DNA from: Chitinophaga pinensis
GTDB taxonomy: Bacteria > Bacteroidota > Bacteroidia > NS11-12g > UBA955
Assembly: GCA_945877575.1 (NCBI GenBank)
Contig: CAMDUE010000003.1
Location: forward strand, 152,174 to 216,173
Length of the DNA: 64,000 nt
Reading direction: 5' to 3'
In this document: piece by piece, positions 1 through 64,000 of the stretch
Layout of the letters: the number at the start of each line of letters is the position of its first letter
Position numbering within the stretch: position 1 is the stretch's first letter
The notes under the pieces: model-generated
What the model saw: the letters and a program-made list of their open reading frames with translations, nothing else
Database searches by the model: none
What the model was told of the DNA's origin: nothing
Translations under genes and position numbers: made by a program

Positions 1-1269
1 AAAAGAAGGTATTTATGGCTAGATAGTCAATATGTAGACACTTCATGGGTATGGCGTGAAGACTGCGGAAGCAATCCCGTATTCCCACAAGGAGGCACCT
101 GGGTCTATGATAGAGCAAGTTGGTGTCCCGGTCAAAACGTAGAAGAATACAACTTTGAAATCAAAGAAAACAGGAAGCCTCACACCTTTGATCTCGACAT
201 GGAAACCTACGTCAGAACCGGCGGAAGCTCCAATTATGTGATCACTACCTATTTAGTGGAATACGGCGAATACCGCTACACTACTGATGCAACTATAGAA
301 GACATTCTTAAGCCCTCCAATCACCCTCAATATTCACGCATGAATCCCATATGCAGCGAGCCTCAGGTGAGAATCAAAAACACCGGCAAAGAAGTCATCC
401 AAAGCTTGGAGTTTGAATACGGCATTTCAGGGGGGAAATTAGAAAAATACCTCTGGAAGGGCGTGATTCATTCCAATAAAACCTTCGATGTGTATTTGCC
501 CTCTTATTTTGATTGGACCTCTGTGAGCAACAAGTTTGAATGCCGTATTTTGAAAGTAAACGGTAAAACCGATGAAGATGCGTCCAACAATTTCTACAAA
601 GTAGAAATGCCAGCAGTACCTCCAGCGCTACCCAACAAGGTGATCGTGGTATTTAAGACCAATAACGCACCGAGCGAAAACAGCTACCGAATCATTGGTC
701 CACAAGGAAATATTGTACATCAAAAAACGGGTTTCAACGCCAAAAATACCATTCATCGAGACACCATCACCTTAGGCAATGGTTGTTTCACCTTCGAATT
801 TTCTGATACCGGTGTCTCTCCCCAAGATTATCTTTTGAACGAAGATGGACTCGGTTGGTGGGCCAATACCTATGATGGAAACGGCTCGCTTCAATTGAGA
901 AATGGAGTAAGCGGCGTTTTACATAAGAACTTTGGAATAGACTTTGGAACTTCTATTCGATATGATTTTACCGTTGGATTCCCGGCTAGCGCGGCAGATT
1001 TAGAGAAACCCACCACTGTTTTGAAGGTATTCCCCAATCCAGCTTCTGACGGATTTGCTGTAGAAATTCCGGAATTATTTGCAAAAAACGCAACTCCAGC
1101 AAGCATTGAAATAAGGAATCTGCAAGGTCAACTCATTGAATCTAAAATGCTTGAACCCAATTTCAGTGTATATCAATGGATTGACCTCAAAAACAGACAA
1201 CCAGGGGTGTATATGGTCAATTTCAAACAAAACAACGACCTTTGCACTTCCAAAGTCGTATTATACTAA
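1..1269 (+). CDS. PNGase F-like secreted protein with T9SS sorting domain (5' end missing)
   Basis: The reading frame is open from base 1, so the N-terminus lies outside the window and only the last 422 residues are present. Near the start is a Trp-rich stretch with DRASWCPG, which resembles the C-terminal domain of peptide-N-glycosidase F, the enzyme that removes N-linked glycans from glycoproteins. A beta-sandwich-like region follows. The last 85 residues begin VLKVFPNPASDG and end with GVYMVNF and SKVVLY, a type A T9SS sorting domain, so the protein is probably exported through the outer membrane and anchored or released. The catalytic N-terminal domain cannot be checked. The PNGase F relationship is inferred from one motif and overall character; the sorting domain is secure. 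It ends 3 bp before gmk. Confidence 0.7.
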   Translation, partial: KRRYLWLDSQYVDTSWVWREDCGSNPVFPQGGTWVYDRASWCPGQNVEEYNFEIKENRKPHTFDLDMETYVRTGGSSNYVITTYLVEYGEYRYTTDATIEDILKPSNHPQYSRMNPICSEPQVRIKNTGKEVIQSLEFEYGISGGKLEKYLWKGVIHSNKTFDVYLPSYFDWTSVSNKFECRILKVNGKTDEDASNNFYKVEMPAVPPALPNKVIVVFKTNNAPSENSYRIIGPQGNIVHQKTGFNAKNTIHRDTITLGNGCFTFEFSDTGVSPQDYLLNEDGLGWWANTYDGNGSLQLRNGVSGVLHKNFGIDFGTSIRYDFTVGFPASAADLEKPTTVLKVFPNPASDGFAVEIPELFAKNATPASIEIRNLQGQLIESKMLEPNFSVYQWIDLKNRQPGVYMVNFKQNNDLCTSKVVLY

Positions 1270-1272
1270 GTT

Positions 1273-1845
1273 TTGAATAAGCTCCTCATCTTTTCGGCGC
1301 CTTCAGGATCAGGCAAAACCACCGTGGTAAAACACCTGATGGAAAAGCTGCAGCATCAGCTCGGCTTCTCTGTGAGCGCAACAACCAGACAACCCCGCCC
1401 AGGTGAGGTAGACGGCCGCGAATACCATTTTTTAAGCGAATCAGATTTCCGCCAAAAAATGGAAGAAAATGCCTTCCTAGAATACGAAGAGGTATACGCG
1501 GGCATACTTTATGGCACCCTTTGGAGTGAAGTAGAGAAAATTTGGGCCGAAAACAAAATGGTTGTTTTTGATGTAGACGTCAAAGGCGGACTAAACCTAA
1601 AACGCAAATTTGGTGATAAAGCAATGGCCGTTTTCCTGAGACCACCGAATGTGGATGTCTTATTGGAAAGGCTTACAAAGCGCAGCACCGAAGTAGAACA
1701 CCAACTCAAAGAACGCATTGCCAAAGCCAATTACGAGCTCAGTTTCGAAAACCAATATGATGTGGTAGTTGTTAATGATGTACTGGAAGAAACATTTGAA
1801 ACCTGTGAAAAATTGGTTTCAGATTTTTACCACAAAGAATCATGA
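1273..1845 (+). CDS. gmk: Guanylate kinase
   Basis: Phosphorylates GMP to GDP with ATP, an essential cytosolic step of guanine nucleotide synthesis. The 190 residues match the usual family length. The P-loop APSGSGKTT is at residues 9-17, followed by the GMP-binding segment SATTRQPRPGEVDG near 34-48 and the lid region RLTKR. The start is TTG at 1273, the only choice that retains the complete P-loop strand. The stop overlaps the nadD start by 4 bp (ATGA), so the two are translationally coupled. Confidence 0.95.
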   Translation: MNKLLIFSAPSGSGKTTVVKHLMEKLQHQLGFSVSATTRQPRPGEVDGREYHFLSESDFRQKMEENAFLEYEEVYAGILYGTLWSEVEKIWAENKMVVFDVDVKGGLNLKRKFGDKAMAVFLRPPNVDVLLERLTKRSTEVEHQLKERIAKANYELSFENQYDVVVVNDVLEETFETCEKLVSDFYHKES

Positions 1846-2432
1846 GAGTAGGCTTGTATTTTGGATCTTTCAATCCCATACATATTGGGCACCTTCAAGT
1901 TGCAAAATACATTTTGGAACACGGAAATTTTGACGAAATGTGGTTCGTGCCATCGCCCTTAAATCCGCACAAATCAGAAGAAACCCTCATTCCTGCAGCA
2001 TTGAGATTGCAATGGGTTCAAAATGCATTAATCAATGAGCCTCAATTGAGTTGCTCTGATGAAGAGTTTCATTTGAGTTTACCTTCCTATACCTACAAAT
2101 CAGCTCTGCATTTTAAGGAGAAATTCCCTCAACATGAATTTGCCTTAATAATGGGCGCTGACAATTTGTACACCTTTCACAAATGGCAATTTGCAGAGGA
2201 ATTATCGTTAATTTGTCCGTTACATGTATATGCCAGACCTGGCTATCCAAAACCAGAAGAGCCCATGCCGTTTGGCGCAACTTGGTACGATGCCCCCTTG
2301 ATTGACATTTCAGCCACTGAAATTAGAGATTTATTGTGGGAAAACGAACCCATCAATCATTTAGTGCCCAACGAAATAGTATCAGAACTTACCGCGTTTT
2401 TTCAGGCGATGCAACCTGAACCTAATGAGTAA
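1842..2432 (+). CDS. nadD: Nicotinate-nucleotide adenylyltransferase
   Basis: Joins nicotinate mononucleotide and ATP to form deamido-NAD, a late step of NAD synthesis. The 196 residues carry the nucleotidyltransferase signature GSFNPIHIGH at 8-17 and the C-terminal ISATEIRDLL motif (the usual ISSTxIR). The ATG overlaps the gmk stop (ATGA). The last 51 bp overlap the oppositely oriented bile-acid-symporter-like gene, so both 3' ends are coding on both strands. Confidence 0.95.
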   Translation: MRVGLYFGSFNPIHIGHLQVAKYILEHGNFDEMWFVPSPLNPHKSEETLIPAALRLQWVQNALINEPQLSCSDEEFHLSLPSYTYKSALHFKEKFPQHEFALIMGADNLYTFHKWQFAEELSLICPLHVYARPGYPKPEEPMPFGATWYDAPLIDISATEIRDLLWENEPINHLVPNEIVSELTAFFQAMQPEPNE

Positions 2433-3293
2433 CCAACTCACCGCAAAAGTTACCGCGAAAGAATATAACGCATAAACCAAGGCTGGTTTTTCCATTTCCG
2501 TATTGTGCAGTAACTGACCTGCAATCAATAGTCCCAATGCTGTGTTATGCAATCCCACTTCAATGGCCATGGTGATTCTATTTTTAAATGACAGCATGAA
2601 AGGTATCCCAATCAGAAAACCCATCAACATGGAGAGAACGTTGAATGCAATAACGTAAGGCGTCAACATGGCAATTCCATGCGCCGTCATGCTAGTGCCG
2701 CCATGGTCTTCTTTTGCCAAAAACTTAATGGCAAAAACCAGCAACAGCAAAATGGGTAAAACTACATTGATCACTTTTTGAATTTCCATGATCTTTTTTC
2801 CAACCACAGACCGAACTAACATTCCCGATCCTGCCGGTAACAACGTAACCAGGAAAATGGCTACAAACGTGTCAAATATGGGAAGAGCAATAAAATCACT
2901 GTTTTGATCAGGCATCAACCACCACAGAAAAACATTGACCAACAATGGTATTGTAATTAACGACAATACGGCGTTAGAGACGGTTAAACTTACCGATAAG
3001 GCTACATTTCCTTTGACAAAGTAACTCACCAAATTGGAAGTTATTCCTCCGGGACAAACACTCAAAATCATGAGTCCCATTTTAAATTCAACCGGCAAAG
3101 GTGCATAAGAGACCAAGAAATAGGCTAAAATGGGCAATAAAACCATCTGCGAAAACAACCCTACTGCTAACGAACGCGGTTGATCAAAGAGTACTTTAAA
3201 ATCATGCTTCTTAAGACTCAAGCCCAAGCCAAACATGATCATTCCTAAAACAACATTCAGTAAAAGATTGATATTTTCACCAATGAAACTCAT
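2382..3293 (-). CDS. Bile acid:sodium symporter (BASS) family transporter
   Basis: A 303-residue inner-membrane protein with about nine hydrophobic segments. Family features are the Gly-rich first helices (MIMFGLGLSLKKHDF) and the PGGITSNLVSYFVKG segment, which matches the conserved CPGG..SN crossing region of BASS transporters. The substrate is not predictable; members move bile acids, pyruvate, pantothenate or other organic anions with Na+. It lies 7 bp downstream of the LysE-family gene and may share its transcript. Its 3' end overlaps nadD by 51 bp. Confidence 0.85.
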   Translation of the reverse strand: MSFIGENINLLLNVVLGMIMFGLGLSLKKHDFKVLFDQPRSLAVGLFSQMVLLPILAYFLVSYAPLPVEFKMGLMILSVCPGGITSNLVSYFVKGNVALSVSLTVSNAVLSLITIPLLVNVFLWWLMPDQNSDFIALPIFDTFVAIFLVTLLPAGSGMLVRSVVGKKIMEIQKVINVVLPILLLLVFAIKFLAKEDHGGTSMTAHGIAMLTPYVIAFNVLSMLMGFLIGIPFMLSFKNRITMAIEVGLHNTALGLLIAGQLLHNTEMEKPALVYALYSFAVTFAVSWLLIRFRLHRLKKRGKF

Positions 3294-3300
3294 TCAAATA

Positions 3301-3963
3301 TTATTGAAATAATGCAGGTACTTGACTGATCAATAACTTAACAAAATGGTAGGCATAATACACCCCAATAATTACCAATAGCAAACCAACATATTTGTTG
3401 AAATAATAATAAATACGCAAATTCAACTTTCTACCTATGTAATCACTCAAGAAAACCTTTCCAAGATCTAAGCTAAAAACAGTCAACAAGATACTCATCA
3501 TCTCAACCAAAATAGTATACTCGTGATCTGTTTGGGAATCATGTCCTACAGTAATCGTACCCAAAATCCCCACCCACAATAAAATCACAAAAGGATTCAT
3601 CAAATTCACTACAAATCCCTGCAAAAGAGTGGCATTGGGATTCATAGGTTTTTGAAGATTCTCAATAAAATTTCGGTATTTAACAACAAATCCTCTTACA
3701 CCCATAAACAGGATACCGGAGGCTGCAAAACCGGCAAAAACCAACTGAAACCAAGGGGTTGAAAACAACCCAGCTAAGCCATAGAAACAGGCTAAAGCAA
3801 CAACCAAATCAGCCAAAAAAATACCGGTAGCCATTCGCCAACCCGCTTTCTTTCCGCCTTGCATTCCCACTTGGATAAGCGCAAAAAATGCAGGACCGAA
3901 ACTCATCATTCCTAAGAACAATCCGTAACCGATACCTCGAATAACTGCGAGCGCCCATTCCAT
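3301..3963 (-). CDS. LysE family translocator
   Basis: A 220-residue membrane protein with about six hydrophobic helices and the N-terminal pattern GLFLGMMSFGPAFFALIQVG typical of the LysE/RhtB amino-acid exporter superfamily. The central NLMNPFVILLWVG matches the conserved NP..L.W motif. It probably exports amino acids or related metabolites; the substrate is unknown. A candidate -7 element (TAAGTTTG) lies 18 bp upstream of the ATG. It is followed closely by the BASS transporter on the same strand. Confidence 0.85.
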   Translation of the reverse strand: MEWALAVIRGIGYGLFLGMMSFGPAFFALIQVGMQGGKKAGWRMATGIFLADLVVALACFYGLAGLFSTPWFQLVFAGFAASGILFMGVRGFVVKYRNFIENLQKPMNPNATLLQGFVVNLMNPFVILLWVGILGTITVGHDSQTDHEYTILVEMMSILLTVFSLDLGKVFLSDYIGRKLNLRIYYYFNKYVGLLLVIIGVYYAYHFVKLLISQVPALFQ

Positions 3964-3981
3964 GTTTGCAAGTTAACCCCC

Positions 3982-3989
3982 CAAACTTA
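3982..3989 (-). promoter_or_regulatory. Candidate -7 promoter element of the LysE-family gene
   Basis: TAAGTTTG on the minus strand fits the Bacteroidota -7 consensus TAnnTTTG, 18 bp before the start codon. No clear TTG -33 element is seen at 19-21 bp spacing, so this is a motif-level call only. Confidence 0.4.
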
Positions 3990-4001
3990 CAATGGCAAAA
4001 T

Positions 4002-4799
4002 TTAACCCAACTTTAAAGCAACTTCTTTGATAAACGAATCATACATTGCCTGAGAAGAAGCTATAATCTCTTGATCAAAAACGATATCTTCTTTTCCGCG
4101 GAAATCGGTTACCTGCCCTCCCGCTTCTCTAACCAAAAGAATGCCGGCTGCAATGTCCCACGGGCTCAAATTCATTTCAAAAAAGGCGTCAAATCGACCG
4201 CAAGCCACATAAGCCAAATCAATGGCTGCAGAACCCATGCGTCTCAAACCTTGGGTGGAACGCATGAACACGCCCAAGAGCTCAAGGTATTCTGGCATTT
4301 TCCCAAATGTATAATAGGGAAAACCCGTAGCAATGAGACTATTTTTCAGCAAGGCATTATCAGCAACTTGTATGGATTCACCATTCAAATGGGCTCCATT
4401 CCCTCGGGCAGCAGTAAAAGATTCCTTGAGTGCAGGACACTCCACCACAGCCAACTCTGGTTGACCATCCACAAACAAAGCCACACTGATTGAAAACACG
4501 GGCAAGCCATGCAAGAAGTTTGTGGTCCCGTCTAAGGGATCAATGATCCATGTTTGACGGGTTAACACGCGGTTATCAGGTGCACTTTCTTCTCCGATAA
4601 TGGTAGAATCTGGCAATAACGTTTTTAATCCTTTAACCAGCATTTCTTCGCTGGTTTTATCAACGAAACTCACCAACTGATTGGCGGTTTTTTCTTCAAT
4701 TGCTTCTACGCCTACCTTCTGAAGGTGTTGAAGTTGAAAAGCTCCAACCTCCTTGCACAGCTTCAGAACTTCAGGCAGGATATTAGCAAAATTGCTCAT
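4002..4799 (-). CDS. suhB: Inositol monophosphatase family protein
   Basis: A 265-residue Mg2+-dependent phosphatase. The metal-binding residues are visible: GEES at 69-72, DPLDGTTN at 87-94 and WDIAAG at 214-219, which together define the IMPase fold. Likely substrates are inositol-1-phosphate or related sugar phosphates; some family members instead act as 3'-phosphoadenosine phosphatases (CysQ), which cannot be excluded. It overlaps the upstream bacilliredoxin gene by 17 bp on the same strand, implying a shared mRNA. Confidence 0.9.
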   Translation of the reverse strand: MSNFANILPEVLKLCKEVGAFQLQHLQKVGVEAIEEKTANQLVSFVDKTSEEMLVKGLKTLLPDSTIIGEESAPDNRVLTRQTWIIDPLDGTTNFLHGLPVFSISVALFVDGQPELAVVECPALKESFTAARGNGAHLNGESIQVADNALLKNSLIATGFPYYTFGKMPEYLELLGVFMRSTQGLRRMGSAAIDLAYVACGRFDAFFEMNLSPWDIAAGILLVREAGGQVTDFRGKEDIVFDQEIIASSQAMYDSFIKEVALKLG

Positions 4800-5202
4800 A
4801 AGCAGCGGCTAAATTATCAGCCACCATTTCGGCAGTTCTGCCTTCAATCATGTGACGTTCAACCATGTGAACCACTTCGCCATTTTTGAAAAGCGCAACT
4901 GCTGGAGATGAAGGAGGAAATGGCACCATGAACTCACGTGCTTTTGCAACAGCCTCAAGATCTTGTCCTGCAAAAACCGTCAACAAATTCACTGGCTTTT
5001 TGGATGAAATTTCCAACGACTTCAAAATACCCGGGCGAGCACTTCCTGCTGCGCATCCGCAAACTGAATTAACCACCACAAGAGTAGTTTCGTTATTTCC
5101 GTTCATCGCTGATTCTACATCTGCTGCAGACTTCAATTCGGTAAACCCTTTATTAGTCAACTCGGCTCTCATAGGAGCCACCATCATTTCTGGATAAGGC
5201 AT
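4783..5202 (-). CDS. BrxA/BrxB family bacilliredoxin (YphP/YqiW family)
   Basis: A 139-residue thioredoxin-fold protein with the diagnostic CGC motif at residues 48-50 (SVCGCAAGSARPG). In Firmicutes such proteins remove bacillithiol from oxidised protein cysteines; Bacteroidota have homologues and some make bacillithiol, but no bacillithiol synthesis genes are in this window. Length and motif match the family. A -7 element lies 5 bp before the ATG, and suhB follows in the same transcript. Confidence 0.9.
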   Translation of the reverse strand: MPYPEMMVAPMRAELTNKGFTELKSAADVESAMNGNNETTLVVVNSVCGCAAGSARPGILKSLEISSKKPVNLLTVFAGQDLEAVAKAREFMVPFPPSSPAVALFKNGEVVHMVERHMIEGRTAEMVADNLAAAYEQFC

Positions 5203-5207
5203 AATTA

Positions 5208-5215
5208 CAAAATTA
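5208..5215 (-). promoter_or_regulatory. Candidate -7 element of the bacilliredoxin-suhB operon
   Basis: TAATTTTG on the minus strand matches TAnnTTTG exactly and ends 5 bp before the ATG at 5202, which would give an almost leaderless mRNA. No -33 TTG at the expected spacing was seen. Confidence 0.45.
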
Positions 5216-5243
5216 CTACATTCTGTGCGGCCTGTGTTGAATT

Positions 5244-6512
5244 TTAGGCAAAAAACTCTTGCCCTTCGATGAACACTCTTTCTACCTGATTTTGTCCCAT
5301 AAAGTATGGAATGGTTTTTATGGAATCGCTGGTTTTCATCACCAGAAAATCTGCTCTCATTCCTACTCCCAAAGAACCCAATTCTTCACTCAATCTCAGG
5401 CTGTGAGCAGCATTGCAAGTAATGGCGTGAAACACCTCCTCGGGCAACATCTTCATTTGAGTGCATGCCAAAGAGGCGATATTTTGCAGTGAATGTATGG
5501 GACTTGAACCTGGATTGAAATCGGTGGCCAAAACTACAGGCAAGCCAAAATCAATCATTTTTCGGGTTGGAGCGTAAGGGATACCCAAGAAATAAGAAGT
5601 TCCCGGCAAAGCCACGGGCATCGTTCCACCATAACCGCCATTTCCGCTATCCTTGGAGAACGAACCTTTCAGTAATTCAAATTCAACCTCGCTGCAATGT
5701 TCCAAATGATCCACACTCCAAGATTGCATTTTAACCGCTACTTGAACTCCACCGGTCAAACCCAATTCGTTTCCGTGAATCTTTGATGGCAAACCGTATT
5801 TCTGAGCTTGAAGTAATATTCTTTCGGTCTGCTCAACAGTGAAAAATCCACGGTCGCAAAAAACATCAATATGATCAGCCAAATCATCGGCGATGACTGC
5901 GGGAAGCATGTCTCGTAAAATTAAATCAATGTATGCATCTGGCTGCTGCTTGAACTCCTTTGGAAAGGCATGCGCCCCTAAAAACGTGGCTTTAATGACG
6001 ATGGGGAACGTTTCTTTTAAACGTTTAACCACGCGCAACATCTTAAGCTCTGAATCCACACTCAGCCCATATCCGCTTTTAATTTCAATGCACGTCGTGC
6101 CATGTAAAATCATGGATTTCACCCGCTCGTATGCATGATCAAATAGTTCATCTTCCGACATCAATCTCAACTTCGCCGCCGAATTCAAAATACCACCCCC
6201 CGCTTCAGCGATTTCTTCGTAACTCGCCCCTTTGATTCTGAGAGAAAATTCTTCGTGTCGAGGCGCAGCAAATACCAAGTGCGTATGCGAATCAACAAAT
6301 CCTGGAAGCACATCTTTGCCCATCAAATCAATGATTTCATCGTTTTCATTGACGGTTGGATTTCCACTTCCGATTTCAACAATGCGGCCATTATCAACCC
6401 TTAGGTATGCATTGGACAGACTGTCAACCTGAGACATTTCTTTGCCAAATTTTATCTTTTCTGGGGATGTTAACCCGTGTATCTTCGAAATGTGGGTGAA
6501 AATCGTTGACAT
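5244..6512 (-). CDS. hutI: Imidazolonepropionase
   Basis: Hydrolyses 4-imidazolone-5-propionate to N-formimino-glutamate in histidine degradation. The 422 residues belong to the amidohydrolase superfamily. Metal and substrate motifs are seen in order: DSHTHLVFAAPRHEEF (HxH ligands), KSGYGL, FLGAHAFP, KIHGNELG and ATDFNPGSSP. The frame is open for 12 codons upstream, but the ATG at 6512 (MSTIFTH) places the usual N-terminus correctly. No hutH, hutU or hutG is adjacent, so the rest of the pathway must be elsewhere. It is divergent from the gamma carbonic anhydrase gene. Confidence 0.93.
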   Translation of the reverse strand: MSTIFTHISKIHGLTSPEKIKFGKEMSQVDSLSNAYLRVDNGRIVEIGSGNPTVNENDEIIDLMGKDVLPGFVDSHTHLVFAAPRHEEFSLRIKGASYEEIAEAGGGILNSAAKLRLMSEDELFDHAYERVKSMILHGTTCIEIKSGYGLSVDSELKMLRVVKRLKETFPIVIKATFLGAHAFPKEFKQQPDAYIDLILRDMLPAVIADDLADHIDVFCDRGFFTVEQTERILLQAQKYGLPSKIHGNELGLTGGVQVAVKMQSWSVDHLEHCSEVEFELLKGSFSKDSGNGGYGGTMPVALPGTSYFLGIPYAPTRKMIDFGLPVVLATDFNPGSSPIHSLQNIASLACTQMKMLPEEVFHAITCNAAHSLRLSEELGSLGVGMRADFLVMKTSDSIKTIPYFMGQNQVERVFIEGQEFFA

Positions 6513-6537
6513 GCTTGCGAAGTTAATCCTATGTTTG
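6506..6537 (+). promoter_or_regulatory. Promoter of the gamma carbonic anhydrase gene
   Basis: TTG at 6506-6508, a 21-bp spacer and TATGTTTG at 6530-6537 match the Bacteroidota consensus TTG-N19..21-TAnnTTTG. The ATG at 6531 lies inside the -7 element, so the reading frame's first ATG cannot be the start from this promoter; 6570 is preferred. The promoter overlaps the first codons of divergent hutI. Confidence 0.6.
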
Positions 6538-6569
6538 TAGAAGTACACATTAATCGAAAAATTCCAACC

Positions 6570-7094
6570 ATGAAATCCCTGAAAGAACGCTTAAAACATC
6601 CCCCGAAAAAAGCATCCTCCGCATTCATAGCACCGAATGCTACGGTCATTGGAACGGTTAAATTGGGTGAGCAAAGCAGCGTATGGTTTGGCGCGGTACT
6701 GCGGGGAGACACTGATTTAATTCAGGTGGGAGATCGCAGCAACATTCAAGACAACGCTGTCTTACATGCAGATCCGGGAGATCCGTGCATCATTGGTCAT
6801 GATTGCGTGATTGGACATTCGGCCATTGTTCACGGGGCAACATTAGATCACCACGTGCTGATTGGAATGGGTGCAACGGTTTTAAACAATGCTAAAATTG
6901 GTGCATATTCCATTGTGGGTGCGAATGCGTTAGTGCCATCGGGAATGGAGGTTCCGCCGTATTCTATGGTCTTAGGTGTGCCTGGGAAAATTGTCAAGAC
7001 TCTGGGCCCTGAAGTGGAAGATAGAATCCATTCCAATGCCCAAGATTACGTCAAAAGGGCTGCAGAATACAAAGAGTTTTTCGAGGAAAATTAA
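6570..7094 (+). CDS. Gamma carbonic anhydrase family protein (left-handed beta-helix)
   Basis: A 174-residue hexapeptide-repeat protein of the YrdA/PaaY type. The repeats begin at FIAPNATVIGTVKLGEQSSVWFG and run through IGHDCVIGHSAIVHGATL, giving three His residues in the positions that bind the active-site metal in gamma carbonic anhydrases. RGD of the trimer-forming VLRGDTD motif is present. Activity may be CO2 hydration, but many family members are of unknown function. The start at 6570 is chosen because the upstream ATG at 6531 sits in the promoter. Confidence 0.85.
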   Translation: MKSLKERLKHPPKKASSAFIAPNATVIGTVKLGEQSSVWFGAVLRGDTDLIQVGDRSNIQDNAVLHADPGDPCIIGHDCVIGHSAIVHGATLDHHVLIGMGATVLNNAKIGAYSIVGANALVPSGMEVPPYSMVLGVPGKIVKTLGPEVEDRIHSNAQDYVKRAAEYKEFFEEN

Positions 7095-7150
7095 ACCAAC
7101 GGGCATAAACTTAGGGCGGTTTTCGTTATACTTGTACGATTCGGAAATCC

Positions 7151-8107
7151 ATGGCAAGAACCAAGTACTTTTACAATCCCAAAAGTCTCAGCTTCGAAAA
7201 GGTTTCCGAAAACCGTCGCTATATGATTTGGCGAGTGATTGGTTTTTCAGCGCTAATCATTGTTTCTGTTGGACTTACTGCCTTGGTACTTGCACAGTTT
7301 TTGACTGAAAAGTTCGATAATTCTTCTGCTGTTAGTCAATCAAATACCTTGAGCGCCATTCGTTCCTTAGAAAAACAAATTGAATCACTTGACCAACAAA
7401 TTTCTGATTTACAGCAAAAAGACGTTGAAGTGTATCGCGCCATCTACGGAGTTGATCCTCCTAAATTGGAAAAGCTCGAAAAAGCCAACTACAACGCCTT
7501 ATTGAAATTATCTTACGGCGACAACCTCAAAAAACTCCACGTTCGAATGGATCAAATTAAAGCGTTAGTTGCCACGCAAGAAAAATCATACAAACAACTC
7601 GATAAACTCATCAAAAATAGATCGGACTTAGTCAATTCTATTCCCGCAATCATGCCTGTGGCTAATAAAGATTTAAAGCGCATGGCCAGCGGATTTGGTT
7701 ACCGGTTGGATCCATTTTACCATACTTTTTCGTTTCACGGAGGAATGGATTTCACCGCCGAAGTAGGTACTGAAGTATATGCTACGGGCGACGGACGAGT
7801 TGCTAAAGTTTCCCAAGAAACTTGGGGATATGGAAATCATATCATTGTTCAACACGGACACGGATACACCTCTCTTTATGGTCACTTGAGCCGATTTGCG
7901 GTTCGGGCGGGCGAAAAAGTAAAGCGCGGCCAACTCATTGGTTACGTTGGAAATACCGGAAGATCTACCGGCCCTCACCTGCATTACGAAGTTCGCAAAA
8001 ACGACAATCCGCTGAACCCTGCATTCTTCTACAGAAACGACCTCACCGACGAACAATACCAACAAATGCTTGAATTATCTCAACGCGAAGCCAATCGTTT
8101 TGACTAA
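7151..8107 (+). CDS. M23 family metallopeptidase, membrane-anchored
   Basis: A 318-residue envelope protein likely to cleave peptidoglycan cross-links during growth or division. One transmembrane helix spans about residues 26-49, a coiled coil covers about 62-160, and a LytM/M23 domain occupies about 178-290. The zinc ligands are in place: H196 and D200 in FHGGMD, and H276/H278 in GPHLHYE, with YGHL at 243-246. All catalytic positions are intact, so it is probably an active enzyme and not an EnvC-like activator. A TATACTTG element at 7127-7134 may be its -7 box. Confidence 0.9.
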   Translation: MARTKYFYNPKSLSFEKVSENRRYMIWRVIGFSALIIVSVGLTALVLAQFLTEKFDNSSAVSQSNTLSAIRSLEKQIESLDQQISDLQQKDVEVYRAIYGVDPPKLEKLEKANYNALLKLSYGDNLKKLHVRMDQIKALVATQEKSYKQLDKLIKNRSDLVNSIPAIMPVANKDLKRMASGFGYRLDPFYHTFSFHGGMDFTAEVGTEVYATGDGRVAKVSQETWGYGNHIIVQHGHGYTSLYGHLSRFAVRAGEKVKRGQLIGYVGNTGRSTGPHLHYEVRKNDNPLNPAFFYRNDLTDEQYQQMLELSQREANRFD

Positions 8108-8112
8108 TTTTG
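8105..8112 (+). promoter_or_regulatory. Candidate -7 element of the MerR-type regulator
   Basis: TAATTTTG matches TAnnTTTG and overlaps the stop region of the M23 peptidase gene, 30 bp before the MerR start. No properly spaced TTG was found upstream. Confidence 0.35.
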
Positions 8113-8142
8113 CAATTCATTAAACTCTGCGTTTAACATTTC

Positions 8143-8490
8143 ATGAGCCTCGAAAACCAATCAAACAATGAATCTACTCGTAAGTACTTCAAAATTGGAG
8201 ACGTGGCAGAAATGTTGGGCGTAAACGCCTCTACATTGCGCTTTTGGGAGAAAAACTTCCCCCAAATTCAGCCCATGAAAAATAAAAAGGGCGACCGTAT
8301 CTACACTCTTAAAGACATTGAAGTCTTAAAAGAAATCCAGTATCTTTCACATAACAAGGGACTGAGATTATCTCATGTATCAAAAAAAGTAAGCCGAAAC
8401 CCGCAAGAAACCGATGCTCGGCGCATTTTAGTTGATCAATTGAGAAGTTTCAAAAGTCAGTTGTTAAAGTTGAAAGAGCAGCTGGAATGA
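8143..8490 (+). CDS. MerR family transcriptional regulator
   Basis: A 115-residue DNA-binding protein. The winged-helix N-terminal domain runs from about residue 16 to 85 (KYFKIGDVAEMLGVNASTLRFWE, IYTLKDIEVLKEIQYLS), followed by a short coiled tail. It lacks a ligand-binding C-terminal domain, so it is a compact Bacteroidota-type MerR of unknown target. Its stop overlaps the next start by 4 bp (ATGA), linking it to the following envelope genes. Confidence 0.88.
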   Translation: MSLENQSNNESTRKYFKIGDVAEMLGVNASTLRFWEKNFPQIQPMKNKKGDRIYTLKDIEVLKEIQYLSHNKGLRLSHVSKKVSRNPQETDARRILVDQLRSFKSQLLKLKEQLE

Positions 8491-9284
8491 GGGGAAGAAA
8501 CACAATTAACACACTTTTTGGAACGTTTTGTTTTGCAATTTTCGCAAATCATCAAAATCTAAATGCGCAGGCGCAAGTTCAGGCATTGGCGCAGGCAATT
8601 CCATTCAATTGGATTCAATTCAATGAACAGCCGAAAGAACTGATCAATATTTTTCGGCATCTGCCCAGCAAAGGCTCTAGCCCTAGTTTTGAAGCCGGAT
8701 TAACCACACAAAAAATAGTCGCCGGAACCGACCTTAATTTATTCAATTTCAGTTGTTTGTATCATAATAAGAACAGCTTTGGGCTCAATTTAATTCACTT
8801 CGGGAGTCCTGATTTCCAAACTTCGCAAGGCGCCTTGGGCTACCTCTGGCACCATCCAAAATTTGATGTTGCTTTTTCAACCCAATGGCAAAAATCTACC
8901 TTTAGCCCATGGGTCTTTGCACCAAGCGCAAGTGTCACATACAATAACACCAAAAATTCTAGGTTTAGCGCCTATTACAAATTCAATGAATCTATGGGAT
9001 TGGGATATCACATGGTTTTAAAAAAAGGAGGAATGCTCAACATAAACTACTCTGTGCCTTCTTATATCATCAGTGAAAACACCCATCAATTTTCGTGTTC
9101 ATTTTATTATCCCGCATTTGATAAAATCTGGCTGGGCATTGAATCCCACCCACAACGAAGATTCAATCAATTGACCCTATTATATCGCGTTTCTGACCGC
9201 CTGAATGCGGCAATTCATTCTGGTTACTTCTCTTCTCTTCAAACCTTTAATCTTTCTTTTTATGCCGGACTTTCATTGCCCTAA
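8487..9284 (+). CDS. Hypothetical exported protein, probably outer-membrane beta-barrel
   Basis: A 265-residue protein I do not recognise. It has an N-terminal signal peptide ending near residue 28 (NLNAQA), then alternating hydrophobic/aromatic strands (such as FSAYYKFNESMGLGYH and FSCSFYYPAFDKIWLG) and a final strand [10 protein letters not shown], all suggestive of a small outer-membrane barrel. It is coupled to the MerR gene by an ATGA overlap and runs 23 bp into the start of the helix-hairpin-helix gene. The three form an apparent operon. Confidence 0.6.
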   Translation: MRGRNTINTLFGTFCFAIFANHQNLNAQAQVQALAQAIPFNWIQFNEQPKELINIFRHLPSKGSSPSFEAGLTTQKIVAGTDLNLFNFSCLYHNKNSFGLNLIHFGSPDFQTSQGALGYLWHHPKFDVAFSTQWQKSTFSPWVFAPSASVTYNNTKNSRFSAYYKFNESMGLGYHMVLKKGGMLNINYSVPSYIISENTHQFSCSFYYPAFDKIWLGIESHPQRRFNQLTLLYRVSDRLNAAIHSGYFSSLQTFNLSFYAGLSLP

Positions 9285-10860
9285 AATATGGCTCGCCTTC
9301 AGCTTATTAACTTGGAATTCGGTTCTATTTTCTCAATTTGAAACCGACCTAGAAATTCAAGAATATCAAGATGAATCCTTATTCTTTACTGAAACTATAA
9401 AAATCAATGAATTAACAGTCGAACAACTTTCAGCGCATCCATTGATTGGTCCCGAAAGAGCTCTAAATATTATCCATCACAGATCAAGCCATGGCCCCAT
9501 TTTAGAAATGGAAGAGTTGCTTTTTTGCGGATTTCAACCCGAAATTCTCAGACAATTAAAAGGTCAAATTCTATTTCATGAATTAACCTTCTTGAAACCG
9601 TCCATCACACAAAGACTCCTTTGGAAAGGTCCGTCAACCCTCAATTTTCGACTTTCTGGTAGGACTGAAACCCTTAAATTTGGCAAGCATTCTTGGCTCA
9701 TTGAATACGACACTTCATCTCAAAAAACTGCAATAAAATCATGGTCTTCCGAATTCAAAATCAAACAGATTCGCGCGCACATTGGGCATGTCATGATTCA
9801 AGAAAACCAAGGATTGATTGCTTCTCCCCCATTCCCGGTGGGAAAACTATTTAACTTGGGCAGTTGGTCATACCAATCGGTTAACATCTCCAGATACGGC
9901 GGAAGTCAACCCGCTCCCCTGGGCCTTGGCGTGCAAATTCCTTGGCGAAAAAGATTAACGCTGAACGTTTTTACTTCTTTGGATGGACGTTCATTTGCAT
10001 CGTTTTCTTTTCAGAAATTACCCATAGACGTCCAATGGATTTCCACTTATGCGGGTCAAAATCACGCGCATCAACTTTCTCTCATGAAATCTTCTTTCCT
10101 TGGGATTCGTTGGAACCTTCAGTGTGCGCTAGATGATAAACTCAATTCAGCTTATTATTTTTCAGCTTTAGGTTCGTTCAATGCTCAATTGCAATGGGGA
10201 TTGAGGTATCAGCGCATTTCGTCGGGATACTTTTCTCCATTTTTTTCGCCTTTCAAAAAATCAGAAATTGGAAAACACCTATTGAGTTGGGGAATAGACA
10301 GCAAAATAGACAAACATACTCACTTACAATTCAGGTATCATCTATATGAATCACTTTCCGATCATTTACCCCTGCATCGCCGAAGCCAACAAGAAATATG
10401 GACCTTGAAAACCGAATACTCTAAAGGGGCTTCAAACTCTATCTTCAAGGTTGCACAAACCTTGAATCAAATGCAATTATCATTACAGAATACCTGGGTG
10501 ATAAACGATAGAACACTGGTGAAATTCGCATTTCTCGCAGTAAAAAGCGAAGATCTGGGCACATCCAATTGGATTAGCACACAAATAGAAACTTCCTTGG
10601 GTATTTTTAAAGTTCGCGCACAAATACTTACTTATCAAGCACCCCTATTGCGCATTTATGCCGCTCAATCATTGATTTACCAACCCGTGGGGGTGATCAG
10701 TTTCAAAGGTTCGGGACATTTCTACAATCTTCAACTTTCGGCAAGGTTATCAAGGCATTGGAAGTTGCAATTTCAGTACATTTTGTTGCACAAAACGCAA
10801 ATCTCCGATGCGGCAACCCCAGAAATACCCCGTATTTTTGTGCAACTTACACAACAGTAA
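9262..10860 (+). CDS. Helix-hairpin-helix protein with signal peptide and predicted barrel
   Basis: A 532-residue exported protein. A signal peptide ends near LFSQ (residue 25). Residues about 40-105 form a ComEA-like helix-hairpin-helix region ([20 protein letters not shown], then [19 protein letters not shown]). The remaining 420 residues are rich in alternating aromatic strands, which suggests an outer-membrane barrel. HhH regions bind DNA in ComEA, so a DNA-uptake role is possible but unproven. The frame is open upstream to 9205, but the ATG at 9262 gives the proper signal peptide. Confidence 0.7.
10833..10840 (+). promoter_or_regulatory. Candidate -7 element of pdxJ
   Basis: TATTTTTG fits TAnnTTTG, inside the 3' end of the helix-hairpin-helix gene and 27 bp before the pdxJ ATG. 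No -33 TTG was seen at proper spacing. Confidence 0.35.
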
Positions 10861-10867
10861 ACCAAGT

Positions 10868-11593
10868 ATGATTCAAAGAACCAAACTGAGCGTTAACATC
10901 AATAAATTTGCCACCATTCGCAATGCTAGAGGAGGTAACAATCCCAATCTGGTTCAAGTGGCTAAAGACTGCGAAGCTTTTGGTGCACAAGGCATAACCG
11001 TTCACCCTAGACCCGACGAAAGACACATTCGTTTTTCAGATGTTTACGACCTCAAAAAGACGGTAACCACTGAATTCAACATAGAGGGTTATCCATCGCC
11101 GCAATTCATACAACTGATTCATGAAATCAAACCTGAACAGGTAACTTTGGTTCCAGATCCTCCAGGAGTTTTAACATCGAATGCGGGTTGGGACACCATC
11201 AAGTACATGGATTTTTTGAAAACTGTTGTGGCTGATTTGAAAAAAAGTGCCTCGAGGGTGAGCATCTTTTTAGAAGCAAATCCCCTATTGGTTGAATCTG
11301 CTGTGCTAACGGGTGCAGACAGAATTGAACTTTACACTGAATCTTATGCCACAAACTACAGTATCGACAAAGAAATGGCCATTAAGCCCTTTGTTGCCAC
11401 TGCTCTTGAGGCAGAACGTCTGGGAATTGGCTTGAACGCGGGGCACGACTTAGACCTGCACAATCTAAATTACTTGTCGCAGCAACTCCCTAACCTTCAA
11501 GAAGTTTCTATAGGCCATGCTTTGGTATGTGACGCCTTATATCACGGCATGCAGAATACCATTCAAATGTATTTACATCAACTTAAAGTGTAA
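10868..11593 (+). CDS. pdxJ: Pyridoxine 5'-phosphate synthase
   Basis: Condenses 1-deoxy-xylulose 5-phosphate with 3-amino-2-oxopropyl phosphate to make pyridoxine 5'-phosphate, the final ring-forming step of DXP-dependent vitamin B6 synthesis. The 241 residues match the family: [16 protein letters not shown] near the N-terminus, [31 protein letters not shown] and GLNAGHDL. The frame is open from 10808, but the ATG at 10868 is the family start and lies just after the preceding stop. Confidence 0.95.
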
Positions 11594-11600
11594 AAGTAAC

Positions 11601-12482
11601 ATGAGGGGTTGGCACAGTGGGGTTTTACTGATTATCTTATTTTTAACTAGCGGCGTAAAAGCTGCACCTTCCTGTATTCAGTGGGGGTTTGAACCTCACC
11701 GTTTCATACACAAACACGCTTGCTTATCGCTTCCTCAACCATTATTTAGATTTTACAAACCTCATATTGGTTTTTTAATGGAACACGCAGTTGACCCAGA
11801 CATGCGGCGATACATTGATACATCTGAGGCATCAAAACACTACATTGATATTGAAGATTATCAAATGCCTTTAGATTCCATGCCTGTTTTTTATGATTCA
11901 GCTGTGGCTAAATTTGGACATGAAAGACTTCAAGAATCAGGGTGGTTACCTTGGAACCTCATTTTTCAAATACATAGACTCAAAAACGCCTTTGCTCAAG
12001 GTGATTTGGAAAAAATCTTGAGAGCCACCGCCGATTTGGGGCATTATGCCGCTGATGCTTGCGTTCCTTTGCACACAACCACCAATTACAACGGACACCT
12101 TACAGAACAGCAGGGCATTCATGCCTTGTGGGAGACTCAGGTTCCTACACGCTTCATGGATACATTACTGAACTTGCCTGCGGAAGCCCGATATTTAGAA
12201 TCTCCAGCCACTGAAATTTGGCTAAAGATCAATGAAGCACATCAACTGACCTCGAGGGTATTTGAGGAGGAAATGAAAATTAGAAAAAACCTTCCACAGC
12301 ATTTACAGCAAGGATTCCATCAGAAAAAATCTGAAGTGTCACTGTCATTCAGTGAAAAGTACATAACAGAATTTCATCAAAGTCAACGGGGAATGGTGGA
12401 ACAACAAATGCTAACGTCCATCTCATTCTTCAGAGATTGTATCTATACCGCTTGGATTTTAGCCGGCCAACCCGAACTTTAG
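11601..12482 (+). CDS. Zinc-dependent phospholipase C / S1-P1 nuclease-like exported protein
   Basis: A 293-residue protein with a signal peptide (LLIILFLTSGVKA). The mature N-terminus begins with a Trp and His set (WGFEPHRFIHKHA), and a later segment DLGHYAADACVPLHTTTNYNGH carries HxxxD-like and His ligands. That pattern of N-terminal Trp plus scattered His and Asp is typical of the trinuclear-zinc fold shared by bacterial phospholipase C and S1/P1 nucleases. The substrate is uncertain. It overlaps the 3' end of the LOG gene by 4 bp, tail to tail. Confidence 0.7.
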   Translation: MRGWHSGVLLIILFLTSGVKAAPSCIQWGFEPHRFIHKHACLSLPQPLFRFYKPHIGFLMEHAVDPDMRRYIDTSEASKHYIDIEDYQMPLDSMPVFYDSAVAKFGHERLQESGWLPWNLIFQIHRLKNAFAQGDLEKILRATADLGHYAADACVPLHTTTNYNGHLTEQQGIHALWETQVPTRFMDTLLNLPAEARYLESPATEIWLKINEAHQLTSRVFEEEMKIRKNLPQHLQQGFHQKKSEVSLSFSEKYITEFHQSQRGMVEQQMLTSISFFRDCIYTAWILAGQPEL

Positions 12483-13201
12483 AAATTGGGTTTCATTTGA
12501 TACGTTTGATAGAAATCCAAAAGCACATTCACCGCTTCATCAGCTGTATCTACCACCGAAAACAACAACATGTCTCTCTGACTGACATATTCTTGTTCAA
12601 CAATCAATGTGTTCTGTATCCAATCTAACAAAGGACTCCAAAAGGTTTTATCTACCAAAATAATGGGAAACTTTGCGCGCTTATCGGTTTGTACCAGCGT
12701 CAATGCTTCGAAGAGTTCGTCTAGAGTACCAAATCCGCCGGGCATAACCACAATACCCTGAGAATACTTTAGAAACATCATTTTCCGCACAAAGAAATAA
12801 TCAAAATACAAGCGCTTATCATCATCTTGAAAAGGATTATTATTGGTTTCAAATGGTAAATTGATGTTTAGTCCTACGGAAGCACTTCTGCCCTGTTTGG
12901 CTCCTTTATTTCCGGCTTCCATGATGCCAGGTCCTCCGCCTGTGATGATTCCCCATCCAGCATCAGACAATAATTGTGCAATTTGCTCAGCAAGGTGATA
13001 ATGACGATGCGAGGGATTGGTGCGAGCCGAACCAAATATGGAAACACAGGGGCCAATTTTAGCTAACTTATCAAAACCATCAACAAATTCAGCCATGATT
13101 TTAAAAATACTCCAGCTGTTGGAACTTGCAATTTCAGGCCAATCTTTATTGTCGAACGCTTTCTCTATACGAGCCCTTTCATTTTCACTTAACTTAGACA
13201 T
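12479..13201 (-). CDS. LOG family protein (TIGR00730-type Rossmann fold)
   Basis: A 240-residue member of the lysine-decarboxylase-like/LOG family. Key motifs are GGGPGIMEAGNKGA and the signature MPGGFGTLDELFEALT (PGGxGTxxE). In plants and some bacteria, LOG enzymes hydrolyse cytokinin riboside monophosphates; in bacteria such proteins generally act as nucleoside-monophosphate phosphoribohydrolases. The ATG at 13201 is preferred to the TTG two codons upstream. The gene follows the OmpA/TPR gene on the same strand. Confidence 0.9.
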   Translation of the reverse strand: MSKLSENERARIEKAFDNKDWPEIASSNSWSIFKIMAEFVDGFDKLAKIGPCVSIFGSARTNPSHRHYHLAEQIAQLLSDAGWGIITGGGPGIMEAGNKGAKQGRSASVGLNINLPFETNNNPFQDDDKRLYFDYFFVRKMMFLKYSQGIVVMPGGFGTLDELFEALTLVQTDKRAKFPIILVDKTFWSPLLDWIQNTLIVEQEYVSQRDMLLFSVVDTADEAVNVLLDFYQTYQMKPNF

Positions 13202-13215
13202 AACCAATCAATATA

Positions 13216-15132
13216 CTAATTAATTTGGAGAATTTTCATCTCAATTCGACGATTTCGTGCTTTTCCGGCATCGGTTTCATTAGACTCCATGGGCTGTGAA
13301 CTTCCAAATCCTTTGGATTGAAGCCTACCGGCATCAATGCCCGCATTTACCAAGTAATTTTTCACCGCATTGGCCCTGTTTTCAGAAAGTGTTTTATTGT
13401 GAACTTCGCTGCCTGTATTGTCTGTATGACCTGAAATCAAGATGCGCATTTTAGGATTAGCTTTAAGCAAATTGATCACCACCTTCAGTTCGGTTTCGCT
13501 TTCGGGCTTGAGATCAAATTTATCAATATCAAAGAATAAATTTCTTAGCTGAACTACTTGATCTACTTTGATTTGATCTAGTTCTGCAACTACTTCAAAG
13601 GGCTTGTCGAGCGATGAAAGTTCAGGTTGGAAGTTTCTTGAATCAAACATATACCCTTGTGCCATGGAGTGTAATGCATAGTTTTTACCAGCAACAATAG
13701 GTATGAGAAAACGCTCTACACTGTCGGCGTATACCACCTTGTTTTGTGCTAGATCAACCAATCTAACCCTAGCTCTTACTGGCTGTCCTGTATTTTTGGC
13801 AACCACTCTACCCAACAAATAATTCACGGGTTGAGGTTTCAATCTATCGGGGAGTACCATTTGGTAAATGTCTAATCCGCCCAAACCGCCTTCACGGGAA
13901 GAGGCAAAATACGCTTTGTATCCAAATGCATCGACGTAAAATCCAACATCGTCAGACGCGGTATTGATTCCTTTCCCTAGATTTTCAGGCTTTCCCCATT
14001 TACTGTCATCACCCAATCGAGTGAGAAACAAATCATGTCCGCCATAACCGGTATGCCCATTACTAGAAAAGTACAAAGTTCTCCCGTCGTAATGCAAAAA
14101 GGGAGCCTCTTCATCGTATTCGGTATTGACAGCAGGTCCCAAATTTACAGGAGTTCCCCATTGGCCGTTTCTTCTGAATGATACCCATAGATCTTTTCCT
14201 CCAAATCCTCCGGGCCTTGCACTGGCAAAAACCAAGGTATTACCATCTCCACTCACTGAGGGTTGAGCATCCCAGGCAGAAGAATTCACCGCAGGACCTA
14301 TATTTTGGCGTTTACCCCAAGTGCCATTAGGTTCGAGCATGCTGTAGAACAAATCACAGCTTCCAAAACCGCCTTGATTGCAAACCGTGTAAAACAACAT
14401 TTGATTTTCAGCGCCTAAAAACACCGATGTGGTTCCCTCGTTTTCAGGGGTGTTGATACGGCCTGGAGCAGGGCGAGACTTTAACCATTCTCCGTCTTCC
14501 CCTTTTTGAGCGAAGTAAAAATCTTCTTGCATATCCACCAACCGAGTGTATACAAACACTTTGGCATTTATGGGCATTCCGGGCCAATATTCATTCAAAT
14601 TTGAATTGATAGCCGGACCCATATTTTCGATTTTCAAATTTGACAATTCAAAGCTCTCTTTCAATGCTAAATCGCACGTGCCTTTTAGTCGTTCTGTCTT
14701 GTCTCTGAGAGATTCAGATGCCGCATGTTTCCGAGCCACAAATCCCTCTTTAGAAGGAGCCTTATCGAAATTATTTAAAACATCTATGGCTTCTTGATAA
14801 CGATTGAGTTGATACAAGTAAAAGGCGTAATAAAAATAACTTGGCTGGTACAATGAATCGGCTTGAATGCATTTTCGATGAGCTGCTAAAGCACCCGAAC
14901 TGTCTTTCAGACTTTCTAATAGAACTGCTTTAAGCGCATATCCCGATGAACTTTTGGGGTCGCATTTGATGAACTTTTCGGTCTTTTTCAGGGCCTCTTT
15001 GAATTTGGCTTCTTCGTAGGAAACGTAGGCTTCATTGAGCAATTTTTGACATTTGGATTGTGCGTTCAAAGGCGTGATTCCACATCCCAAGAAAGAAAAA
15101 ACAAAGAGTCCGAAGGCAATTAATTTTTCCAT
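13216..15132 (-). CDS. OmpA family protein with TPR and WD40-like (PD40) repeats
   Basis: A 638-residue envelope protein. An N-terminal signal with a possible lipobox (FSFLGC) is followed by tetratricopeptide repeats over about residues 25-150, WD40-like beta-propeller (PD40) blades over about 185-420 (repeats of the FASARPGGFGGKDLW type), a carboxypeptidase-regulatory-like segment around 430-500 and an OmpA peptidoglycan-binding domain at the C-terminus (SGHTDNTG, ARNRRIEM). This domain order is that of PorE-like proteins of the T9SS. It overlaps gldD by 13 bp, consistent with co-expression. Confidence 0.88.
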   Translation of the reverse strand: MEKLIAFGLFVFSFLGCGITPLNAQSKCQKLLNEAYVSYEEAKFKEALKKTEKFIKCDPKSSSGYALKAVLLESLKDSSGALAAHRKCIQADSLYQPSYFYYAFYLYQLNRYQEAIDVLNNFDKAPSKEGFVARKHAASESLRDKTERLKGTCDLALKESFELSNLKIENMGPAINSNLNEYWPGMPINAKVFVYTRLVDMQEDFYFAQKGEDGEWLKSRPAPGRINTPENEGTTSVFLGAENQMLFYTVCNQGGFGSCDLFYSMLEPNGTWGKRQNIGPAVNSSAWDAQPSVSGDGNTLVFASARPGGFGGKDLWVSFRRNGQWGTPVNLGPAVNTEYDEEAPFLHYDGRTLYFSSNGHTGYGGHDLFLTRLGDDSKWGKPENLGKGINTASDDVGFYVDAFGYKAYFASSREGGLGGLDIYQMVLPDRLKPQPVNYLLGRVVAKNTGQPVRARVRLVDLAQNKVVYADSVERFLIPIVAGKNYALHSMAQGYMFDSRNFQPELSSLDKPFEVVAELDQIKVDQVVQLRNLFFDIDKFDLKPESETELKVVINLLKANPKMRILISGHTDNTGSEVHNKTLSENRANAVKNYLVNAGIDAGRLQSKGFGSSQPMESNETDAGKARNRRIEMKILQIN

Positions 15133-15713
15133 TGGAAGGTTTTGATGGCGTGATAAATATCGTCTTGTAGAAACTCAAAAACAGGACGAATGGAATCATT
15201 TTCGGTTTTTTTATCAAAATAAAGTGCGCCGCGCACAAAATGTTTTGCCGAATCTGTGGTGTAAAAATTCAGATTGCTTGCGGTATTTCCTTGGATGTGG
15301 AACAGAACTCCGTGAATTTTGGGGTTATAATTTTCAACGGGATCTTCTACAATATCTTCGGCTTTTTGGATGTGCTTATTGACCAAAGTACGCGTATCAG
15401 CGATCATGGAATCATAACCTTCCCAAGAATTAAAGCGATGATAGGTAAGGTGGAGAGTCACATCTAAACTCGGAAACTTCATGTTATACCAGTGCTTTCC
15501 GGGATTCAAAGTATCTTCTTGCACGGTAGCATAAGTGGGAATTTCAAAGCTAAATGGAGCATCCGAAACCGGAAACGGCTTGTAAGATTTTTGAGGAAGC
15601 GCCATTCTTGGATAAGCGTGCGGCTTGGGTACAAAATTGTTATCAGAGCCGCAAGAAATCAATGTAAACAAAGCTGCGGCGGCGGAAAACAGGGTTTTAT
15701 TGCTCAATTTCAT
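15120..15713 (-). CDS. gldD: Gliding motility lipoprotein GldD
   Basis: A 197-residue lipoprotein: the signal ends with TLISCGSD, giving a lipid-modified Cys at about residue 21. The start of the mature protein (FVPKPHAYPRMALPQKSYKPF) is typical of GldD, which is needed for gliding or secretion in Flavobacterium johnsoniae. The ATG at 15713 gives the correct signal peptide; an upstream in-frame extension to 15770 is not needed. It overlaps gldE by 17 bp and the OmpA/TPR gene by 13 bp. Presence of the gene does not prove that the organism glides. Confidence 0.92.
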   Translation of the reverse strand: MKLSNKTLFSAAAALFTLISCGSDNNFVPKPHAYPRMALPQKSYKPFPVSDAPFSFEIPTYATVQEDTLNPGKHWYNMKFPSLDVTLHLTYHRFNSWEGYDSMIADTRTLVNKHIQKAEDIVEDPVENYNPKIHGVLFHIQGNTASNLNFYTTDSAKHFVRGALYFDKKTENDSIRPVFEFLQDDIYHAIKTFQWKN

Positions 15714-17052
15714 TTCTATCAATGGGAAATACCACTTTGATTTTTTTGACGCGCTTAGGATCTGCTGCATCTACTATAAACTGAATTCCCTTTATTTTTA
15801 TTTTCTCTCCCCTACGGGGGATTTTTCCAAGCTCTTCAGACATCAAGCCAGCTAAGGAATCTGAAGAGTACTTTTGATCGTTAAATATGTCATGCGGAAG
15901 ATCTAGTTCTCGCAAGAAATCTACCAAAAGACAACGACCTTCAAAAAGATACGTTTGATCGTTGATTTTTTGTACCCACTCTGTTTCTTCGTCGAACTCA
16001 TCGTTTAACTCGCCAAAAACCTCTTCCAATAAATCTTCCAAAGTTACTATTCCAGATGTACCACCAAATTCATCTACCACAATGGCCATGTGCAGTCGCT
16101 TTTGCTGAAACTCGTTCAAAAGATCGTCAATGGGTTTGTTTTCAGGCACATAATACAAGTTGTGAATGAGTTTTTGCCAATGAAAATCGGATGATTCATC
16201 AATGTAAGGCAACAGGGTTTTGACGTTTAATATTCCTATTACTTGGTCTAAATTCTCTTTAAAAACTGGATATCTTGAGAATTCCGACTTTTTAATTTCA
16301 TTCAAAACTTCGTGATAATTGAACGCTGAATTTAATGCCACTACATCCAATCTTGAGCGCATGATTTGTTTCACCTGGATGTTTGACATATTCACAATTC
16401 CCTTCAATATTTGTTTTTCTTGGTCAATATCATCTTCTCGGGTTGTGAGATCAATTGCCTCGGCAATTTCTTCAGCGGAAATTACAGGTCCATTTGATTT
16501 TGAACGCCTTTCTAAAATCAAACCTAAGCGCTCCAATAAAAAGGTAAACGGCGACAGCATCCAGACAATGCTTGACATGGGATAAACCAACCATTCAGAC
16601 GCGGATTTATAGTTTTTTGTTGCGTACACTTTGGGCACCACTTCTCCAAAAATCAAAATAACCAAGGTCACCACCAACGTATCAAAAATGAGTTTAATCA
16701 ACGGATACTCCTCCTCATTCAAGATCATATCGTAGAAAAACAGCGATGAGATGATGAAAGCAATATTCACCAAGCTATTCATCAGCAACATACTAGCAAG
16801 AAGCTTTTTGGGATTTGCTAATAATTTATTGATCTTTTTATGGGAATTGAGATTGCTTTGGGAATAAAACTCTAAGTCCGAATCTTTATTTGAAAAAAAG
16901 GCATTTTCACTGCTAGAACAGATGGCAGAAATGGCCAACAATAGAATCATCCAAAGAAAAACACCAACAAGCAAGGGCCAATCAGAGGCTGCAATGGGTT
17001 TGAATATTCCAAGGATGGTTAAAGGCGAAACTATAGCAGGGAGTGGATTCAT
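15697..17052 (-). CDS. gldE: Gliding motility-associated CNNM/CorC-type protein GldE
   Basis: A 451-residue membrane protein. An N-terminal DUF21/CNNM transmembrane domain covers about residues 20-200 (AISAICSSSENAFFS, FGEVVPKVYATKN). A CBS-pair region follows around 205-345, including VDEFGGTSGIVTLEDLLEEVFG, and then a CorC/HlyC transporter-associated domain. The family handles Mg2+ or related functions; GldE acts with GldD. The TTG at 17064 lies inside a -7 element, so the ATG at 17052 is the start. Confidence 0.92.
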   Translation of the reverse strand: MNPLPAIVSPLTILGIFKPIAASDWPLLVGVFLWMILLLAISAICSSSENAFFSNKDSDLEFYSQSNLNSHKKINKLLANPKKLLASMLLMNSLVNIAFIISSLFFYDMILNEEEYPLIKLIFDTLVVTLVILIFGEVVPKVYATKNYKSASEWLVYPMSSIVWMLSPFTFLLERLGLILERRSKSNGPVISAEEIAEAIDLTTREDDIDQEKQILKGIVNMSNIQVKQIMRSRLDVVALNSAFNYHEVLNEIKKSEFSRYPVFKENLDQVIGILNVKTLLPYIDESSDFHWQKLIHNLYYVPENKPIDDLLNEFQQKRLHMAIVVDEFGGTSGIVTLEDLLEEVFGELNDEFDEETEWVQKINDQTYLFEGRCLLVDFLRELDLPHDIFNDQKYSSDSLAGLMSEELGKIPRRGEKIKIKGIQFIVDAADPKRVKKIKVVFPIDRNEIEQ

Positions 17053-17061
17053 GATTTGTAG

Positions 17062-17069
17062 CAAAATTA
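17062..17069 (-). promoter_or_regulatory. Candidate -7 element of gldE
   Basis: TAATTTTG on the minus strand overlaps the ssb stop codon and ends 9 bp before the gldE ATG. It suggests gldE-gldD can be transcribed separately from mutY-ssb. Confidence 0.4.
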
Positions 17070-17438
17070 CGGATGATTTTCGTCTTCACCCGCATGAGAC
17101 TCACCGACTCGACCATTTAATGGCTCAATCATTTGATATGATATTACCCTAATTTTACGCAATTGTTTCTCGTTACCGTCAGTATCTGTATATTTATCTG
17201 TACGAATTTTACCTTCAACATAAAGAAGCATACCCTTTTTGAAATATTTTTCGGCATTCAAAGCCTGCTGATCCCACATTTCTAGGTTGTGCCACTCTGT
17301 ACTTTCCATACGTTGACCGTCTTTGGTATAGTACTCGTTTGTAGCAAGAGATACATTGGCCACTACCCTGCCGCTGTCAAGTTTACGAATTACGGGGTCT
17401 TTACCCAATCGACCCAGAAGAATTGCTTTGTTTATCAT
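17067..17438 (-). CDS. ssb: Single-stranded DNA-binding protein
   Basis: Coats single-stranded DNA during replication, repair and recombination. The 123 residues form one OB fold (MINKAILLGRLGKDPVIR, EWHNLEMWDQQA, YVEGKIRTDKYTD). The usual glutamine/glycine-rich tail is very short, and the terminal acidic DDDIPF-like tip that recruits partners is reduced to AGEDENHP. It may therefore be a secondary SSB. It sits between mutY and gldE. Confidence 0.92.
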   Translation of the reverse strand: MINKAILLGRLGKDPVIRKLDSGRVVANVSLATNEYYTKDGQRMESTEWHNLEMWDQQALNAEKYFKKGMLLYVEGKIRTDKYTDTDGNEKQLRKIRVISYQMIEPLNGRVGESHAGEDENHP

Positions 17439-17464
17439 TGAGTTAAGTTCTTGTTAGTTCTAGA

Positions 17465-18463
17465 TCATTTCCAACCTAGATATTCGACGAATTTAAGCAT
17501 TAACTTGTGCATTGGAAAAAAATTTATATTTTCCAATTTCACCCAAACCAAATCTTTATTTTCCAGGCTCAAGTGGCTGTCTGAATCTATTTTAAACAAA
17601 TGTGCCGTGATATTCTTGTGACTCAATTTATGTTCAAATTCTGCTATTTTCTTTTCTTTTTCTAGGGGATATTTTTCGCTTAACTGCGGGAACTCGTGCA
17701 ATCCGCCCCAAATGCCTTTAGATTCACGTTTTGATAACAATATTTCACCCGCATTTTCAACCAACGCGTAGTTGATTGTCCAATTGGTGGCCTTTTGTTT
17801 TTTAGCCACTACGGGATACAAATTTTGTTTAGCTTCTCTTGCAGCGTAGCACTCATCCAAAAGTGCACAAGACAAACATTTAGGTTGCGTAGGGGTACAA
17901 ACCATCGCACCCAATTCTATCATGGCTTGATTAAAAATATCAGGATTTGTTCGAGGAATTTGCTCGTTTAAATACTGTTGGGTAGACTTCAGAAAAGCCA
18001 TTTTATCTATGGGGGTATCAATTCCAATAAATCTGGAAATTACACGTTTAACATTTCCGTCAATTGCAGCTACCGGTAATTTGAACGCAAACGACGCTAT
18101 GGCGGCGGCTGTGTAATTTCCAACTCCGGGCAATTGTAATATTTCTGTATAATTTAATGGAAACACACCGTTGAAGGTACTCAAAATCATTTTAGCAGCT
18201 TTTTGCATGTTGCGGGCTCGGGCATAATAACCCAAACCTTGCCAAACTTTGAGTATTTCAGCCTCACTTGCATGGGCTAAGTCGTGTATTTCCGGGAATT
18301 TATCGAGAAAACGATAATAATAGGAAAGCCCTTGATCAACCCGCGTTTGTTGGAGAATTATTTCTGAAACCCAGATATGATAGGGGTTCTGAGTTTCTCT
18401 CCAGGGCAATTGTCGATAATTTTCACTGTACCAGGTCAATAACTTTGGGATAACTCTTTGCAT
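17465..18463 (-). CDS. mutY: A/G-specific adenine glycosylase
   Basis: Removes adenine mispaired with 8-oxoguanine. The 332 residues show LPWRETQNPYHIWVSEIILQQTRV at the N-terminus, the helix-hairpin-helix LPGVGNYTAAAIASFAF with the catalytic-Asp region AAIDGNVKRV, and an iron-sulphur cluster motif C-x6-C-x2-C-x5-C (CTPTQPKCLSCALLDEC). A NUDIX-like C-terminal domain recognises 8-oxoG. It heads the cluster mutY-ssb-gldE-gldD and is divergent from the HU gene. Confidence 0.95.
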   Translation of the reverse strand: MQRVIPKLLTWYSENYRQLPWRETQNPYHIWVSEIILQQTRVDQGLSYYYRFLDKFPEIHDLAHASEAEILKVWQGLGYYARARNMQKAAKMILSTFNGVFPLNYTEILQLPGVGNYTAAAIASFAFKLPVAAIDGNVKRVISRFIGIDTPIDKMAFLKSTQQYLNEQIPRTNPDIFNQAMIELGAMVCTPTQPKCLSCALLDECYAAREAKQNLYPVVAKKQKATNWTINYALVENAGEILLSKRESKGIWGGLHEFPQLSEKYPLEKEKKIAEFEHKLSHKNITAHLFKIDSDSHLSLENKDLVWVKLENINFFPMHKLMLKFVEYLGWK

Positions 18464-18512
18464 CTTTATAGTGCAAAAAACGTGTTTATCTACTTATTTT
18501 GCACCTTGAATC

Positions 18513-18812
18513 ATGACAAAGTCAGAAATCGTAAACGAAATTGCTGTTCGCACCGGTCTTGAGAAGGCTGCTATTGCGGACACCATCGACAACTTATTTG
18601 TGGTTGTTAAGAATGCAATGATTAACGGTAACAACATTTACCTTAGAGGATTTGGCACATTTGAGCTGAAGGAGAGAAAAACGAAAGTTGCCAGAAATAT
18701 AAAGAGAAACACTTCGTTGGTTGTTCCTGCTCACCATGTGGCACGTTTCAAACCTGCAAAAGAATTTGCTCAACAAGTAAAAGAGAGCAAAGTATTGAGC
18801 GAGCGCCTCTAA
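18513..18812 (+). CDS. HU family DNA-binding protein
   Basis: A 99-residue nucleoid protein that bends DNA as a dimer. The HU/IHF signature is seen: MTKSEIVNEIAVRTGLEK at the start and a central LRGFGTFELKERK motif. The arm region that follows (RNIKRNTSLVVPAHHVARFKPAKEF) is also typical. It is transcribed divergently from mutY across a 49-bp gap that must hold both promoters. Confidence 0.93.
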   Translation: MTKSEIVNEIAVRTGLEKAAIADTIDNLFVVVKNAMINGNNIYLRGFGTFELKERKTKVARNIKRNTSLVVPAHHVARFKPAKEFAQQVKESKVLSERL

Positions 18813-18835
18813 TCAGGCATTTACCTACTTTTTAA

Positions 18836-19648
18836 GTGAACAACTCCGGCAAACATATTCGAATTGCCCTCGCGGCAGGGGTAGCTTTGTCGGCGTTGTT
18901 CATTGCTAATCGTTGGAAAACCTCAGAACAAAAACCAGTTGAGTCGGCATCAGCTGCTGCTGGAGAAATGCCCGCAATGGGACAAGGTCAAAATTTCGCT
19001 CCTGTTGATAGAATCCAATTTTTTACGGCTCTATTTGACAAAACCAAGCCACCCCAAGACGTTGCGCGCATCATTTTAAAAGATCCCAAAGAAAACTCTT
19101 CTGACAGTTTGAAGATTGCCTTGAAATGGGCAGAAGAGACTGGCTTACAGCCACTTTACACCTTGATTAAAAGCGACTTGGCTGAATTCCACAATCAAGG
19201 TAGCCCTATAGAAACCGCCAGGCAGTTTATGTTTAGCGGTGCGTCAGAACATGACAATACCCCGGTTCGAAATTTCCTATTTCAACAAGGTAAAAAATGG
19301 ATCGATAAAAGTTTTGCTATCGACTCAAATTCAGTGGCATTATACAACGCACTCATCATTTATCAGAGCGAATACCTGAATCAGCCCATGGCATTTTTGG
19401 GTACCTTAAGGAAGGCACAGGCCATTGATAGCAATGATGTTGAATTGAACTTTATCCATTTAAACTTACTTAAAAAGTCAAATCAATGGGAAAAGGCTGT
19501 GAAAAAATCGGAAAAATTGATATCTTTGCAACCCCAAAATCCTTATTGGTTGTTTGAAGCAAGCGACATGTACGGGCAGATGGGCGACTCTGTGAATGCG
19601 AAAGTCTATTTAGACCTAGCAATCAAACAGCAGCGTAAAACCAAGTAA
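18836..19648 (+). CDS. Tetratricopeptide-like membrane-anchored protein
   Basis: A 270-residue protein beginning at GTG. An N-terminal hydrophobic helix (IRIALAAGVALSALFIA) suggests an inner-membrane anchor or signal, followed by an Ala/Gln-rich linker and helical repeats from about residue 75, with TPR-like pairs near the C-terminus (NPYWLFEASDMYGQMGD). No enzymatic motif is seen. It lies between HU and the ribosomal-type small protein and RNase E/G gene, all on one strand, so it may be in the same transcript. Confidence 0.7.
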   Translation: MNNSGKHIRIALAAGVALSALFIANRWKTSEQKPVESASAAAGEMPAMGQGQNFAPVDRIQFFTALFDKTKPPQDVARIILKDPKENSSDSLKIALKWAEETGLQPLYTLIKSDLAEFHNQGSPIETARQFMFSGASEHDNTPVRNFLFQQGKKWIDKSFAIDSNSVALYNALIIYQSEYLNQPMAFLGTLRKAQAIDSNDVELNFIHLNLLKKSNQWEKAVKKSEKLISLQPQNPYWLFEASDMYGQMGDSVNAKVYLDLAIKQQRKTK

Positions 19649-19671
19649 CACACCTTAAAGAAATAAAGACT

Positions 19672-19761
19672 ATGCCAAGCGGTAAAAAAAGAAAAAGACA
19701 TAAAATTGCGACTCACAAGCGTAAAAAGCGTTTGCGCAAGAACCGTCACAAGAAAAAATAA
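19672..19761 (+). CDS. 29-residue basic protein, AURKAIP1/COX24 (mS38/bS22-like) domain
   Basis: An ATG opens a 29-residue frame, MPSGKKRKRHKIATHKRKKR followed by LRKNRHKKK, ending TAA at 19761. More than half the residues are Lys or Arg. The KRxxHKxxTHKRKKRLRKNRHKKK pattern is the AURKAIP1/COX24 domain found in mitochondrial small-subunit protein mS38 and in bacterial bS22-like ribosomal proteins. A near-identical short protein is annotated widely in Bacteroidota. It probably binds rRNA on the small ribosomal subunit. It lies 20 bp upstream of the RNase E/G gene and is easily missed because of its size. Confidence 0.85.
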   Translation: MPSGKKRKRHKIATHKRKKRLRKNRHKKK

Positions 19762-19781
19762 TTAGCAATTAACATCTTGCT

Positions 19782-21329
19782 TTGACGAACGAGTTATTCA
19801 TAAAAAGAACTTCGTCTGGTTTAGAAATTGCCCTACTTAGCGACAAAAAGCTCTCCGAGTTTCACAAAGAAGAGTTTGATGCACCTTTTCAGGTGGGTGA
19901 TTTCTATTTGGGGAAGGTGCGTAAAATCTCACCCTCCCTTAATGCAGCGTTTGTAGATCTTAAAGCCGAGAAAGACGGCTTTCTTACTTATTTCGATTTA
20001 GGACCTAACATCAGGTCTGTTCAGAAATTTACAAAAATTGTACGCGAAAACTCGCGTTTCCCTAGCGACCTTGACGACTTTGAGTTCGAAGAACCTACCA
20101 ACAAAGCCGGTAAAATTTCGCAAACCATTCGCAATGGAGAACTTCTTTTGGTGCAGGTCATTAAAGAACCTATTGCCAACAAAGGTCCCAAAATTACGTG
20201 CGACATCTCCATTCCGGGTAGATATTTCATCCTTGTTCCTTTCTCTAAAACCATTTCCGTCTCTCGGAAAATTGGCAATACTAAGGAGAAAAATCGACTG
20301 AAAGACATTGCCCAAAGCATTAGACCCAAAAATTTTGGCGTCATCATTCGAACCGTTGCCGAAGGTGTTGAACTGGAAGAACTTGACAAAGACTTAAGGG
20401 ACTTATTGAAAAAGTGGGACGAACTCGTCATCTCTTTGCGAAAAGCAAAAGTGGGTGAAAGAATGACCCAAAATGCCAATAGACTCGACACTTTGTTGCG
20501 CGATATCCTAAACGACAGTTTCAGCTCAATAGTTACTGACGACACTGTGCTTCACGCATCGCTCAAAGTGACTATTGACAAGTACAAACTTGATAGCAAC
20601 AAAATTTTAAAACTCTATCAAGGAAAGTCACCCATTTTTGATCAGTTCGGAGTCAATAAGCAGATTAAAAACCTGTTTGGTAAAAACGTTCCGTTCAGTG
20701 GTGGTGCTTATTTAGTCATTGAACACACCGAGGCCCTTCACGTTATTGATGTAAACAGCGGAAATACTTCTTTTGATCCTCAAAACCGAGACGAAAACGT
20801 ATTCCAAGTAAATCAAGAAGCGGTTCATGAAATTGCGCGTCAGGTTCGATTGCGCGACATGGGTGGAATCATTGTCATTGACTTCATTGACATGAAAGAC
20901 CCTAAGAAAAAGAGCGCGCTCCATGAAACGCTCATGCAGGCCATGTCTACAGATAGAGCGAAACACACCATTTTACCGATGACCAAATTTGGTCTGGTTC
21001 AAATTACCCGTGAACGTGTTCGTCCTGCCCTGGAAATTGCTACTGCAGAATTGTGTAGCGCTTGCAATGGCACAGGAAAAGCCGATTCTAGCAATCAAAT
21101 ATTGACTAAAATTGAAAATGAAATAGTGTATCTCTGGGAACAAATGAATCAAAAAGAGATGACATTAAGAGCCAATCCACTGATTACCATTTATTTCAAA
21201 TCTGGAATACCTTCTAAACGATTGAAATGGTATTTCAGCCATAAGAGATGGCTCAAATTGGAAAGCGATCCAAACATGACTTTAAGCAGCTACCAATTCA
21301 TCAACGCCGACAAACAAATTATATCATAA
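19782..21329 (+). CDS. Rne/Rng family ribonuclease (RNase G type)
   Basis: A 515-residue endoribonuclease for mRNA decay and rRNA processing. It has an S1 domain near 37-120 (GDFYLGKVRKISPSLNAAFVD), the catalytic DNase I-like segment with VIDVNSGN and DMGGIIVIDFIDM (two catalytic Asp residues), and the zinc-link motif CSACNGTG (CPxCxGTG). The long disordered degradosome scaffold of RNase E is absent, hence RNase G type. The start is TTG (MTNELFIKRT), as in family members. It ends at a bidirectional terminator. Confidence 0.93.
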   Translation: MTNELFIKRTSSGLEIALLSDKKLSEFHKEEFDAPFQVGDFYLGKVRKISPSLNAAFVDLKAEKDGFLTYFDLGPNIRSVQKFTKIVRENSRFPSDLDDFEFEEPTNKAGKISQTIRNGELLLVQVIKEPIANKGPKITCDISIPGRYFILVPFSKTISVSRKIGNTKEKNRLKDIAQSIRPKNFGVIIRTVAEGVELEELDKDLRDLLKKWDELVISLRKAKVGERMTQNANRLDTLLRDILNDSFSSIVTDDTVLHASLKVTIDKYKLDSNKILKLYQGKSPIFDQFGVNKQIKNLFGKNVPFSGGAYLVIEHTEALHVIDVNSGNTSFDPQNRDENVFQVNQEAVHEIARQVRLRDMGGIIVIDFIDMKDPKKKSALHETLMQAMSTDRAKHTILPMTKFGLVQITRERVRPALEIATAELCSACNGTGKADSSNQILTKIENEIVYLWEQMNQKEMTLRANPLITIYFKSGIPSKRLKWYFSHKRWLKLESDPNMTLSSYQFINADKQIIS

Positions 21330-21331
21330 AA

Positions 21332-21357
21332 AAAGGCTCTCATATCTGAGAGCCTTT
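21332..21357. terminator. Bidirectional hairpin terminator between RNase G and proteorhodopsin
   Basis: The 8-bp GC-rich stem GGCTCTCA / TGAGAGCC (21335-21342, 21347-21354) with a 4-base loop TATC is extended by AAA/TTT pairs. Runs of T follow on both strands, so it can terminate the RNase gene from one side and the rhodopsin gene from the other. Confidence 0.85.
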
Positions 21358-21378
21358 CTTTTTTAGGTGAATGTAATA

Positions 21379-22128
21379 TTATTTCTCTTTTTGAGACAAT
21401 GCATAAATCACCAATCCGAATCCGATCTTGTTCACAGCATCACCAATGTTGTAAACTACATCCATCATAGGATTAGGGTCATTTGAACCGAAGGCTCCGA
21501 ACAATCCGCCTGGAGTTCCGATGATGTATCCCAAAGGATAAATCGCCCAACCCACCAATACGAACCAACCTAGAACGCGAACAGCAGTTTGTACGTTCTC
21601 GCCAGCATTCTTTGCCAAAGCAGCAACCTCACCGTACCATACAAGGTAAACGATGTAAAAGTAAGCAGCTCCAGAAAGAACTCCCCACAACACTGAACTA
21701 CCACGATCAACAGCTTCACCGAAGTAACCAGTTACTAACATGATTACAGAAGCGAAAATCAACTTCCAAAGAAGTCCAATTTTAGCACCTGCTTTCTTAG
21801 TGATCAAGTAAAACTCAACACACATCAAAGGTACAGTCAACAACCAATCTACATAACGGAAGAATGTAGGACTAGTTCCTGTTTCTGTGAAGAAATCACG
21901 CATGTAATAGTAGTGAACAGCAGCGATAAAGGTGATTAATCCACTGATTAACACCGATGTACGCCAGCGCTCAGGTACATTGCGCATTTCAAGAAAGAAG
22001 AAAACGGAGGCAGCCATCATAGCCATGGTGCCAACGAAAAACGTGAATGCTGTGTAAGACTTCAAGTCTCCAGCATTGAAGAGTTCTAATAACTTTTCAG
22101 AACCTCCTGCATTTAATAAACTTAACAT
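21379..22128 (-). CDS. Proteorhodopsin, light-driven proton pump (predicted green-absorbing)
   Basis: A 249-residue seven-helix protein. Helix C carries the proton-pump triad: D94 (acceptor), T98 and E105 (donor) in RYVDWLLTVPLMCVEF. H72 in helix B corresponds to the conserved His of proteorhodopsins, and K234 in helix G (NIGDAVNKIGFG) binds retinal by a Schiff base. Spectral-tuning position 105 of the reference protein is M102 here, which predicts green absorption (Gln would be blue). NQ (sodium) or TSA/chloride motifs are absent. It is convergent with RNase G; no retinal-forming dioxygenase gene is adjacent. Confidence 0.95.
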   Translation of the reverse strand: MLSLLNAGGSEKLLELFNAGDLKSYTAFTFFVGTMAMMAASVFFFLEMRNVPERWRTSVLISGLITFIAAVHYYYMRDFFTETGTSPTFFRYVDWLLTVPLMCVEFYLITKKAGAKIGLLWKLIFASVIMLVTGYFGEAVDRGSSVLWGVLSGAAYFYIVYLVWYGEVAALAKNAGENVQTAVRVLGWFVLVGWAIYPLGYIIGTPGGLFGAFGSNDPNPMMDVVYNIGDAVNKIGFGLVIYALSQKEK

Positions 22129-22486
22129 ATTTTAATTGTTTGTTTGTTGATGTTCAATGATAAACCAAGAAAAATATTTTTGGTTTAACCTTTCTGAAAA
22201 AACTTTAAACCACAATGTATATATTTTCAAAATGTTAAACACTTTTAAAGCACGTTAATACTCGGATTTTTGCCATTCATCTAAAATAAATTTTTTTTTA
22301 TATTAAACATTTGTATAGGGTTTTTAAAGCAAATCTTTAGACAAAATATAATGAATTTCAATGAATTAACCAAACTATTAGATTGAAATTCGTCGAATAA
22401 ATTCCGACTTACACAATATTTAACAATAGATACATATAGTGTATAGACCTAGCCCCAATTTTCATATACTTGTAGTTAAACTGCCT
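22129..22486. other. AT-rich divergent promoter region between proteorhodopsin and TonB receptor
   Basis: This 358-bp stretch has no coding potential; the frame open from 22439 merely extends the TonB-receptor ORF. It is strongly A+T-rich, with a run of nine T residues. TATACTTG at 22465-22472 is a candidate -7 element for the TonB-receptor gene. No exact TAnnTTTG element was found for the rhodopsin gene on the other strand. Any light- or nutrient-responsive sites would be here, but none was identified. Confidence 0.5.
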
Positions 22487-25003
22487 ATGTCAATAATAAA
22501 TTACCACTTTAAAGTTTACTCAACTTTATTGTTGTTCAGCGTTTTTGCGACTTCTTTGTTCGCTCAAAACAAATCACAACAATTTCAATCCGTTTTTGGA
22601 AACATCCTCGACAAAGAAACTCAGCAACCCATCGCCGATGCTGAAGTTTTTTTGGGATTGGGGAAATCAGAAACATCCAACGAGGAAATATCCCTCAAAA
22701 CAAAAACAGACGCAAAAGGAAAATTTACTTTCGAAGAAGTGCCCATTGGCCGTATCAATATAAGTGTTAGCGCGAAAGGGTATCAAATGTTTACCCAAGG
22801 CGGCTACATGCTGTCATCGGGAAAAGAGGCGTCGCTGCAGATTGAAATGGATCAAGAAATTGAGCGCGTAGCTGAAGTGAATATTACCCGTCGCGGGGGA
22901 CATCAAACCAACAACGATGCGGCATTGGTTTCAGCCCGACTATTCACCGTAGATGAGACCGACCGTTTCGCTGGAAGTCGTGGAGACCCAGCTCGTATGG
23001 CATCGAACTTTGCCGGTGTACAAGGCGCTGATGATTCTCGAAACGATATTGTGGTACGTGGGAACTCTCCGTCGGGAATTCTTTGGAGAATGGAAGGCAT
23101 TGACATTCCCAATCCCAACCACTTCGCCATTCCCGGTACTACCGGAGGATCGGTATCCATCATCAACAATAAAATCTTGGGCAACAGCGACTTCTTCACG
23201 GGTGCTTTTCCGGCAGAATACGGAAACAGCATTGCCGGCGCCTTTGACCTCAAACTCAGAGCCGGAAACACCCGAAAACTGGAAGTCAGTTCCCAAGTGG
23301 GCATTTTGGGTTGGGATGTTCTCGCCGAAGGTCCTCTCAATAAAATCAAAGGTTCCTCGTTTTTGGTGACCTACCGCTACTCTACTTTGGCCATGTTTAA
23401 CGCGCTGAAAATCCCCATCGGCACCGATGCCATTCCCAATTATCAAGACGCTTCTTTCCACTTGAAATTCCCATTGAAGAATAATGCCACCTTGTCTTTC
23501 TTCGGGATTGGCGGAAAGAGCAACATTGATATCATGGTTTCTGACAAGTTAGAATCGACCGTAAACCTTTACGGCGATAACGACAGAGATCAGTTGTTCG
23601 GATCTAACATGTATGTTTTGGGATCTTCTTACACCAAACCTTTGACTAAAAAATCCTACTTCAAAGCCGTATTCAGCTACAATCATCAAGTGGTAGATGC
23701 AGACCACCAATTGGTATTTAGAACCATCACCGATACCTTTTATAAGGATGGGGTTAAATTCAACCGTTTCAAAAATGATTCGATTGTCAAGAACTTAGAT
23801 TATAGTTTCAAAATTCAAAGCATAGGTACCCATCTTTTCGTCAACAACAGCGTTTCGCCTCAATTGTCATGGAAATATGGGGTGCAATTTAGACACTTTA
23901 TATATACGTTCCAAGATTCAAACCTAAACATCAATCCGTTATTGTCAAACTATTGGACCTGGTCAACGCGTTGGAATGCTGCCGGAAACGCCAATTTGAT
24001 CATGCCCTATGTGCAGTTCAAGTACAAGTTCAACAAGCAGTTATTAATGGTGGCGGGTATTCAATCGCAAATTTTTGGAATAAACTACACCCCTTTGAAT
24101 GAGATTGCAGGAACCCAGTCCGAATCGCACATGAATGCTGCGTGGTTCTTGCCTCGTTTCTCGTTGCAGTATCGTTTAGATCAGAAAAACAGTTTCAACT
24201 TCGGTACCGGTATTCACGCCCAAACCCAGAGCGAATATCTCTACTTCTACAATCGTCCTGGGCAACCTCAGCCCCACAACCTCGACATGGACATGACCAA
24301 GAGTGCTCATTTTGTTTTGGGATGGGATTACAACATCAAACGCGGGAGCCGCATCAAGATGGAGACCTACTACCAGAATTTGTGGAACATTCCCGTGGGA
24401 GTCAATCCTTCATCGTTCAGTTTAGCCAATACGGGTTCTGGATTCAGCCGTTTCTTCCCCGAGAAGCTTGAAAACAAGGGTGTTGGATATAACTACGGTT
24501 ATGAATTAACGGTTGAGCGTTTTTTCTCTAAGGGATTTTATTACCTTTTCTCGGGAAGTGTCTTCGACGCGAAATATCAAGGCAGCGACGGAGTTTGGAG
24601 AAGTTCAGATTTCAATACCAACTATGCTGCTAACGCTCTATTTGCCAAGGAATACACATTCAAAAACAAAAACATCCTAAACATTGGCGGTAAAGCCACT
24701 TTTGCAGGCGCCCGCCGATTCTCTCCATTTGACACTGCCGCTTCACAAGCTGCAAGAGAATATATCGAGTTAGACGCTGAAAAGAACACCCAACGCTTCG
24801 GAAAGCCCTACATGCGTTTCGACGTTCGTATCTCTTACCGAATCAACGGAAAAGGCATCTCTCACGAAATCGCCTTCGACTTGATCAACGTAACCAACAG
24901 AAAGAACATCTTAAATTACACCTACATCAACGAGCCCCCTTACCGCCGTGAATCTTACCAATTAGGGTTCTTGCCGTTGTTTTATTATAAGATAGAGTTC
25001 TAG
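22487..25003 (+). CDS. TonB-dependent receptor-like outer-membrane protein
   Basis: An 838-residue protein with a signal peptide ending in SLFAQ (about 26 residues). A carboxypeptidase-regulatory-like domain follows at about 34-115 (NILDKETQQPIADAEVFLG), then a TonB plug region at about 145-250 (DIVVRGNSPSGILWRMEGI) and a long beta-barrel ending with a C-terminal Phe (YYKIEF). No SusD partner gene is next to it, so it is probably not a glycan-utilisation pair; the ligand is unknown. The ATG at 22487 is chosen because it starts the signal peptide. The TAG stop is followed after 5 bp by a heptamer repeat array. Confidence 0.88.
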   Translation: MSIINYHFKVYSTLLLFSVFATSLFAQNKSQQFQSVFGNILDKETQQPIADAEVFLGLGKSETSNEEISLKTKTDAKGKFTFEEVPIGRINISVSAKGYQMFTQGGYMLSSGKEASLQIEMDQEIERVAEVNITRRGGHQTNNDAALVSARLFTVDETDRFAGSRGDPARMASNFAGVQGADDSRNDIVVRGNSPSGILWRMEGIDIPNPNHFAIPGTTGGSVSIINNKILGNSDFFTGAFPAEYGNSIAGAFDLKLRAGNTRKLEVSSQVGILGWDVLAEGPLNKIKGSSFLVTYRYSTLAMFNALKIPIGTDAIPNYQDASFHLKFPLKNNATLSFFGIGGKSNIDIMVSDKLESTVNLYGDNDRDQLFGSNMYVLGSSYTKPLTKKSYFKAVFSYNHQVVDADHQLVFRTITDTFYKDGVKFNRFKNDSIVKNLDYSFKIQSIGTHLFVNNSVSPQLSWKYGVQFRHFIYTFQDSNLNINPLLSNYWTWSTRWNAAGNANLIMPYVQFKYKFNKQLLMVAGIQSQIFGINYTPLNEIAGTQSESHMNAAWFLPRFSLQYRLDQKNSFNFGTGIHAQTQSEYLYFYNRPGQPQPHNLDMDMTKSAHFVLGWDYNIKRGSRIKMETYYQNLWNIPVGVNPSSFSLANTGSGFSRFFPEKLENKGVGYNYGYELTVERFFSKGFYYLFSGSVFDAKYQGSDGVWRSSDFNTNYAANALFAKEYTFKNKNILNIGGKATFAGARRFSPFDTAASQAAREYIELDAEKNTQRFGKPYMRFDVRISYRINGKGISHEIAFDLINVTNRKNILNYTYINEPPYRRESYQLGFLPLFYYKIEF

Positions 25004-25008
25004 TTATT

Positions 25009-25173
25009 GGTACATGGTACCGGGTACCGGGTACCGGGTACCGGGGGTCGGGTTTCGGGTTTCGGGTTTCGGGGGTCGCGAGTCGGGATTCGGATGTTCG
25101 AGGTGTATCGACCACGGACCACGGACTATCGACTATCGACCACGGACTACCGACTACGGACTAAGGACTAAAA
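25009..25173. repeat. Heptamer repeat array A (inverted halves, G-quadruplex-capable)
   Basis: About 23 units of 7 bp start 5 bp after the TonB-receptor stop. The left half (25009-25100) reads GGTACCG, then GGTTTCG and GGGGTCG; on the minus strand these are ACCCGGT and ACCCGAA units. The right half (25111-25173) has plus-sense units ACCACGG, ACTATCG and ACTACCG. Between 25022 and 25075 there are eight runs of three or more G spaced by 2-4 bases, a strong G-quadruplex motif on the coding strand. The same unit types appear in blocks near 34.0-34.2 kb. Confidence 0.9.
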
Positions 25174-25244
25174 TCGTCCACAAAAGACAACATGTTAAAA
25201 AGCGTGGTTTAGCGGTTGAATGTTTGGGTTTACTTTCGTAGGGT

Positions 25245-26210
25245 ATGAGAAAACTGTGGTTTTTATCCTTCTTGAGTGTTGCGATGTTCGCTTGCGTGAG
25301 CAAGAAGCAGTATCAGTCTATTCAGCATGAACGCGATTCAATTATTTCGGTTTGTGACCATAAAACTTGGGAGTCCGTTAGATACCGCGATTCGTTGATT
25401 GGTGTGTTGGATGGAGTGAAGTATAAGGCCGAAGAAAACCGATTGAGAGCATCGGCGCTGAGAGATAGCCTACAGATTTGTGCCAATGAGTTGGAAGAAA
25501 ATCGGGTTTACTTGCAGAGCTTGGGTGAAAACATGACCGAAAAGCAGAAGAAAATGGCCAAAGAGTTGGAAGCCAAAAACAAGGCCATCGCCAATAAAGA
25601 ATTGGAATTGAATGATGCTTTGGCCGAGGCCGAGAGAGAGAGAACTCGATTGGTTCAATTGAGGGAAGAATTGGAAAAAGTCAGCAACCGAGTGAAAGAA
25701 CTAGAAGCAGAGCTGAGAAGAAAAGACAGCGCTGTGCTGTTGTTGAAAGAGGCCATCATGAAGGCGCTTGCCGGATTTGAAGAGTTGGATGTAAAAGTGG
25801 AATACAAAAACGGTAAAGTGTACGTGATTCTTCCTGAAAAATTGCTTTTCAAGAGCGGAAGTACATCGGTTGACCCAAGAGGTGTAGAAGCCCTGCAACA
25901 AATATCCAAAGCGCTCAAAGAAAAAGCAGACGTTCAAGTGGCCGTTGAAGGACATACAGACAACATCCCAATGAAGGAGACAGAGAGGATGAAAGATAAT
26001 CTCGATTTATCGGTTTTGAGGGCGACAAGCATAGCGCGAATCATGATTCAATACGGTGTAGGTGCGGAGAGAATTTCATCCATGGGAAGGGGTGAAACCA
26101 TGCCCGTTGCCAGCAATGATACTCCCGAAGGACGTGCGAAAAACAGAAGAACCGAGATCATCTTGACTCCGCAGTTGGATAAAATCTTGGAAATCCTCAA
26201 TACCAATTAA
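25245..26210 (+). CDS. OmpA family lipoprotein with coiled coil
   Basis: A 321-residue envelope lipoprotein: the signal ends at MFACVSKK, with Cys17 as the likely lipidated residue. A long coiled coil spans about residues 60-175, rich in Glu, Lys and Leu. The OmpA peptidoglycan-binding domain occupies about 195-315 (FKSGSTSVDPRGVEAL, VEGHTDNIPM, AKNRRTEIIL). It probably links the outer membrane to peptidoglycan. It follows repeat array A and precedes rlmH by 3 bp. Confidence 0.9.
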   Translation: MRKLWFLSFLSVAMFACVSKKQYQSIQHERDSIISVCDHKTWESVRYRDSLIGVLDGVKYKAEENRLRASALRDSLQICANELEENRVYLQSLGENMTEKQKKMAKELEAKNKAIANKELELNDALAEAERERTRLVQLREELEKVSNRVKELEAELRRKDSAVLLLKEAIMKALAGFEELDVKVEYKNGKVYVILPEKLLFKSGSTSVDPRGVEALQQISKALKEKADVQVAVEGHTDNIPMKETERMKDNLDLSVLRATSIARIMIQYGVGAERISSMGRGETMPVASNDTPEGRAKNRRTEIILTPQLDKILEILNTN

Positions 26211-26213
26211 GTC

Positions 26214-26675
26214 GTGGCAATTGTTTTGGCTTACATCGAAAGCCACAAAAATGCAAATATTGACGCCTTGTGCGACGATTATTTGAAAAAATTGCAAGGG
26301 ATATTTGCCACAAAAACACTAGTCATTCCGTCTTCTAAAGTCCAGTTGCCAGAGCAACAAAAGGTGTTGGAAAGTGAGGCACTTTTGAAGAAAATCAAGC
26401 CTTCCGATACGTTGATTTTGTGCGACGAACGCGGAAAATCGTATGCTTCGCCGAAATTCAGCGAGTGGATTCAACAAAAACTCAATCATTGCAGGGGGGA
26501 TTTGGTGATTGCCATTGGCGGTGCGTATGGATTTAGCGAAGAATTGCGCCAGAAATGCGAATGCATCAAATTGAGTGACTTTGTGTTTCCGCATCAGATT
26601 GCTCGATTGGTGTTGACCGAACAGATTTACAGGGCGTATCAGATTTCGAAAAATACGGGATATCACCATATCTGA
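26214..26675 (+). CDS. rlmH: 23S rRNA (pseudouridine-1915 N3)-methyltransferase
   Basis: Methylates pseudouridine 1915 in helix 69 of 23S rRNA with S-adenosylmethionine. The 153 residues contain the SPOUT trefoil-knot motif AIGGAYGFSEELR and the C-terminal FPHQIARLVLTEQIYRAYQI with the YH-I end. The start is GTG at 26214, the only start that fits the family length. It is in an apparent run with the OmpA lipoprotein, followed by argS with its own -7 element. Confidence 0.93.
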   Translation: MAIVLAYIESHKNANIDALCDDYLKKLQGIFATKTLVIPSSKVQLPEQQKVLESEALLKKIKPSDTLILCDERGKSYASPKFSEWIQQKLNHCRGDLVIAIGGAYGFSEELRQKCECIKLSDFVFPHQIARLVLTEQIYRAYQISKNTGYHHI

Positions 26676-26679
26676 TTCG

Positions 26680-26687
26680 TATCTTTG
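26680..26687 (+). promoter_or_regulatory. Candidate -7 element of argS
   Basis: TATCTTTG matches TAnnTTTG and ends only 7 bp before the argS ATG, so the mRNA would be leaderless or nearly so. No spaced TTG was found. Confidence 0.45.
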
Positions 26688-26694
26688 CGGTTCC

Positions 26695-28569
26695 ATGAAC
26701 ATTGAAGATCTTATCATCAAAGGACTATCAGCCGCTATTGAGCAGTTGTACGGCACATCTGCAGATGTGGATGTGAAAATCGAGAAAACCAAGCCCATTT
26801 TCGAGGGTGATTATACGTTTGTCGTTTTTCCTTTGGTCCGAAGATCTGGTAAAAGTCCTGAAGCAACTGCGCAGGAGCTGGGCGAGGTGGTGTTGAATAA
26901 CACCCCTGAAATTAGCAAATTCAATGTTATCAAAGGGTTTTTGAACTTCAGTATAGCCCCATCGTATTGGGCTGAGGCATTATTGAGTTTCGATGCCCAG
27001 TCAAACATCCCCCGAAAAAATGAAAAAGTCATGGTGGAGTATTCGAGTCCAAACACGAATAAGCCGCTGCATTTGGGGCACATTCGGAATATTTTATTGG
27101 GATATTCGATTGCGGAAATCATGAATGCGGGCGGATATGACGTGGTGAAGGCGAATTTGATCAACGATCGCGGCATTCATATTTGCAAAAGTATGTTGGC
27201 TTGGCAGCGCTTCGGAAACGGCGAAAACCCTCAGTCTTCGGGCTTGAAGGGCGACCATTTGGTGGGAAAATACTACGTGGTTTTTGAAAATAAATTGCAG
27301 GAGCAAACCGCCGATGAGGTGGCTGCTGCTTTGGAGGGACGTTGGAGCTGTGAAAATGAAAACATCCAAAAGCGATACCAAGACGCGTTTGAGAAATTGG
27401 GGCAGGCCAAGGAAGAAAAACAGATATCGAAATTGAAGGGCGACATCAAAGATTTGGTTAGAAACCAGTCAGAATTAATGCAAACCTGCCAGGAAATGCT
27501 CCGTCAATGGGAAGCCAAAGATTCGGCGGTCATTGAACTTTGGAGCAGCATGAACGGCTGGGTTTACGAAGGATTTAACCATACTTACAAACGTTTGGGA
27601 GTTGACTTCGACGCCATGTATTACGAGAGCAACACCTATTTATTGGGAAAAGATATTGTTCAAGAAGGACTTGAAAAGGGCGTATTTTTTCAGAAAGCAG
27701 ACGGTTCGGTTTGGATTGATTTGTCGTCAGACGGCTTGGACGAAAAGCTGGTTCAGCGGGGCGACGGAACATCGGTTTACATCACCCAAGACATGGGTAC
27801 TGCCGATCTCAAATTCGAGGAACACGGCATCAACAGAAGCGTGTATGTAGTTGGTAATGAGCAAGATTACCACTTCAAAGTGCTTTTCTTGATCATGTCT
27901 AAGTTGGGCAGATCATACGCGCCTGGCATGTATCATGTGAGTTATGGCATGGTTGATCTTCCGTCGGGAAAAATGAAAAGCAGAGAGGGAACCGTGGTTG
28001 ACGCCGACGATTTGTTGCAAGAAATGTACGATACGGCGAAAGCGAAAACCGAAGAATTGGGCAAAACCGAGGGGCTCTCAGACGAGGTGCTTCATGAATT
28101 ATATAACAGATTGTCGTTGGCGGCATTGAAGTTCTTCATATTGAAGGTAGACCCTAAAAAGAGGATGCTATTCAATCCCGAAGAAAGCATTGATTTCCAA
28201 GGAGATACAGGTCCGTTTGTGATGTACACTTATGCCCGAATCAAGAGCATCTTGCGAAATGCACAATTTGAGGGCTGCCAGATCAAGACGGATTTGGTGT
28301 TGCACGCCACCGAAATGGAGTGCATCAAGGTGTTGAACGAGTTCAAAACGGTTCTAGCCGGAGCTGCAGAAGAGTATAATCCAGCAGCGATTTGTCAATA
28401 CGTTTTAGACTTGGCCAAATCGTACAACAAGGTTTACAACGAGGTCAGCATACTCAAGGAGAGCAACGAAGATTTGCGCAATATGCGATTGCAGCTGGCT
28501 TTACAAACCTCTCAGATCTTGCAACGCGCGTTGAGACTGATTGGTGTTGAGACGGTTGAGAGGATGTGA
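26695..28569 (+). CDS. argS: Arginyl-tRNA synthetase
   Basis: Charges tRNA-Arg with arginine. The 624 residues include the N-terminal Arg-specific domain, the class I HIGH motif as HLGH at 126-129 (PLHLGHIRN), a KMSKS-equivalent segment GKMKSREG near 423-430, and a C-terminal anticodon-binding DALR domain (LRNMRLQLALQTSQILQRALRLIG). The length is slightly above average because of an insert around 215-265. It ends one base before the convergent lipoprotein gene. Confidence 0.95.
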   Translation: MNIEDLIIKGLSAAIEQLYGTSADVDVKIEKTKPIFEGDYTFVVFPLVRRSGKSPEATAQELGEVVLNNTPEISKFNVIKGFLNFSIAPSYWAEALLSFDAQSNIPRKNEKVMVEYSSPNTNKPLHLGHIRNILLGYSIAEIMNAGGYDVVKANLINDRGIHICKSMLAWQRFGNGENPQSSGLKGDHLVGKYYVVFENKLQEQTADEVAAALEGRWSCENENIQKRYQDAFEKLGQAKEEKQISKLKGDIKDLVRNQSELMQTCQEMLRQWEAKDSAVIELWSSMNGWVYEGFNHTYKRLGVDFDAMYYESNTYLLGKDIVQEGLEKGVFFQKADGSVWIDLSSDGLDEKLVQRGDGTSVYITQDMGTADLKFEEHGINRSVYVVGNEQDYHFKVLFLIMSKLGRSYAPGMYHVSYGMVDLPSGKMKSREGTVVDADDLLQEMYDTAKAKTEELGKTEGLSDEVLHELYNRLSLAALKFFILKVDPKKRMLFNPEESIDFQGDTGPFVMYTYARIKSILRNAQFEGCQIKTDLVLHATEMECIKVLNEFKTVLAGAAEEYNPAAICQYVLDLAKSYNKVYNEVSILKESNEDLRNMRLQLALQTSQILQRALRLIGVETVERM

Positions 28570-29724
28570 TTACCAAAACCGGTCAATGGCTGGAATATCC
28601 TTACCCCGCCCCGCTTCGAACGGATTGAAATTCCATTTTGCGAACAAATACCATGCAGCGCTCGAAACGCAAGGTTTGGTGTCGGCGCCTTCCCAAAGGA
28701 GGTCAGCACCGTAGCCCGTGCCCCGATTGGTGGCGTAAGAAAATCCGCCGGCATTCGCAAGAATTGCGCTTCGTTGATAGGTGGAGTCGATTTGTTTGAG
28801 GTAAAAATCTTTTTGGGCGTTCAGACCTGCCCTTCCCAAGGCCAAACACATTTGCGCGGTACCTTCCAGCCATACGGCATCTTTGTCTTCGTCAAAACAA
28901 TAACCGGTCACCGCGGTGCCCGAAGCAGATTGTTGGGTATTGATGTATCGATCAGCTGCATTTAGGGTTTCTCGGGGGAAGTCTTTAAAAATCAAATAAC
29001 TCCACGGATGAAGATCTAGCGCATACAAGTATTTGGGATTATCGGGCCATGAGATGAGGCTTTGATTTGTAGCGCTCCAACGATCCGTTTTCAAAAATTT
29101 GAGCAACATACTGTGTGCCGGAGTATAGCCGGGAATGGCCGAAAATGCATCAATCATGCCTTCGGTGACCTTGTAATTGAGCAATTTACTCTGAGCATCG
29201 TAACCAGCAAAGAGTCCGCCATCAGCATCTTGCAGGGCGAGCAACCATTTTTCAATTTCGTCGGCCATGTGTTGATACTTCTTTGAACCCGTTCTTGCAT
29301 GATAGTGGTTGATTGCGATGAGCAGCCAGGCGTTATCTCCCATCCATCGATGATTTCCGGGGACGCCCATAGGGTTACGAAACTGAGAAAATCCACCGAC
29401 GCCCTGGGTCAACTCCTGGTCCACTTTGTTGTCGAAAAAGTCAAAAATCTGCTCTGCACTTGCAAGATCTTCATTCTCGATGTACACCAAGGCCGCTAGA
29501 GCATTGTCGTACAGTGAGATCACGGTTCCATTCTCCACGCTGGGCATGAGTCCGTTGGGAAGTTGAATTTGCTCAAACCAGCTTATAATTTCTTTTTCGC
29601 GCTGATCAGTGCGGTAGAGGTTGTTTCGGGAATTGGGCTTTTCGCAGGAATTGCAAAATAGCATTATTAACCAAACAGATAATCCGATAAAACGAGGCAA
29701 GGTTGGTAAATGTATCAATTTCAA
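28570..29724 (-). CDS. Predicted lipoprotein with six-hairpin glycosidase-like fold
   Basis: A 384-residue protein whose function I cannot name. The signal (VWLIMLFCNSCEKPN) suggests lipidation at about Cys27. Repeated helical pairs with aromatic and Gly-rich turns (MGDNAWLLIAINHYHARTG, DADGGLFAGYD, DKDAVWLEGTAQMCLALG) resemble the (alpha/alpha)6 barrel of six-hairpin glycosidases, lyases and terpene-cyclase-like enzymes. Its start overlaps the stop of the upstream serine hydrolase by 4 bp (ATGA-type), so the two are probably one operon and may act on the same exported substrate. It abuts argS tail to tail. Confidence 0.6.
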   Translation of the reverse strand: MKLIHLPTLPRFIGLSVWLIMLFCNSCEKPNSRNNLYRTDQREKEIISWFEQIQLPNGLMPSVENGTVISLYDNALAALVYIENEDLASAEQIFDFFDNKVDQELTQGVGGFSQFRNPMGVPGNHRWMGDNAWLLIAINHYHARTGSKKYQHMADEIEKWLLALQDADGGLFAGYDAQSKLLNYKVTEGMIDAFSAIPGYTPAHSMLLKFLKTDRWSATNQSLISWPDNPKYLYALDLHPWSYLIFKDFPRETLNAADRYINTQQSASGTAVTGYCFDEDKDAVWLEGTAQMCLALGRAGLNAQKDFYLKQIDSTYQRSAILANAGGFSYATNRGTGYGADLLWEGADTKPCVSSAAWYLFAKWNFNPFEAGRGKDIPAIDRFW

Positions 29725-30974
29725 TCTAAAATTACCAATTTTTGGTTTCGACCCCCGGCATTGAGCTGATAAATACCGGCTGCCAAAGAAACAGGTATAT
29801 GTCCATTTTCAAGGGCAAACTGCCTTCCCAAGAAATCGGTTAACATTCCATCTTTGATGTTGATACTTGTTCCACGCTTTGCAGGGTTTGGAAAAATCAA
29901 AACATCCTTCGCAATGCCCCCCGTTGATGAGCTTCCGCAATTCAGTTGGTTCACCTTCTGCCAAATTTCTTCACCCAGCGCAAAATTGACCAGCGGATTT
30001 TTTGTGTCGGGCGACTCCCCCATTCTGATCCACACCAAATTTTCAGATGGAGAGACCATGATTTGCTGTCCGTCCTTACCCAACGCCATGATTAAATCAC
30101 TGGGTCCGCCAGGCATGCAATCGCCATTGAATTTGAACTGCGATTGCGGAATCATGAACTTATCTTTTCCGTTGAGCCAAGTCAAATATCCATAAGAGGG
30201 ATTCAAAGACTGAGAACTTGCGGTCATCGCCGCAAAATAATTCGATGGAATGATTTGCTTTGAGCCCCATTTTCCGCCGTTCAACAGCAACACTCCAAAG
30301 CGAGCAAAATTGCGAGGAGTTGAGAACGCCACGTTGTTATCTCCCAATTTGATGTAGGCCACTTTCAATCCGGTAGCACCCGTAAATTCACTGAAAATGA
30401 CCTGATTCAAGGTCTTGCCCGATGCCGCCGAAATCACTTGATCCAACAAGGTGTAAGGCGCATTGTGATATGCCCAGCGAGTACCCACTGCCGCTTTGTA
30501 TTTCAAGCAAGACGGTGAGGTGCAATCTGCAGTTGCCGGTGCGTCATCCAGCCCGGTAGTCATGGTCAACTGATGCCGAACGGTGATGGAATCTTCCTGA
30601 ATTTGGGTCAATGACGTCCACCCTTTTCCCAAATATTGATGGGTTTTATCGGTCAACTGTAACTTGCCCTGACCTTCCAACACTCCCACCACTGCTGCAG
30701 TGAGCGTTTTCCCGGCCGATGCCCAATACCACAAACTGTCTTGGGTGAATTTATCGAAGTACTTTTCAAGAACAATTTTGCCGTCTTTGATCAAAATGAA
30801 CGCTTTCGAATTTTGCTGATCCAAAAGTTCATACAAACTATCGATTCGGTCGTTGCAATATCCGAATCTCGCCGGACTGAGAGTATCCCACTGATTGCCA
30901 GTAACGGGAGGAAAATATTGAGCCTTCAGCGATGAAAGTGTCCCCAGAAAAAAAACCAAAAGATATAAACGCAT
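29721..30974 (-). CDS. Beta-lactamase-fold serine hydrolase with T9SS sorting domain
   Basis: A 417-residue exported protein. The signal ends near SLKAQ. The catalytic SxxK is S86-A-G-K89 and the YxN motif is Y169-H-N171; LTMTTGL lies between them, as in class C beta-lactamases, esterases and DD-peptidases. The last 65 residues (VLIFPNPAKRGTSINI to QKLVILD) are a T9SS type A sorting domain. It is thus a cell-surface or secreted hydrolase of unknown substrate. It is followed by the glycosidase-like lipoprotein. Confidence 0.85.
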   Translation of the reverse strand: MRLYLLVFFLGTLSSLKAQYFPPVTGNQWDTLSPARFGYCNDRIDSLYELLDQQNSKAFILIKDGKIVLEKYFDKFTQDSLWYWASAGKTLTAAVVGVLEGQGKLQLTDKTHQYLGKGWTSLTQIQEDSITVRHQLTMTTGLDDAPATADCTSPSCLKYKAAVGTRWAYHNAPYTLLDQVISAASGKTLNQVIFSEFTGATGLKVAYIKLGDNNVAFSTPRNFARFGVLLLNGGKWGSKQIIPSNYFAAMTASSQSLNPSYGYLTWLNGKDKFMIPQSQFKFNGDCMPGGPSDLIMALGKDGQQIMVSPSENLVWIRMGESPDTKNPLVNFALGEEIWQKVNQLNCGSSSTGGIAKDVLIFPNPAKRGTSINIKDGMLTDFLGRQFALENGHIPVSLAAGIYQLNAGGRNQKLVILD

Positions 30975-31004
30975 AACTATTAGACGCTTAAATGGGCAAA
31001 AGGT

Positions 31005-31622
31005 TTACTTCAACCTATCGGGATTTTCTTTCACGAACTGCGCCCAACCGCTTTTGCTTTTCGCCTGATTGTTTCTGGAGGATGTGCCTACGGCGGTGCT
31101 GTTCGAGCCGAACGCTCTGGGTTGAAACTGATAAACATGACAGAGAGCGGCCGCCAATCCGTCGGAAGCATCCATGGTTTCGGGCTGAGTTTCAAATTTA
31201 AACTGCATTTGAAGCATGGCCAAAACTTGCTCTTTGGAAGCATTTCCATTGCCGCAAATGCTTTGTTTTATTTTTCGGGGGACGTATTCAAAGACGGGCA
31301 ATTTTCGAGATATCGCTGCTGCGATGGCCACCCCTTGTGCCCTCCCAAGTTTGAGCATACTTTGAACGTTTTTTCCAAAAAAGGGTGCTTCAATGGCCAC
31401 TTCGGTGGCTTCGAAACCGTCAATGAGTCCGCCAATTTTCTCGTAAATATGGTGCAATTTTTCACCGGCATCGGTGATCTTCCCCAGTCGAACCACACCC
31501 AAGCCCAGCAATTCTACATGGCCTGCGGTCACTTTGATGATGCCATAGCCCAAGAGATTGGTACCCGGATCGATTCCCAGTACAATTCGCGGCGCGGTCA
31601 AGGCATCCCCAGAAGAAAGCAT
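31005..31622 (-). CDS. ruvC: Crossover junction endodeoxyribonuclease RuvC
   Basis: Cuts Holliday junctions at the end of homologous recombination. The catalytic acidic residues lie in GIDPGTNLLG, in AIEAPFF and in the C-terminal MDASDGLAAALCH. The start at 31622 is ATG; a TTG two codons upstream is less likely. The 205 residues exceed the usual 165-190 because of a polar C-terminal tail (about 30 residues after the last helix). It is divergent from the aconitase gene across 89 bp. Confidence 0.93.
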   Translation of the reverse strand: MLSSGDALTAPRIVLGIDPGTNLLGYGIIKVTAGHVELLGLGVVRLGKITDAGEKLHHIYEKIGGLIDGFEATEVAIEAPFFGKNVQSMLKLGRAQGVAIAAAISRKLPVFEYVPRKIKQSICGNGNASKEQVLAMLQMQFKFETQPETMDASDGLAAALCHVYQFQPRAFGSNSTAVGTSSRNNQAKSKSGWAQFVKENPDRLK

Positions 31623-31711
31623 ATGCAAAGATGTCGAATAATAGACATTGATGGTCGCAAAAGGTAGAAAAATAGGTAAAAATTCACGACATTCGCGTAA
31701 AATTTTTTATT

Positions 31712-33976
31712 ATGGCTTTTGACATTGATGTAATCAAATCCGTTTATGACCGCATGCCTGAACGAGTAAAGGCAGCGAGAGAGTTGTTGGGTCGCCCATT
31801 GACCTTGTCTGAGAAAATTTTGTACAACCACTTGTGGGAAAATCCTGTAAGTCAAAATTTTAAGCGCGGAGCAGATTACGTTGATTTCGCCCCAGACCGT
31901 GTTGCGATGCAAGATGCAACGGCTCAGATGGCTTTGTTGCAATTCATGCAGGCGGGTCGCCCTCAGGCTGCAGTGCCTTCAACGGTGCATTGCGATCATT
32001 TGATCACGGCTCAAAACGGCGCAGAAGAAGATTTAAACACGGCCAACAACGAGAGCAAGGAAGTTTATGATTTCTTGGCTTCGGTTTCAAACAAATACGG
32101 AATTGGCTTCTGGAAGCCCGGTGCGGGTATCATTCACCAAGTGGTGCTTGAGAATTACGCTTTTCCCGGGGGAATGATGATTGGTACCGATTCTCACACC
32201 GTAAACGCGGGTGGTTTGGGTATGATTGCCATTGGTGTAGGCGGCGCTGACGCTTGCGACGTGATGGCGGGACTTCCTTGGGAGCTAAAGTGGCCTAAAT
32301 TGATTGGTGTAAAATTAACCGGCAAATTGAACGGTTGGACAGCACCCAAAGACGTTATTTTAAAAGTGGCCGGCATTCTTACCGTTAAAGGTGGAACCGG
32401 TGCCATTGTTGAATATTTTGGCGAAGGAGTTACCTCTATGAGCTGCACAGGTAAAGGAACCATTGCAAACATGGGTGCCGAAATTGGAGCTACAACTTCT
32501 ACCTTCGGTTACGACGACAGCATGGAACGCTACTTGCGCTCAACCGGCCGCGCCGATGTGGCTGATTTGGCCAACGGCATTCGTGAACATTTGACCGCTG
32601 ACGCGGACGTTTATGCGAATCCCAAAAAATACTTCGACGAAGTTATTGAAATCAACTTGAATGAATTAGAACCGCATTTGAACGGTCCTTTCACTCCCGA
32701 TTTGGCTACGCCCATATCTAAAATGAAAGAAGTTGCCGCTGCAAATGGCTGGCCCACCAAAGTGGAAGTAGGTTTGATTGGTAGCTGTACCAACTCCTCA
32801 TACGAAGACATTTCAAGAGCGGTTAGTTTGGCAAAACAAGTATCTGAAAAGAACTTGAAAACCAAAGCCGAATTCACCATCACTCCAGGTTCTGAGCAAG
32901 TGCGTTACACCATTGAGCGCGACGGCTTCTTAGAAACCTTTGATAAAATTGGTGCCAAAGTTTTCGCAAACGCATGCGGTCCTTGCATTGGTATGTGGAA
33001 CCGTTTTGGCGCTGAAAAACAAGAGAAAAACACCATCGTTCACTCGTTCAACAGAAACTTCGCAAAGCGTGCCGACGGAAATCCAAATACCTACGCTTTC
33101 GTAGGATCTCCTGAATTGGTTACCGCCTTGGCCATTGCCGGTGATTTGACCTTCAATCCTTTGACCGATACTCTAACCAACGAAAACGGTGAGCAAGTAA
33201 AATTAGATCCTCCAACCGGCGACGAATTGCCAAGCAACGGTTTCGCCGTAGAAGATGCAGGTTACCAAGCACCCGCCGAAGACGGAAGCGGTGTAAAAGT
33301 AGCGGTTGACCCATCAAGCAAGCGTTTGCAATTGTTAGATCCTTTCCAGGCTTGGGAAGGCACTGACTTAAACGGATTAAAATTGTTGATCAAAGCCAAA
33401 GGAAAATGCACCACTGACCACATTTCGATGGCGGGTCCTTGGTTGAAATTCCGCGGACACCTTGACAATATTTCTGACAACATGTTGATTGGTGCGGTGA
33501 ACTTGTTCAACGAAAAAACCAACGAAGTGAAAAACCAATTGACCGGACAATACGGTGCAGTACCTCACACTCAGCGCGCTTACAAAGCAGCGGGTGTAGG
33601 AAGCGTTGTAGTGGGTGACGAAAACTACGGTGAAGGTTCATCACGCGAGCACGCAGCCATGGAGCCTCGTCATTTAGGGGTTCGTGCGGTATTGGTAAAA
33701 TCTTTCGCACGTATCCACGAAACCAACTTGAAAAAGCAAGGTATGTTGGCGTTAACGTTCGCAGACAAATCAGACTACGACAAAATCCAAGAAAACGACA
33801 ACATCGACATCATCGGATTAACCGAGTTCGCCCCAGGCAAGCCCTTGCAAATGGTTCTACACCACGACAACGGCACCTCAGAAACCATCACCGTAAACCA
33901 CAGCTACAACGATCAACAAATCGAGTGGTTCAAGGAAGGTGGGGCGTTGAATATTATTAGGAAATCAGTTAGATAG
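31712..33976 (+). CDS. Aconitate hydratase
   Basis: Interconverts citrate and isocitrate in the TCA cycle using a [4Fe-4S] cluster. The 754 residues fit the mitochondrial-type aconitase. Substrate and cluster motifs are seen: [15 protein letters not shown], the first cluster Cys in [13 protein letters not shown], the other two in [10 protein letters not shown], and a C-terminal swivel domain with [14 protein letters not shown] (catalytic Ser region). The TAG stop is immediately followed by heptamer repeat units of the ACTAGAG type. Confidence 0.95.
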
Positions 33977-34071
33977 ACTAGAGACTAGAGACTAGAGGCT
34001 AGAGACTAGAGACTAGAGACTAGGGGCTAGAGACCCGAAACCCGGTACCCGGCACCTGGTACCTGGTACCC
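33977..34071. repeat. Heptamer repeat array B1 after the aconitase stop
   Basis: Thirteen contiguous 7-bp units follow the TAG stop with no gap: mainly ACTAGAG, with ACTAGGG and GCTAGAG variants, then ACCCGAA, ACCCGGT, ACCCGGC and ACCTGGT. Units change stepwise along the array. ACCCGAA and ACCCGGT are the same as the minus-strand units of array A. It runs directly into a hairpin terminator. Confidence 0.9.
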
Positions 34072-34136
34072 AAATTGGAGATCAGAGAAGAAATAATGGA
34101 AACATTGTTTTAACTTTGGTCTCCAATTTTTTTTAA
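34072..34136 (+). terminator. Hairpin terminator of the aconitase gene
   Basis: A perfect 10-bp stem AAATTGGAGA (34072-34081) pairs with TCTCCAATTT (34120-34129), followed by a run of T residues. The loop is 38 bases, long for an intrinsic terminator. Heptamer arrays border it on both sides. Confidence 0.65.
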
Positions 34137-34139
34137 GCC

Positions 34140-34237
34140 ACCACGGACTATGGACCACCGACCACGGACTATGGACTATGGACCACCGACCATGCCCCCC
34201 CGAAACCCGAAACCCGATACCCGATACCCGATACCCA
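34140..34237. repeat. Heptamer repeat array B2 in the leader of the VOC gene
   Basis: Fourteen contiguous 7-bp units: ACCACGG, ACTATGG and ACCACCG, then AAACCCG and ATACCCG. From 34195 to 34236 there are six C-runs of three or more separated by exactly 4 bases, so the minus strand could form a G-quadruplex. The array ends 5 bp before the VOC ATG. Confidence 0.9.
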
Positions 34238-34242
34238 AAAAT

Positions 34243-34647
34243 ATGAAACAAATCTTCCTCAATTTAGCCGTTACAAATCTTCAAAAATCAATGGACTTTT
34301 ACAGTGCCATGGGATTTGTGAACAACCCTCAATTCTCCGATGACACTGCAAAGTGTATGGTTTGGAGCGAAAATATTTACGTGATGTTGCTGAATCACGA
34401 AAAGTTTTCAAGTTTTACCGATAAGCCCATTGCCGATACCAAGTCAAAAATTGCTGGCCTTTTTTCTTTGTCGATGGACAGTATAGAAGAGGTTCATCAA
34501 ATGATGGATAACGGACTTAAAGCCGGAGGAATTGAACCCAGCGAAATGCGCGATTACGGTTTTATGACCCAAAGAACCATCGAAGATTTTGATGGCCACA
34601 CTTGGGAAATATTCTTCATGGATATGTCGAAATTTCCTACTGAATAA
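34243..34647 (+). CDS. VOC family (glyoxalase/bleomycin-resistance fold) protein
   Basis: A 134-residue metal-binding-fold protein. It begins with the typical MKQIFLNLAVTNLQKSMDFYSAMGF and ends with an FDGHTWEIFFMDMSKFP segment, with two beta-alpha-beta-beta-beta modules between. The substrate is unknown. The longer frame starting at 34150 is made only of heptamer-repeat translation (MDHRPRT...), so ATG 34243 is the start. A heptamer array fills its leader, and another begins 18 bp after its TAA stop. Confidence 0.88.
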   Translation: MKQIFLNLAVTNLQKSMDFYSAMGFVNNPQFSDDTAKCMVWSENIYVMLLNHEKFSSFTDKPIADTKSKIAGLFSLSMDSIEEVHQMMDNGLKAGGIEPSEMRDYGFMTQRTIEDFDGHTWEIFFMDMSKFPTE

Positions 34648-34665
34648 ATTGTGTATGGTCTTCTG

Positions 34666-34770
34666 TAGTCTGTAGTCTGTAGTCGGTAGTCTGTGGACCA
34701 TGGACCATGGACCATGTACCATGGACCATGTACCATGTACCATGTACCATGTACCATGTACCATGTACTA
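34666..34770. repeat. Heptamer repeat array C between two convergent genes
   Basis: Fifteen 7-bp units between the VOC and serine hydrolase genes. Four TAGTCTG-type units (minus-sense ACTACAG) are followed from 34694 by TGGACCA and TGTACCA units (plus-sense ACCATGG and ACCATGT). The last unit, TGTACTA (34764-34770), contains the reverse complement of the serine hydrolase stop codon TAG at 34768-34770. Confidence 0.9.
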
Positions 34771-35964
34771 TCTAAAAGCCTCTTCCACGTAGGTTTTTAC
34801 GCAGTCGTGAACCTTGTCGGTGGCGTCGCCTTTGTTAACGCCGTTTCCAGTGCGGACAATGACGGTGTTTTTTGAGGGGATGACGCAGATGTATTGGCCC
34901 TTGAGTCCTTGGTAGTAATAAAAGGGAGTGGGCGTGCTTGGACTGATCCAGAAGCCGTGTCCGTAGTTGATGTGCTTCCAAGGTTGGGTGGCCAGTGTAA
35001 AGAAGGTGGAGTCTATGATTTGTTGACCGTTCCAATGTCCTTGGTGGAGAGCCAAAAGTCCTAAGCGGCCGAAATCTCTGCTGATGGCGTTGAAGCAGCA
35101 GTAGCCCAATTCTTTGCCGTTTTCGTGGTCGAGTGACCAGTAGGCATCGGCTTCCATGTTGAGGGGCTTCCAGAATTTGTCTGAGAAATACGACGAAATG
35201 GAGTTATAAACCGGTAAGTTATTTGGGGGATTCTGAAGTGCTTGCATCAAACAGAAGGTGAGCAATTGAGTGGCGCCGCTTTGATATTGCCAGTGGGTGC
35301 CGGGTTCGCGCACAAGGGGAACGCCGTGCATTACTCCTTCCACATCGTCTGAATAATAGGCCTTTGCGGTGACTCCCCAAGGAGAAACATAGCTTTCATC
35401 CCAGTCCAGTCCAGCGGTCATGGTGATGAGATGTCGGAGGGTGAGATTTTGTACAAATTGTTCGCTCTCTGACTTTTTGGGGGAGAGCTGAGCGGTTTCA
35501 GTTAACCAGGGTATGAATTTAACGGCTTTCTCATCCCAAGAAGAAATATAACCCTCTTGAATGCTTTTTTGAACCATTAAGGCCATGATGGATTTGGCCA
35601 TTGAGAAACTGTTGGTTCGGTGGCTATCGGAGTAGCCGTTGAAGTATTTTTCGCAAATGAGCGTATCGTTGCGGTAGATGAGGTAGGAAGCTGAATTGGT
35701 TTTCTCGAGTTCATTCACCAACTTTTTGGAGAGTTTATAATCAAATCTGTTGGAGAGTTTGACGATTTTTCCGTTGGTTGTGGAACCTTTTTCAACCGTG
35801 CGAAGGTTAAATCCGTACCAATCAGTGGGGTGAGCGGAGGTCTCTCCTTGGAGATAAGACATTCGGACACCTTTAATAAGATAGCCAAATGGAGACAGTC
35901 TTAGCAAGGAAATCAACAGAATCAATACGGCAATTACCAACGATACTTTAAATGCTTTTCTCAT
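34768..35964 (-). CDS. Beta-lactamase-fold serine hydrolase, membrane-anchored
   Basis: A 398-residue protein with an N-terminal hydrophobic helix (VSLVIAVLILLISLLRLS) acting as signal or anchor. Catalytic SxxK is S121-M-A-K124, followed by LTMTAGLDW and a YxS (YQS) in the second motif. It is therefore a class C beta-lactamase/esterase/DD-peptidase-type enzyme of unknown substrate. The frame is open to 36015, but a TACCTTCG -7-like element lies between that and ATG 35964, so the latter is used. Its stop codon lies inside heptamer array C. Confidence 0.85.
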   Translation of the reverse strand: MRKAFKVSLVIAVLILLISLLRLSPFGYLIKGVRMSYLQGETSAHPTDWYGFNLRTVEKGSTTNGKIVKLSNRFDYKLSKKLVNELEKTNSASYLIYRNDTLICEKYFNGYSDSHRTNSFSMAKSIMALMVQKSIQEGYISSWDEKAVKFIPWLTETAQLSPKKSESEQFVQNLTLRHLITMTAGLDWDESYVSPWGVTAKAYYSDDVEGVMHGVPLVREPGTHWQYQSGATQLLTFCLMQALQNPPNNLPVYNSISSYFSDKFWKPLNMEADAYWSLDHENGKELGYCCFNAISRDFGRLGLLALHQGHWNGQQIIDSTFFTLATQPWKHINYGHGFWISPSTPTPFYYYQGLKGQYICVIPSKNTVIVRTGNGVNKGDATDKVHDCVKTYVEEAFR

Positions 35965-36063
35965 TTGATTTAGAATGAAATTCGAAGGTAAGTAAAAATG
36001 TAAAAAGGTTGTCATGCTTAACTTTAACTTAGCCTTAAGCCCCGTATTTTCTACCTAAAATGC

Positions 36064-36071
36064 TATATTTG
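36064..36071 (+). promoter_or_regulatory. Candidate -7 element of the BNR-repeat protein gene
   Basis: TATATTTG matches TAnnTTTG, 7 bp before the ATG at 36079. No spaced TTG was seen. Confidence 0.45.
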
Positions 36072-36078
36072 TGGATAT

Positions 36079-38559
36079 ATGTTAAGGATTTTACGGTCAT
36101 CTTCGTTCGTTTCAGTTTTATCAGTGTCGCTTATCATTTCCGGTTTGGGTTGGGTGGGGATTAAATTATCCCCCGAAAAAATAAAGCCCCTGAGAGCCGA
36201 GCACCCTGGCTATTTCAGTCAGTGGTTGGAAGAGAAAAGGGATGCGAACGGACAAATTCCTACTTTCATGCGCACGAAATGGCAAGAATGGGACCGTAAA
36301 CAGCAAAATTTTGGAAAACGCGGCAATTCGCCCATTTTTGATACCATCATTGAGCTTGGCCCTCGTGCCATCGGAGGAAGAACGCGCTCAATGTGGATTG
36401 ATCCAGCCACAGACAATCATATCTTGGCTTGCGCAATCTCTGGCGGAATTTGGGAATCAAACGATAAAGGGAAATCTTGGGCACCTGTCAATGACCATGA
36501 AACTTCATTGATGGCCAGCGCAATAACTTCAAATCCGTTCAATGCAAACACCATTTATTACGGCACAGGTGAAAGCCGCGCCAACAGCGCCGATGTTGAA
36601 GGCGAAGGCGTTTTCATGTCGACCAACAGAGGGAAATCATTTACTCAATTGAGCTCTACCGTTGGACTTGGAGGCATGAATGCCATATGGGATATTGCAC
36701 ACAGCTTAGACGATAGCAGCACCCTTTTTGTGGGTACTCATACACACGGACTTTACCGTTCACAAGACCGCGGTCAGACTTGGTCAATTGCCTACAATGG
36801 CGCCAATAAACAGGTCAATGATATTTTAGTATTGCCAAAAGGCAGGATTTTGATTTCCATGCAATCAAACGGCGTTTATGCTTCTGATAGCAGCGGAAAT
36901 CCGGGCACTTGGAGCGGAGTTTCGTTTCCCAGTAGACCAGCATCATTTAGAAGAATTCAGTTGGCTGCTTGCGAGAAATTCCCGAATGTGGTTTATGCTC
37001 TTTTCGAGGGATTGGGATTCTCAGATCCACCAGTGGCATTTTACAAAAGCTCTGACGGTGGACGAACATGGACAGCCAGAACCATTCCCTCTGAAATTGG
37101 AGCAGGATATCAAGCCTATTGTGTGTTGTTGGGCGCCGGAAAAAACGATTCTAACCAAGTTGTTGCTGGTGGAGTTTACGCAGCCTATTCTTCCAACGGC
37201 GGAAAAAGTTGGAACAGCATTTCAGGAAGCCACGCAGATCATCACAGCTTTGCAAACTTCAACCAAACCCCCGGTGAGTATATCATTGGTACTGACGGTG
37301 GAATGTTCCGTTGCAAATGGGGACAATCGGCCATTCTAGAAAACTTAAATAACGGTTACAGAGTAACCCAGTTTTATGCCGGCGGCGAAGGCTATAAGAC
37401 CCTTCAAGCCATTGCGGGAGCTCAAGACAACGGCACACACACAGCCAGCAACCGTTTGGTGACCCAGAACATTTTTGGCGGCGATGGAGCTTATTGCCAT
37501 GTAGGCCAACAAACTGGAAACATAGCTTATCTATCCACCCAAAACGAGGGTATTCGCAGAGTTGTTGGATTCAATACTGCGAACGACTATACAGAATCTA
37601 TTGAAGACCCAGCCTTTTCGACCGATGGAGTATCATTTATAAATGCTTACACCATGAGCGAATACGATGAATATATGCTGTTCTACAGAACCAACCGAGG
37701 AGTTTACAGAAGCATTGACGGCGGTGGAAGTTGGGAGAAAACCAACAAAACCAACAGGGCTTCAATCAAAGCTTTGGGAGTAAGTTCTGGCGATAATCCT
37801 GTACTTTATTACGGAGGTGGTTCTGCACAACTGTATAAGTTGGAAAGTGCGGCAAATAAAATTGGTACTGAAGTAAGTTTCAATGCGAGCGTTCCCACTC
37901 CGGTGACCAATGATTTCTTGAATTTCATAGAGGTAAACCCTTCTAATCCGTATCAAATTTTTGTGGCATTCAGCAATTATAGTTTACAGGGTCGTGTTTG
38001 GAAGGTTTCTGGTTTGGACAGCAATTCAAAACCCATCTGGGAAAATATTTCAGGAAATTTACCTCCTGGCTTGCCAGTTAATTCTATAGCTGTTGATCCC
38101 TGGAGCCCTGAGCACTACATTTTTGCTGCCACAGATTTTGGATTGTATTATACCATGGATGGTGGTCAAACATGGCAAAAAGAAATGAGTATACCCAACG
38201 TGGCCGTTCACGAGGTGAAAATCAGATTGAAAGATCGTGCTCTATTCGCATTCACTCACGGTCGTGGAATGTGGTACCTCAAATTGAAAGACGTCAAAAC
38301 AGCCAGCAATCAACCCGTAAAACCGTTGTTGAGATTGTTCCCAAATCCCGCAGAAATTGGTTCATCTTTGAGGGTGGAATCCAATCAACCCATCCAATCA
38401 TACGTGATTTTCAACTCGAATGGGCAACTCATTGCCGATGAAAAAGGAAATCAACAATATGATTGCATCATAAAAACCGAAAATTGGAAAAAGGGTGTTT
38501 ATTTTGTGAAGGTGAATGCTGCACATGGCACATCTACACAAAAATTCATCATAAGGTGA
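36079..38559 (+). CDS. Secreted BNR/sialidase-propeller protein with T9SS sorting domain
   Basis: An 826-residue exported protein. An N-terminal signal (FVSVLSVSLIISGLGWVG) precedes a propeller with repeated Asp-box turns such as SNDKGKSWAPV, STNRGKSF, SQDRGQTWS, SSDGGRTW, SIDGGGSWEK and TMDGGQTWQ, spaced through residues 130-700. Such VPS10/BNR propellers occur in sialidase-like and xyloglucanase-like proteins, but catalytic residues are not evident here. The C-terminus (LRLFPNPAEIGSS to STQKFIIR) is a T9SS type A sorting domain. A small conserved gene follows 1 bp after the stop. Confidence 0.88.
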   Translation: MLRILRSSSFVSVLSVSLIISGLGWVGIKLSPEKIKPLRAEHPGYFSQWLEEKRDANGQIPTFMRTKWQEWDRKQQNFGKRGNSPIFDTIIELGPRAIGGRTRSMWIDPATDNHILACAISGGIWESNDKGKSWAPVNDHETSLMASAITSNPFNANTIYYGTGESRANSADVEGEGVFMSTNRGKSFTQLSSTVGLGGMNAIWDIAHSLDDSSTLFVGTHTHGLYRSQDRGQTWSIAYNGANKQVNDILVLPKGRILISMQSNGVYASDSSGNPGTWSGVSFPSRPASFRRIQLAACEKFPNVVYALFEGLGFSDPPVAFYKSSDGGRTWTARTIPSEIGAGYQAYCVLLGAGKNDSNQVVAGGVYAAYSSNGGKSWNSISGSHADHHSFANFNQTPGEYIIGTDGGMFRCKWGQSAILENLNNGYRVTQFYAGGEGYKTLQAIAGAQDNGTHTASNRLVTQNIFGGDGAYCHVGQQTGNIAYLSTQNEGIRRVVGFNTANDYTESIEDPAFSTDGVSFINAYTMSEYDEYMLFYRTNRGVYRSIDGGGSWEKTNKTNRASIKALGVSSGDNPVLYYGGGSAQLYKLESAANKIGTEVSFNASVPTPVTNDFLNFIEVNPSNPYQIFVAFSNYSLQGRVWKVSGLDSNSKPIWENISGNLPPGLPVNSIAVDPWSPEHYIFAATDFGLYYTMDGGQTWQKEMSIPNVAVHEVKIRLKDRALFAFTHGRGMWYLKLKDVKTASNQPVKPLLRLFPNPAEIGSSLRVESNQPIQSYVIFNSNGQLIADEKGNQQYDCIIKTENWKKGVYFVKVNAAHGTSTQKFIIR

Positions 38560-38560
38560 T

Positions 38561-38908
38561 ATGGACGAACTAAAACAAGCGCTTGACGAACTTAAAAAAC
38601 AACTTAAAGGATTATCTGCTGAGTTAAAAGAGGTGAGCAATGATATTATAGAGGCAAAATTCTCTGAATATCCCATTTTTGTTGCTCATCAAGAAAATGC
38701 TCGCATTGGCGAACTTCTTTTTGATCGAACCGAATTTGGTTTCTCATATAGCATCAATGCAACCACCATTGAACGATTGGTTGAACTGAACATCATTCAA
38801 GAAGATAAGTTAGCCGACTTTAAAAAAGCATACGGCGACGCCAAAAAGAATTACTGCGTACTTTGGTTGAAGGGAGAATTCACACGTTTCGTTTTTATAC
38901 CCTTTTAA
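38561..38908 (+). CDS. Hypothetical 115-residue protein
   Basis: Not recognised. The first 30 residues form a short coiled coil (MDELKQALDELKKQLKGL), followed by a compact mixed domain with GELLFDRTEFGFSYSINATT and a terminal VLWLKGEFTRFVFIPF. No signal peptide or membrane helix is present, so it is cytosolic. It starts 1 bp after the BNR protein stop and is followed 10 bp later by a glycosyltransferase gene. Confidence 0.65.
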   Translation: MDELKQALDELKKQLKGLSAELKEVSNDIIEAKFSEYPIFVAHQENARIGELLFDRTEFGFSYSINATTIERLVELNIIQEDKLADFKKAYGDAKKNYCVLWLKGEFTRFVFIPF

Positions 38909-38918
38909 TCTTAACTCA

Positions 38919-39962
38919 TTGACTTCCAACAAACATACCTTTCAAGTAGATGTAGTTATCTTAAACTACAACACCAAAGAAATTTTGGCGCAGTGCCTCC
39001 CCCAGGTCATTGAATTTTCTCAACAACCTTGGGTCAACATTGTTGTGGCTGACAATAATTCCACCGATGGTTCGGCCGATTTTGTGGCTGCAGAATTCCC
39101 AGGAATTGAGTTAATTCGTTTAAAAGAAAACACTGGTTTTGCCGGCGGATACAACAATGCCCTTCGAGGTAGAACTGCAGATTTCTTCGTGCTTCTCAAT
39201 TCAGATGCCGAGCCGGTCAACGAACATTGGCTCTCAGAACTGTTGGATTTGGCCGTGAGACACCCCAATTTAGGTGCCGCTCAACCCCATTTACTCGATT
39301 ATAAATTCAAACATCAAGACCTCAAAAAGTTTGAATACGCCGGCGCTGCTGGTGGATTTTTAGATCACTTTGGATTTCCGTTTTGCCGAGGACGTATATT
39401 CGGGAACGTTGAGTTTAACCAAAACCAATACAACTCCGAAATCCCCATTTTCTGGGCAACGGGAGCTGCTATGTTCGTGAAACGAGAAGCTTGGGAAAAA
39501 GCTGGTGGATTGGATGAATCGTTTTTCGCACACATGGAAGAAATTGATTTGTGTTGGCGGATGCAAACCATGGGATATGAAATCATTTCATGTCCAAAAG
39601 CCTTGGTATATCACATTGGAGGAGCCACACTTTCCAACCAAAACCCTCGAAAAACCTTCCTAAACTTCAGAAATGGACTGATGATGTTATACAAAAACCT
39701 TCCTTTGGTAAGCCGCGAATCCTTGATTTTAAAACGCAAACTTTTCGATGGACTGGCAGGGTTGTTTTTCCTAATCCAAGGAAAACCCAAGCACACCATT
39801 CAAATCATAAAGGCTCATCAAGAGTTCGATAGGCTAAAATCTTCCCTAACATTGAATGCAAATGCCAAACCTGTTGATCAACTGACCGGCGTTTTGAGCC
39901 ACAGCTTGGTGATTGGTTATTTCTTCAAAGGGAAAAAGCTTTGGAGTTCCTGGTTTAAATAA
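38919..39962 (+). CDS. Glycosyltransferase family 2 protein
   Basis: A 347-residue GT-A fold enzyme transferring a sugar from a nucleotide donor, probably in polysaccharide or glycoprotein synthesis. The N-terminal VVILNYNTKEIL, the VVADNNSTDGS motif and the DXD-like LLNSDAEP are present, with a catalytic-region EEIDLCWRMQTMG. The start is TTG (MTSNKHTF); no nearer ATG would keep the first strand. It ends 5 bp from convergent xerD. Confidence 0.88.
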   Translation: MTSNKHTFQVDVVILNYNTKEILAQCLPQVIEFSQQPWVNIVVADNNSTDGSADFVAAEFPGIELIRLKENTGFAGGYNNALRGRTADFFVLLNSDAEPVNEHWLSELLDLAVRHPNLGAAQPHLLDYKFKHQDLKKFEYAGAAGGFLDHFGFPFCRGRIFGNVEFNQNQYNSEIPIFWATGAAMFVKREAWEKAGGLDESFFAHMEEIDLCWRMQTMGYEIISCPKALVYHIGGATLSNQNPRKTFLNFRNGLMMLYKNLPLVSRESLILKRKLFDGLAGLFFLIQGKPKHTIQIIKAHQEFDRLKSSLTLNANAKPVDQLTGVLSHSLVIGYFFKGKKLWSSWFK

Positions 39963-39967
39963 CTTTG

Positions 39968-40870
39968 CTATTTAGACCTTGGGTGAAACTGCGTCAAGGT
40001 TTCCGCCAAATAATTACGATCTAAATGCGTATAAATTTCGGTGGTGGTGATAGATTCATGTCCCAACATTTCTTGAACGGCTCTCAAGTCAGCTCCAGCT
40101 TCTACCAAATGCGTTGCGAAGGAATGCCTAAAACTGTGAGGAGAAATGACCTTTTTCACCCCTGCAAGCATGGCCGCTTTTTTAATCATCAAAAACACTG
40201 ATTGTCTGCTCAGGCCTTCACCTCTGTTGTTCAAAAAAACCAAGTTGCGGGATTGTGTTTTTACCTCCATGTGATTTCTCACATACTTCATATACAAATC
40301 AATGTGTTTCAGTGCCCTATCAGATATTGGCACCAGTCTTTCTTTGTTTCCCTTCCCAATTACTTGCACGAATCCCTCTTCTCTATGAACATGGGTCAAT
40401 GACAATCCAATCAGTTCAGAAACCCTCAATCCACAAGAATATAAGGTCTCAAACAAAGCCACATTCCTCTCCCCTTCGGGCTTGGATCTGTCAATGGTAT
40501 TGATCATGGCGTCAATTTCTTCCGGACTTAAAACCACGGGTAACTTTCTTCCCAATTTGGGAGGTTCTAAAAAATCTGCCGGACTTTCAGCAATCCAATC
40601 TTCCAGCGTTAGGTATTTATAAAAAGCCCTGACCCCACTAACAATCCTTGCTTGCGAACTGGGTTGTAGTCCCATTTCAGCCAAAGTCGCCGAAAACCTT
40701 TCCAAGTCAGCTTTTCCAATGCTTACAGGCGATTTTAACCCCTGATTATCTGCGAAATTCTTTAATTTTTCAATATCTCTCAGATAGGCTTCGACGCTAT
40801 TTTCAGACAGCGACTTTTCCAGCTTCAAGTGGGTATTAAAACCCAAAAGTGCATCTTCCCAACGCACCAT
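39968..40870 (-). CDS. xerD: Site-specific tyrosine recombinase XerD
   Basis: Resolves chromosome dimers at dif with its partner. The 300 residues include an N-terminal SAM-like core-binding domain and a catalytic domain with the complete set: Arg in SCGLRVSELIGL, Lys in GKGNKERLVP, HxxR in HSFRHSFATHL, His in LGHESITTTEIY and the nucleophilic Tyr in the same segment. XerC cannot be excluded by sequence alone, but overall features favour XerD. No dif site was identified nearby. Confidence 0.92.
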   Translation of the reverse strand: MVRWEDALLGFNTHLKLEKSLSENSVEAYLRDIEKLKNFADNQGLKSPVSIGKADLERFSATLAEMGLQPSSQARIVSGVRAFYKYLTLEDWIAESPADFLEPPKLGRKLPVVLSPEEIDAMINTIDRSKPEGERNVALFETLYSCGLRVSELIGLSLTHVHREEGFVQVIGKGNKERLVPISDRALKHIDLYMKYVRNHMEVKTQSRNLVFLNNRGEGLSRQSVFLMIKKAAMLAGVKKVISPHSFRHSFATHLVEAGADLRAVQEMLGHESITTTEIYTHLDRNYLAETLTQFHPRSK

Positions 40871-40879
40871 AAACTCAGA

Positions 40880-41725
40880 TTACGGCTTTAATTTGGCCGA
40901 CTCAACGTGCAACACTTCCCGGGTTGTAGCATCCATGACCCAAACCATGATATGCAAATTGTCTGCATTCCATTTTTTGTTTCGGGGGATGAATACATGC
41001 TTCTCACGCGTAGCGCCAGCATTAACCATTCCCGTAAAAACAGGATCTCCAAATGGGGAACCCACCACTTGTCTCAAAACATGGCTGTGTTTGTATTGTT
41101 CATCATACCCAGACGGCAATCTAGAGTCGCTCTGTTTTCCTTTAATATCATCTTCAACCACTGCAAAAATCCATTTTGTATTGATATTAGCAGCAGTATT
41201 GGCAATGGCTTTGACTTCCAATCGAGCTTTATCTTCGGCATTCAGCCAAGAAGTTTTAATTTGAATATTTACTGGGGTTGTTTTAGGAAGTTGTTGATTT
41301 ACAGCCGCCGCCCATGCAAGCTCTCCAATTAAAACACTTCCATTGTATGATATGTTGTCAACCATTCCCACCGGAAGAGAACTTGGCTTGGTTCCAATAA
41401 GTTGATCTGCATCAGTGGTATTCAAGGTATCGTATCCATCCCAAGGAAAAGTCAATGTCCCTGCATTCGGGTATAAGGCAATAATCTCAATTCTATTAGG
41501 ATTGTCAGCCGATATTTTCTTTGCTAATTCGGCAGCTCGCGGACAATTATTGCAACGCACACCGGTAATGTCACTCAACAAAATCTTTTTGGTTTGAGCA
41601 GAAGGCGCCGATGCTTGGTAGACCGTATCTAAAAGGGGCTTTTCGGTAAACTTAATTGGCGGTGGTTCTTCTTCGCAAGACACAAACCACACTGCTAAAA
41701 CTGCAAATAACCATTTGTGGGACAT
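40880..41725 (-). CDS. Omp28-related lipoprotein
   Basis: A 281-residue exported lipoprotein (signal VLAVWFVSCEEEPPP, Cys about residue 17). It has a thioredoxin-like region with CNNCPRAAELAKKI, the pair of Cys residues seen in Omp28 family members, followed by beta-rich sequence. Omp28 was described as an outer-membrane antigen of Porphyromonas gingivalis; its role is unknown. A -7-like TATTTTCG lies 6 bp before the ATG. Confidence 0.85.
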   Translation of the reverse strand: MSHKWLFAVLAVWFVSCEEEPPPIKFTEKPLLDTVYQASAPSAQTKKILLSDITGVRCNNCPRAAELAKKISADNPNRIEIIALYPNAGTLTFPWDGYDTLNTTDADQLIGTKPSSLPVGMVDNISYNGSVLIGELAWAAAVNQQLPKTTPVNIQIKTSWLNAEDKARLEVKAIANTAANINTKWIFAVVEDDIKGKQSDSRLPSGYDEQYKHSHVLRQVVGSPFGDPVFTGMVNAGATREKHVFIPRNKKWNADNLHIMVWVMDATTREVLHVESAKLKP

Positions 41726-41731
41726 AATGTA

Positions 41732-41739
41732 CGAAAATA
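41732..41739 (-). promoter_or_regulatory. Candidate -7 element of the Omp28-like gene
   Basis: TATTTTCG on the minus strand differs from TAnnTTTG by one base and lies 6 bp before the ATG. The same TTCG variant is seen upstream of sucD and ribD. Confidence 0.35.
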
Positions 41740-41751
41740 CGACCTTAGCCC

Positions 41752-41782
41752 TTGAACCACAAACTAAATGGCCCTAATTTTG
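41752..41782 (+). promoter_or_regulatory. Promoter of the glutathione peroxidase gene
   Basis: TTG at 41752-41754, a 20-bp spacer and TAATTTTG at 41775-41782 match the Bacteroidota promoter consensus. The start codon follows 12 bp after the -7 element, so the leader is very short. Confidence 0.6.
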
Positions 41783-41794
41783 TTCTAAACTTAA

Positions 41795-42388
41795 ATGAAA
41801 AAGAATTCAATCACGTCAAAGATCTTAGCATCAGGTTTAATTGCAGCGCTCACCGGTTGTTTTTTCGGAAAAACCAAAACAGTTGAAGCCGGAAGTGTAA
41901 GCAATCCTCCAAAGACTTCTTTTTACGCCATAAAAATCAAATCACTCGATGGTACCGAAATGGATTTGTCTTCACTTAAAGGCAAAAAAATCTTGATTGC
42001 AAATACTGCTTCTGAATGCGGATTCACACCTCAATACGAAGAACTTCAGAAATTACAAGACCAATACAAAGACCAATTGGTGGTAATCGGTGCACCCTGC
42101 AATCAATTTGGCGGACAAGAGCCCGGCGATGCAAGCACCATCAAAGCTTTTTGTCAAAAAAACTTTGGTGTAACGTTCCCATTAACAGAAAAATTAGACG
42201 TTAAGGGTCAAAACCAACATGAATTATTTCAATGGTTAACCCAAAAATCAGTCAATGGCGTCTTAGACAGTGAAGTCAAATGGAACTTCTGTAAATATTT
42301 AATCAACGAGAATGGCGAGCTTTTGGGCTTCTTCCCATCAACCACCAGTCCGTTATCAAACGACATAACTCGATTCCTAAAAAAATAA
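41795..42388 (+). CDS. Exported glutathione peroxidase (Cys type)
   Basis: A 197-residue peroxidase that reduces hydroperoxides, usually with thioredoxin or a similar thiol donor in bacteria. The catalytic Cys is C75 in NTASECGFTPQY, with the conserved Gln in CNQFGGQEPG (Q108) and the Trp in KWNFCKYL. An N-terminal signal with lipobox ALTGC (Cys22) predicts a periplasmic lipoprotein, unlike the usual cytosolic form. Divergent from the Omp28 gene, with which it shares a 69-bp promoter region. Confidence 0.9.
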   Translation: MKKNSITSKILASGLIAALTGCFFGKTKTVEAGSVSNPPKTSFYAIKIKSLDGTEMDLSSLKGKKILIANTASECGFTPQYEELQKLQDQYKDQLVVIGAPCNQFGGQEPGDASTIKAFCQKNFGVTFPLTEKLDVKGQNQHELFQWLTQKSVNGVLDSEVKWNFCKYLINENGELLGFFPSTTSPLSNDITRFLKK

Positions 42389-42450
42389 ATCGGCCGTGCC
42401 CTATGGGATTTTAGTCACTTAGGGTTATTTTCGCACCGAATTTCAACACC

Positions 42451-43329
42451 ATGAGTATTTTAGTAAACAAAGATTCAAAAATCGTCGTTCAAGGTTTTAC
42501 CGGAAACGAAGGAACATTCCACGCATCTCAAATGATTGAATACGGCACCCAAGTGGTAGGTGGTGTTACCCCAGGTAAAGGTGGAAGCATTCACCTTGAT
42601 CGCCCAGTATTCAATACTGTTGCCGAAGCCGTGCAAGAGGCAGGCGCAAACGTGAGCATCATTTTTGTACCTCCAGCATTTGCTGCAGATGCCATCATGG
42701 AAGCTGCTGACGCTGGAATTGGAGTTATTGTTTGCATCACCGAAGGTATTCCAACCAAAGACATGGTCATGGTAAAAGAATATTTAACCGGTAAAGATTG
42801 TCGTTTAATTGGTCCAAACTGTCCTGGTATCATTACCCCAGGCGAAGCAAAAATAGGTATCATGCCCGGTTTCATTTTCAAAAAAGGAAACATTGGCGTT
42901 GTATCAAAATCAGGTACCCTTACTTATGAGTGCGTTGACCAATTGACCAAACTAGGTCTTGGACAAACAACCGCAATTGGTATTGGTGGAGACCCAATCA
43001 TTGGAACCACCACAAAAGAAGCCATCGAACTATTCATGAACGATCCTGAAACTGAAGGTATTGTTATGATTGGTGAAATTGGTGGTGGTATGGAAGCAGA
43101 AGCTGCACATTGGATCAAAGAACACGGCACAAAGCCAGTAGTTGGCTTTATCGCAGGGCAAACAGCGCCTCCAGGCCGCAGAATGGGTCACGCAGGTGCA
43201 ATTGTTGGCGGAAAAGACGACACTGCAGAAGCAAAAATGGCCATCATGCGCGAGTGCGGCATTCACGTAGTTGAAAGCCCCGCTGAAATCGGACAGCGCA
43301 TGTTTGATGTGATGAATGGTAATTACTAG
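42451..43329 (+). CDS. sucD: Succinate-CoA ligase subunit alpha
   Basis: The alpha subunit of succinyl-CoA synthetase, converting succinyl-CoA to succinate with GTP/ATP formation. The 292 residues include the CoA-binding N-terminal domain ([15 protein letters not shown]) and the phosphorylated His in [16 protein letters not shown]. sucC is not adjacent. A TATTTTCG element at 42426-42433 may be the -7 box. The last residue codon and the TAG stop (43327-43329) lie in the first unit of a heptamer array. Confidence 0.94.
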
Positions 43330-43393
43330 GTACTAGGTACCAGGTACTAGGTACCAGGTAGCAGGTAGCGGGTAGCGGGTGACGGGTGACGGA
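43324..43393. repeat. Heptamer repeat array D1, containing the sucD stop codon
   Basis: Ten contiguous 7-bp units: TACTAGG (43324-43330), TACTAGG, TACCAGG and so on, then TAGCGGG and TGACGGG. The first unit includes the final Tyr codon and TAG stop of sucD. Three GGG runs at 4-base spacing occur near its right end. Confidence 0.9.
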
Positions 43394-43433
43394 GATCGGT
43401 TAACAGATTAAATTTTATACGAATCAAATATAG

Positions 43434-43461
43434 AAAGACCTGAGAAATTGGGTCTTTTTTT
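43434..43461 (+). terminator. Hairpin terminator downstream of sucD
   Basis: A 7-bp stem AAAGACC / GGTCTTT (43434-43440 and 43451-43457) with a 10-base loop is followed by a run of T residues. It lies between arrays D1 and D2. Confidence 0.75.
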
Positions 43462-43463
43462 AT

Positions 43464-43895
43464 GATAGAGACTAGAGACTAGAGACTAGAGACTAGAGGC
43501 TAGGGGCTAGGGGCCAGGGACTAGCGGCCAGGGACCAGCGACCAGCGACCAGGGACCAGCGACCAGGGACCAGGGACCAGGGACCAGGGACCAGGGACCA
43601 GCGACCAGCGACCAGCGACCAGCGACCAGGGACCAGCGACCAGGGGACCAGCTACCAGGGACCAGCTACCAGCTACCAGGGACCAGGGACCAGCTACCAG
43701 CTACCAGCTACCAGCTACTAGAGACCAGGTACTCAGTACTTGGTACTTGGTACTCGCGACCTGGTACTAAAGATTAGGTAATCAGTACTATGTACCAGTT
43801 ACCATTTACCATGTACCAGTTACCATGTACCAGTTACCATGTACCATGTACCAGTTACCATGTACCATGTACCATGGACCATGTACCATGTACTA
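43464..43895. repeat. Heptamer repeat array D2, ending in the lolA stop codon
   Basis: About 61 near-perfect 7-bp units over 432 bp with one visible slip to 8 bp. Units begin as ACTAGAG, then GCTAGGG, ACCAGGG, ACCAGCG and ACCAGCT, and end as ACCATGT and ACCAGTT. Five ACCAGGG units in a row (43562-43596) make a G3N4 G-quadruplex motif. The final unit TGTACTA (43889-43895) contains the complement of the lolA TAG stop. The same TGTACTA unit ends array C in the serine hydrolase stop. Confidence 0.92.
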
Positions 43896-44540
43896 ACGCA
43901 AATCAACAACCTGTACTCCAGGATGCGCCTTGGTGTCCCAGGTAAAAATGGCATCGTTGATGGTTTTGTTGCCTTGAACTTCGCCCAAATCAATGACTAC
44001 GTCTGTGCCGTTTTTATAGTGTTGAATGACTCTTCGGAGTTTGTATGTGCCCTTTTCAACCTCAATTTTGATGTATGCGTATTTTTCTTTGCGCTTCTTG
44101 GGTACCAATTTGATGACGTCTCTTGTGGATTTTCCGCTGGTTACAGGACCTTCGTAATTGGCCTTAAAGCCTTGATTGAAAAAGGTAAAAATTTCTTGTG
44201 GTGACAAATTGTTGGTGCGAGTGCTATAGTCTTCAAGGGTAACTTCTTCGTCTGTGGGATTGTATGACCAGATGGTTTTACCGTCACAGTATACTTCTTG
44301 ATTATCGTATTTTACTTTAAACTTGATTCCTTTTAACCACAAGGAGCCTGAAGCAACCGATGGCTTTCTATTTGCAACCTTTGTAGTTATTTTAAATTCA
44401 GTTTGAATGGTTTTATATGACTTATACAGCTTTTCTACGTTTTGGAGAATAACTTTAGATTTTGCATCCGTTTGAGCATTCACCGTCACGCTCACAATCA
44501 TTGCTAAAACAAGTGCCCAAATTTTTATAATTGATTTCAT
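43893..44540 (-). CDS. lolA: Outer-membrane lipoprotein carrier protein LolA family
   Basis: A 215-residue periplasmic protein with a signal peptide (IWALVLAMIVSVTVNAQ). The rest matches the LolA/LolB-like half-barrel that carries lipoproteins across the periplasm (VASGSLWLKGIKFKVKY, GKTIWSYNPTDEEVTL, VVIDLGEVQGNKTI). It is downstream of ftsK by 23 bp, an arrangement common in Bacteroidota. Its TAG stop is within array D2. Confidence 0.9.
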   Translation of the reverse strand: MKSIIKIWALVLAMIVSVTVNAQTDAKSKVILQNVEKLYKSYKTIQTEFKITTKVANRKPSVASGSLWLKGIKFKVKYDNQEVYCDGKTIWSYNPTDEEVTLEDYSTRTNNLSPQEIFTFFNQGFKANYEGPVTSGKSTRDVIKLVPKKRKEKYAYIKIEVEKGTYKLRRVIQHYKNGTDVVIDLGEVQGNKTINDAIFTWDTKAHPGVQVVDLR

Positions 44541-44563
44541 AAATTCTGCTTCAAAGTTAATTC

Positions 44564-47083
44564 TTAATCAAGAGTTTGCAAAAACTGTTCCAAGGCAATT
44601 TCATCGGGAATGATTACCTGACGCGGCTTGCTCCCTAAGTTTGGCCCTACAACTCCTGCATCTTCCAACTGATCCATCAAACGACCTGCCCTATTATATC
44701 CTATCTTTAGCTTTCTCTGAATCATACTTGTACTTCCCACTTGGTTTTGCACTATGATTCGTGCGGCATCTTCAAACATGGAATCCCGGTCGCTGGAATC
44801 AAAATCACCGCCGCCGCCTTTTCCTTCATCGGTTTGAATTTCGGGGAGGATATAAGCCGTTGGATATGCTCTCTGCTCACCAATAAAATCAACAATATCT
44901 TCCACTTCTGGGGTGTCAACAAACGGACATTGCAAGCGAATCATATCGTTGCCGCCGCTGTAAAGCATATCACCCTTACCTATCAATTGATCAGCACCGT
45001 TTCCATCTAGAATGGTTCGAGAATCAATTTTAGACGTTACCCTGAAAGCAATTCGCGATGGGAAGTTGGCTTTGATCATACCCGTAATTACGTTCACCGA
45101 TGGACGCTGAGTTGCTAAAATCAAGTGAATTCCAATGGCTCGAGCCAATTGTGCAAGTCGGGCGATGGGAATTTCAATTTCCTTCCCTGCGGTCATCATC
45201 AAATCAGCCACCTCATCAATTACCACTACAATATAGGGCATAAATCGGTGTCCATTTTGGGGATTCAATTTGCGTTTTAAGAACTTTGAATTGTATTCTA
45301 CAATGTTCCTCACCATGGCGTCTTGAAGGAGCTTGTAGCGGTCATCCATTTCCACACAAAGAGAATTCAGGGTATGAATAACCTTTTGATTGTCTGTGAT
45401 AATGGCGTCACCATCTCCGGGGAGTTTTGCTAAGAAATGACGCTCAATCTTATTGTATAAGGTCAATTCAACCTTTTTGGGATCTACAAGAACAAACTTT
45501 ATATAGGCAGGGTGTTTTTTATACAGCAGCGATACCAAGATAGCATTCAATCCAACCGATTTACCTTGACCAGTGGCTCCAGCCATCAATAGGTGGGGCA
45601 TTTTTGCTAAATCAGCCACAAAGATTTCGTTGGAAATGGTCTTCCCCAGAGCTACTGGTAGTTGAAAATCGTTCTCTTGGAATTTCTTGGATGCCAAAAC
45701 CGCTCTCATGGGAACCACCTCCGGATTTCGATTTGGCACCTCAATACCAATGGTGCCTTTTCCCGGAATGGGCGCAATAATACGAATTCCCAATGCCGCC
45801 AAACTCAAGGCAATATCATCTTCTAAGTTCTTGATTTTGGATATTTTAACCCCAGGAGCAGGCACAATTTCATATAAAGTGACCGTTGGCCCCACCGATG
45901 CCATGATGGTAGAAATACCAATTTTATAATGGCCCAACGTATCTTCAATCAGCTTCTTACTGCGCTCAATTTCAGCTACATCAATCTCCTGTTTTTTGGT
46001 ATCATATTCTTTCAAAAGATCTAAGGTTGGGAACCTATAGCCACTCAAATCAGCCCTCGGATCATACTCACTATCAATACTTCCGTACTCCGAACCACTT
46101 TGTACATCGGCTAAATTAACTTCCACAAGCTCTTCCTCGTCCTGAGTCAAATCTTCAATCTTAAACGACGCCTCAATTTTCTGAGGTGGCTGATTGTTGA
46201 AGGTCTCAAATTCTTCTTCGGGCTCTTCTTCCTCTTCTTCTTCTTGGGGATTTATTGTTTCGGGGGATGTTTCTACGTTAGGCTCTTCAACGGGTTCATC
46301 ATCATTTATAAATGGGGAATCGTCGAAATCATCTTCAATGATTTGAGGTTCAAATATGCTTGATTTCGATTTTGGAGATTCATTTACTTGTTCAATCTCC
46401 TCTTCTATTTCTGGACTTGCATCCGGATTCTCAGATTTGCGCATCAGCTTTGCAAACGGATTGGCATTCAAGAAAATGAATGAATACAGAACGGCAAAAG
46501 TGATTAGGAAAATTACAGTACCGGCAATACCTATTCCATTTTGGAGTTGTTGCACTCCAAAATATCCGAAGGTTCCACCCAAAAGTGGAAACCACCACTG
46601 GAAAGCAAATCCCAAGAAAAGAGAAAACCATCCCATAAAAAGCAAAGAGTGGATGAGAATTCGCAGCAATGAAAACGGGCGGTAATCGAGGAGCAAATAC
46701 ATTCCCGACAAGACCAAATAAGGAAGTATAAAAAATGCAGCAATTCCAAAGCCGTTATGCACAAAAAAGTAACCGAGCTTGGCTCCCATGAGTCCCATCA
46801 CATTCGCCACTTCGCCTTGATTTTCTTTGAATAATTCCCAATCGCCATCGGCTAGGAAACTCTGATCTGACTTCCAAGAGAAGAAGAATGAAACGAAACT
46901 GATGGTCAAAATGAACGAAAATGCCAACAATAAAAATCCCAATACCCGGCGGGTAGTTTCGTTTTTCATAGATGCAGCCCTAAATATTTCTGAGCCGGAA
47001 ATTCGCTCTGACTTATCGGAAGGCGAATCTTTTAAAAAATCTGAAACTTGCTTATTATCGTTTTTTTTCTTGGGTGCACTCAT
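44564..47083 (-). CDS. ftsK: DNA translocase FtsK
   Basis: Pumps DNA through the closing septum and activates XerCD at dif. The 839 residues hold four transmembrane helices within about 45-210, an acidic linker (about 220-340, with a poly-Glu run), and the motor domain with Walker A GATGQGKSVGLN and Walker B VVVIDEVADLM. The C-terminal gamma winged-helix domain (SMIQRKLKIGYNRAGRLMDQLE) reads KOPS-like sites. xerD is 3.7 kb away on the same strand. Confidence 0.95.
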   Translation of the reverse strand: MSAPKKKNDNKQVSDFLKDSPSDKSERISGSEIFRAASMKNETTRRVLGFLLLAFSFILTISFVSFFFSWKSDQSFLADGDWELFKENQGEVANVMGLMGAKLGYFFVHNGFGIAAFFILPYLVLSGMYLLLDYRPFSLLRILIHSLLFMGWFSLFLGFAFQWWFPLLGGTFGYFGVQQLQNGIGIAGTVIFLITFAVLYSFIFLNANPFAKLMRKSENPDASPEIEEEIEQVNESPKSKSSIFEPQIIEDDFDDSPFINDDEPVEEPNVETSPETINPQEEEEEEEPEEEFETFNNQPPQKIEASFKIEDLTQDEEELVEVNLADVQSGSEYGSIDSEYDPRADLSGYRFPTLDLLKEYDTKKQEIDVAEIERSKKLIEDTLGHYKIGISTIMASVGPTVTLYEIVPAPGVKISKIKNLEDDIALSLAALGIRIIAPIPGKGTIGIEVPNRNPEVVPMRAVLASKKFQENDFQLPVALGKTISNEIFVADLAKMPHLLMAGATGQGKSVGLNAILVSLLYKKHPAYIKFVLVDPKKVELTLYNKIERHFLAKLPGDGDAIITDNQKVIHTLNSLCVEMDDRYKLLQDAMVRNIVEYNSKFLKRKLNPQNGHRFMPYIVVVIDEVADLMMTAGKEIEIPIARLAQLARAIGIHLILATQRPSVNVITGMIKANFPSRIAFRVTSKIDSRTILDGNGADQLIGKGDMLYSGGNDMIRLQCPFVDTPEVEDIVDFIGEQRAYPTAYILPEIQTDEGKGGGGDFDSSDRDSMFEDAARIIVQNQVGSTSMIQRKLKIGYNRAGRLMDQLEDAGVVGPNLGSKPRQVIIPDEIALEQFLQTLD

Positions 47084-47152
47084 GCGTTTTACGAATGTAA
47101 AACGAAAGATGCCACTAAAAATTTGGTTTTATACACAGATATAGAGGTGTAC

Positions 47153-47980
47153 TCAATTCTGCCCAACTTCGGTCAGCTCTGGTATTAACTCTAAAACTTT
47201 GCCTTCAATAGCCAATTCTACGGATTCAAATTGGGTTGCTGCTTCGTGTCTTAAAGGCTCCAAATCTGAATATCTTGAACTGAAATGCCCTATCAACAAT
47301 TTCTTTACTCCCGCCAATGAAGCGATTTTACCTGCTTGCAATGCCGTAGTGTGGAAGGTCTGTTCAGCTCTATCTAAACGATCATGTAAAAATGTAGCTT
47401 CGTGATATAACAAGTCTGCATTTTCAATAAATGGAACTACAGATTCATCGTAAATGGTATCAGAAATGTAGGCGTATTTCCTGTAATTTCCGTGGTGATT
47501 TCTTCCTACTTTTACTTCCTCAATTACAAAACCAGTGCATGGAATGCGGTGTTGTAAATTCACCGTGTGAACATGAAAATCTCCTCCGTCTAAAATCAAG
47601 CCATTTTCTCTGTTTTCAGTAGAAATAAAATTGATTTCATAAGTGAATCTTCCATTACCATGCGCTAAAATATCTTCTATGAACTTCTTTAAATCACTGG
47701 GACCCACCAAGGTAAGTGGTTCTTGTCTGTTGTTCAAGGCCATTGAAAAAAGCAACCCCGGCAACCCAAAATAATGATCTCCATGCAAATGGGTAATCAA
47801 GATTGTTCTGATTTTATGCATTTTGAGACCATATTTTAACAACTGGTTTTGGGTACCCTCACCGCAATCAATCAAAATATGATTATTCCCAAATCGAACA
47901 TAGTGAGAGCTCGGATTACGATCTCTTGTTGGGGTGGCTGACGCCGTTCCCAAAACCACTATTTCGAAGGGTTGATGCAT
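47153..47980 (-). CDS. rnz: Ribonuclease Z
   Basis: Removes the 3' trailer from tRNA precursors. The 275 residues show the metallo-beta-lactamase motif THLHGDHYFGLPGLL, the second-half His and Asp residues (ISDTIYDES), and a C-terminal IGHFSSRY. The frame opens at 48031, but the ATG at 47980 (MHQPFEIVVLGTAS) is the family start. It follows the GT9 gene on the same strand. Confidence 0.92.
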   Translation of the reverse strand: MHQPFEIVVLGTASATPTRDRNPSSHYVRFGNNHILIDCGEGTQNQLLKYGLKMHKIRTILITHLHGDHYFGLPGLLFSMALNNRQEPLTLVGPSDLKKFIEDILAHGNGRFTYEINFISTENRENGLILDGGDFHVHTVNLQHRIPCTGFVIEEVKVGRNHHGNYRKYAYISDTIYDESVVPFIENADLLYHEATFLHDRLDRAEQTFHTTALQAGKIASLAGVKKLLIGHFSSRYSDLEPLRHEAATQFESVELAIEGKVLELIPELTEVGQN

Positions 47981-48040
47981 AAGTTCAAAATAAGCAAAAA
48001 GTGTACCAATTATTGGCTTAAGGTTAACCAATCATCACAA

Positions 48041-49072
48041 TTACTTTGCGAGATCTAATATTGATTGAACCACTTCATCAGTGGTAATTTGCAGCATGCA
48101 TCTGCTATCGTATCTACTGCAATGAATCTGGTCGCATGGATTGCAAGGCATTACCTTATGGATGACCCTGGCTTTTTCTCCCTGAGGATAAAATACCCGC
48201 TCTACCCCTGGGCCAAAAAGTCCAACAGAAGTAACCCCGGCCAAGTCTGCCAACTGCAGAGGCCCGCTTTCGTTTCCAACAAAAAGTTGAGCTTTTTGCA
48301 AAACTCCGTAGAAAACCCTCAGCGATTCTTTGGTTTCCCAAATCACCGTTTTTGCATTCTGATAATTAAATTCACTCAATAAATCACGTTCCTCAACTGA
48401 GCCAAAAACAATGCATTTAAACCCTTTTTCCTCCAAAAATTCGATGATTTTTTGAAATCTATCTACTGGCCAACGTCTTAAAAGACTTCGTCCTCCAGGA
48501 TGAATCAAACAAAGCTTCGTTGCATCAGAAATCCCCAATTCATGGCAAACCTGTGAAACTTCATTTTTCTCCTGCTCATTCAAAAACAATTGAGCCCGTA
48601 CCGAATTGAAATTAAGTTCTGCACCTAACAGAGGTTCAACAATTCTAAAATTGGTGATGGTTTCATGCGGTTGATTGCCCCTCTGTTTAAATCGAATGCT
48701 TCCTCTATCAACCCTTACTTGAGCACCACTAAACAAAGACTTCGACCAGGTTTTCCAAGTTCCACGCAATTCTACCCAAATATCCGCCCGAAGATTTTCA
48801 TTCAATTGATTAACAACACGATGAACACTGGGATTATTGCTCAACAGTGAACCCACAAAGGGTTTGCAAACCACCGTGATTTGAGCATTGGGGAATCTCA
48901 ACTTCAACAAATCAAAGACATGCAACGCTGTCACCATATCTCCAATCTCATCTAGCTTTACACAAACAATCTGTTTCACTGATTCAGTATCCACCATAGA
49001 TGGATGTTTTCTAAACGCTGAATACATGCGTGAAGTCAGTGCATTGATTGCATAAAGAAGCTTTTCTTGCAT
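48041..49072 (-). CDS. Glycosyltransferase family 9 protein (heptosyltransferase type)
   Basis: A 343-residue GT-B enzyme related to ADP-heptose:LPS heptosyltransferases. N-terminal KLDEIGDMVTALHVFDLLKLRFP and the C-terminal FVGNESGPLQLADLAGVTSVGLFGP are typical, and PCDQIHCSRYDSRCM is a Cys-rich end seen in the family. It probably adds a sugar to LPS or lipo-oligosaccharide. It lies between the cyclase gene and rnz. Confidence 0.88.
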   Translation of the reverse strand: MQEKLLYAINALTSRMYSAFRKHPSMVDTESVKQIVCVKLDEIGDMVTALHVFDLLKLRFPNAQITVVCKPFVGSLLSNNPSVHRVVNQLNENLRADIWVELRGTWKTWSKSLFSGAQVRVDRGSIRFKQRGNQPHETITNFRIVEPLLGAELNFNSVRAQLFLNEQEKNEVSQVCHELGISDATKLCLIHPGGRSLLRRWPVDRFQKIIEFLEEKGFKCIVFGSVEERDLLSEFNYQNAKTVIWETKESLRVFYGVLQKAQLFVGNESGPLQLADLAGVTSVGLFGPGVERVFYPQGEKARVIHKVMPCNPCDQIHCSRYDSRCMLQITTDEVVQSILDLAK

Positions 49073-49084
49073 TGAATGTTTATA

Positions 49085-49852
49085 TTAACTCTCTATCAAT
49101 GAATACAAAAGGGGATTTGAGGGCACAGCATCAGAGTGTATTTTGGGCAAAATCAACTGCAACAGATACAAACCATCCTTCACTGAATCAGAAACAAAAA
49201 TCAACTCCGTGATACACGCATCTCGTCTCGCCGAAGACAGATCAGTAGTTCCTTGAGGAACGCTCCACCAAACCCTATGCGCGGCCAAAGCTCCTGAATC
49301 TTCTTCCCTATCTACCGATGGAAAATCAGTCAATAACTGAGAAAACCCAGCATCTACAATCATTTTCATGGCGTCAACTGTGAAATAAGGCGGATTATTT
49401 CCGCTCCAAATCCTATTTTTTTTATCTGCCGTGTTAGGCAAACTTCTTATAACCAAAGCCGGTACAGATTCAAAAGATATATCCTTCAAACACTCGCTAT
49501 CAATGACCCAGTCACCCTCTTTATTTACCAATTCTACGCTGATTACTTGGGCAAGCATATTAGGATTGAAGGTGCATTCAGAAACATGAACTCTGTCTTT
49601 TGCAATGTGTCCAACACACTCTGTGTGAGTGCCGTTTCCATGAGCACAATAGGTAACAACCTCACAATTTGCACTTCCTCCCTCAGCAACACTTCCCACA
49701 AAATCACCGACTCGAATGGGCACAATTTGAGCAGGGTTGATGTAGAATGCATTTGGATTTTCTGCTCCGGGTCCAAATCCTAAGGCCAAGGAATGAAAAT
49801 GGTTCAGGTCAACGGAGTAATTTTTGTCTTTGTATTCAACGTTCAGTTTCAT
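49085..49852 (-). CDS. Cyclase family protein (kynurenine formamidase-like)
   Basis: A 255-residue metal-dependent hydrolase of the cyclase/KynB fold. The family motif is normally HxGTHxDxPxH; here it is HGNGTHTECVGH, with one extra base-level residue between the first His and GTH and Glu replacing the Asp ligand. The rest (VPIRVGDFVGSV, LLTDFPSVDREED, CITELIFV) follows the fold. The altered site means kynurenine formamidase activity should not be assumed. It precedes the GT9 gene. Confidence 0.8.
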   Translation of the reverse strand: MKLNVEYKDKNYSVDLNHFHSLALGFGPGAENPNAFYINPAQIVPIRVGDFVGSVAEGGSANCEVVTYCAHGNGTHTECVGHIAKDRVHVSECTFNPNMLAQVISVELVNKEGDWVIDSECLKDISFESVPALVIRSLPNTADKKNRIWSGNNPPYFTVDAMKMIVDAGFSQLLTDFPSVDREEDSGALAAHRVWWSVPQGTTDLSSARRDACITELIFVSDSVKDGLYLLQLILPKIHSDAVPSNPLLYSLIES

Positions 49853-49883
49853 GCTTCCTAGAGTGAGTCAAATTTCAACATTT

Positions 49884-50453
49884 TTATTCAATGGCTTGTT
49901 CTAAAAGTTTCAAATATTCTTGATGCGGAATCTCAAATGCACCAAATTGCGTAATATGTGGATTCAGATATTGAGTATCTAACAACATGAAATTTTTCTC
50001 TCTGAGAAACTCTACCAAAAATACCAATGCCACTTTACTTGCATCGGTTACGGTATGAAACATACTTTCACCAAAAAAAGCTTTCCTGATACTGACTCCG
50101 TAAAGACCTCCCACCAGCTCGCCATCTAAGTAGGCCTCAAAACTATGTGCAAACCCCTCGTGATGAAGTGCAGTATAAGCATCAATAATTTCTTCTGATA
50201 TCCAGGTATCGTCATTTCTCAATTCTGAACATTTACGAATAACAGATTCAAAATCGCGATTGATAAACAGATCAAATTTATTGCTCTTGTACAATCTACG
50301 CAGGTTCTTCGAGACTTTAAAGCGATCATCTAAGGGTATTATACCTCTAATCTGCGGTGTATGCCAATAAATCTGATTGTCTTCATCAGGGTCAGCCATG
50401 GGAAAGCTGCCCGACAAGTATGCCTGAATCAATAATTGAGGAGATAGAAACAC
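49884..50453 (-). CDS. aat: Leucyl/phenylalanyl-tRNA-protein transferase
   Basis: Adds Leu or Phe to the N-terminus of proteins with Arg or Lys ends, marking them for ClpAP degradation. The 189 residues include LSPQLLIQAYLSGSFPMADPD, W in IYWHTPQIRGIIP and the GGLYGVSIRKAFFGESMFH motif. The frame is open to 50561, into divergent trmB, but a perfect -7 element TACTTTTG lies at 50459-50466 and GTG at 50453 follows by 5 bp, giving the normal short N-terminus. Confidence 0.92.
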   Translation of the reverse strand: MFLSPQLLIQAYLSGSFPMADPDEDNQIYWHTPQIRGIIPLDDRFKVSKNLRRLYKSNKFDLFINRDFESVIRKCSELRNDDTWISEEIIDAYTALHHEGFAHSFEAYLDGELVGGLYGVSIRKAFFGESMFHTVTDASKVALVFLVEFLREKNFMLLDTQYLNPHITQFGAFEIPHQEYLKLLEQAIE

Positions 50454-50458
50454 AACTG

Positions 50459-50466
50459 CAAAAGTA
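50459..50466 (-). promoter_or_regulatory. Candidate -7 element of aat
   Basis: TACTTTTG on the minus strand matches TAnnTTTG and lies 5 bp before GTG 50453. It argues against the longer frame that would begin inside trmB. Confidence 0.5.
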
Positions 50467-50502
50467 GGACAACTCCTAAATTTATTGTTTTTTTGCACCC
50501 AA

Positions 50503-51219
50503 ATGTCCAAAGGTAAAAACAAGCTCGAGAAATTCGCTGAATTCGATACCTTTCCCAACACCCTCGATTATTCTCATGAAACCCGCGGACGTTGGCACGA
50601 AATTTTTGGCAATTCAAATCCCATTGTGGTTGAATTTGCTTGTGGCAAGGGCGAATATTCCATTGGTCTTGCCCGAATGAATGCTCACATCAATTACATT
50701 GGTGTTGATATAAAAGGCAACCGCCTTTGGAAAGGCGCTAAAATCGCATTAGAAGATGGAATAGAAAACGTCAGATTTTTACGAATAGAAATTGACAAAG
50801 CACCTGAATATTTTGCGCCCAACGAAGTTTCCGAAGCATGGATCACCTTCCCTGACCCTCAACCACATAAGCGGCCCAAGCGACTAATCAGTGGCAGATT
50901 CTTGAATATTTATCGTCAAATCATGCCCTCTACTGCCAAGATGAACGTCAAAACCGACTCCGACTTATTCTACCAAACGGCATTGGAACAAATTGTTTTA
51001 GATCAACTGGTTTGCGAGGCCAATATCAATGATGTTTACAGCATGGTTCATGTGCCTGAGTTTTTAAAAATTCGAACGTTCTACGAATCAATTTGGCTTG
51101 CTGAAGGAAAAAAAATCAAATATGTTCGATTTCAAATTGGCAATGCGCAAAGCGATGAGTCTAAACGACTCGAACTTCCAGAAGATATGCCTTTTCCGCC
51201 TTTGACTCAAACTGCATAA
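50503..51219 (+). CDS. trmB: tRNA (guanine-46 N7)-methyltransferase
   Basis: Methylates G46 of tRNA. The 238 residues show the SAM-binding VVEFACGKGEYSIGLA, the catalytic-region WITFPDPQPHKRPK and the C-terminal KTDSDLFYQTALE. ATG 50503 (MSKGKNKLEKF) is chosen over the in-frame ATG at 50485. Its last 59 bp overlap the convergent yigZ-like gene. Confidence 0.93.
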   Translation: MSKGKNKLEKFAEFDTFPNTLDYSHETRGRWHEIFGNSNPIVVEFACGKGEYSIGLARMNAHINYIGVDIKGNRLWKGAKIALEDGIENVRFLRIEIDKAPEYFAPNEVSEAWITFPDPQPHKRPKRLISGRFLNIYRQIMPSTAKMNVKTDSDLFYQTALEQIVLDQLVCEANINDVYSMVHVPEFLKIRTFYESIWLAEGKKIKYVRFQIGNAQSDESKRLELPEDMPFPPLTQTA

Positions 51220-51766
51220 CTTCAGTTTTGCGAATAGCCAAGGTATAAGTAATCTTTTCTGTATACTGCCTATCCAAGATACGAGCATCAAATCCTCGCA
51301 GTAAATGGTGAATTTCTTGTTCGTACTCAAAAGAAGTTGATACAGTAAACTGTTCTTCTTGAACCCGTTCTAATTTCCCAGATTCGCTTAAAACCAATTT
51401 TGCGGCTCCGCCATAAGCTTCAATCAATCCTGGTATTCCCAAAAGCGTTCCTCCGAAATACCTCACAACCACTACCAACACATTGGTTAATCCCATTGAT
51501 AAAATGGCCCGAAGTATGGGTCTACCAGCCGAACCTGAAGGCTCACCATCATCATTGAATCGTTGAGCTTCAGAACCTTGTCCCAATACAAATGCATAGC
51601 AATGATGGGTTGCATCGGGGTATTTTGATTTCAACAGATGCAGTTTTTCCTTTACTTGCAATTCTGACTTAACATCAAATGAGTAAGCTAAAAAACGGCT
51701 CCCCTTCTCTCGAAGCGAAGATTCCGCGTCATTTTGAATCTCATAATAGGTATCTGAAAAGAGCAT
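51161..51766 (-). CDS. YigZ/IMPACT family protein
   Basis: A 201-residue protein of the UPF0029 family, whose eukaryotic members regulate Gcn2. The signature GEPSGSAGRPILRAI is present, with VVVVRYFGGTLLGIPGL. Bacterial function is poorly known. The start at 51766 is ATG; the frame opens at 51802 inside the EamA gene. Its 3' end overlaps trmB by 59 bp. Confidence 0.9.
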   Translation of the reverse strand: MLFSDTYYEIQNDAESSLREKGSRFLAYSFDVKSELQVKEKLHLLKSKYPDATHHCYAFVLGQGSEAQRFNDDGEPSGSAGRPILRAILSMGLTNVLVVVVRYFGGTLLGIPGLIEAYGGAAKLVLSESGKLERVQEEQFTVSTSFEYEQEIHHLLRGFDARILDRQYTEKITYTLAIRKTEVMQFESKAEKAYLLEVRVV

Positions 51767-51776
51767 CAAAACAACA

Positions 51777-52664
51777 TTAAAATCCCAACAACAAAATGGC
51801 AATTATCGCAAAAAACACCCCAACCAAGGTCTTAGAATTGTATTTTTCGCCAAGGAAATATCCCAAGAAAATAGTAAGAAGCAAAACACCAATGTTATTC
51901 AAGGTGAAGAAAACGCCAGTTTTACCTTGGTACGCATCAATGGCAGCATACATTGCCACAATGGAAAAATAATTAATGGTTCCTAATAGCACACCCAAAA
52001 CAATGCCCTTAAAACTACCTTGACGGAAAAACAACTTCCATCTATTTAACTGAAAAACGGAAACCATTAAAGCCACAACCGCAGCACCACCAAATGTTAT
52101 AGAAGCAAATTGGAGGTTATTAAATCCCTTAAAGTCAGCATATTTAATCAAGTTCAAACCAGTATCAACCATGCCAGACCCTAAAAATACCAACAACAAA
52201 ACAGGGTCAAATCTGCCCATAGAACCTGAACCTGATTCTGAACCCGTTGATACCAAATAAACACTGACTAGAGCCAAAATCACACCGGCAATGCCTTTGA
52301 TTCCAATAGACTCGCCCAAGAATATTACGGCAACTAAAACGGGTATAACCACACTCATTTTCGAAGCCATTGCACTCATTGATGCACCCGCTTTTTGCGT
52401 TGAATATCCCATCAAAACAAATGTCCCTACGAAAATCAAACCCATAGATGCCGTTGGAAAAAATCCAGGCAACTGTATGATTTCCGAATTCAAAACATGC
52501 TCTGACCCCAACAACAAGTTGCCCAATAAGAAACAGGTCAAATAATTGATAACCACCACCGGAAACAACTCTAACTTGAGCCTTCCAACAGCTTTAAATA
52601 CCATAAAAATACCGCTGGAAAGCGCCACACTTAGGAGTAAATAAACCAATTTTGGATCAATCAT
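51777..52664 (-). CDS. EamA (drug/metabolite transporter) family protein
   Basis: A 295-residue inner-membrane protein with about ten helices in two EamA halves (for example GLIFVGTFVLMGYSTQKAGASM and VGVFFAIIAILLLGF). The substrate is unknown. It lies 4 bp downstream of ribD on the same strand and 10 bp upstream of yigZ, probably in one transcript. Confidence 0.85.
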   Translation of the reverse strand: MIDPKLVYLLLSVALSSGIFMVFKAVGRLKLELFPVVVINYLTCFLLGNLLLGSEHVLNSEIIQLPGFFPTASMGLIFVGTFVLMGYSTQKAGASMSAMASKMSVVIPVLVAVIFLGESIGIKGIAGVILALVSVYLVSTGSESGSGSMGRFDPVLLLVFLGSGMVDTGLNLIKYADFKGFNNLQFASITFGGAAVVALMVSVFQLNRWKLFFRQGSFKGIVLGVLLGTINYFSIVAMYAAIDAYQGKTGVFFTLNNIGVLLLTIFLGYFLGEKYNSKTLVGVFFAIIAILLLGF

Positions 52665-52668
52665 TCAA

Positions 52669-53646
52669 TCAACTTTTTCTTTTATATACAGTAATAAAAT
52701 CGCTTTCATTTTCGGTATGAGATACCTTATCCAAACCGAGCGCAGCAGATTCAAATTGTGGACCATTAATTCCAGTCCCTAAAACCATTGATTTACTCTG
52801 AATTTGATGCACTTCATCAACAAGGCCGGTAGCAAGAAAATACTCCAAGGTTTGAAGTCCGCCTTCAACGAGAACCGAATTTAAACCTTGTTCCATGCAA
52901 ATTTTAATGAATTGCTGCACATTTTCAACCATCTGAAAATCTTCATCCAAATCGCCATTCCAAGAAGATGAAAATACAAATTTCACTGGCTGGGGGCCAC
53001 CAAAATAGCGGTCTGTTAATTGAGGATTATCTCCTAAAAGAGTTGTACGTCCAACGAGTATGGCGCTGCACTCTTGCCTCAATGCATGTACGTATTTTTG
53101 AGATTCTACGCCAGAAATGGCGGTTCTAAAGCGTGATTCTGGAGCGATAAACCCATCTGAAGTTTCGGCCCATTTCAAGATGAAATACGGACGTTTTTTT
53201 TCATGAAAACTAAGAAAAAAACGGTTTTGTGAACGCGCCAAGGCCTCCCCAATTCCCACTTCTACCGAAATTCCCGCCTGCCTCAGTTTCTCTATTCCGC
53301 TACCTGCAACCAGAATGTTTGGATCTAACATAGACACGAATACCCTTTTAAATCGATGTTTCACCAACAAATCTGCACAGGGAGGTGTCTTTCCGAAATG
53401 CGAACAGGGCTCAAGACTCACATAAACATCGCATTCTTTGAAAATCTCAGCAACATTTCCGGCGCTCAAGTATTCATCAATGGCCATTCGTTCGGCGTGA
53501 GCTTGACCATAACCTTGATGCCAACCTTCAGAAATGATCTTATCTTCATGAACAATCACGCAACCTACCAATGGATTGGGATTCACCCAACCCTTGCCCT
53601 GGGCTGCCAATTCTATGCAACGGCGAATGTAATCGATGGGTTTCAA
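52669..53646 (-). CDS. ribD: Bifunctional riboflavin biosynthesis protein RibD
   Basis: Deaminates and then reduces the pyrimidine intermediate in riboflavin synthesis. The 325 residues contain the deaminase zinc site HAE (50-52) and PCSHFGKTPPC (80-90), then a RibD C-terminal reductase domain (FILKWAETSDGFIAP, AILVGRTTLLGDNPQLT, SVLVEGGLQTLEYFL). It is slightly shorter than E. coli RibD (367). The start is TTG at 53646, with a TATTTTCG -7-like element 9 bp upstream. Confidence 0.93.
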   Translation of the reverse strand: MKPIDYIRRCIELAAQGKGWVNPNPLVGCVIVHEDKIISEGWHQGYGQAHAERMAIDEYLSAGNVAEIFKECDVYVSLEPCSHFGKTPPCADLLVKHRFKRVFVSMLDPNILVAGSGIEKLRQAGISVEVGIGEALARSQNRFFLSFHEKKRPYFILKWAETSDGFIAPESRFRTAISGVESQKYVHALRQECSAILVGRTTLLGDNPQLTDRYFGGPQPVKFVFSSSWNGDLDEDFQMVENVQQFIKICMEQGLNSVLVEGGLQTLEYFLATGLVDEVHQIQSKSMVLGTGINGPQFESAALGLDKVSHTENESDFITVYKRKS

Positions 53647-53668
53647 GGTGAATTGCGAAAATAACCTT

Positions 53669-53676
53669 TATTTTTG
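53669..53676 (+). promoter_or_regulatory. Candidate -7 element of nhaA
   Basis: TATTTTTG matches TAnnTTTG. The TTG at 53674 lies inside it, so it cannot be the start; the ATG at 53683 follows by 6 bp. Confidence 0.45.
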
Positions 53677-53682
53677 AAGTCC

Positions 53683-54876
53683 ATGGAAAAACGCAGAATA
53701 CCGAGAATTCGGTTAACTCATCTTTTTAAAGATTTTTTCCAACATCAGCAATCGGCTGGTATCCTTTTGGTATTATTTACTGTTGCATCATTATTCATAG
53801 CTAACAGCATTTGGTCAACAGAATACGTAAATCTTTGGAAGTTTAAATTTGGAACAGAGGCTTACCATTTACACCTAAAACACAGTGTCACTGATTGGAT
53901 AAACGACGCGCTGATGACCATTTTCTTTCTTTTGGTTGGGATAGAAATTAAAAGAGAATTGGTTGATGGTGAACTTAGTGACCGAAAGAAAGCCTTACTA
54001 CCTGTAATGGGGGCTCTTGGAGGTATGATAATGCCTGCACTGATTTACTTTTTAGTCAATTTAAATTCCCCTGAAACCATCTCTGGCGTGGGCATTCCCA
54101 CGGCCACTGACATAGCATTTGCTATTGCCATTTTAGGATTATTGGGAGACAGAGTTCCGCCTTCATTAAAAGTTTTTCTAACAGCTTTGGCCATCATTGA
54201 TGATTTGGGCGCTATTTTAATCATTGCTATTTTTTATGGACAACCCATTTCCTGGGGATGGATGGCTGCTGCAGTGGCTATCATTGTCTTATTAGAAATT
54301 GCAGACCGTAAAAATTGGGATTATGCATGGTTGTACATTATACTTGGTGTTGCTCTTTGGTTTGCTATGTTGCACACGGGCATTCATGCAACCATTGCAG
54401 GGGTGATTTTAGCCTTCATGCTTCCTAGGCAGACCCATAAAGAAAAGAAATTAGCCAATCAAATTGAACATAAATTATCAGGCTTTGTCTCATTTTTGAT
54501 ATTGCCATTATTTGCAGCTGCAAACACCGCTATTACCCTTGATACCCGCATTCTGAACGATGCTTTTACCCCGCTTTCTATTGGCGTTTTCTTTGGACTT
54601 TTAATTGGTAAACCGTTGGGAATATTCTCTTTTAGTATCATTGCTGAGAAATTAAAAATTGCAGAAATTTCATCAAACATTAGCAAAGGAATGTTATTGT
54701 CTGCCGGAATTTTGGGAGGAATTGGATTCACCATGTCAATCTTTGTTTCTAACTTGGCCTTTACCAATGAATCGCACATCAACCTAGCAAAAATTAGCAT
54801 CATTTCTGCTAGTGTCATCGCGGCAACACTAGGTTATTTCGGCTTCGTAGCCGCTAACATGACACATAAACAATAA
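53683..54876 (+). CDS. nhaA: Na+/H+ antiporter NhaA
   Basis: Exports Na+ in exchange for protons. The 397 residues hold about 11-12 helices. Conserved segments include VGIEIKRELVDGELSDRKKALLPVMGALGG, GIPTATDIAFAIAILGLLG and ALAIIDDLGAILIIAIFY, where the two central Asp residues bind Na+/H+, and GIGFTMSIFVSNLAF. The ATG at 53683 is chosen because the upstream TTG is in the -7 element. It is divergent from ribD. Confidence 0.94.
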   Translation: MEKRRIPRIRLTHLFKDFFQHQQSAGILLVLFTVASLFIANSIWSTEYVNLWKFKFGTEAYHLHLKHSVTDWINDALMTIFFLLVGIEIKRELVDGELSDRKKALLPVMGALGGMIMPALIYFLVNLNSPETISGVGIPTATDIAFAIAILGLLGDRVPPSLKVFLTALAIIDDLGAILIIAIFYGQPISWGWMAAAVAIIVLLEIADRKNWDYAWLYIILGVALWFAMLHTGIHATIAGVILAFMLPRQTHKEKKLANQIEHKLSGFVSFLILPLFAAANTAITLDTRILNDAFTPLSIGVFFGLLIGKPLGIFSFSIIAEKLKIAEISSNISKGMLLSAGILGGIGFTMSIFVSNLAFTNESHINLAKISIISASVIAATLGYFGFVAANMTHKQ

Positions 54877-54977
54877 TCTGAAACTGTAAGATTTTGTAAC
54901 AACTCATAACTTTCACCCAGGAAATTAGGTGATGCGGTCTAAGATGTAGAACTTTGTCTACGCTTGTTGACCTTCTT

Positions 54978-55619
54978 ATGAACATCATTGACTCAGACGT
55001 TTTCATTCTTGATGAATCTGTAAATACTGCCGAGGTGATTTTGCATTATCAAAAACACATAAAATTCTGCCTCAAACAAGAATTTTACATTGGACTACCA
55101 TTCAGTTGTAAAGAAGAATTGATTACTCAGTTTAACCAATTATTCAGCGAACATGGAATTTCTGGACAGATTTTTTTCTATTTCAATTTCAAGCCACACC
55201 AAAGCATTCAATCTATAGTTGAAGAGCACCACCAAAGCAATCGTTGGAGCAATCAAATTCATCTTTTGCCTCAATCCGATTTACAATACGGTTCTTACAA
55301 AGAGGAACTTTGGGATTTACATTTAGCTACCTATTCGGTATATTTTCATGAATTAAACCATGCGAAAGAGTTTTCCAAAAATCTCGAATTGATATCCAAA
55401 TTAAATGCTAGAGGGGGGATTGTTGGGGTTTCTTCATCGGGATTATCTTCCAAGAAACTAAAACAGTTGGTTCAAAACAATTCCATTAATTTCTTTAATT
55501 CCCAAACGGTCAACATACATTCAAAAGATTATGCTGATCAACAGAAATTAAGACGCGAACTAGAAGAATTAATCCTCAATTCTAGCAGTCTTGACCAACC
55601 CGGGGAGGTCCTGAATTAA
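54978..55619 (+). CDS. Hypothetical cytosolic protein, 213 residues
   Basis: Not recognised. The sequence is mainly helical and hydrophilic, with no signal or membrane helix. Notable segments are LHYQKHIKFCLKQEFYIGLP, IFFYFNFKPHQSIQSIVEEH and a conserved-looking GGIVGVSSSGLSSKKLKQL. The frame also opens at TTG 54954, but that codon lies in a CTTTG run, so ATG 54978 is preferred. Its 51-bp 3' overlap with the fnr-like gene is tail to tail. It is flanked by nhaA and the Fnr regulator but shares no clear promoter with either. Confidence 0.6.
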   Translation: MNIIDSDVFILDESVNTAEVILHYQKHIKFCLKQEFYIGLPFSCKEELITQFNQLFSEHGISGQIFFYFNFKPHQSIQSIVEEHHQSNRWSNQIHLLPQSDLQYGSYKEELWDLHLATYSVYFHELNHAKEFSKNLELISKLNARGGIVGVSSSGLSSKKLKQLVQNNSINFFNSQTVNIHSKDYADQQKLRRELEELILNSSSLDQPGEVLN

Positions 55620-56279
55620 GATTTTCTTCCCTTCGAGCAGTACCAAATTATCATGCTTAAAATCAGAAAGTAGTCTAATGACCGTTTCTGTAGCTGTTCC
55701 TACTAAATTCGCCAACTCCTCGCGGGTGATTTTTAAGTTCAAAGTTTTGCCATCGGCTTCATAACCATAGGTTTCTTTGATGAACAAAAGTGCTTCTGCC
55801 AGACGTTCTCTAACAGGTTTTTGGGCCATGTGAGTGAAGTGTTGATCTGCCTTTTTCAAATCATCGGAAAGCAATTTCATGATTTCCATGCTCAACACAC
55901 CGTCTTTTTGAAGAATGCCCATAAATAAATGCTTCGGAATGAAACAAACACCCGCGTCTTCCATGACTACGGCGCTCGCAAAATATTTGTCTTCTCCCAA
56001 TAAGGATCTATATCCCAAAAGGTCACCTGCCTTTACCAGTCTCAAGATTTGCTCTTTGCCATCATCGCCTAGTTTGGATAGTTTGATTTTTCCATAATTC
56101 ACACAAAATACGCCATGCGGACGCATTCCTTCGTGAAATATATATTGGCCTTTTTTATAGGGAGTGCAAACCTTTTCTTCGTTGATTGAATCTAAAGAAT
56201 CATTTTCCGCGCGACAAAAAACAGAATTAAAGCGCTTTACACAATTCTTACAGTCAAGTTCTTTGTGATCGAAACTCAT
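55569..56279 (-). CDS. Crp/Fnr family regulator, Fnr-like with N-terminal cysteines
   Basis: A 236-residue regulator: cyclic-nucleotide-binding fold at about 45-130 (KKGQYIFHEGMRPHGVFCVNYGKIK) and a winged-helix HTH (ITREELANLVGTATETVIRLL) at the end. Cys10, Cys13 and Cys22 are grouped at the N-terminus, with others at 38, 59 and 111, suggesting an oxygen-sensitive Fe-S site as in FNR. The HTH helix has E-T-x-x-R as in FNR-type DNA recognition. It lies just downstream of the cbb3 operon, a common arrangement. Confidence 0.9.
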   Translation of the reverse strand: MSFDHKELDCKNCVKRFNSVFCRAENDSLDSINEEKVCTPYKKGQYIFHEGMRPHGVFCVNYGKIKLSKLGDDGKEQILRLVKAGDLLGYRSLLGEDKYFASAVVMEDAGVCFIPKHLFMGILQKDGVLSMEIMKLLSDDLKKADQHFTHMAQKPVRERLAEALLFIKETYGYEADGKTLNLKITREELANLVGTATETVIRLLSDFKHDNLVLLEGKKILIQDLPGLVKTARIED

Positions 56280-56304
56280 GAGGCATAGCTTATTGGGGTA
56301 CTCC

Positions 56305-56335
56305 CAAAGTTATAAAGAGAAACCCACTTACACAA
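56305..56335 (-). promoter_or_regulatory. Promoter of the Fnr-like gene
   Basis: On the minus strand, TTG (56333-56335), a 20-bp spacer and TAACTTTG (56305-56312) fit the consensus. A perfect inverted repeat TTGGG-GTACT-CCCAA (56293-56307) overlaps the -7 element and the expected start of transcription. Confidence 0.65.
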
Positions 56336-56345
56336 GCCCCAATTT

Positions 56346-57026
56346 TCAATGACAGCAAGCGTGTTTTTGTGTGGTTGTTTTCATTTTGGGACTTAAAAAC
56401 GGGATGCCCAAATTTGCTCCCCTCAACAAAAACACCAAAGCCATTATCAGCAGCCAAAACGGCAAAACTTTCTGGGAAAGCAAGCCCATTTTCTGTGCAA
56501 TTACCCGTTTTCCGAGCGAAATCAATAACAACATTGGAGCCGTGGCTACACCAAATCCAAACATGAACAATAACGAACCGGATAAACTTCCAAATCCCAT
56601 CGATGCCAGTAGAGCGCCATACACCAATCCACAGGGTAAGAGGCCATTGACCATTCCCGCTATCCACCAACCCCACAGGGAATTTCTTTTAATGGATAGG
56701 CTAAACTGTTTGTTCAACCAAGTCTGGATGGGCGAACTTCCAACAGATTTACGTCCCCAGAAATCATAGATCCAAAGTAAAAGAAAAAGGCCGCCCAAGA
56801 ACAATGAGAACCATTGCTCATATTGCCTCACATCAATAAACTCGAGCAAAGCACCTACTAAAACACCTAAAATCACGTAGGTAGAGGTTCTTCCCAAGTG
56901 ATACAATGCAGTCACTGAAAAAGTGCCGCCTGGCAAAAGGAGGGCCAATGGGCCGCACATTCCCACACAATGCATACTTCCGGCAGCGCCTAGAACCAAA
57001 CCGCTAAAAAGAGGTGCCAGAATCAT
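56346..57026 (-). CDS. Sulfite exporter TauE/SafE (UreH-like) family membrane protein
   Basis: A 226-residue protein with about six helices. It begins SGLVLGAAGSMHCVGMCGPLALLLP, where the paired CxxxC is characteristic of the UreH/SafE-type proteins found with cbb3 oxidase assembly genes, and ends in a His/Cys tail (HACCH). The context suggests copper or assembly function. The ATG directly follows the ccoH stop. Confidence 0.85.
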   Translation of the reverse strand: MILAPLFSGLVLGAAGSMHCVGMCGPLALLLPGGTFSVTALYHLGRTSTYVILGVLVGALLEFIDVRQYEQWFSLFLGGLFLLLWIYDFWGRKSVGSSPIQTWLNKQFSLSIKRNSLWGWWIAGMVNGLLPCGLVYGALLASMGFGSLSGSLLFMFGFGVATAPMLLLISLGKRVIAQKMGLLSQKVLPFWLLIMALVFLLRGANLGIPFLSPKMKTTTQKHACCH

Positions 57027-57473
57027 CTATTTTTTTATAAATTCGGTCACTGCAAAGAATGTATCTTTTGATGTATTGTTCCATCTTACTTTCACCTCAA
57101 AATGACCTTGGGGAAAATCCCCATCAACAATCCAATGACCCTCAATGGCATCTCCTAATTCAAGATGTTGGTCTTTTGATTTGTCCATGGCGTTGTAAAA
57201 CCAAACACTTGCTGACGTGAAATCAGCATTGGTATTGCTGTCTTTACTTACAACAGATATCTGAATTTTTGAACCAACCTCTTGAATATCAATTTTCATT
57301 TTCTGATCAATGGCGTTTTTTGTCCAATTGATTTGACTTTGGAAGGCCAATTCTTTTTCGTAGTAATTTTCTTCTACCAACTCAAAAGTGGTATGCGTAG
57401 CACCGTACACTAAATAAGCGATTCCAGCTACAAAAAGCACGTACACTAAAATGATTCCTTTACCCCAATTCAT
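57027..57473 (-). CDS. ccoH: FixH/CcoH family cbb3 oxidase assembly protein
   Basis: A 148-residue protein with one N-terminal helix (IILVYVLFVAGIAYLVYG) and a soluble periplasmic domain, matching FixH/CcoH, which helps assemble the cbb3 oxidase. It is coupled to ccoG by a 4-bp overlap. Confidence 0.88.
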   Translation of the reverse strand: MNWGKGIILVYVLFVAGIAYLVYGATHTTFELVEENYYEKELAFQSQINWTKNAIDQKMKIDIQEVGSKIQISVVSKDSNTNADFTSASVWFYNAMDKSKDQHLELGDAIEGHWIVDGDFPQGHFEVKVRWNNTSKDTFFAVTEFIKK

Positions 57474-58903
57474 GATTTTTTATTTGGTTTATGCGGAGAC
57501 AAAAATGCTGTTTTTTCAGAGACCATCAAGTGTTCACCCATGTATAGGTCAATTTGAATGGGCTCTTTTCTATCCTTAACTTGATCAGGATCAACCAAAA
57601 TGAAAAAGGTGGTGCGTTTGATCTTCTCCTTCTCTAATTTTCGGTAGTATTCACCATCAACCCATTGAATTTCATATCGCTGATCTTGAATCTTCAAATA
57701 CAATAAATCTATACTATTGTGGCTTTTATTGATTAGCATTAAGTTAAAAGCATTGCGGTATTTTCCATCTTCAGTGATAGTATACAGCTGTCCTGGAACT
57801 TTTCTAATTTGCATTTCAACGGTTGAACGCGATGTCAGAATCAACAACCAAATTCCCAGTAGTGCAACCAAAACAGCAATATATGCTTTTAGCCTGGGTG
57901 TGATCACAAATGGCTTATTTTCTGCAATGGTTGTTTCGGAAGCATAACGAACCAACCCCCTGGGTTTATTGATTTTGTCCATGATGTTATCACAGGCATC
58001 AATGCAAGCCGTACAATGAGTACATTCTAATTGAGTACCATTTCGGATATCAATACCCGTTGGACACACATTCACACACTGTAAACAGTCAATGCAATCT
58101 CCCGCAGTGCGATCTTGTCCTTTTCTCAATTTTTCTCGCGGCTCGCCGCGGATGTAATCATAGGCAACTACCACTGAATGCTTATCTAACAACACCCCCT
58201 GAAGCCTTCCGTATGGACAAACTACAGTGCATACTTGTTCTCTGAACCAAACGTAGACAAAGAAGAAGACGCTTGAGAATACCAACATGGCAATTAATCC
58301 ACCAAAATGTTGGTGAAGGGGTTCTGTAGCAATTTTATAAACTTCATCAGCACCAATGATGTATGCCAAAAAGGTATTTCCTATTAAAAAAGAAACTGCA
58401 TAGAATACCACATATTTCAAACCCCTTTTGCGGATCTTTTCCCCGTTCCAAGGCATTTTATCCAATGCTCTTTGTTTGGGGGCATCGCCTTCTATCCAAT
58501 ATTCGAGTTTTCGGAATACCATTTCCATAAACACGGTTTGTGGACAAGCCCATCCGCAGAACAGTCGGCCGAAAGCAACGGTAAAAACAATGATGAAGAC
58601 CACAAAGAGAATCATGGTTAATCCAAACAAGAAAAAATCTTGAGACCAAAAAACGAATCCGAAAACAACAAACTTACGCTCTAAAATATTCAAGAGCATG
58701 AATGGTTCACCCTTGTATTTTATAAGAGGAAGTCCAAAGAAAATCAATAAGTAAACCACAGATAGCCATGTTCGGGCGTTATAAAAACGCCCGGTTGGCT
58801 TGTATGCATAAACCCAATTTCGCTTACCTTTTTCATCTATGGTTGAAACTCTATCGCGGTATTCATCATTCTCGTCAAAGACGGAATTGTCAGGAATTGA
58901 CAT
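57470..58903 (-). CDS. ccoG: Cytochrome c oxidase accessory protein CcoG (FixG)
   Basis: A 477-residue membrane protein with about five helices and two [4Fe-4S] motifs (CIDCLQCVNVCP and CTHCTACIDACD). In its N-terminal half FCGWACPQTVFMEM holds further conserved Cys. CcoG reduces Cu(II) to Cu(I) for cbb3 assembly. A FixG C-terminal Ig-like domain ends the protein. The start lies 10 bp after the ccoP stop. Confidence 0.94.
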   Translation of the reverse strand: MSIPDNSVFDENDEYRDRVSTIDEKGKRNWVYAYKPTGRFYNARTWLSVVYLLIFFGLPLIKYKGEPFMLLNILERKFVVFGFVFWSQDFFLFGLTMILFVVFIIVFTVAFGRLFCGWACPQTVFMEMVFRKLEYWIEGDAPKQRALDKMPWNGEKIRKRGLKYVVFYAVSFLIGNTFLAYIIGADEVYKIATEPLHQHFGGLIAMLVFSSVFFFVYVWFREQVCTVVCPYGRLQGVLLDKHSVVVAYDYIRGEPREKLRKGQDRTAGDCIDCLQCVNVCPTGIDIRNGTQLECTHCTACIDACDNIMDKINKPRGLVRYASETTIAENKPFVITPRLKAYIAVLVALLGIWLLILTSRSTVEMQIRKVPGQLYTITEDGKYRNAFNLMLINKSHNSIDLLYLKIQDQRYEIQWVDGEYYRKLEKEKIKRTTFFILVDPDQVKDRKEPIQIDLYMGEHLMVSEKTAFLSPHKPNKKS

Positions 58904-58913
58904 GTTGTGATTG

Positions 58914-60044
58914 TTATTTCATTGAAACCATTGGAGTAACATTAGCAGAGTCAGCAGTTGATGGAGTAATTTTCTCCTGATACAAGCTGCCTTCGGGTGC
59001 TTTTGGAGCTGCAGTCTTCGTGCCTTTTATTGACTTAACATAATGGGCTAAATTGGCCACGTCTTTGGCAGTAAGAACTCCACCCCAAGCAATCATCCCC
59101 ATTTCAGGAACACCTTTAGAAATGGTTCTAAAAATGTCTTTAATGTCTCCACCGTGTTTCCAGTAATCATCTGTTAAGTTGGGACCGGTTCCTCCGCCGC
59201 CATCTGCAGCATGACAAGCAACACAGTTCTTGGCAAATAAACTTGAACCCTCAGAAATCATACCAGCATCTGCAGTGTAGGTGATTGTATTTTCATCTAC
59301 CTTGGCCGCATTTTGTTCATTGTACAAGGCTTGTTGTATTTCGGCTTGAGCCATTTCGTTCTTTAATTCTTGAACCTGAAGTGGCGCTGTTCCTGCAATA
59401 TGATATCTCCAAACATAGATTCCGGCAAATACTATGGTTAAATAGAATCCATAAACCCACCAAGGTGGCAAGGCATTGTCTAACTCTTTAATGCCATCGT
59501 AATCATGGTCTAATTGCACATCTTTTTCTTTTTCAATCTCTACCGAATTGTTCATTTTGTCCCACCAAATTTTCCAAAAAGCCGTTTTCTTAGACTTTTC
59601 TTTTAGTGCCAGGGGAAGTACTACTGCTTTTAACCAATTAGCAAAATACAATATGATAAGTACTTCAAATCCAATGATAGAGAGTAAAATCACATTCAAT
59701 TGAGAGGTGGTAAAACCAGCCCACATTTCTACGGCCGCTGAACCATCATTCATCATCCCAAATGCAAAAATCATAGCGATTACTTTTGTCGCATCGCGGA
59801 ATTTAGAAATGGCAACCTTACTCAATAAATTACCCATAAATAGTATGACAATGGCCAGTGCAATGGCGGTTATTGCGAGAATCCATGGAATGTATGGATC
59901 CATGGAAAATCCTGAAACTTGCTGAATGGGTGCCGCATCAGCTGATACCCCAACAGATATAGTTGCTCCCTCATTTTGTGCCCATGCCAACCCTGACACG
60001 AACAACCCGCCCATCAGGGCTATCATGTTATTAAAAGATTTCAT
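58914..60044 (-). CDS. ccoP: cbb3-type cytochrome c oxidase subunit III (CcoP), mono-haem
   Basis: A 376-residue protein with a signal (VSGLAWAQ), two or three transmembrane helices at about 52-155 and one near 190-215 (PPWWVYGFYLTIVFAGIYVW). A single c-type haem motif CVACH (residues about 273-277) with distal MGMIAW lies in the soluble C-terminus. Proteobacterial CcoP has two haems; only one is here, as is usual in Bacteroidota. It carries electrons to CcoO. It starts 5 bp after the ccoQ stop. Confidence 0.92.
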   Translation of the reverse strand: MKSFNNMIALMGGLFVSGLAWAQNEGATISVGVSADAAPIQQVSGFSMDPYIPWILAITAIALAIVILFMGNLLSKVAISKFRDATKVIAMIFAFGMMNDGSAAVEMWAGFTTSQLNVILLSIIGFEVLIILYFANWLKAVVLPLALKEKSKKTAFWKIWWDKMNNSVEIEKEKDVQLDHDYDGIKELDNALPPWWVYGFYLTIVFAGIYVWRYHIAGTAPLQVQELKNEMAQAEIQQALYNEQNAAKVDENTITYTADAGMISEGSSLFAKNCVACHAADGGGGTGPNLTDDYWKHGGDIKDIFRTISKGVPEMGMIAWGGVLTAKDVANLAHYVKSIKGTKTAAPKAPEGSLYQEKITPSTADSANVTPMVSMK

Positions 60045-60049
60045 CGTTT

Positions 60050-60211
60050 TTAATCGTTTAGAGGGATGTTTTTTGCGTTATCGATGTAATTTTTATTGGC
60101 TTTTGAAACCCACAAAACCACAACAAAAAAGAACAGAATAAATAAAGCCAGGGTAACAAGGGGGTAGATAGTCACACTATCAATGGTTTTCAAATAATTA
60201 ATAAACTTCAT
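60050..60211 (-). CDS. ccoQ: cbb3-type oxidase small subunit CcoQ (FixQ)-like
   Basis: A 53-residue frame between ccoNO and ccoP. It has MKFINYLKTIDSVTIYPLV, one transmembrane helix (LALFILFFFVVVLWVS) and a short basic tail ending NIPLND. Position in the operon and the single helix followed by a polar end match CcoQ, which stabilises the oxidase. Small enough to be missed in routine annotation. Confidence 0.82.
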   Translation of the reverse strand: MKFINYLKTIDSVTIYPLVTLALFILFFFVVVLWVSKANKNYIDNAKNIPLND

Positions 60212-60223
60212 GATAGTGTCTAA

Positions 60224-62383
60224 TTAGTTTTCTGGCAGAGTGTTAACAGGGGCCTTTTTAATATCTGTTCCAATTCGCTGTAGGTAGGCAATAAGCGCAA
60301 CTATTCTTGAGTGCTGTAAATTTCTTACACCTTCCACCTCCAATATCTGGCGGACGCCTTCGTTCGATTTCAAATCATCTGAAATCACCTTTGCTTGGGC
60401 TTCCAAGTCTTCGGTTGCTCTGTTTGCATAGTCAATATCGTAGGGAACTTCCATGGTTTGCATGGCTCGGATCATGTCGGGAGTTCTACGAATGTCAATT
60501 CCTTTGGTAAACAACCATGGGTAACGGGGCATAATTGAACCTTCACTGGTAGATGTAGGCTCATACATGTGATTAAAGTGCCATGCATTGTTGTATTTAC
60601 CTCCTACTCGAGCCAGATCTGGACCGGTTCGTTTACTTCCCCACTGGAACGGATGATCATATACAAACTCGCCCGCTTTTGAATAATCTCCATACCGTTT
60701 AACCTCATCTCTGAATGGACGAACCATTTGCGAGTGACAAGTATAACAACCTTCAGCGATGTAAACATCACGACCGTGCAACTCCAAAGGCGTATATGGC
60801 TTTACCGAACTAATGGTTGGAATGTTGGTTTTCACCAAAAAGGTCGGAATCATTTCGATTAAACCACCTAAGGCAACAACCAATAAACTCAATACCAGCA
60901 TTTGGATAGGTTTGCGTTCAATAACACGGTGCCAATGATCTCCTTTGTGTGCTTCGTAGGGAACTAAAGCAGGCGCTTGAGCTTCCTCTTCGGCTAAAAA
61001 CGACCCTTTCTTGACGGTTTTATAAATGTTGATGACCATAAGAATGGCACCTGTTAAGTATAATAGTCCCCCAAAACTCCTCAACTGATACATGGGAAGT
61101 AACATATTCACCGTATCAAGAAAAGAGTATTGTAAAGTACCTTCGGGAGTGAATGTTTTCCAGTTTAAACTTTGAGTAAAACCAGCCCAATACATAGGAA
61201 TGGCATAAAATACGATCCCCAAAGTACCCAACCAAAAATGCGCATTGGCCAATCCTTTTGAATGAAGTTCTGTTCTAAACATCTTTGGAATTAGCCAATA
61301 CAAAACTCCAAAGGTCAAGAATCCATTCCAACCTAAGGCTCCAACGTGAACGTGCGCAATGGTCCAATCGGTAAAATGCGATATAGCATTGACGTTCTTC
61401 AATGATAACATGGGTCCTTCGAAAGTGGCCATACCATAAGCGGTGATTGCAACTACCATGAACTTTAGAACAACATCTTCACGAACACGATCCCAAGCAC
61501 CTCTCAAGGTGAATAAACCGTTAATCATTCCACCCCAAGAAGGAGCAATCAACATGACTGAGAAGACAACACCTAAAGACTGAGCCCAATCTGGCAACGC
61601 GCTATACAACAAGTGGTGAGGACCAGCCCAGATATAAATAAAAATCAAGGCCCAAAAGTGAATGATGGATAATCTGTAAGAATACACCGGTCTATTTGCT
61701 GCCTTGGGAAGGAAGTAGTACATCAATCCCAAATAAGGAGTAGTTAAGAAAAATGCCACGGCATTGTGACCGTACCACCATTGAACCAGAGCATCTTGAA
61801 CGCCAGCATACCAGCTGTAACTTTTCATGAAACTGATGGGCAATTCAATGCTATTGACAATGTGCAACATAGCAACTGTTACCCAAGTTGCTATATAGAA
61901 CCAAATGGCCACATAAATGTGACGCTCTCTACGCTTTATGATGGTTCCAAACATATTGATACCAAAAATCACCCAAACCAAAGTAATGGCAATGTCTAAA
62001 GGCCACTCCAATTCGGCGTATTCTTTTCCTGTGGTATAACCCATCCAAAGGGTTAATGCACCAAAAACAATGATTAATTGCCAGCCCCAAAAGTGTATTT
62101 TGCTGAGTACATCACTGAACATTCGAGCCTTTACCAATCGTTGTAGCGAATAATAAACACCCATAAAAATTCCGTTTCCTACAAATGCGAAAATGACCGC
62201 ATTCGTGTGAACCGGCCTCATTCTGCCAAAGGTAGTGGGTGCCCAATCTAAATTGATGGCGGGAAAATACAAGGCAATCGCAGCCCATAGTCCAGCGATA
62301 AAGCCAATTACGCCCCAGAAAATGGTAGCGTATGCAAACCACTTTACCGGTCGGTTGTCATAGGAAAACTTTTCAATGTTCAT
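60224..62383 (-). CDS. ccoNO: cbb3-type cytochrome c oxidase fused subunits I/II (CcoNO)
   Basis: A 719-residue fusion. Residues 1-490 are CcoN: 12 helices with His ligands for haem b and the haem b3-CuB centre (FAYATIFWGVIGFI, WWYGHNAVAFFLTTP, HHLLYSALPDW, HVHVGALGWNGF). From about 500 the CcoO part begins with a membrane anchor and carries the c-haem motif CYTCHSQMVRPF. The fusion is the usual Bacteroidota form. It oxidises cytochrome c and reduces O2 at high affinity while pumping protons. Confidence 0.95.
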   Translation of the reverse strand: MNIEKFSYDNRPVKWFAYATIFWGVIGFIAGLWAAIALYFPAINLDWAPTTFGRMRPVHTNAVIFAFVGNGIFMGVYYSLQRLVKARMFSDVLSKIHFWGWQLIIVFGALTLWMGYTTGKEYAELEWPLDIAITLVWVIFGINMFGTIIKRRERHIYVAIWFYIATWVTVAMLHIVNSIELPISFMKSYSWYAGVQDALVQWWYGHNAVAFFLTTPYLGLMYYFLPKAANRPVYSYRLSIIHFWALIFIYIWAGPHHLLYSALPDWAQSLGVVFSVMLIAPSWGGMINGLFTLRGAWDRVREDVVLKFMVVAITAYGMATFEGPMLSLKNVNAISHFTDWTIAHVHVGALGWNGFLTFGVLYWLIPKMFRTELHSKGLANAHFWLGTLGIVFYAIPMYWAGFTQSLNWKTFTPEGTLQYSFLDTVNMLLPMYQLRSFGGLLYLTGAILMVINIYKTVKKGSFLAEEEAQAPALVPYEAHKGDHWHRVIERKPIQMLVLSLLVVALGGLIEMIPTFLVKTNIPTISSVKPYTPLELHGRDVYIAEGCYTCHSQMVRPFRDEVKRYGDYSKAGEFVYDHPFQWGSKRTGPDLARVGGKYNNAWHFNHMYEPTSTSEGSIMPRYPWLFTKGIDIRRTPDMIRAMQTMEVPYDIDYANRATEDLEAQAKVISDDLKSNEGVRQILEVEGVRNLQHSRIVALIAYLQRIGTDIKKAPVNTLPEN

Positions 62384-62400
62384 TATAAAGATTATTGGGA

Positions 62401-62577
62401 TTAGTTTAAGTGCTTGTTAATGATGTTGTTCTTTACCAATTCTGTATCGTGCAGTATTCTGTTTGCATTTGCTTCAGGATCTTCAAACTGCCCGGTTTTT
62501 GCGCTCCACAAATAGGCCGCTAGAAATACTCCAGCCACCAAAATGCTCATGATCATTAAGATTATTACTACCGACAT
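62401..62577 (-). CDS. ccoS: cbb3-type oxidase assembly protein CcoS
   Basis: A 58-residue protein with one transmembrane helix (VVIILMIMSILVAGVFLAAYLWS) and the conserved GQFEDPEANANRIL tail (the DxxxxxxRIL end). It is needed to insert cofactors into the oxidase. ATG 62577 is preferred to TTG 62589. It lies between the copper ATPase and ccoNO. Confidence 0.9.
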   Translation of the reverse strand: MSVVIILMIMSILVAGVFLAAYLWSAKTGQFEDPEANANRILHDTELVKNNIINKHLN

Positions 62578-62668
62578 ATCTATTTTCAAAGTGAATATTT
62601 TTTGCTAAAAACGAAAATGATGTTGCTCACCATCAAATATGATTTTCGTCATACTTTATGACAGAGGT

Positions 62669-64000
62669 TTATGACTTCAACTTCAACGCTTTTGCCGATA
62701 ACACACTGCCAATCCAAGTAATCAAAACAATGGTAATAGAGCTGGAAGGCATTAAAATTGCCGCTATTATTGGATTCAATTTTCCCTGTACCGCAAAACT
62801 CAGACCAACGATATTGTATACCACCGAAATCGCAAAACTGAACCAAATGATGTTTTTCATATACCGGGCCAACTTCAATAATTTTGGCAACCGTTGAAGC
62901 GATTTTCCTTCCAAAATAGCATCAGCTCCTGGGGTGAAATAACCAATATCATCGGTAACCGCAATTCCCACCGAGCTACTCATCAAAGCCCCGGCATCAT
63001 TGAGTCCATCTCCCAACATCAAGGTTTTCTTTCCAGAACGTTCTAAATTCTCAATAAACCACTTTTTATCGTGGGGTTTTTGTTCAAATAGGAGGTTGGT
63101 TTTCTCGGGGAAGATTTCACGCATCAGACCTTCATCGTCTTTCAAATCACCGCTGAGAACCGCCATGGGATATTTTCGTCCCAATTCTTTTAAAGGGGAT
63201 GCTAAATTCTCCCTTACACTTGAGCTGAACACAAAATACCCTTTAACATTGCTTCCAATGCGCACCCAAATCTTTGACCCCTGCTTAATTTCAAACAGTT
63301 GATTACTCGATAACTCCACAAAATCTGTTGAACCCAATCTCAACTCCATCCCATCCCAAACACCGGTAATTCCTGCCGAAAGTTTATTTTCAACTTCATC
63401 AATGGCTACGGCAACTCTATTCAGATATCTGGAAAGCAATCTAGCATAAGGATGAACTGATTCTTTTGCCAAAGAAGATATGGCATCTAATTCTGTTTCT
63501 TTAAGAGCATTTCCAACATAATCAATGTGGGGATTTTGAGAATCTGTGACGGTACCTGTTTTATCAAAAACCAAGTGGTTCGCCTGATTCAAGTTTTCCA
63601 AAACTTTAGAACCTTTAACAAACAAACCATTCTTGGCAAATAAACTTAAGAAATGTCCATGAGTAAATGTCACGCTCAACAGCAAAGCACAGGGACAGGC
63701 CACTATCAATACGGCCGTAACAGCACTCCAAACCATAGTGGGATTGTAAACACTCCAATAAATTGCCGCAAGAGATGCAACCGTAAACACACCCAAGGTA
63801 AAATACATACTTGCCTTTTGAACATAACTACTTTCATTTGTGCTCTGTGGGTCTTGTTTGCGAGGGATTTGATTCGTTGACTTTTCCCAAAGCGATACTA
63901 AATAACTCTGAGAAACCGTCTTTTGAGCCAATATTCTCACCGATGAACCCAATTGACGTCCTCCGGCATAAATCCAGGAGCCGGCATCTAATTCAACTGG
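62669..64000 (-). CDS. ccoI: Copper-transporting P-type ATPase CcoI (N-terminus beyond the window)
   Basis: The frame runs off the window end, so only the C-terminal 443 residues are present. Seen are the actuator-domain end (PVELDAGSWIYAGG), the metal-site helix CPCALLLS, the phosphorylation motif DKTGTVTD and GDGLNDAGAL of the hinge. The CPC motif and adjacency to ccoS and ccoNO point to the CcoI/FixI subtype that supplies copper for the oxidase, though a general CopA cannot be excluded without the metal-binding N-terminus. Confidence 0.9.
   Translation of the reverse strand, partial: PVELDAGSWIYAGGRQLGSSVRILAQKTVSQSYLVSLWEKSTNQIPRKQDPQSTNESSYVQKASMYFTLGVFTVASLAAIYWSVYNPTMVWSAVTAVLIVACPCALLLSVTFTHGHFLSLFAKNGLFVKGSKVLENLNQANHLVFDKTGTVTDSQNPHIDYVGNALKETELDAISSLAKESVHPYARLLSRYLNRVAVAIDEVENKLSAGITGVWDGMELRLGSTDFVELSSNQLFEIKQGSKIWVRIGSNVKGYFVFSSSVRENLASPLKELGRKYPMAVLSGDLKDDEGLMREIFPEKTNLLFEQKPHDKKWFIENLERSGKKTLMLGDGLNDAGALMSSSVGIAVTDDIGYFTPGADAILEGKSLQRLPKLLKLARYMKNIIWFSFAISVVYNIVGLSFAVQGKLNPIIAAILMPSSSITIVLITWIGSVLSAKALKLKS

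Follow-up and report, generated by a model that had tools for sequence, protein, structure and literature searches.

The locus studied here raises the question of what eight regularly spaced G-tracts directly behind a stop codon are for, and whether the G-tracts themselves are the part that matters. They lie in a stretch of 64,000 nucleotides (the window), and a preliminary description had proposed that they form a G-quadruplex which, in mRNA or DNA, could stall polymerase, protect the 3' end or influence replication. Over-represented heptad repeats are known in bacteria, among them GGGNATC in Xanthomonas and GGGGA(C/T)T in Nostoc (Rehm et al., 2015; PMC4692102). The Xanthomonas and Nostoc repeats are intergenic, follow shortly after stops on the coding strand, are scarce between divergent genes and often occur as inverted pairs (PMC4692102). 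Oligonucleotides of the type (GGGAATC)n fold as a quadruplex in K+, and transcripts end at the G3N4 heptads of Xanthomonas and Nostoc more often than at control repeats (PMC4692102). No function has so far been agreed upon for bacterial heptad repeats, and interest has centred on whether they can form quadruplexes.

Results

The first G-tract begins 19 nt past the TAG stop (25001-25003) of the upstream gene. On the coding strand, GGG occurs at 25022-24, 25029-31, 25036-38, 25050-52, 25057-59 and 25064-66 and GGGGG at 25043-47 and 25071-75, with the loops TACC, TACC, TACC, TC, TTTC, TTTC and TTTC between them. Position, number of runs and loop lengths (4, 4, 4, 2, 4, 4, 4) are exactly as first described. 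The units read, in order, GGGTACC three times, GGGGGTC, GGGTTTC three times and GGGGGTC; hence all eight tracts share one 7-bp phase, because both GGGGG runs are in-register heptads. With eight runs, the segment falls within the definition of a G-quadruplex (at least four runs of at least three G, loops of 1-7), and the canonical G3N4 motif on the coding strand does follow automatically from the 7-bp unit. It is the sole run of at least eight G-tracts in the window when both strands are scanned. The G-runs are roughly the first third of a longer array, which starts at the stop codon itself, is detected by TRF with a period of 7 bp and continues in heptads that lack GGG (GGATGTT, GGACCAC, GGACTAT, GGACTAC), until it ends about 70 bp ahead of the downstream gene. 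A scan of 25000-25244 for intrinsic terminators (GC-rich hairpin plus T-run) found none. Rfam gave no match above gathering score anywhere in the window, and a known RNA family was rejected as the identity of the array. The upstream gene had been called a TonB receptor; the product is indeed outer-membrane receptor-like, but Pfam gives only a carboxypeptidase-regulatory-like domain. Features of the window are collected in Table 1.

Table 1. Heptad arrays of the window and the genes flanking the array with eight G-tracts (window positions).
Feature	Position	Strand	Remark
Quadruplex-capable part, eight G-tracts	25022..25075	+	from sequence; unique in window
Whole 7-bp-period array, from upstream stop codon	25000..25176	+	~25105-25170 is GGACCAC/GGACTAT/GGACTAC, no GGG
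Upstream gene, outer-membrane receptor-like protein	22439..25003	+	N-terminal carboxypeptidase-regulatory-like domain (Pfam)
Downstream gene, OmpA-family protein	25245..26210	+	
Two heptad arrays	33968-34074, 34143-34248		intrinsic-terminator-like hairpin with long T-run between them (~34070-34138)
Heptad array	34648..34781		between convergent genes
Two heptad arrays	43313-43400, 43456-43899		between convergent genes; intrinsic terminator AAGACC..GGTCTTTTTTT between them

Heptad arrays are a property of the whole genome to which the window belongs (G000; 2.5 Mb in 30 contigs), of which 1.25 Mb, about half, was analysed. Scored as segments that over 28 bp match themselves by 75% or more when shifted by a fixed lag, 848 kb of G000 contained 72 arrays of period 7 and only 0-3 for each of the periods 3-6 and 8-13, with echoes at lags 14 and 21 as expected from period 7. 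The analysed 1.25 Mb holds 82 heptad arrays totalling 9.2 kb, which extrapolates to about 165 in the whole genome. Arrays occupy 26 of 56 convergent intergenic regions (46%), compared to 19 of 255 tandem (7.5%) and 7 of 142 divergent ones (5%; convergent versus tandem, p = 4e-11), where regions of at least 40 bp were counted from a simple dicodon gene caller, which may have misclassified a few junctions and which had taken some arrays as coding when they were not masked. Arrays start at stop codons, and in tandem regions they adjoin the upstream stop and not the downstream start. The commonest doubled heptads are GGGTTTC, GGTAGTT, GGTACCA, GGGTACC, ACTAGAG, GGGTATC and GGACTAT. Contig C5 carries one terminator sequence (AACCCGGGGCGAAAGTTCCGGGTTTTTTTG) twice, each time with similar arrays, at about 42.1-42.3 and 45.1-45.4 kb, a local duplication 3 kb apart that includes arrays.

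The closest of the 14 genomes of the genus is a Bacteroidia MAG (G011; isolate gw_gwSRR_metabat.15, JAMNXP01), which shares 93% identity with G000 in the OmpA protein and a median of 91% over 404 reciprocal best hits. In this sister species the orthologous junction carries a 7-bp array of GGTGATC and GGTGGTC units without any GGG run, and the roughly 70 bp ahead of the OmpA gene are recognisably conserved. Altogether G011 has 50 arrays in 0.95 Mb, with a similar distribution over convergent (22/42, 52%), tandem (14/185, 7.6%) and divergent regions (4/102, 4%). Taking orthologous junctions whose genes are oriented alike, G011 has an array at 5 of the 6 places where G000 has one, the 25-kb site included, versus 2 of 340 where G000 has none (p = 3e-9; within convergent pairs, p = 0.002).

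The heptads of G011 differ from those of G000 (for example GGTGATC and GGCTGAC), and judged from sequence the heptad words are nearly species-private. GGGTWYC occurs three times in a row at 117 places in G000 and nowhere in 56 relatives, triple GGTGATC 121 times in G011 and never in G000, and triples of the G000-type word GGTASYW 94 times in G000 versus 3 times in G011. The few sister arrays with G000-type words (GGTACTA, GGTAGTT; G011:C3:55081-55108 and C1:8603-8623) may be relics of a shared vocabulary or the result of later transfer. A further G011 array (C2:44684-44851) has some nine units of TTTAGGG, a G3N4 word that coincides by chance with the plant telomere repeat, with GGTGATC units on its other arm. 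A further reading is that a DNA- or RNA-binding protein recognises the arrays, for nucleoid or REP/BIME-like organisation. In its favour, the one feature common to both vocabularies is GG at a fixed place of the heptad, which is partly circular since the phase was anchored on GG. The unit sequences are otherwise almost wholly different between the species, a step of 7 bp covers two thirds of a helical turn and would set successive sites on different sides, and no candidate protein came to light; we consider such a role very improbable.

Sampled stretches of three other congeners (G006, G009, G010) contained no arrays. Since most sampled congeners lack them, the arrays are dispensable at the level of the genus. 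At the 25-kb junction, G010 and G013 have a simple stem-loop, CCAATCTCCGTTTC...AACGGAGATTGG, directly after the stop, and where G000 has the 43.3-43.9 kb array, array-free congeners have a classical bidirectional terminator. At three junctions one species has an array, while in the other the gene calls give the convergent genes a 4-bp overlap of their stops (G000:C1:14373-14507 against G011:C1:413474; G000:C3 at 98.9 and 114.8 kb of the sample against G011:C2 at 71.4 and 44.7 kb). These pairs are candidate empty sites for the birth or loss of an array. A mobile element was rejected as explanation, given that the compared array junctions keep their flanking genes and that the empty sites are overlapping convergent stops.

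Quadruplex capacity follows the words and not the place. In the 1.25 Mb of G000, 66 of 70 four-tract G-quadruplex motifs lie inside heptad arrays, hence it is the heptad vocabulary that gives this genome its quadruplex capacity. Such a motif is present in 40 of 82 arrays in G000 versus 3 of 50 in G011 (p = 1e-7). Among arrays adjacent to stops in G000, 20 carry the motif on the sense and 15 on the antisense strand (p = 0.5). We looked for a specific constraint on the third G and did not see it; its unit-to-unit conservation is 0.92 versus 0.88 for the third base of non-quadruplex heptads. RNA folding with a quadruplex term does place a quadruplex in the 25-kb array, but the whole-array fold reaches -66.8 kcal/mol without and -67.0 kcal/mol with it, so that the duplex hairpin is practically equal in energy.

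A quadruplex may nevertheless form in the array. The eight tracts stand in perfect register, an energy model with a quadruplex term places one in 23 of 81 arrays, and the comparable G3N4 heptads of Xanthomonas and Nostoc behave accordingly in K+ and at transcript ends (PMC4692102). As the working part of the array, in the sense of the polymerase stalling or 3'-end protection proposed initially, the quadruplex is unlikely. The sequence comparison indicates that it is not the part kept between the species, because the capacity differs between them, there is no strand preference and the orthologous array lacks GGG. The quadruplex as conserved element was rejected on the same grounds, and a G-quadruplex would be an optional alternative fold in those arrays that happen to use GGG heptads.

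A feature that both species do keep is polarity. At the array ends next to a stop, G exceeds C on the sense strand in 54 of 65 cases in G000 and in 41 of 51 in G011. Arrays are thus G-rich first and C-rich later, which gives the two ends of a convergent region opposite arms, one rich in G and one rich in C. Convergent array regions are predicted to fold into long imperfect hairpins, and they do so better than the same regions with permuted heptads (median z -2.1 in G000, -2.3 in G011) and better than dinucleotide shuffles (median z -2.7 and -3.6), while convergent regions without arrays fold well too in G000 (z -2.4). In both species, the two halves of an array share fewer exact inverted words than do halves re-paired among arrays (frequency at k = 7, own versus re-paired halves, 0.012 vs 0.064 and 0.027 vs 0.097). 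Templating by perfect inverted repeats inside arrays was therefore rejected. Cells may eliminate perfect palindromes, or short-read assembly may drop them; two of the sampled contigs, C2 and C5, terminate within or close to arrays.

Intrinsic terminators are found at 6 of 46 convergent junctions with arrays versus 27 of 47 without (p = 9e-6), and at 9 of 11 in array-free congeners. Where at least 40 bp of array-free sequence is required, the difference shrinks to 5/9 vs 17/28 in G000 and 0/7 vs 10/19 in G011 (pooled p = 0.09), and a clean rule that the array replaces the terminator was rejected. The exclusivity of array and terminator mostly reflects lack of space and supports a hairpin role weakly; the arrays mostly fill the junction, leaving nothing else to end transcription. 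Some arrays coexist with an intrinsic terminator where space remains, for example between the arrays at 43.3-43.9 kb. There, an intrinsic-terminator-like hairpin with a long T-run lies at 43432-43462, between two arrays of one intergenic region.

The main rival to a hairpin function is that the arrays are tolerated, neutral repeats. Heptad slippage, perhaps a property of replication or repair in this lineage, would spread repeats that persist only in DNA free of coding sequence and promoters alike, namely behind convergent stops. We regard this as possible, and several observations fit it: arrays avoid genes and divergent regions, words change fast while the place persists, the other sampled congeners have no arrays, and ordinary terminators coexist with arrays at some junctions. 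Neutral repeats have no strand, however, and neither the excess of G over C toward the neighbouring gene in both species nor the better folding compared to heptad-permuted controls is expected of them.

Discussion

We show here that two sister species have in common the place of the arrays, their 7-bp period, their G-rich-then-C-rich polarity and a hairpin-forming order of the units, and that they share neither the unit sequences nor the quadruplex capacity. The best explanation, to which we give a probability of about one half on these sequence comparisons, is that the loci carry 3'-end arrays of 7-bp units in which place, period, polarity and hairpin order are conserved, while the array would fold into hairpins at the mRNA end and its units are turned over. 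Most likely the arrays are 3'-end hairpins, either bidirectional terminators or protectors of the mRNA end, with fast turnover of the units. This role is favoured because place, period, polarity and better-than-control folding are kept in both species. The mRNA 3' end, to which the preliminary description had pointed, was the right place to look; the quadruplex it named there is not supported as the functional feature.

Upon transcription, the arrays would fold into long imperfect hairpins with stems interrupted about once per heptad. Such hairpins would set the 3' end of an mRNA or shield it, serving both directions where genes converge and standing in for ordinary intrinsic terminators. Gain and replacement of units by slippage and by copying between arrays would give each species its own heptad vocabulary.

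The closest described kind are the G-rich heptad repeats of Xanthomonas and Nostoc. Both sets are mostly intergenic 7-bp G3N4 units that lie near stops, are rare between divergent genes, often form inverted pairs, are dispersed over the genome and are kept at the same junctions between two related species (Rehm et al., 2015). The 25-kb array consists of tandem 7-bp units with uninterrupted GGG (GGGTACC, GGGTTTC, GGGGGTC); none of its units fits GGGNATC or GGGGAYT, and GGGTATC, found elsewhere in G000, fits GGGNATC. The differences are considerable. Only about half of the G000 arrays are quadruplex-capable, the heptads of G000 are far more varied, and the strongest class of sites is convergent (46%), compared to 16% convergent for the repeats of Rehm et al. 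(2015). In addition, 83% of the G-rich repeats of Xcc stay G-rich in Xac (PMC4692102), whereas the close relative G011 keeps the site and not the G-tracts, with no G-rich repeat at the 25-kb junction.

Other repeats are more distant. TAACTGA repeats of Beggiatoaceae, with related heptamers in Gramella, Elizabethkingia and others (PMC4679880), are likewise intergenic direct repeats of 7 bp with strain-specific histories and heptamer assemblages in Bacteroidetes. TAACTGA is one fixed word and mostly lies just upstream of start codons, in contrast to the varied words behind stops seen here, and it is absent from the units of the 25-kb array and from the frequent heptads of G000 and G011. The STRR heptanucleotides of cyanobacteria (Calothrix), as cited in PMC4692102, are likened to our arrays solely as tandem heptanucleotides. 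Further heptad arrays turned up among 80 Bacteroidota loci that we surveyed, of which some contain masked N stretches. A Chitinophagaceae MAG (L222) has two inverted array pairs at 4553-4725 and 7613-7759 (GGCAATA / TATTGCC; TGGTCAG / CTGACCA-like), to judge from the sequence the same architecture in other words in a distant member of the Bacteroidota. The REP/BIME elements of enterobacteria are hairpins behind genes as well, found in tandem and convergent but not in divergent regions. REP elements are palindromes of about 30-40 bp with a fixed sequence, unlike arrays of 7-bp units, and the analogy is functional only.

Within a limited literature search, what seems new is a comparison of two sisters in which place and period persist while words and quadruplex change. 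Sister genomes with and without G-tracts at the same place and period make the quadruplex separable from the array, and they provide a natural test of what selection preserves, namely period, hairpin and 3' end, and not the G-quadruplex. A stronger version, which we hold only tentatively and find rather doubtful, is that arrays of 7-bp units are bidirectional hairpin terminators set by period and position instead of sequence, with a vocabulary rewritten across dispersed sites within the divergence of sister species. On this version, units would have to be actively copied or homogenised between sites, and selection would see nothing but the 7-bp architecture.
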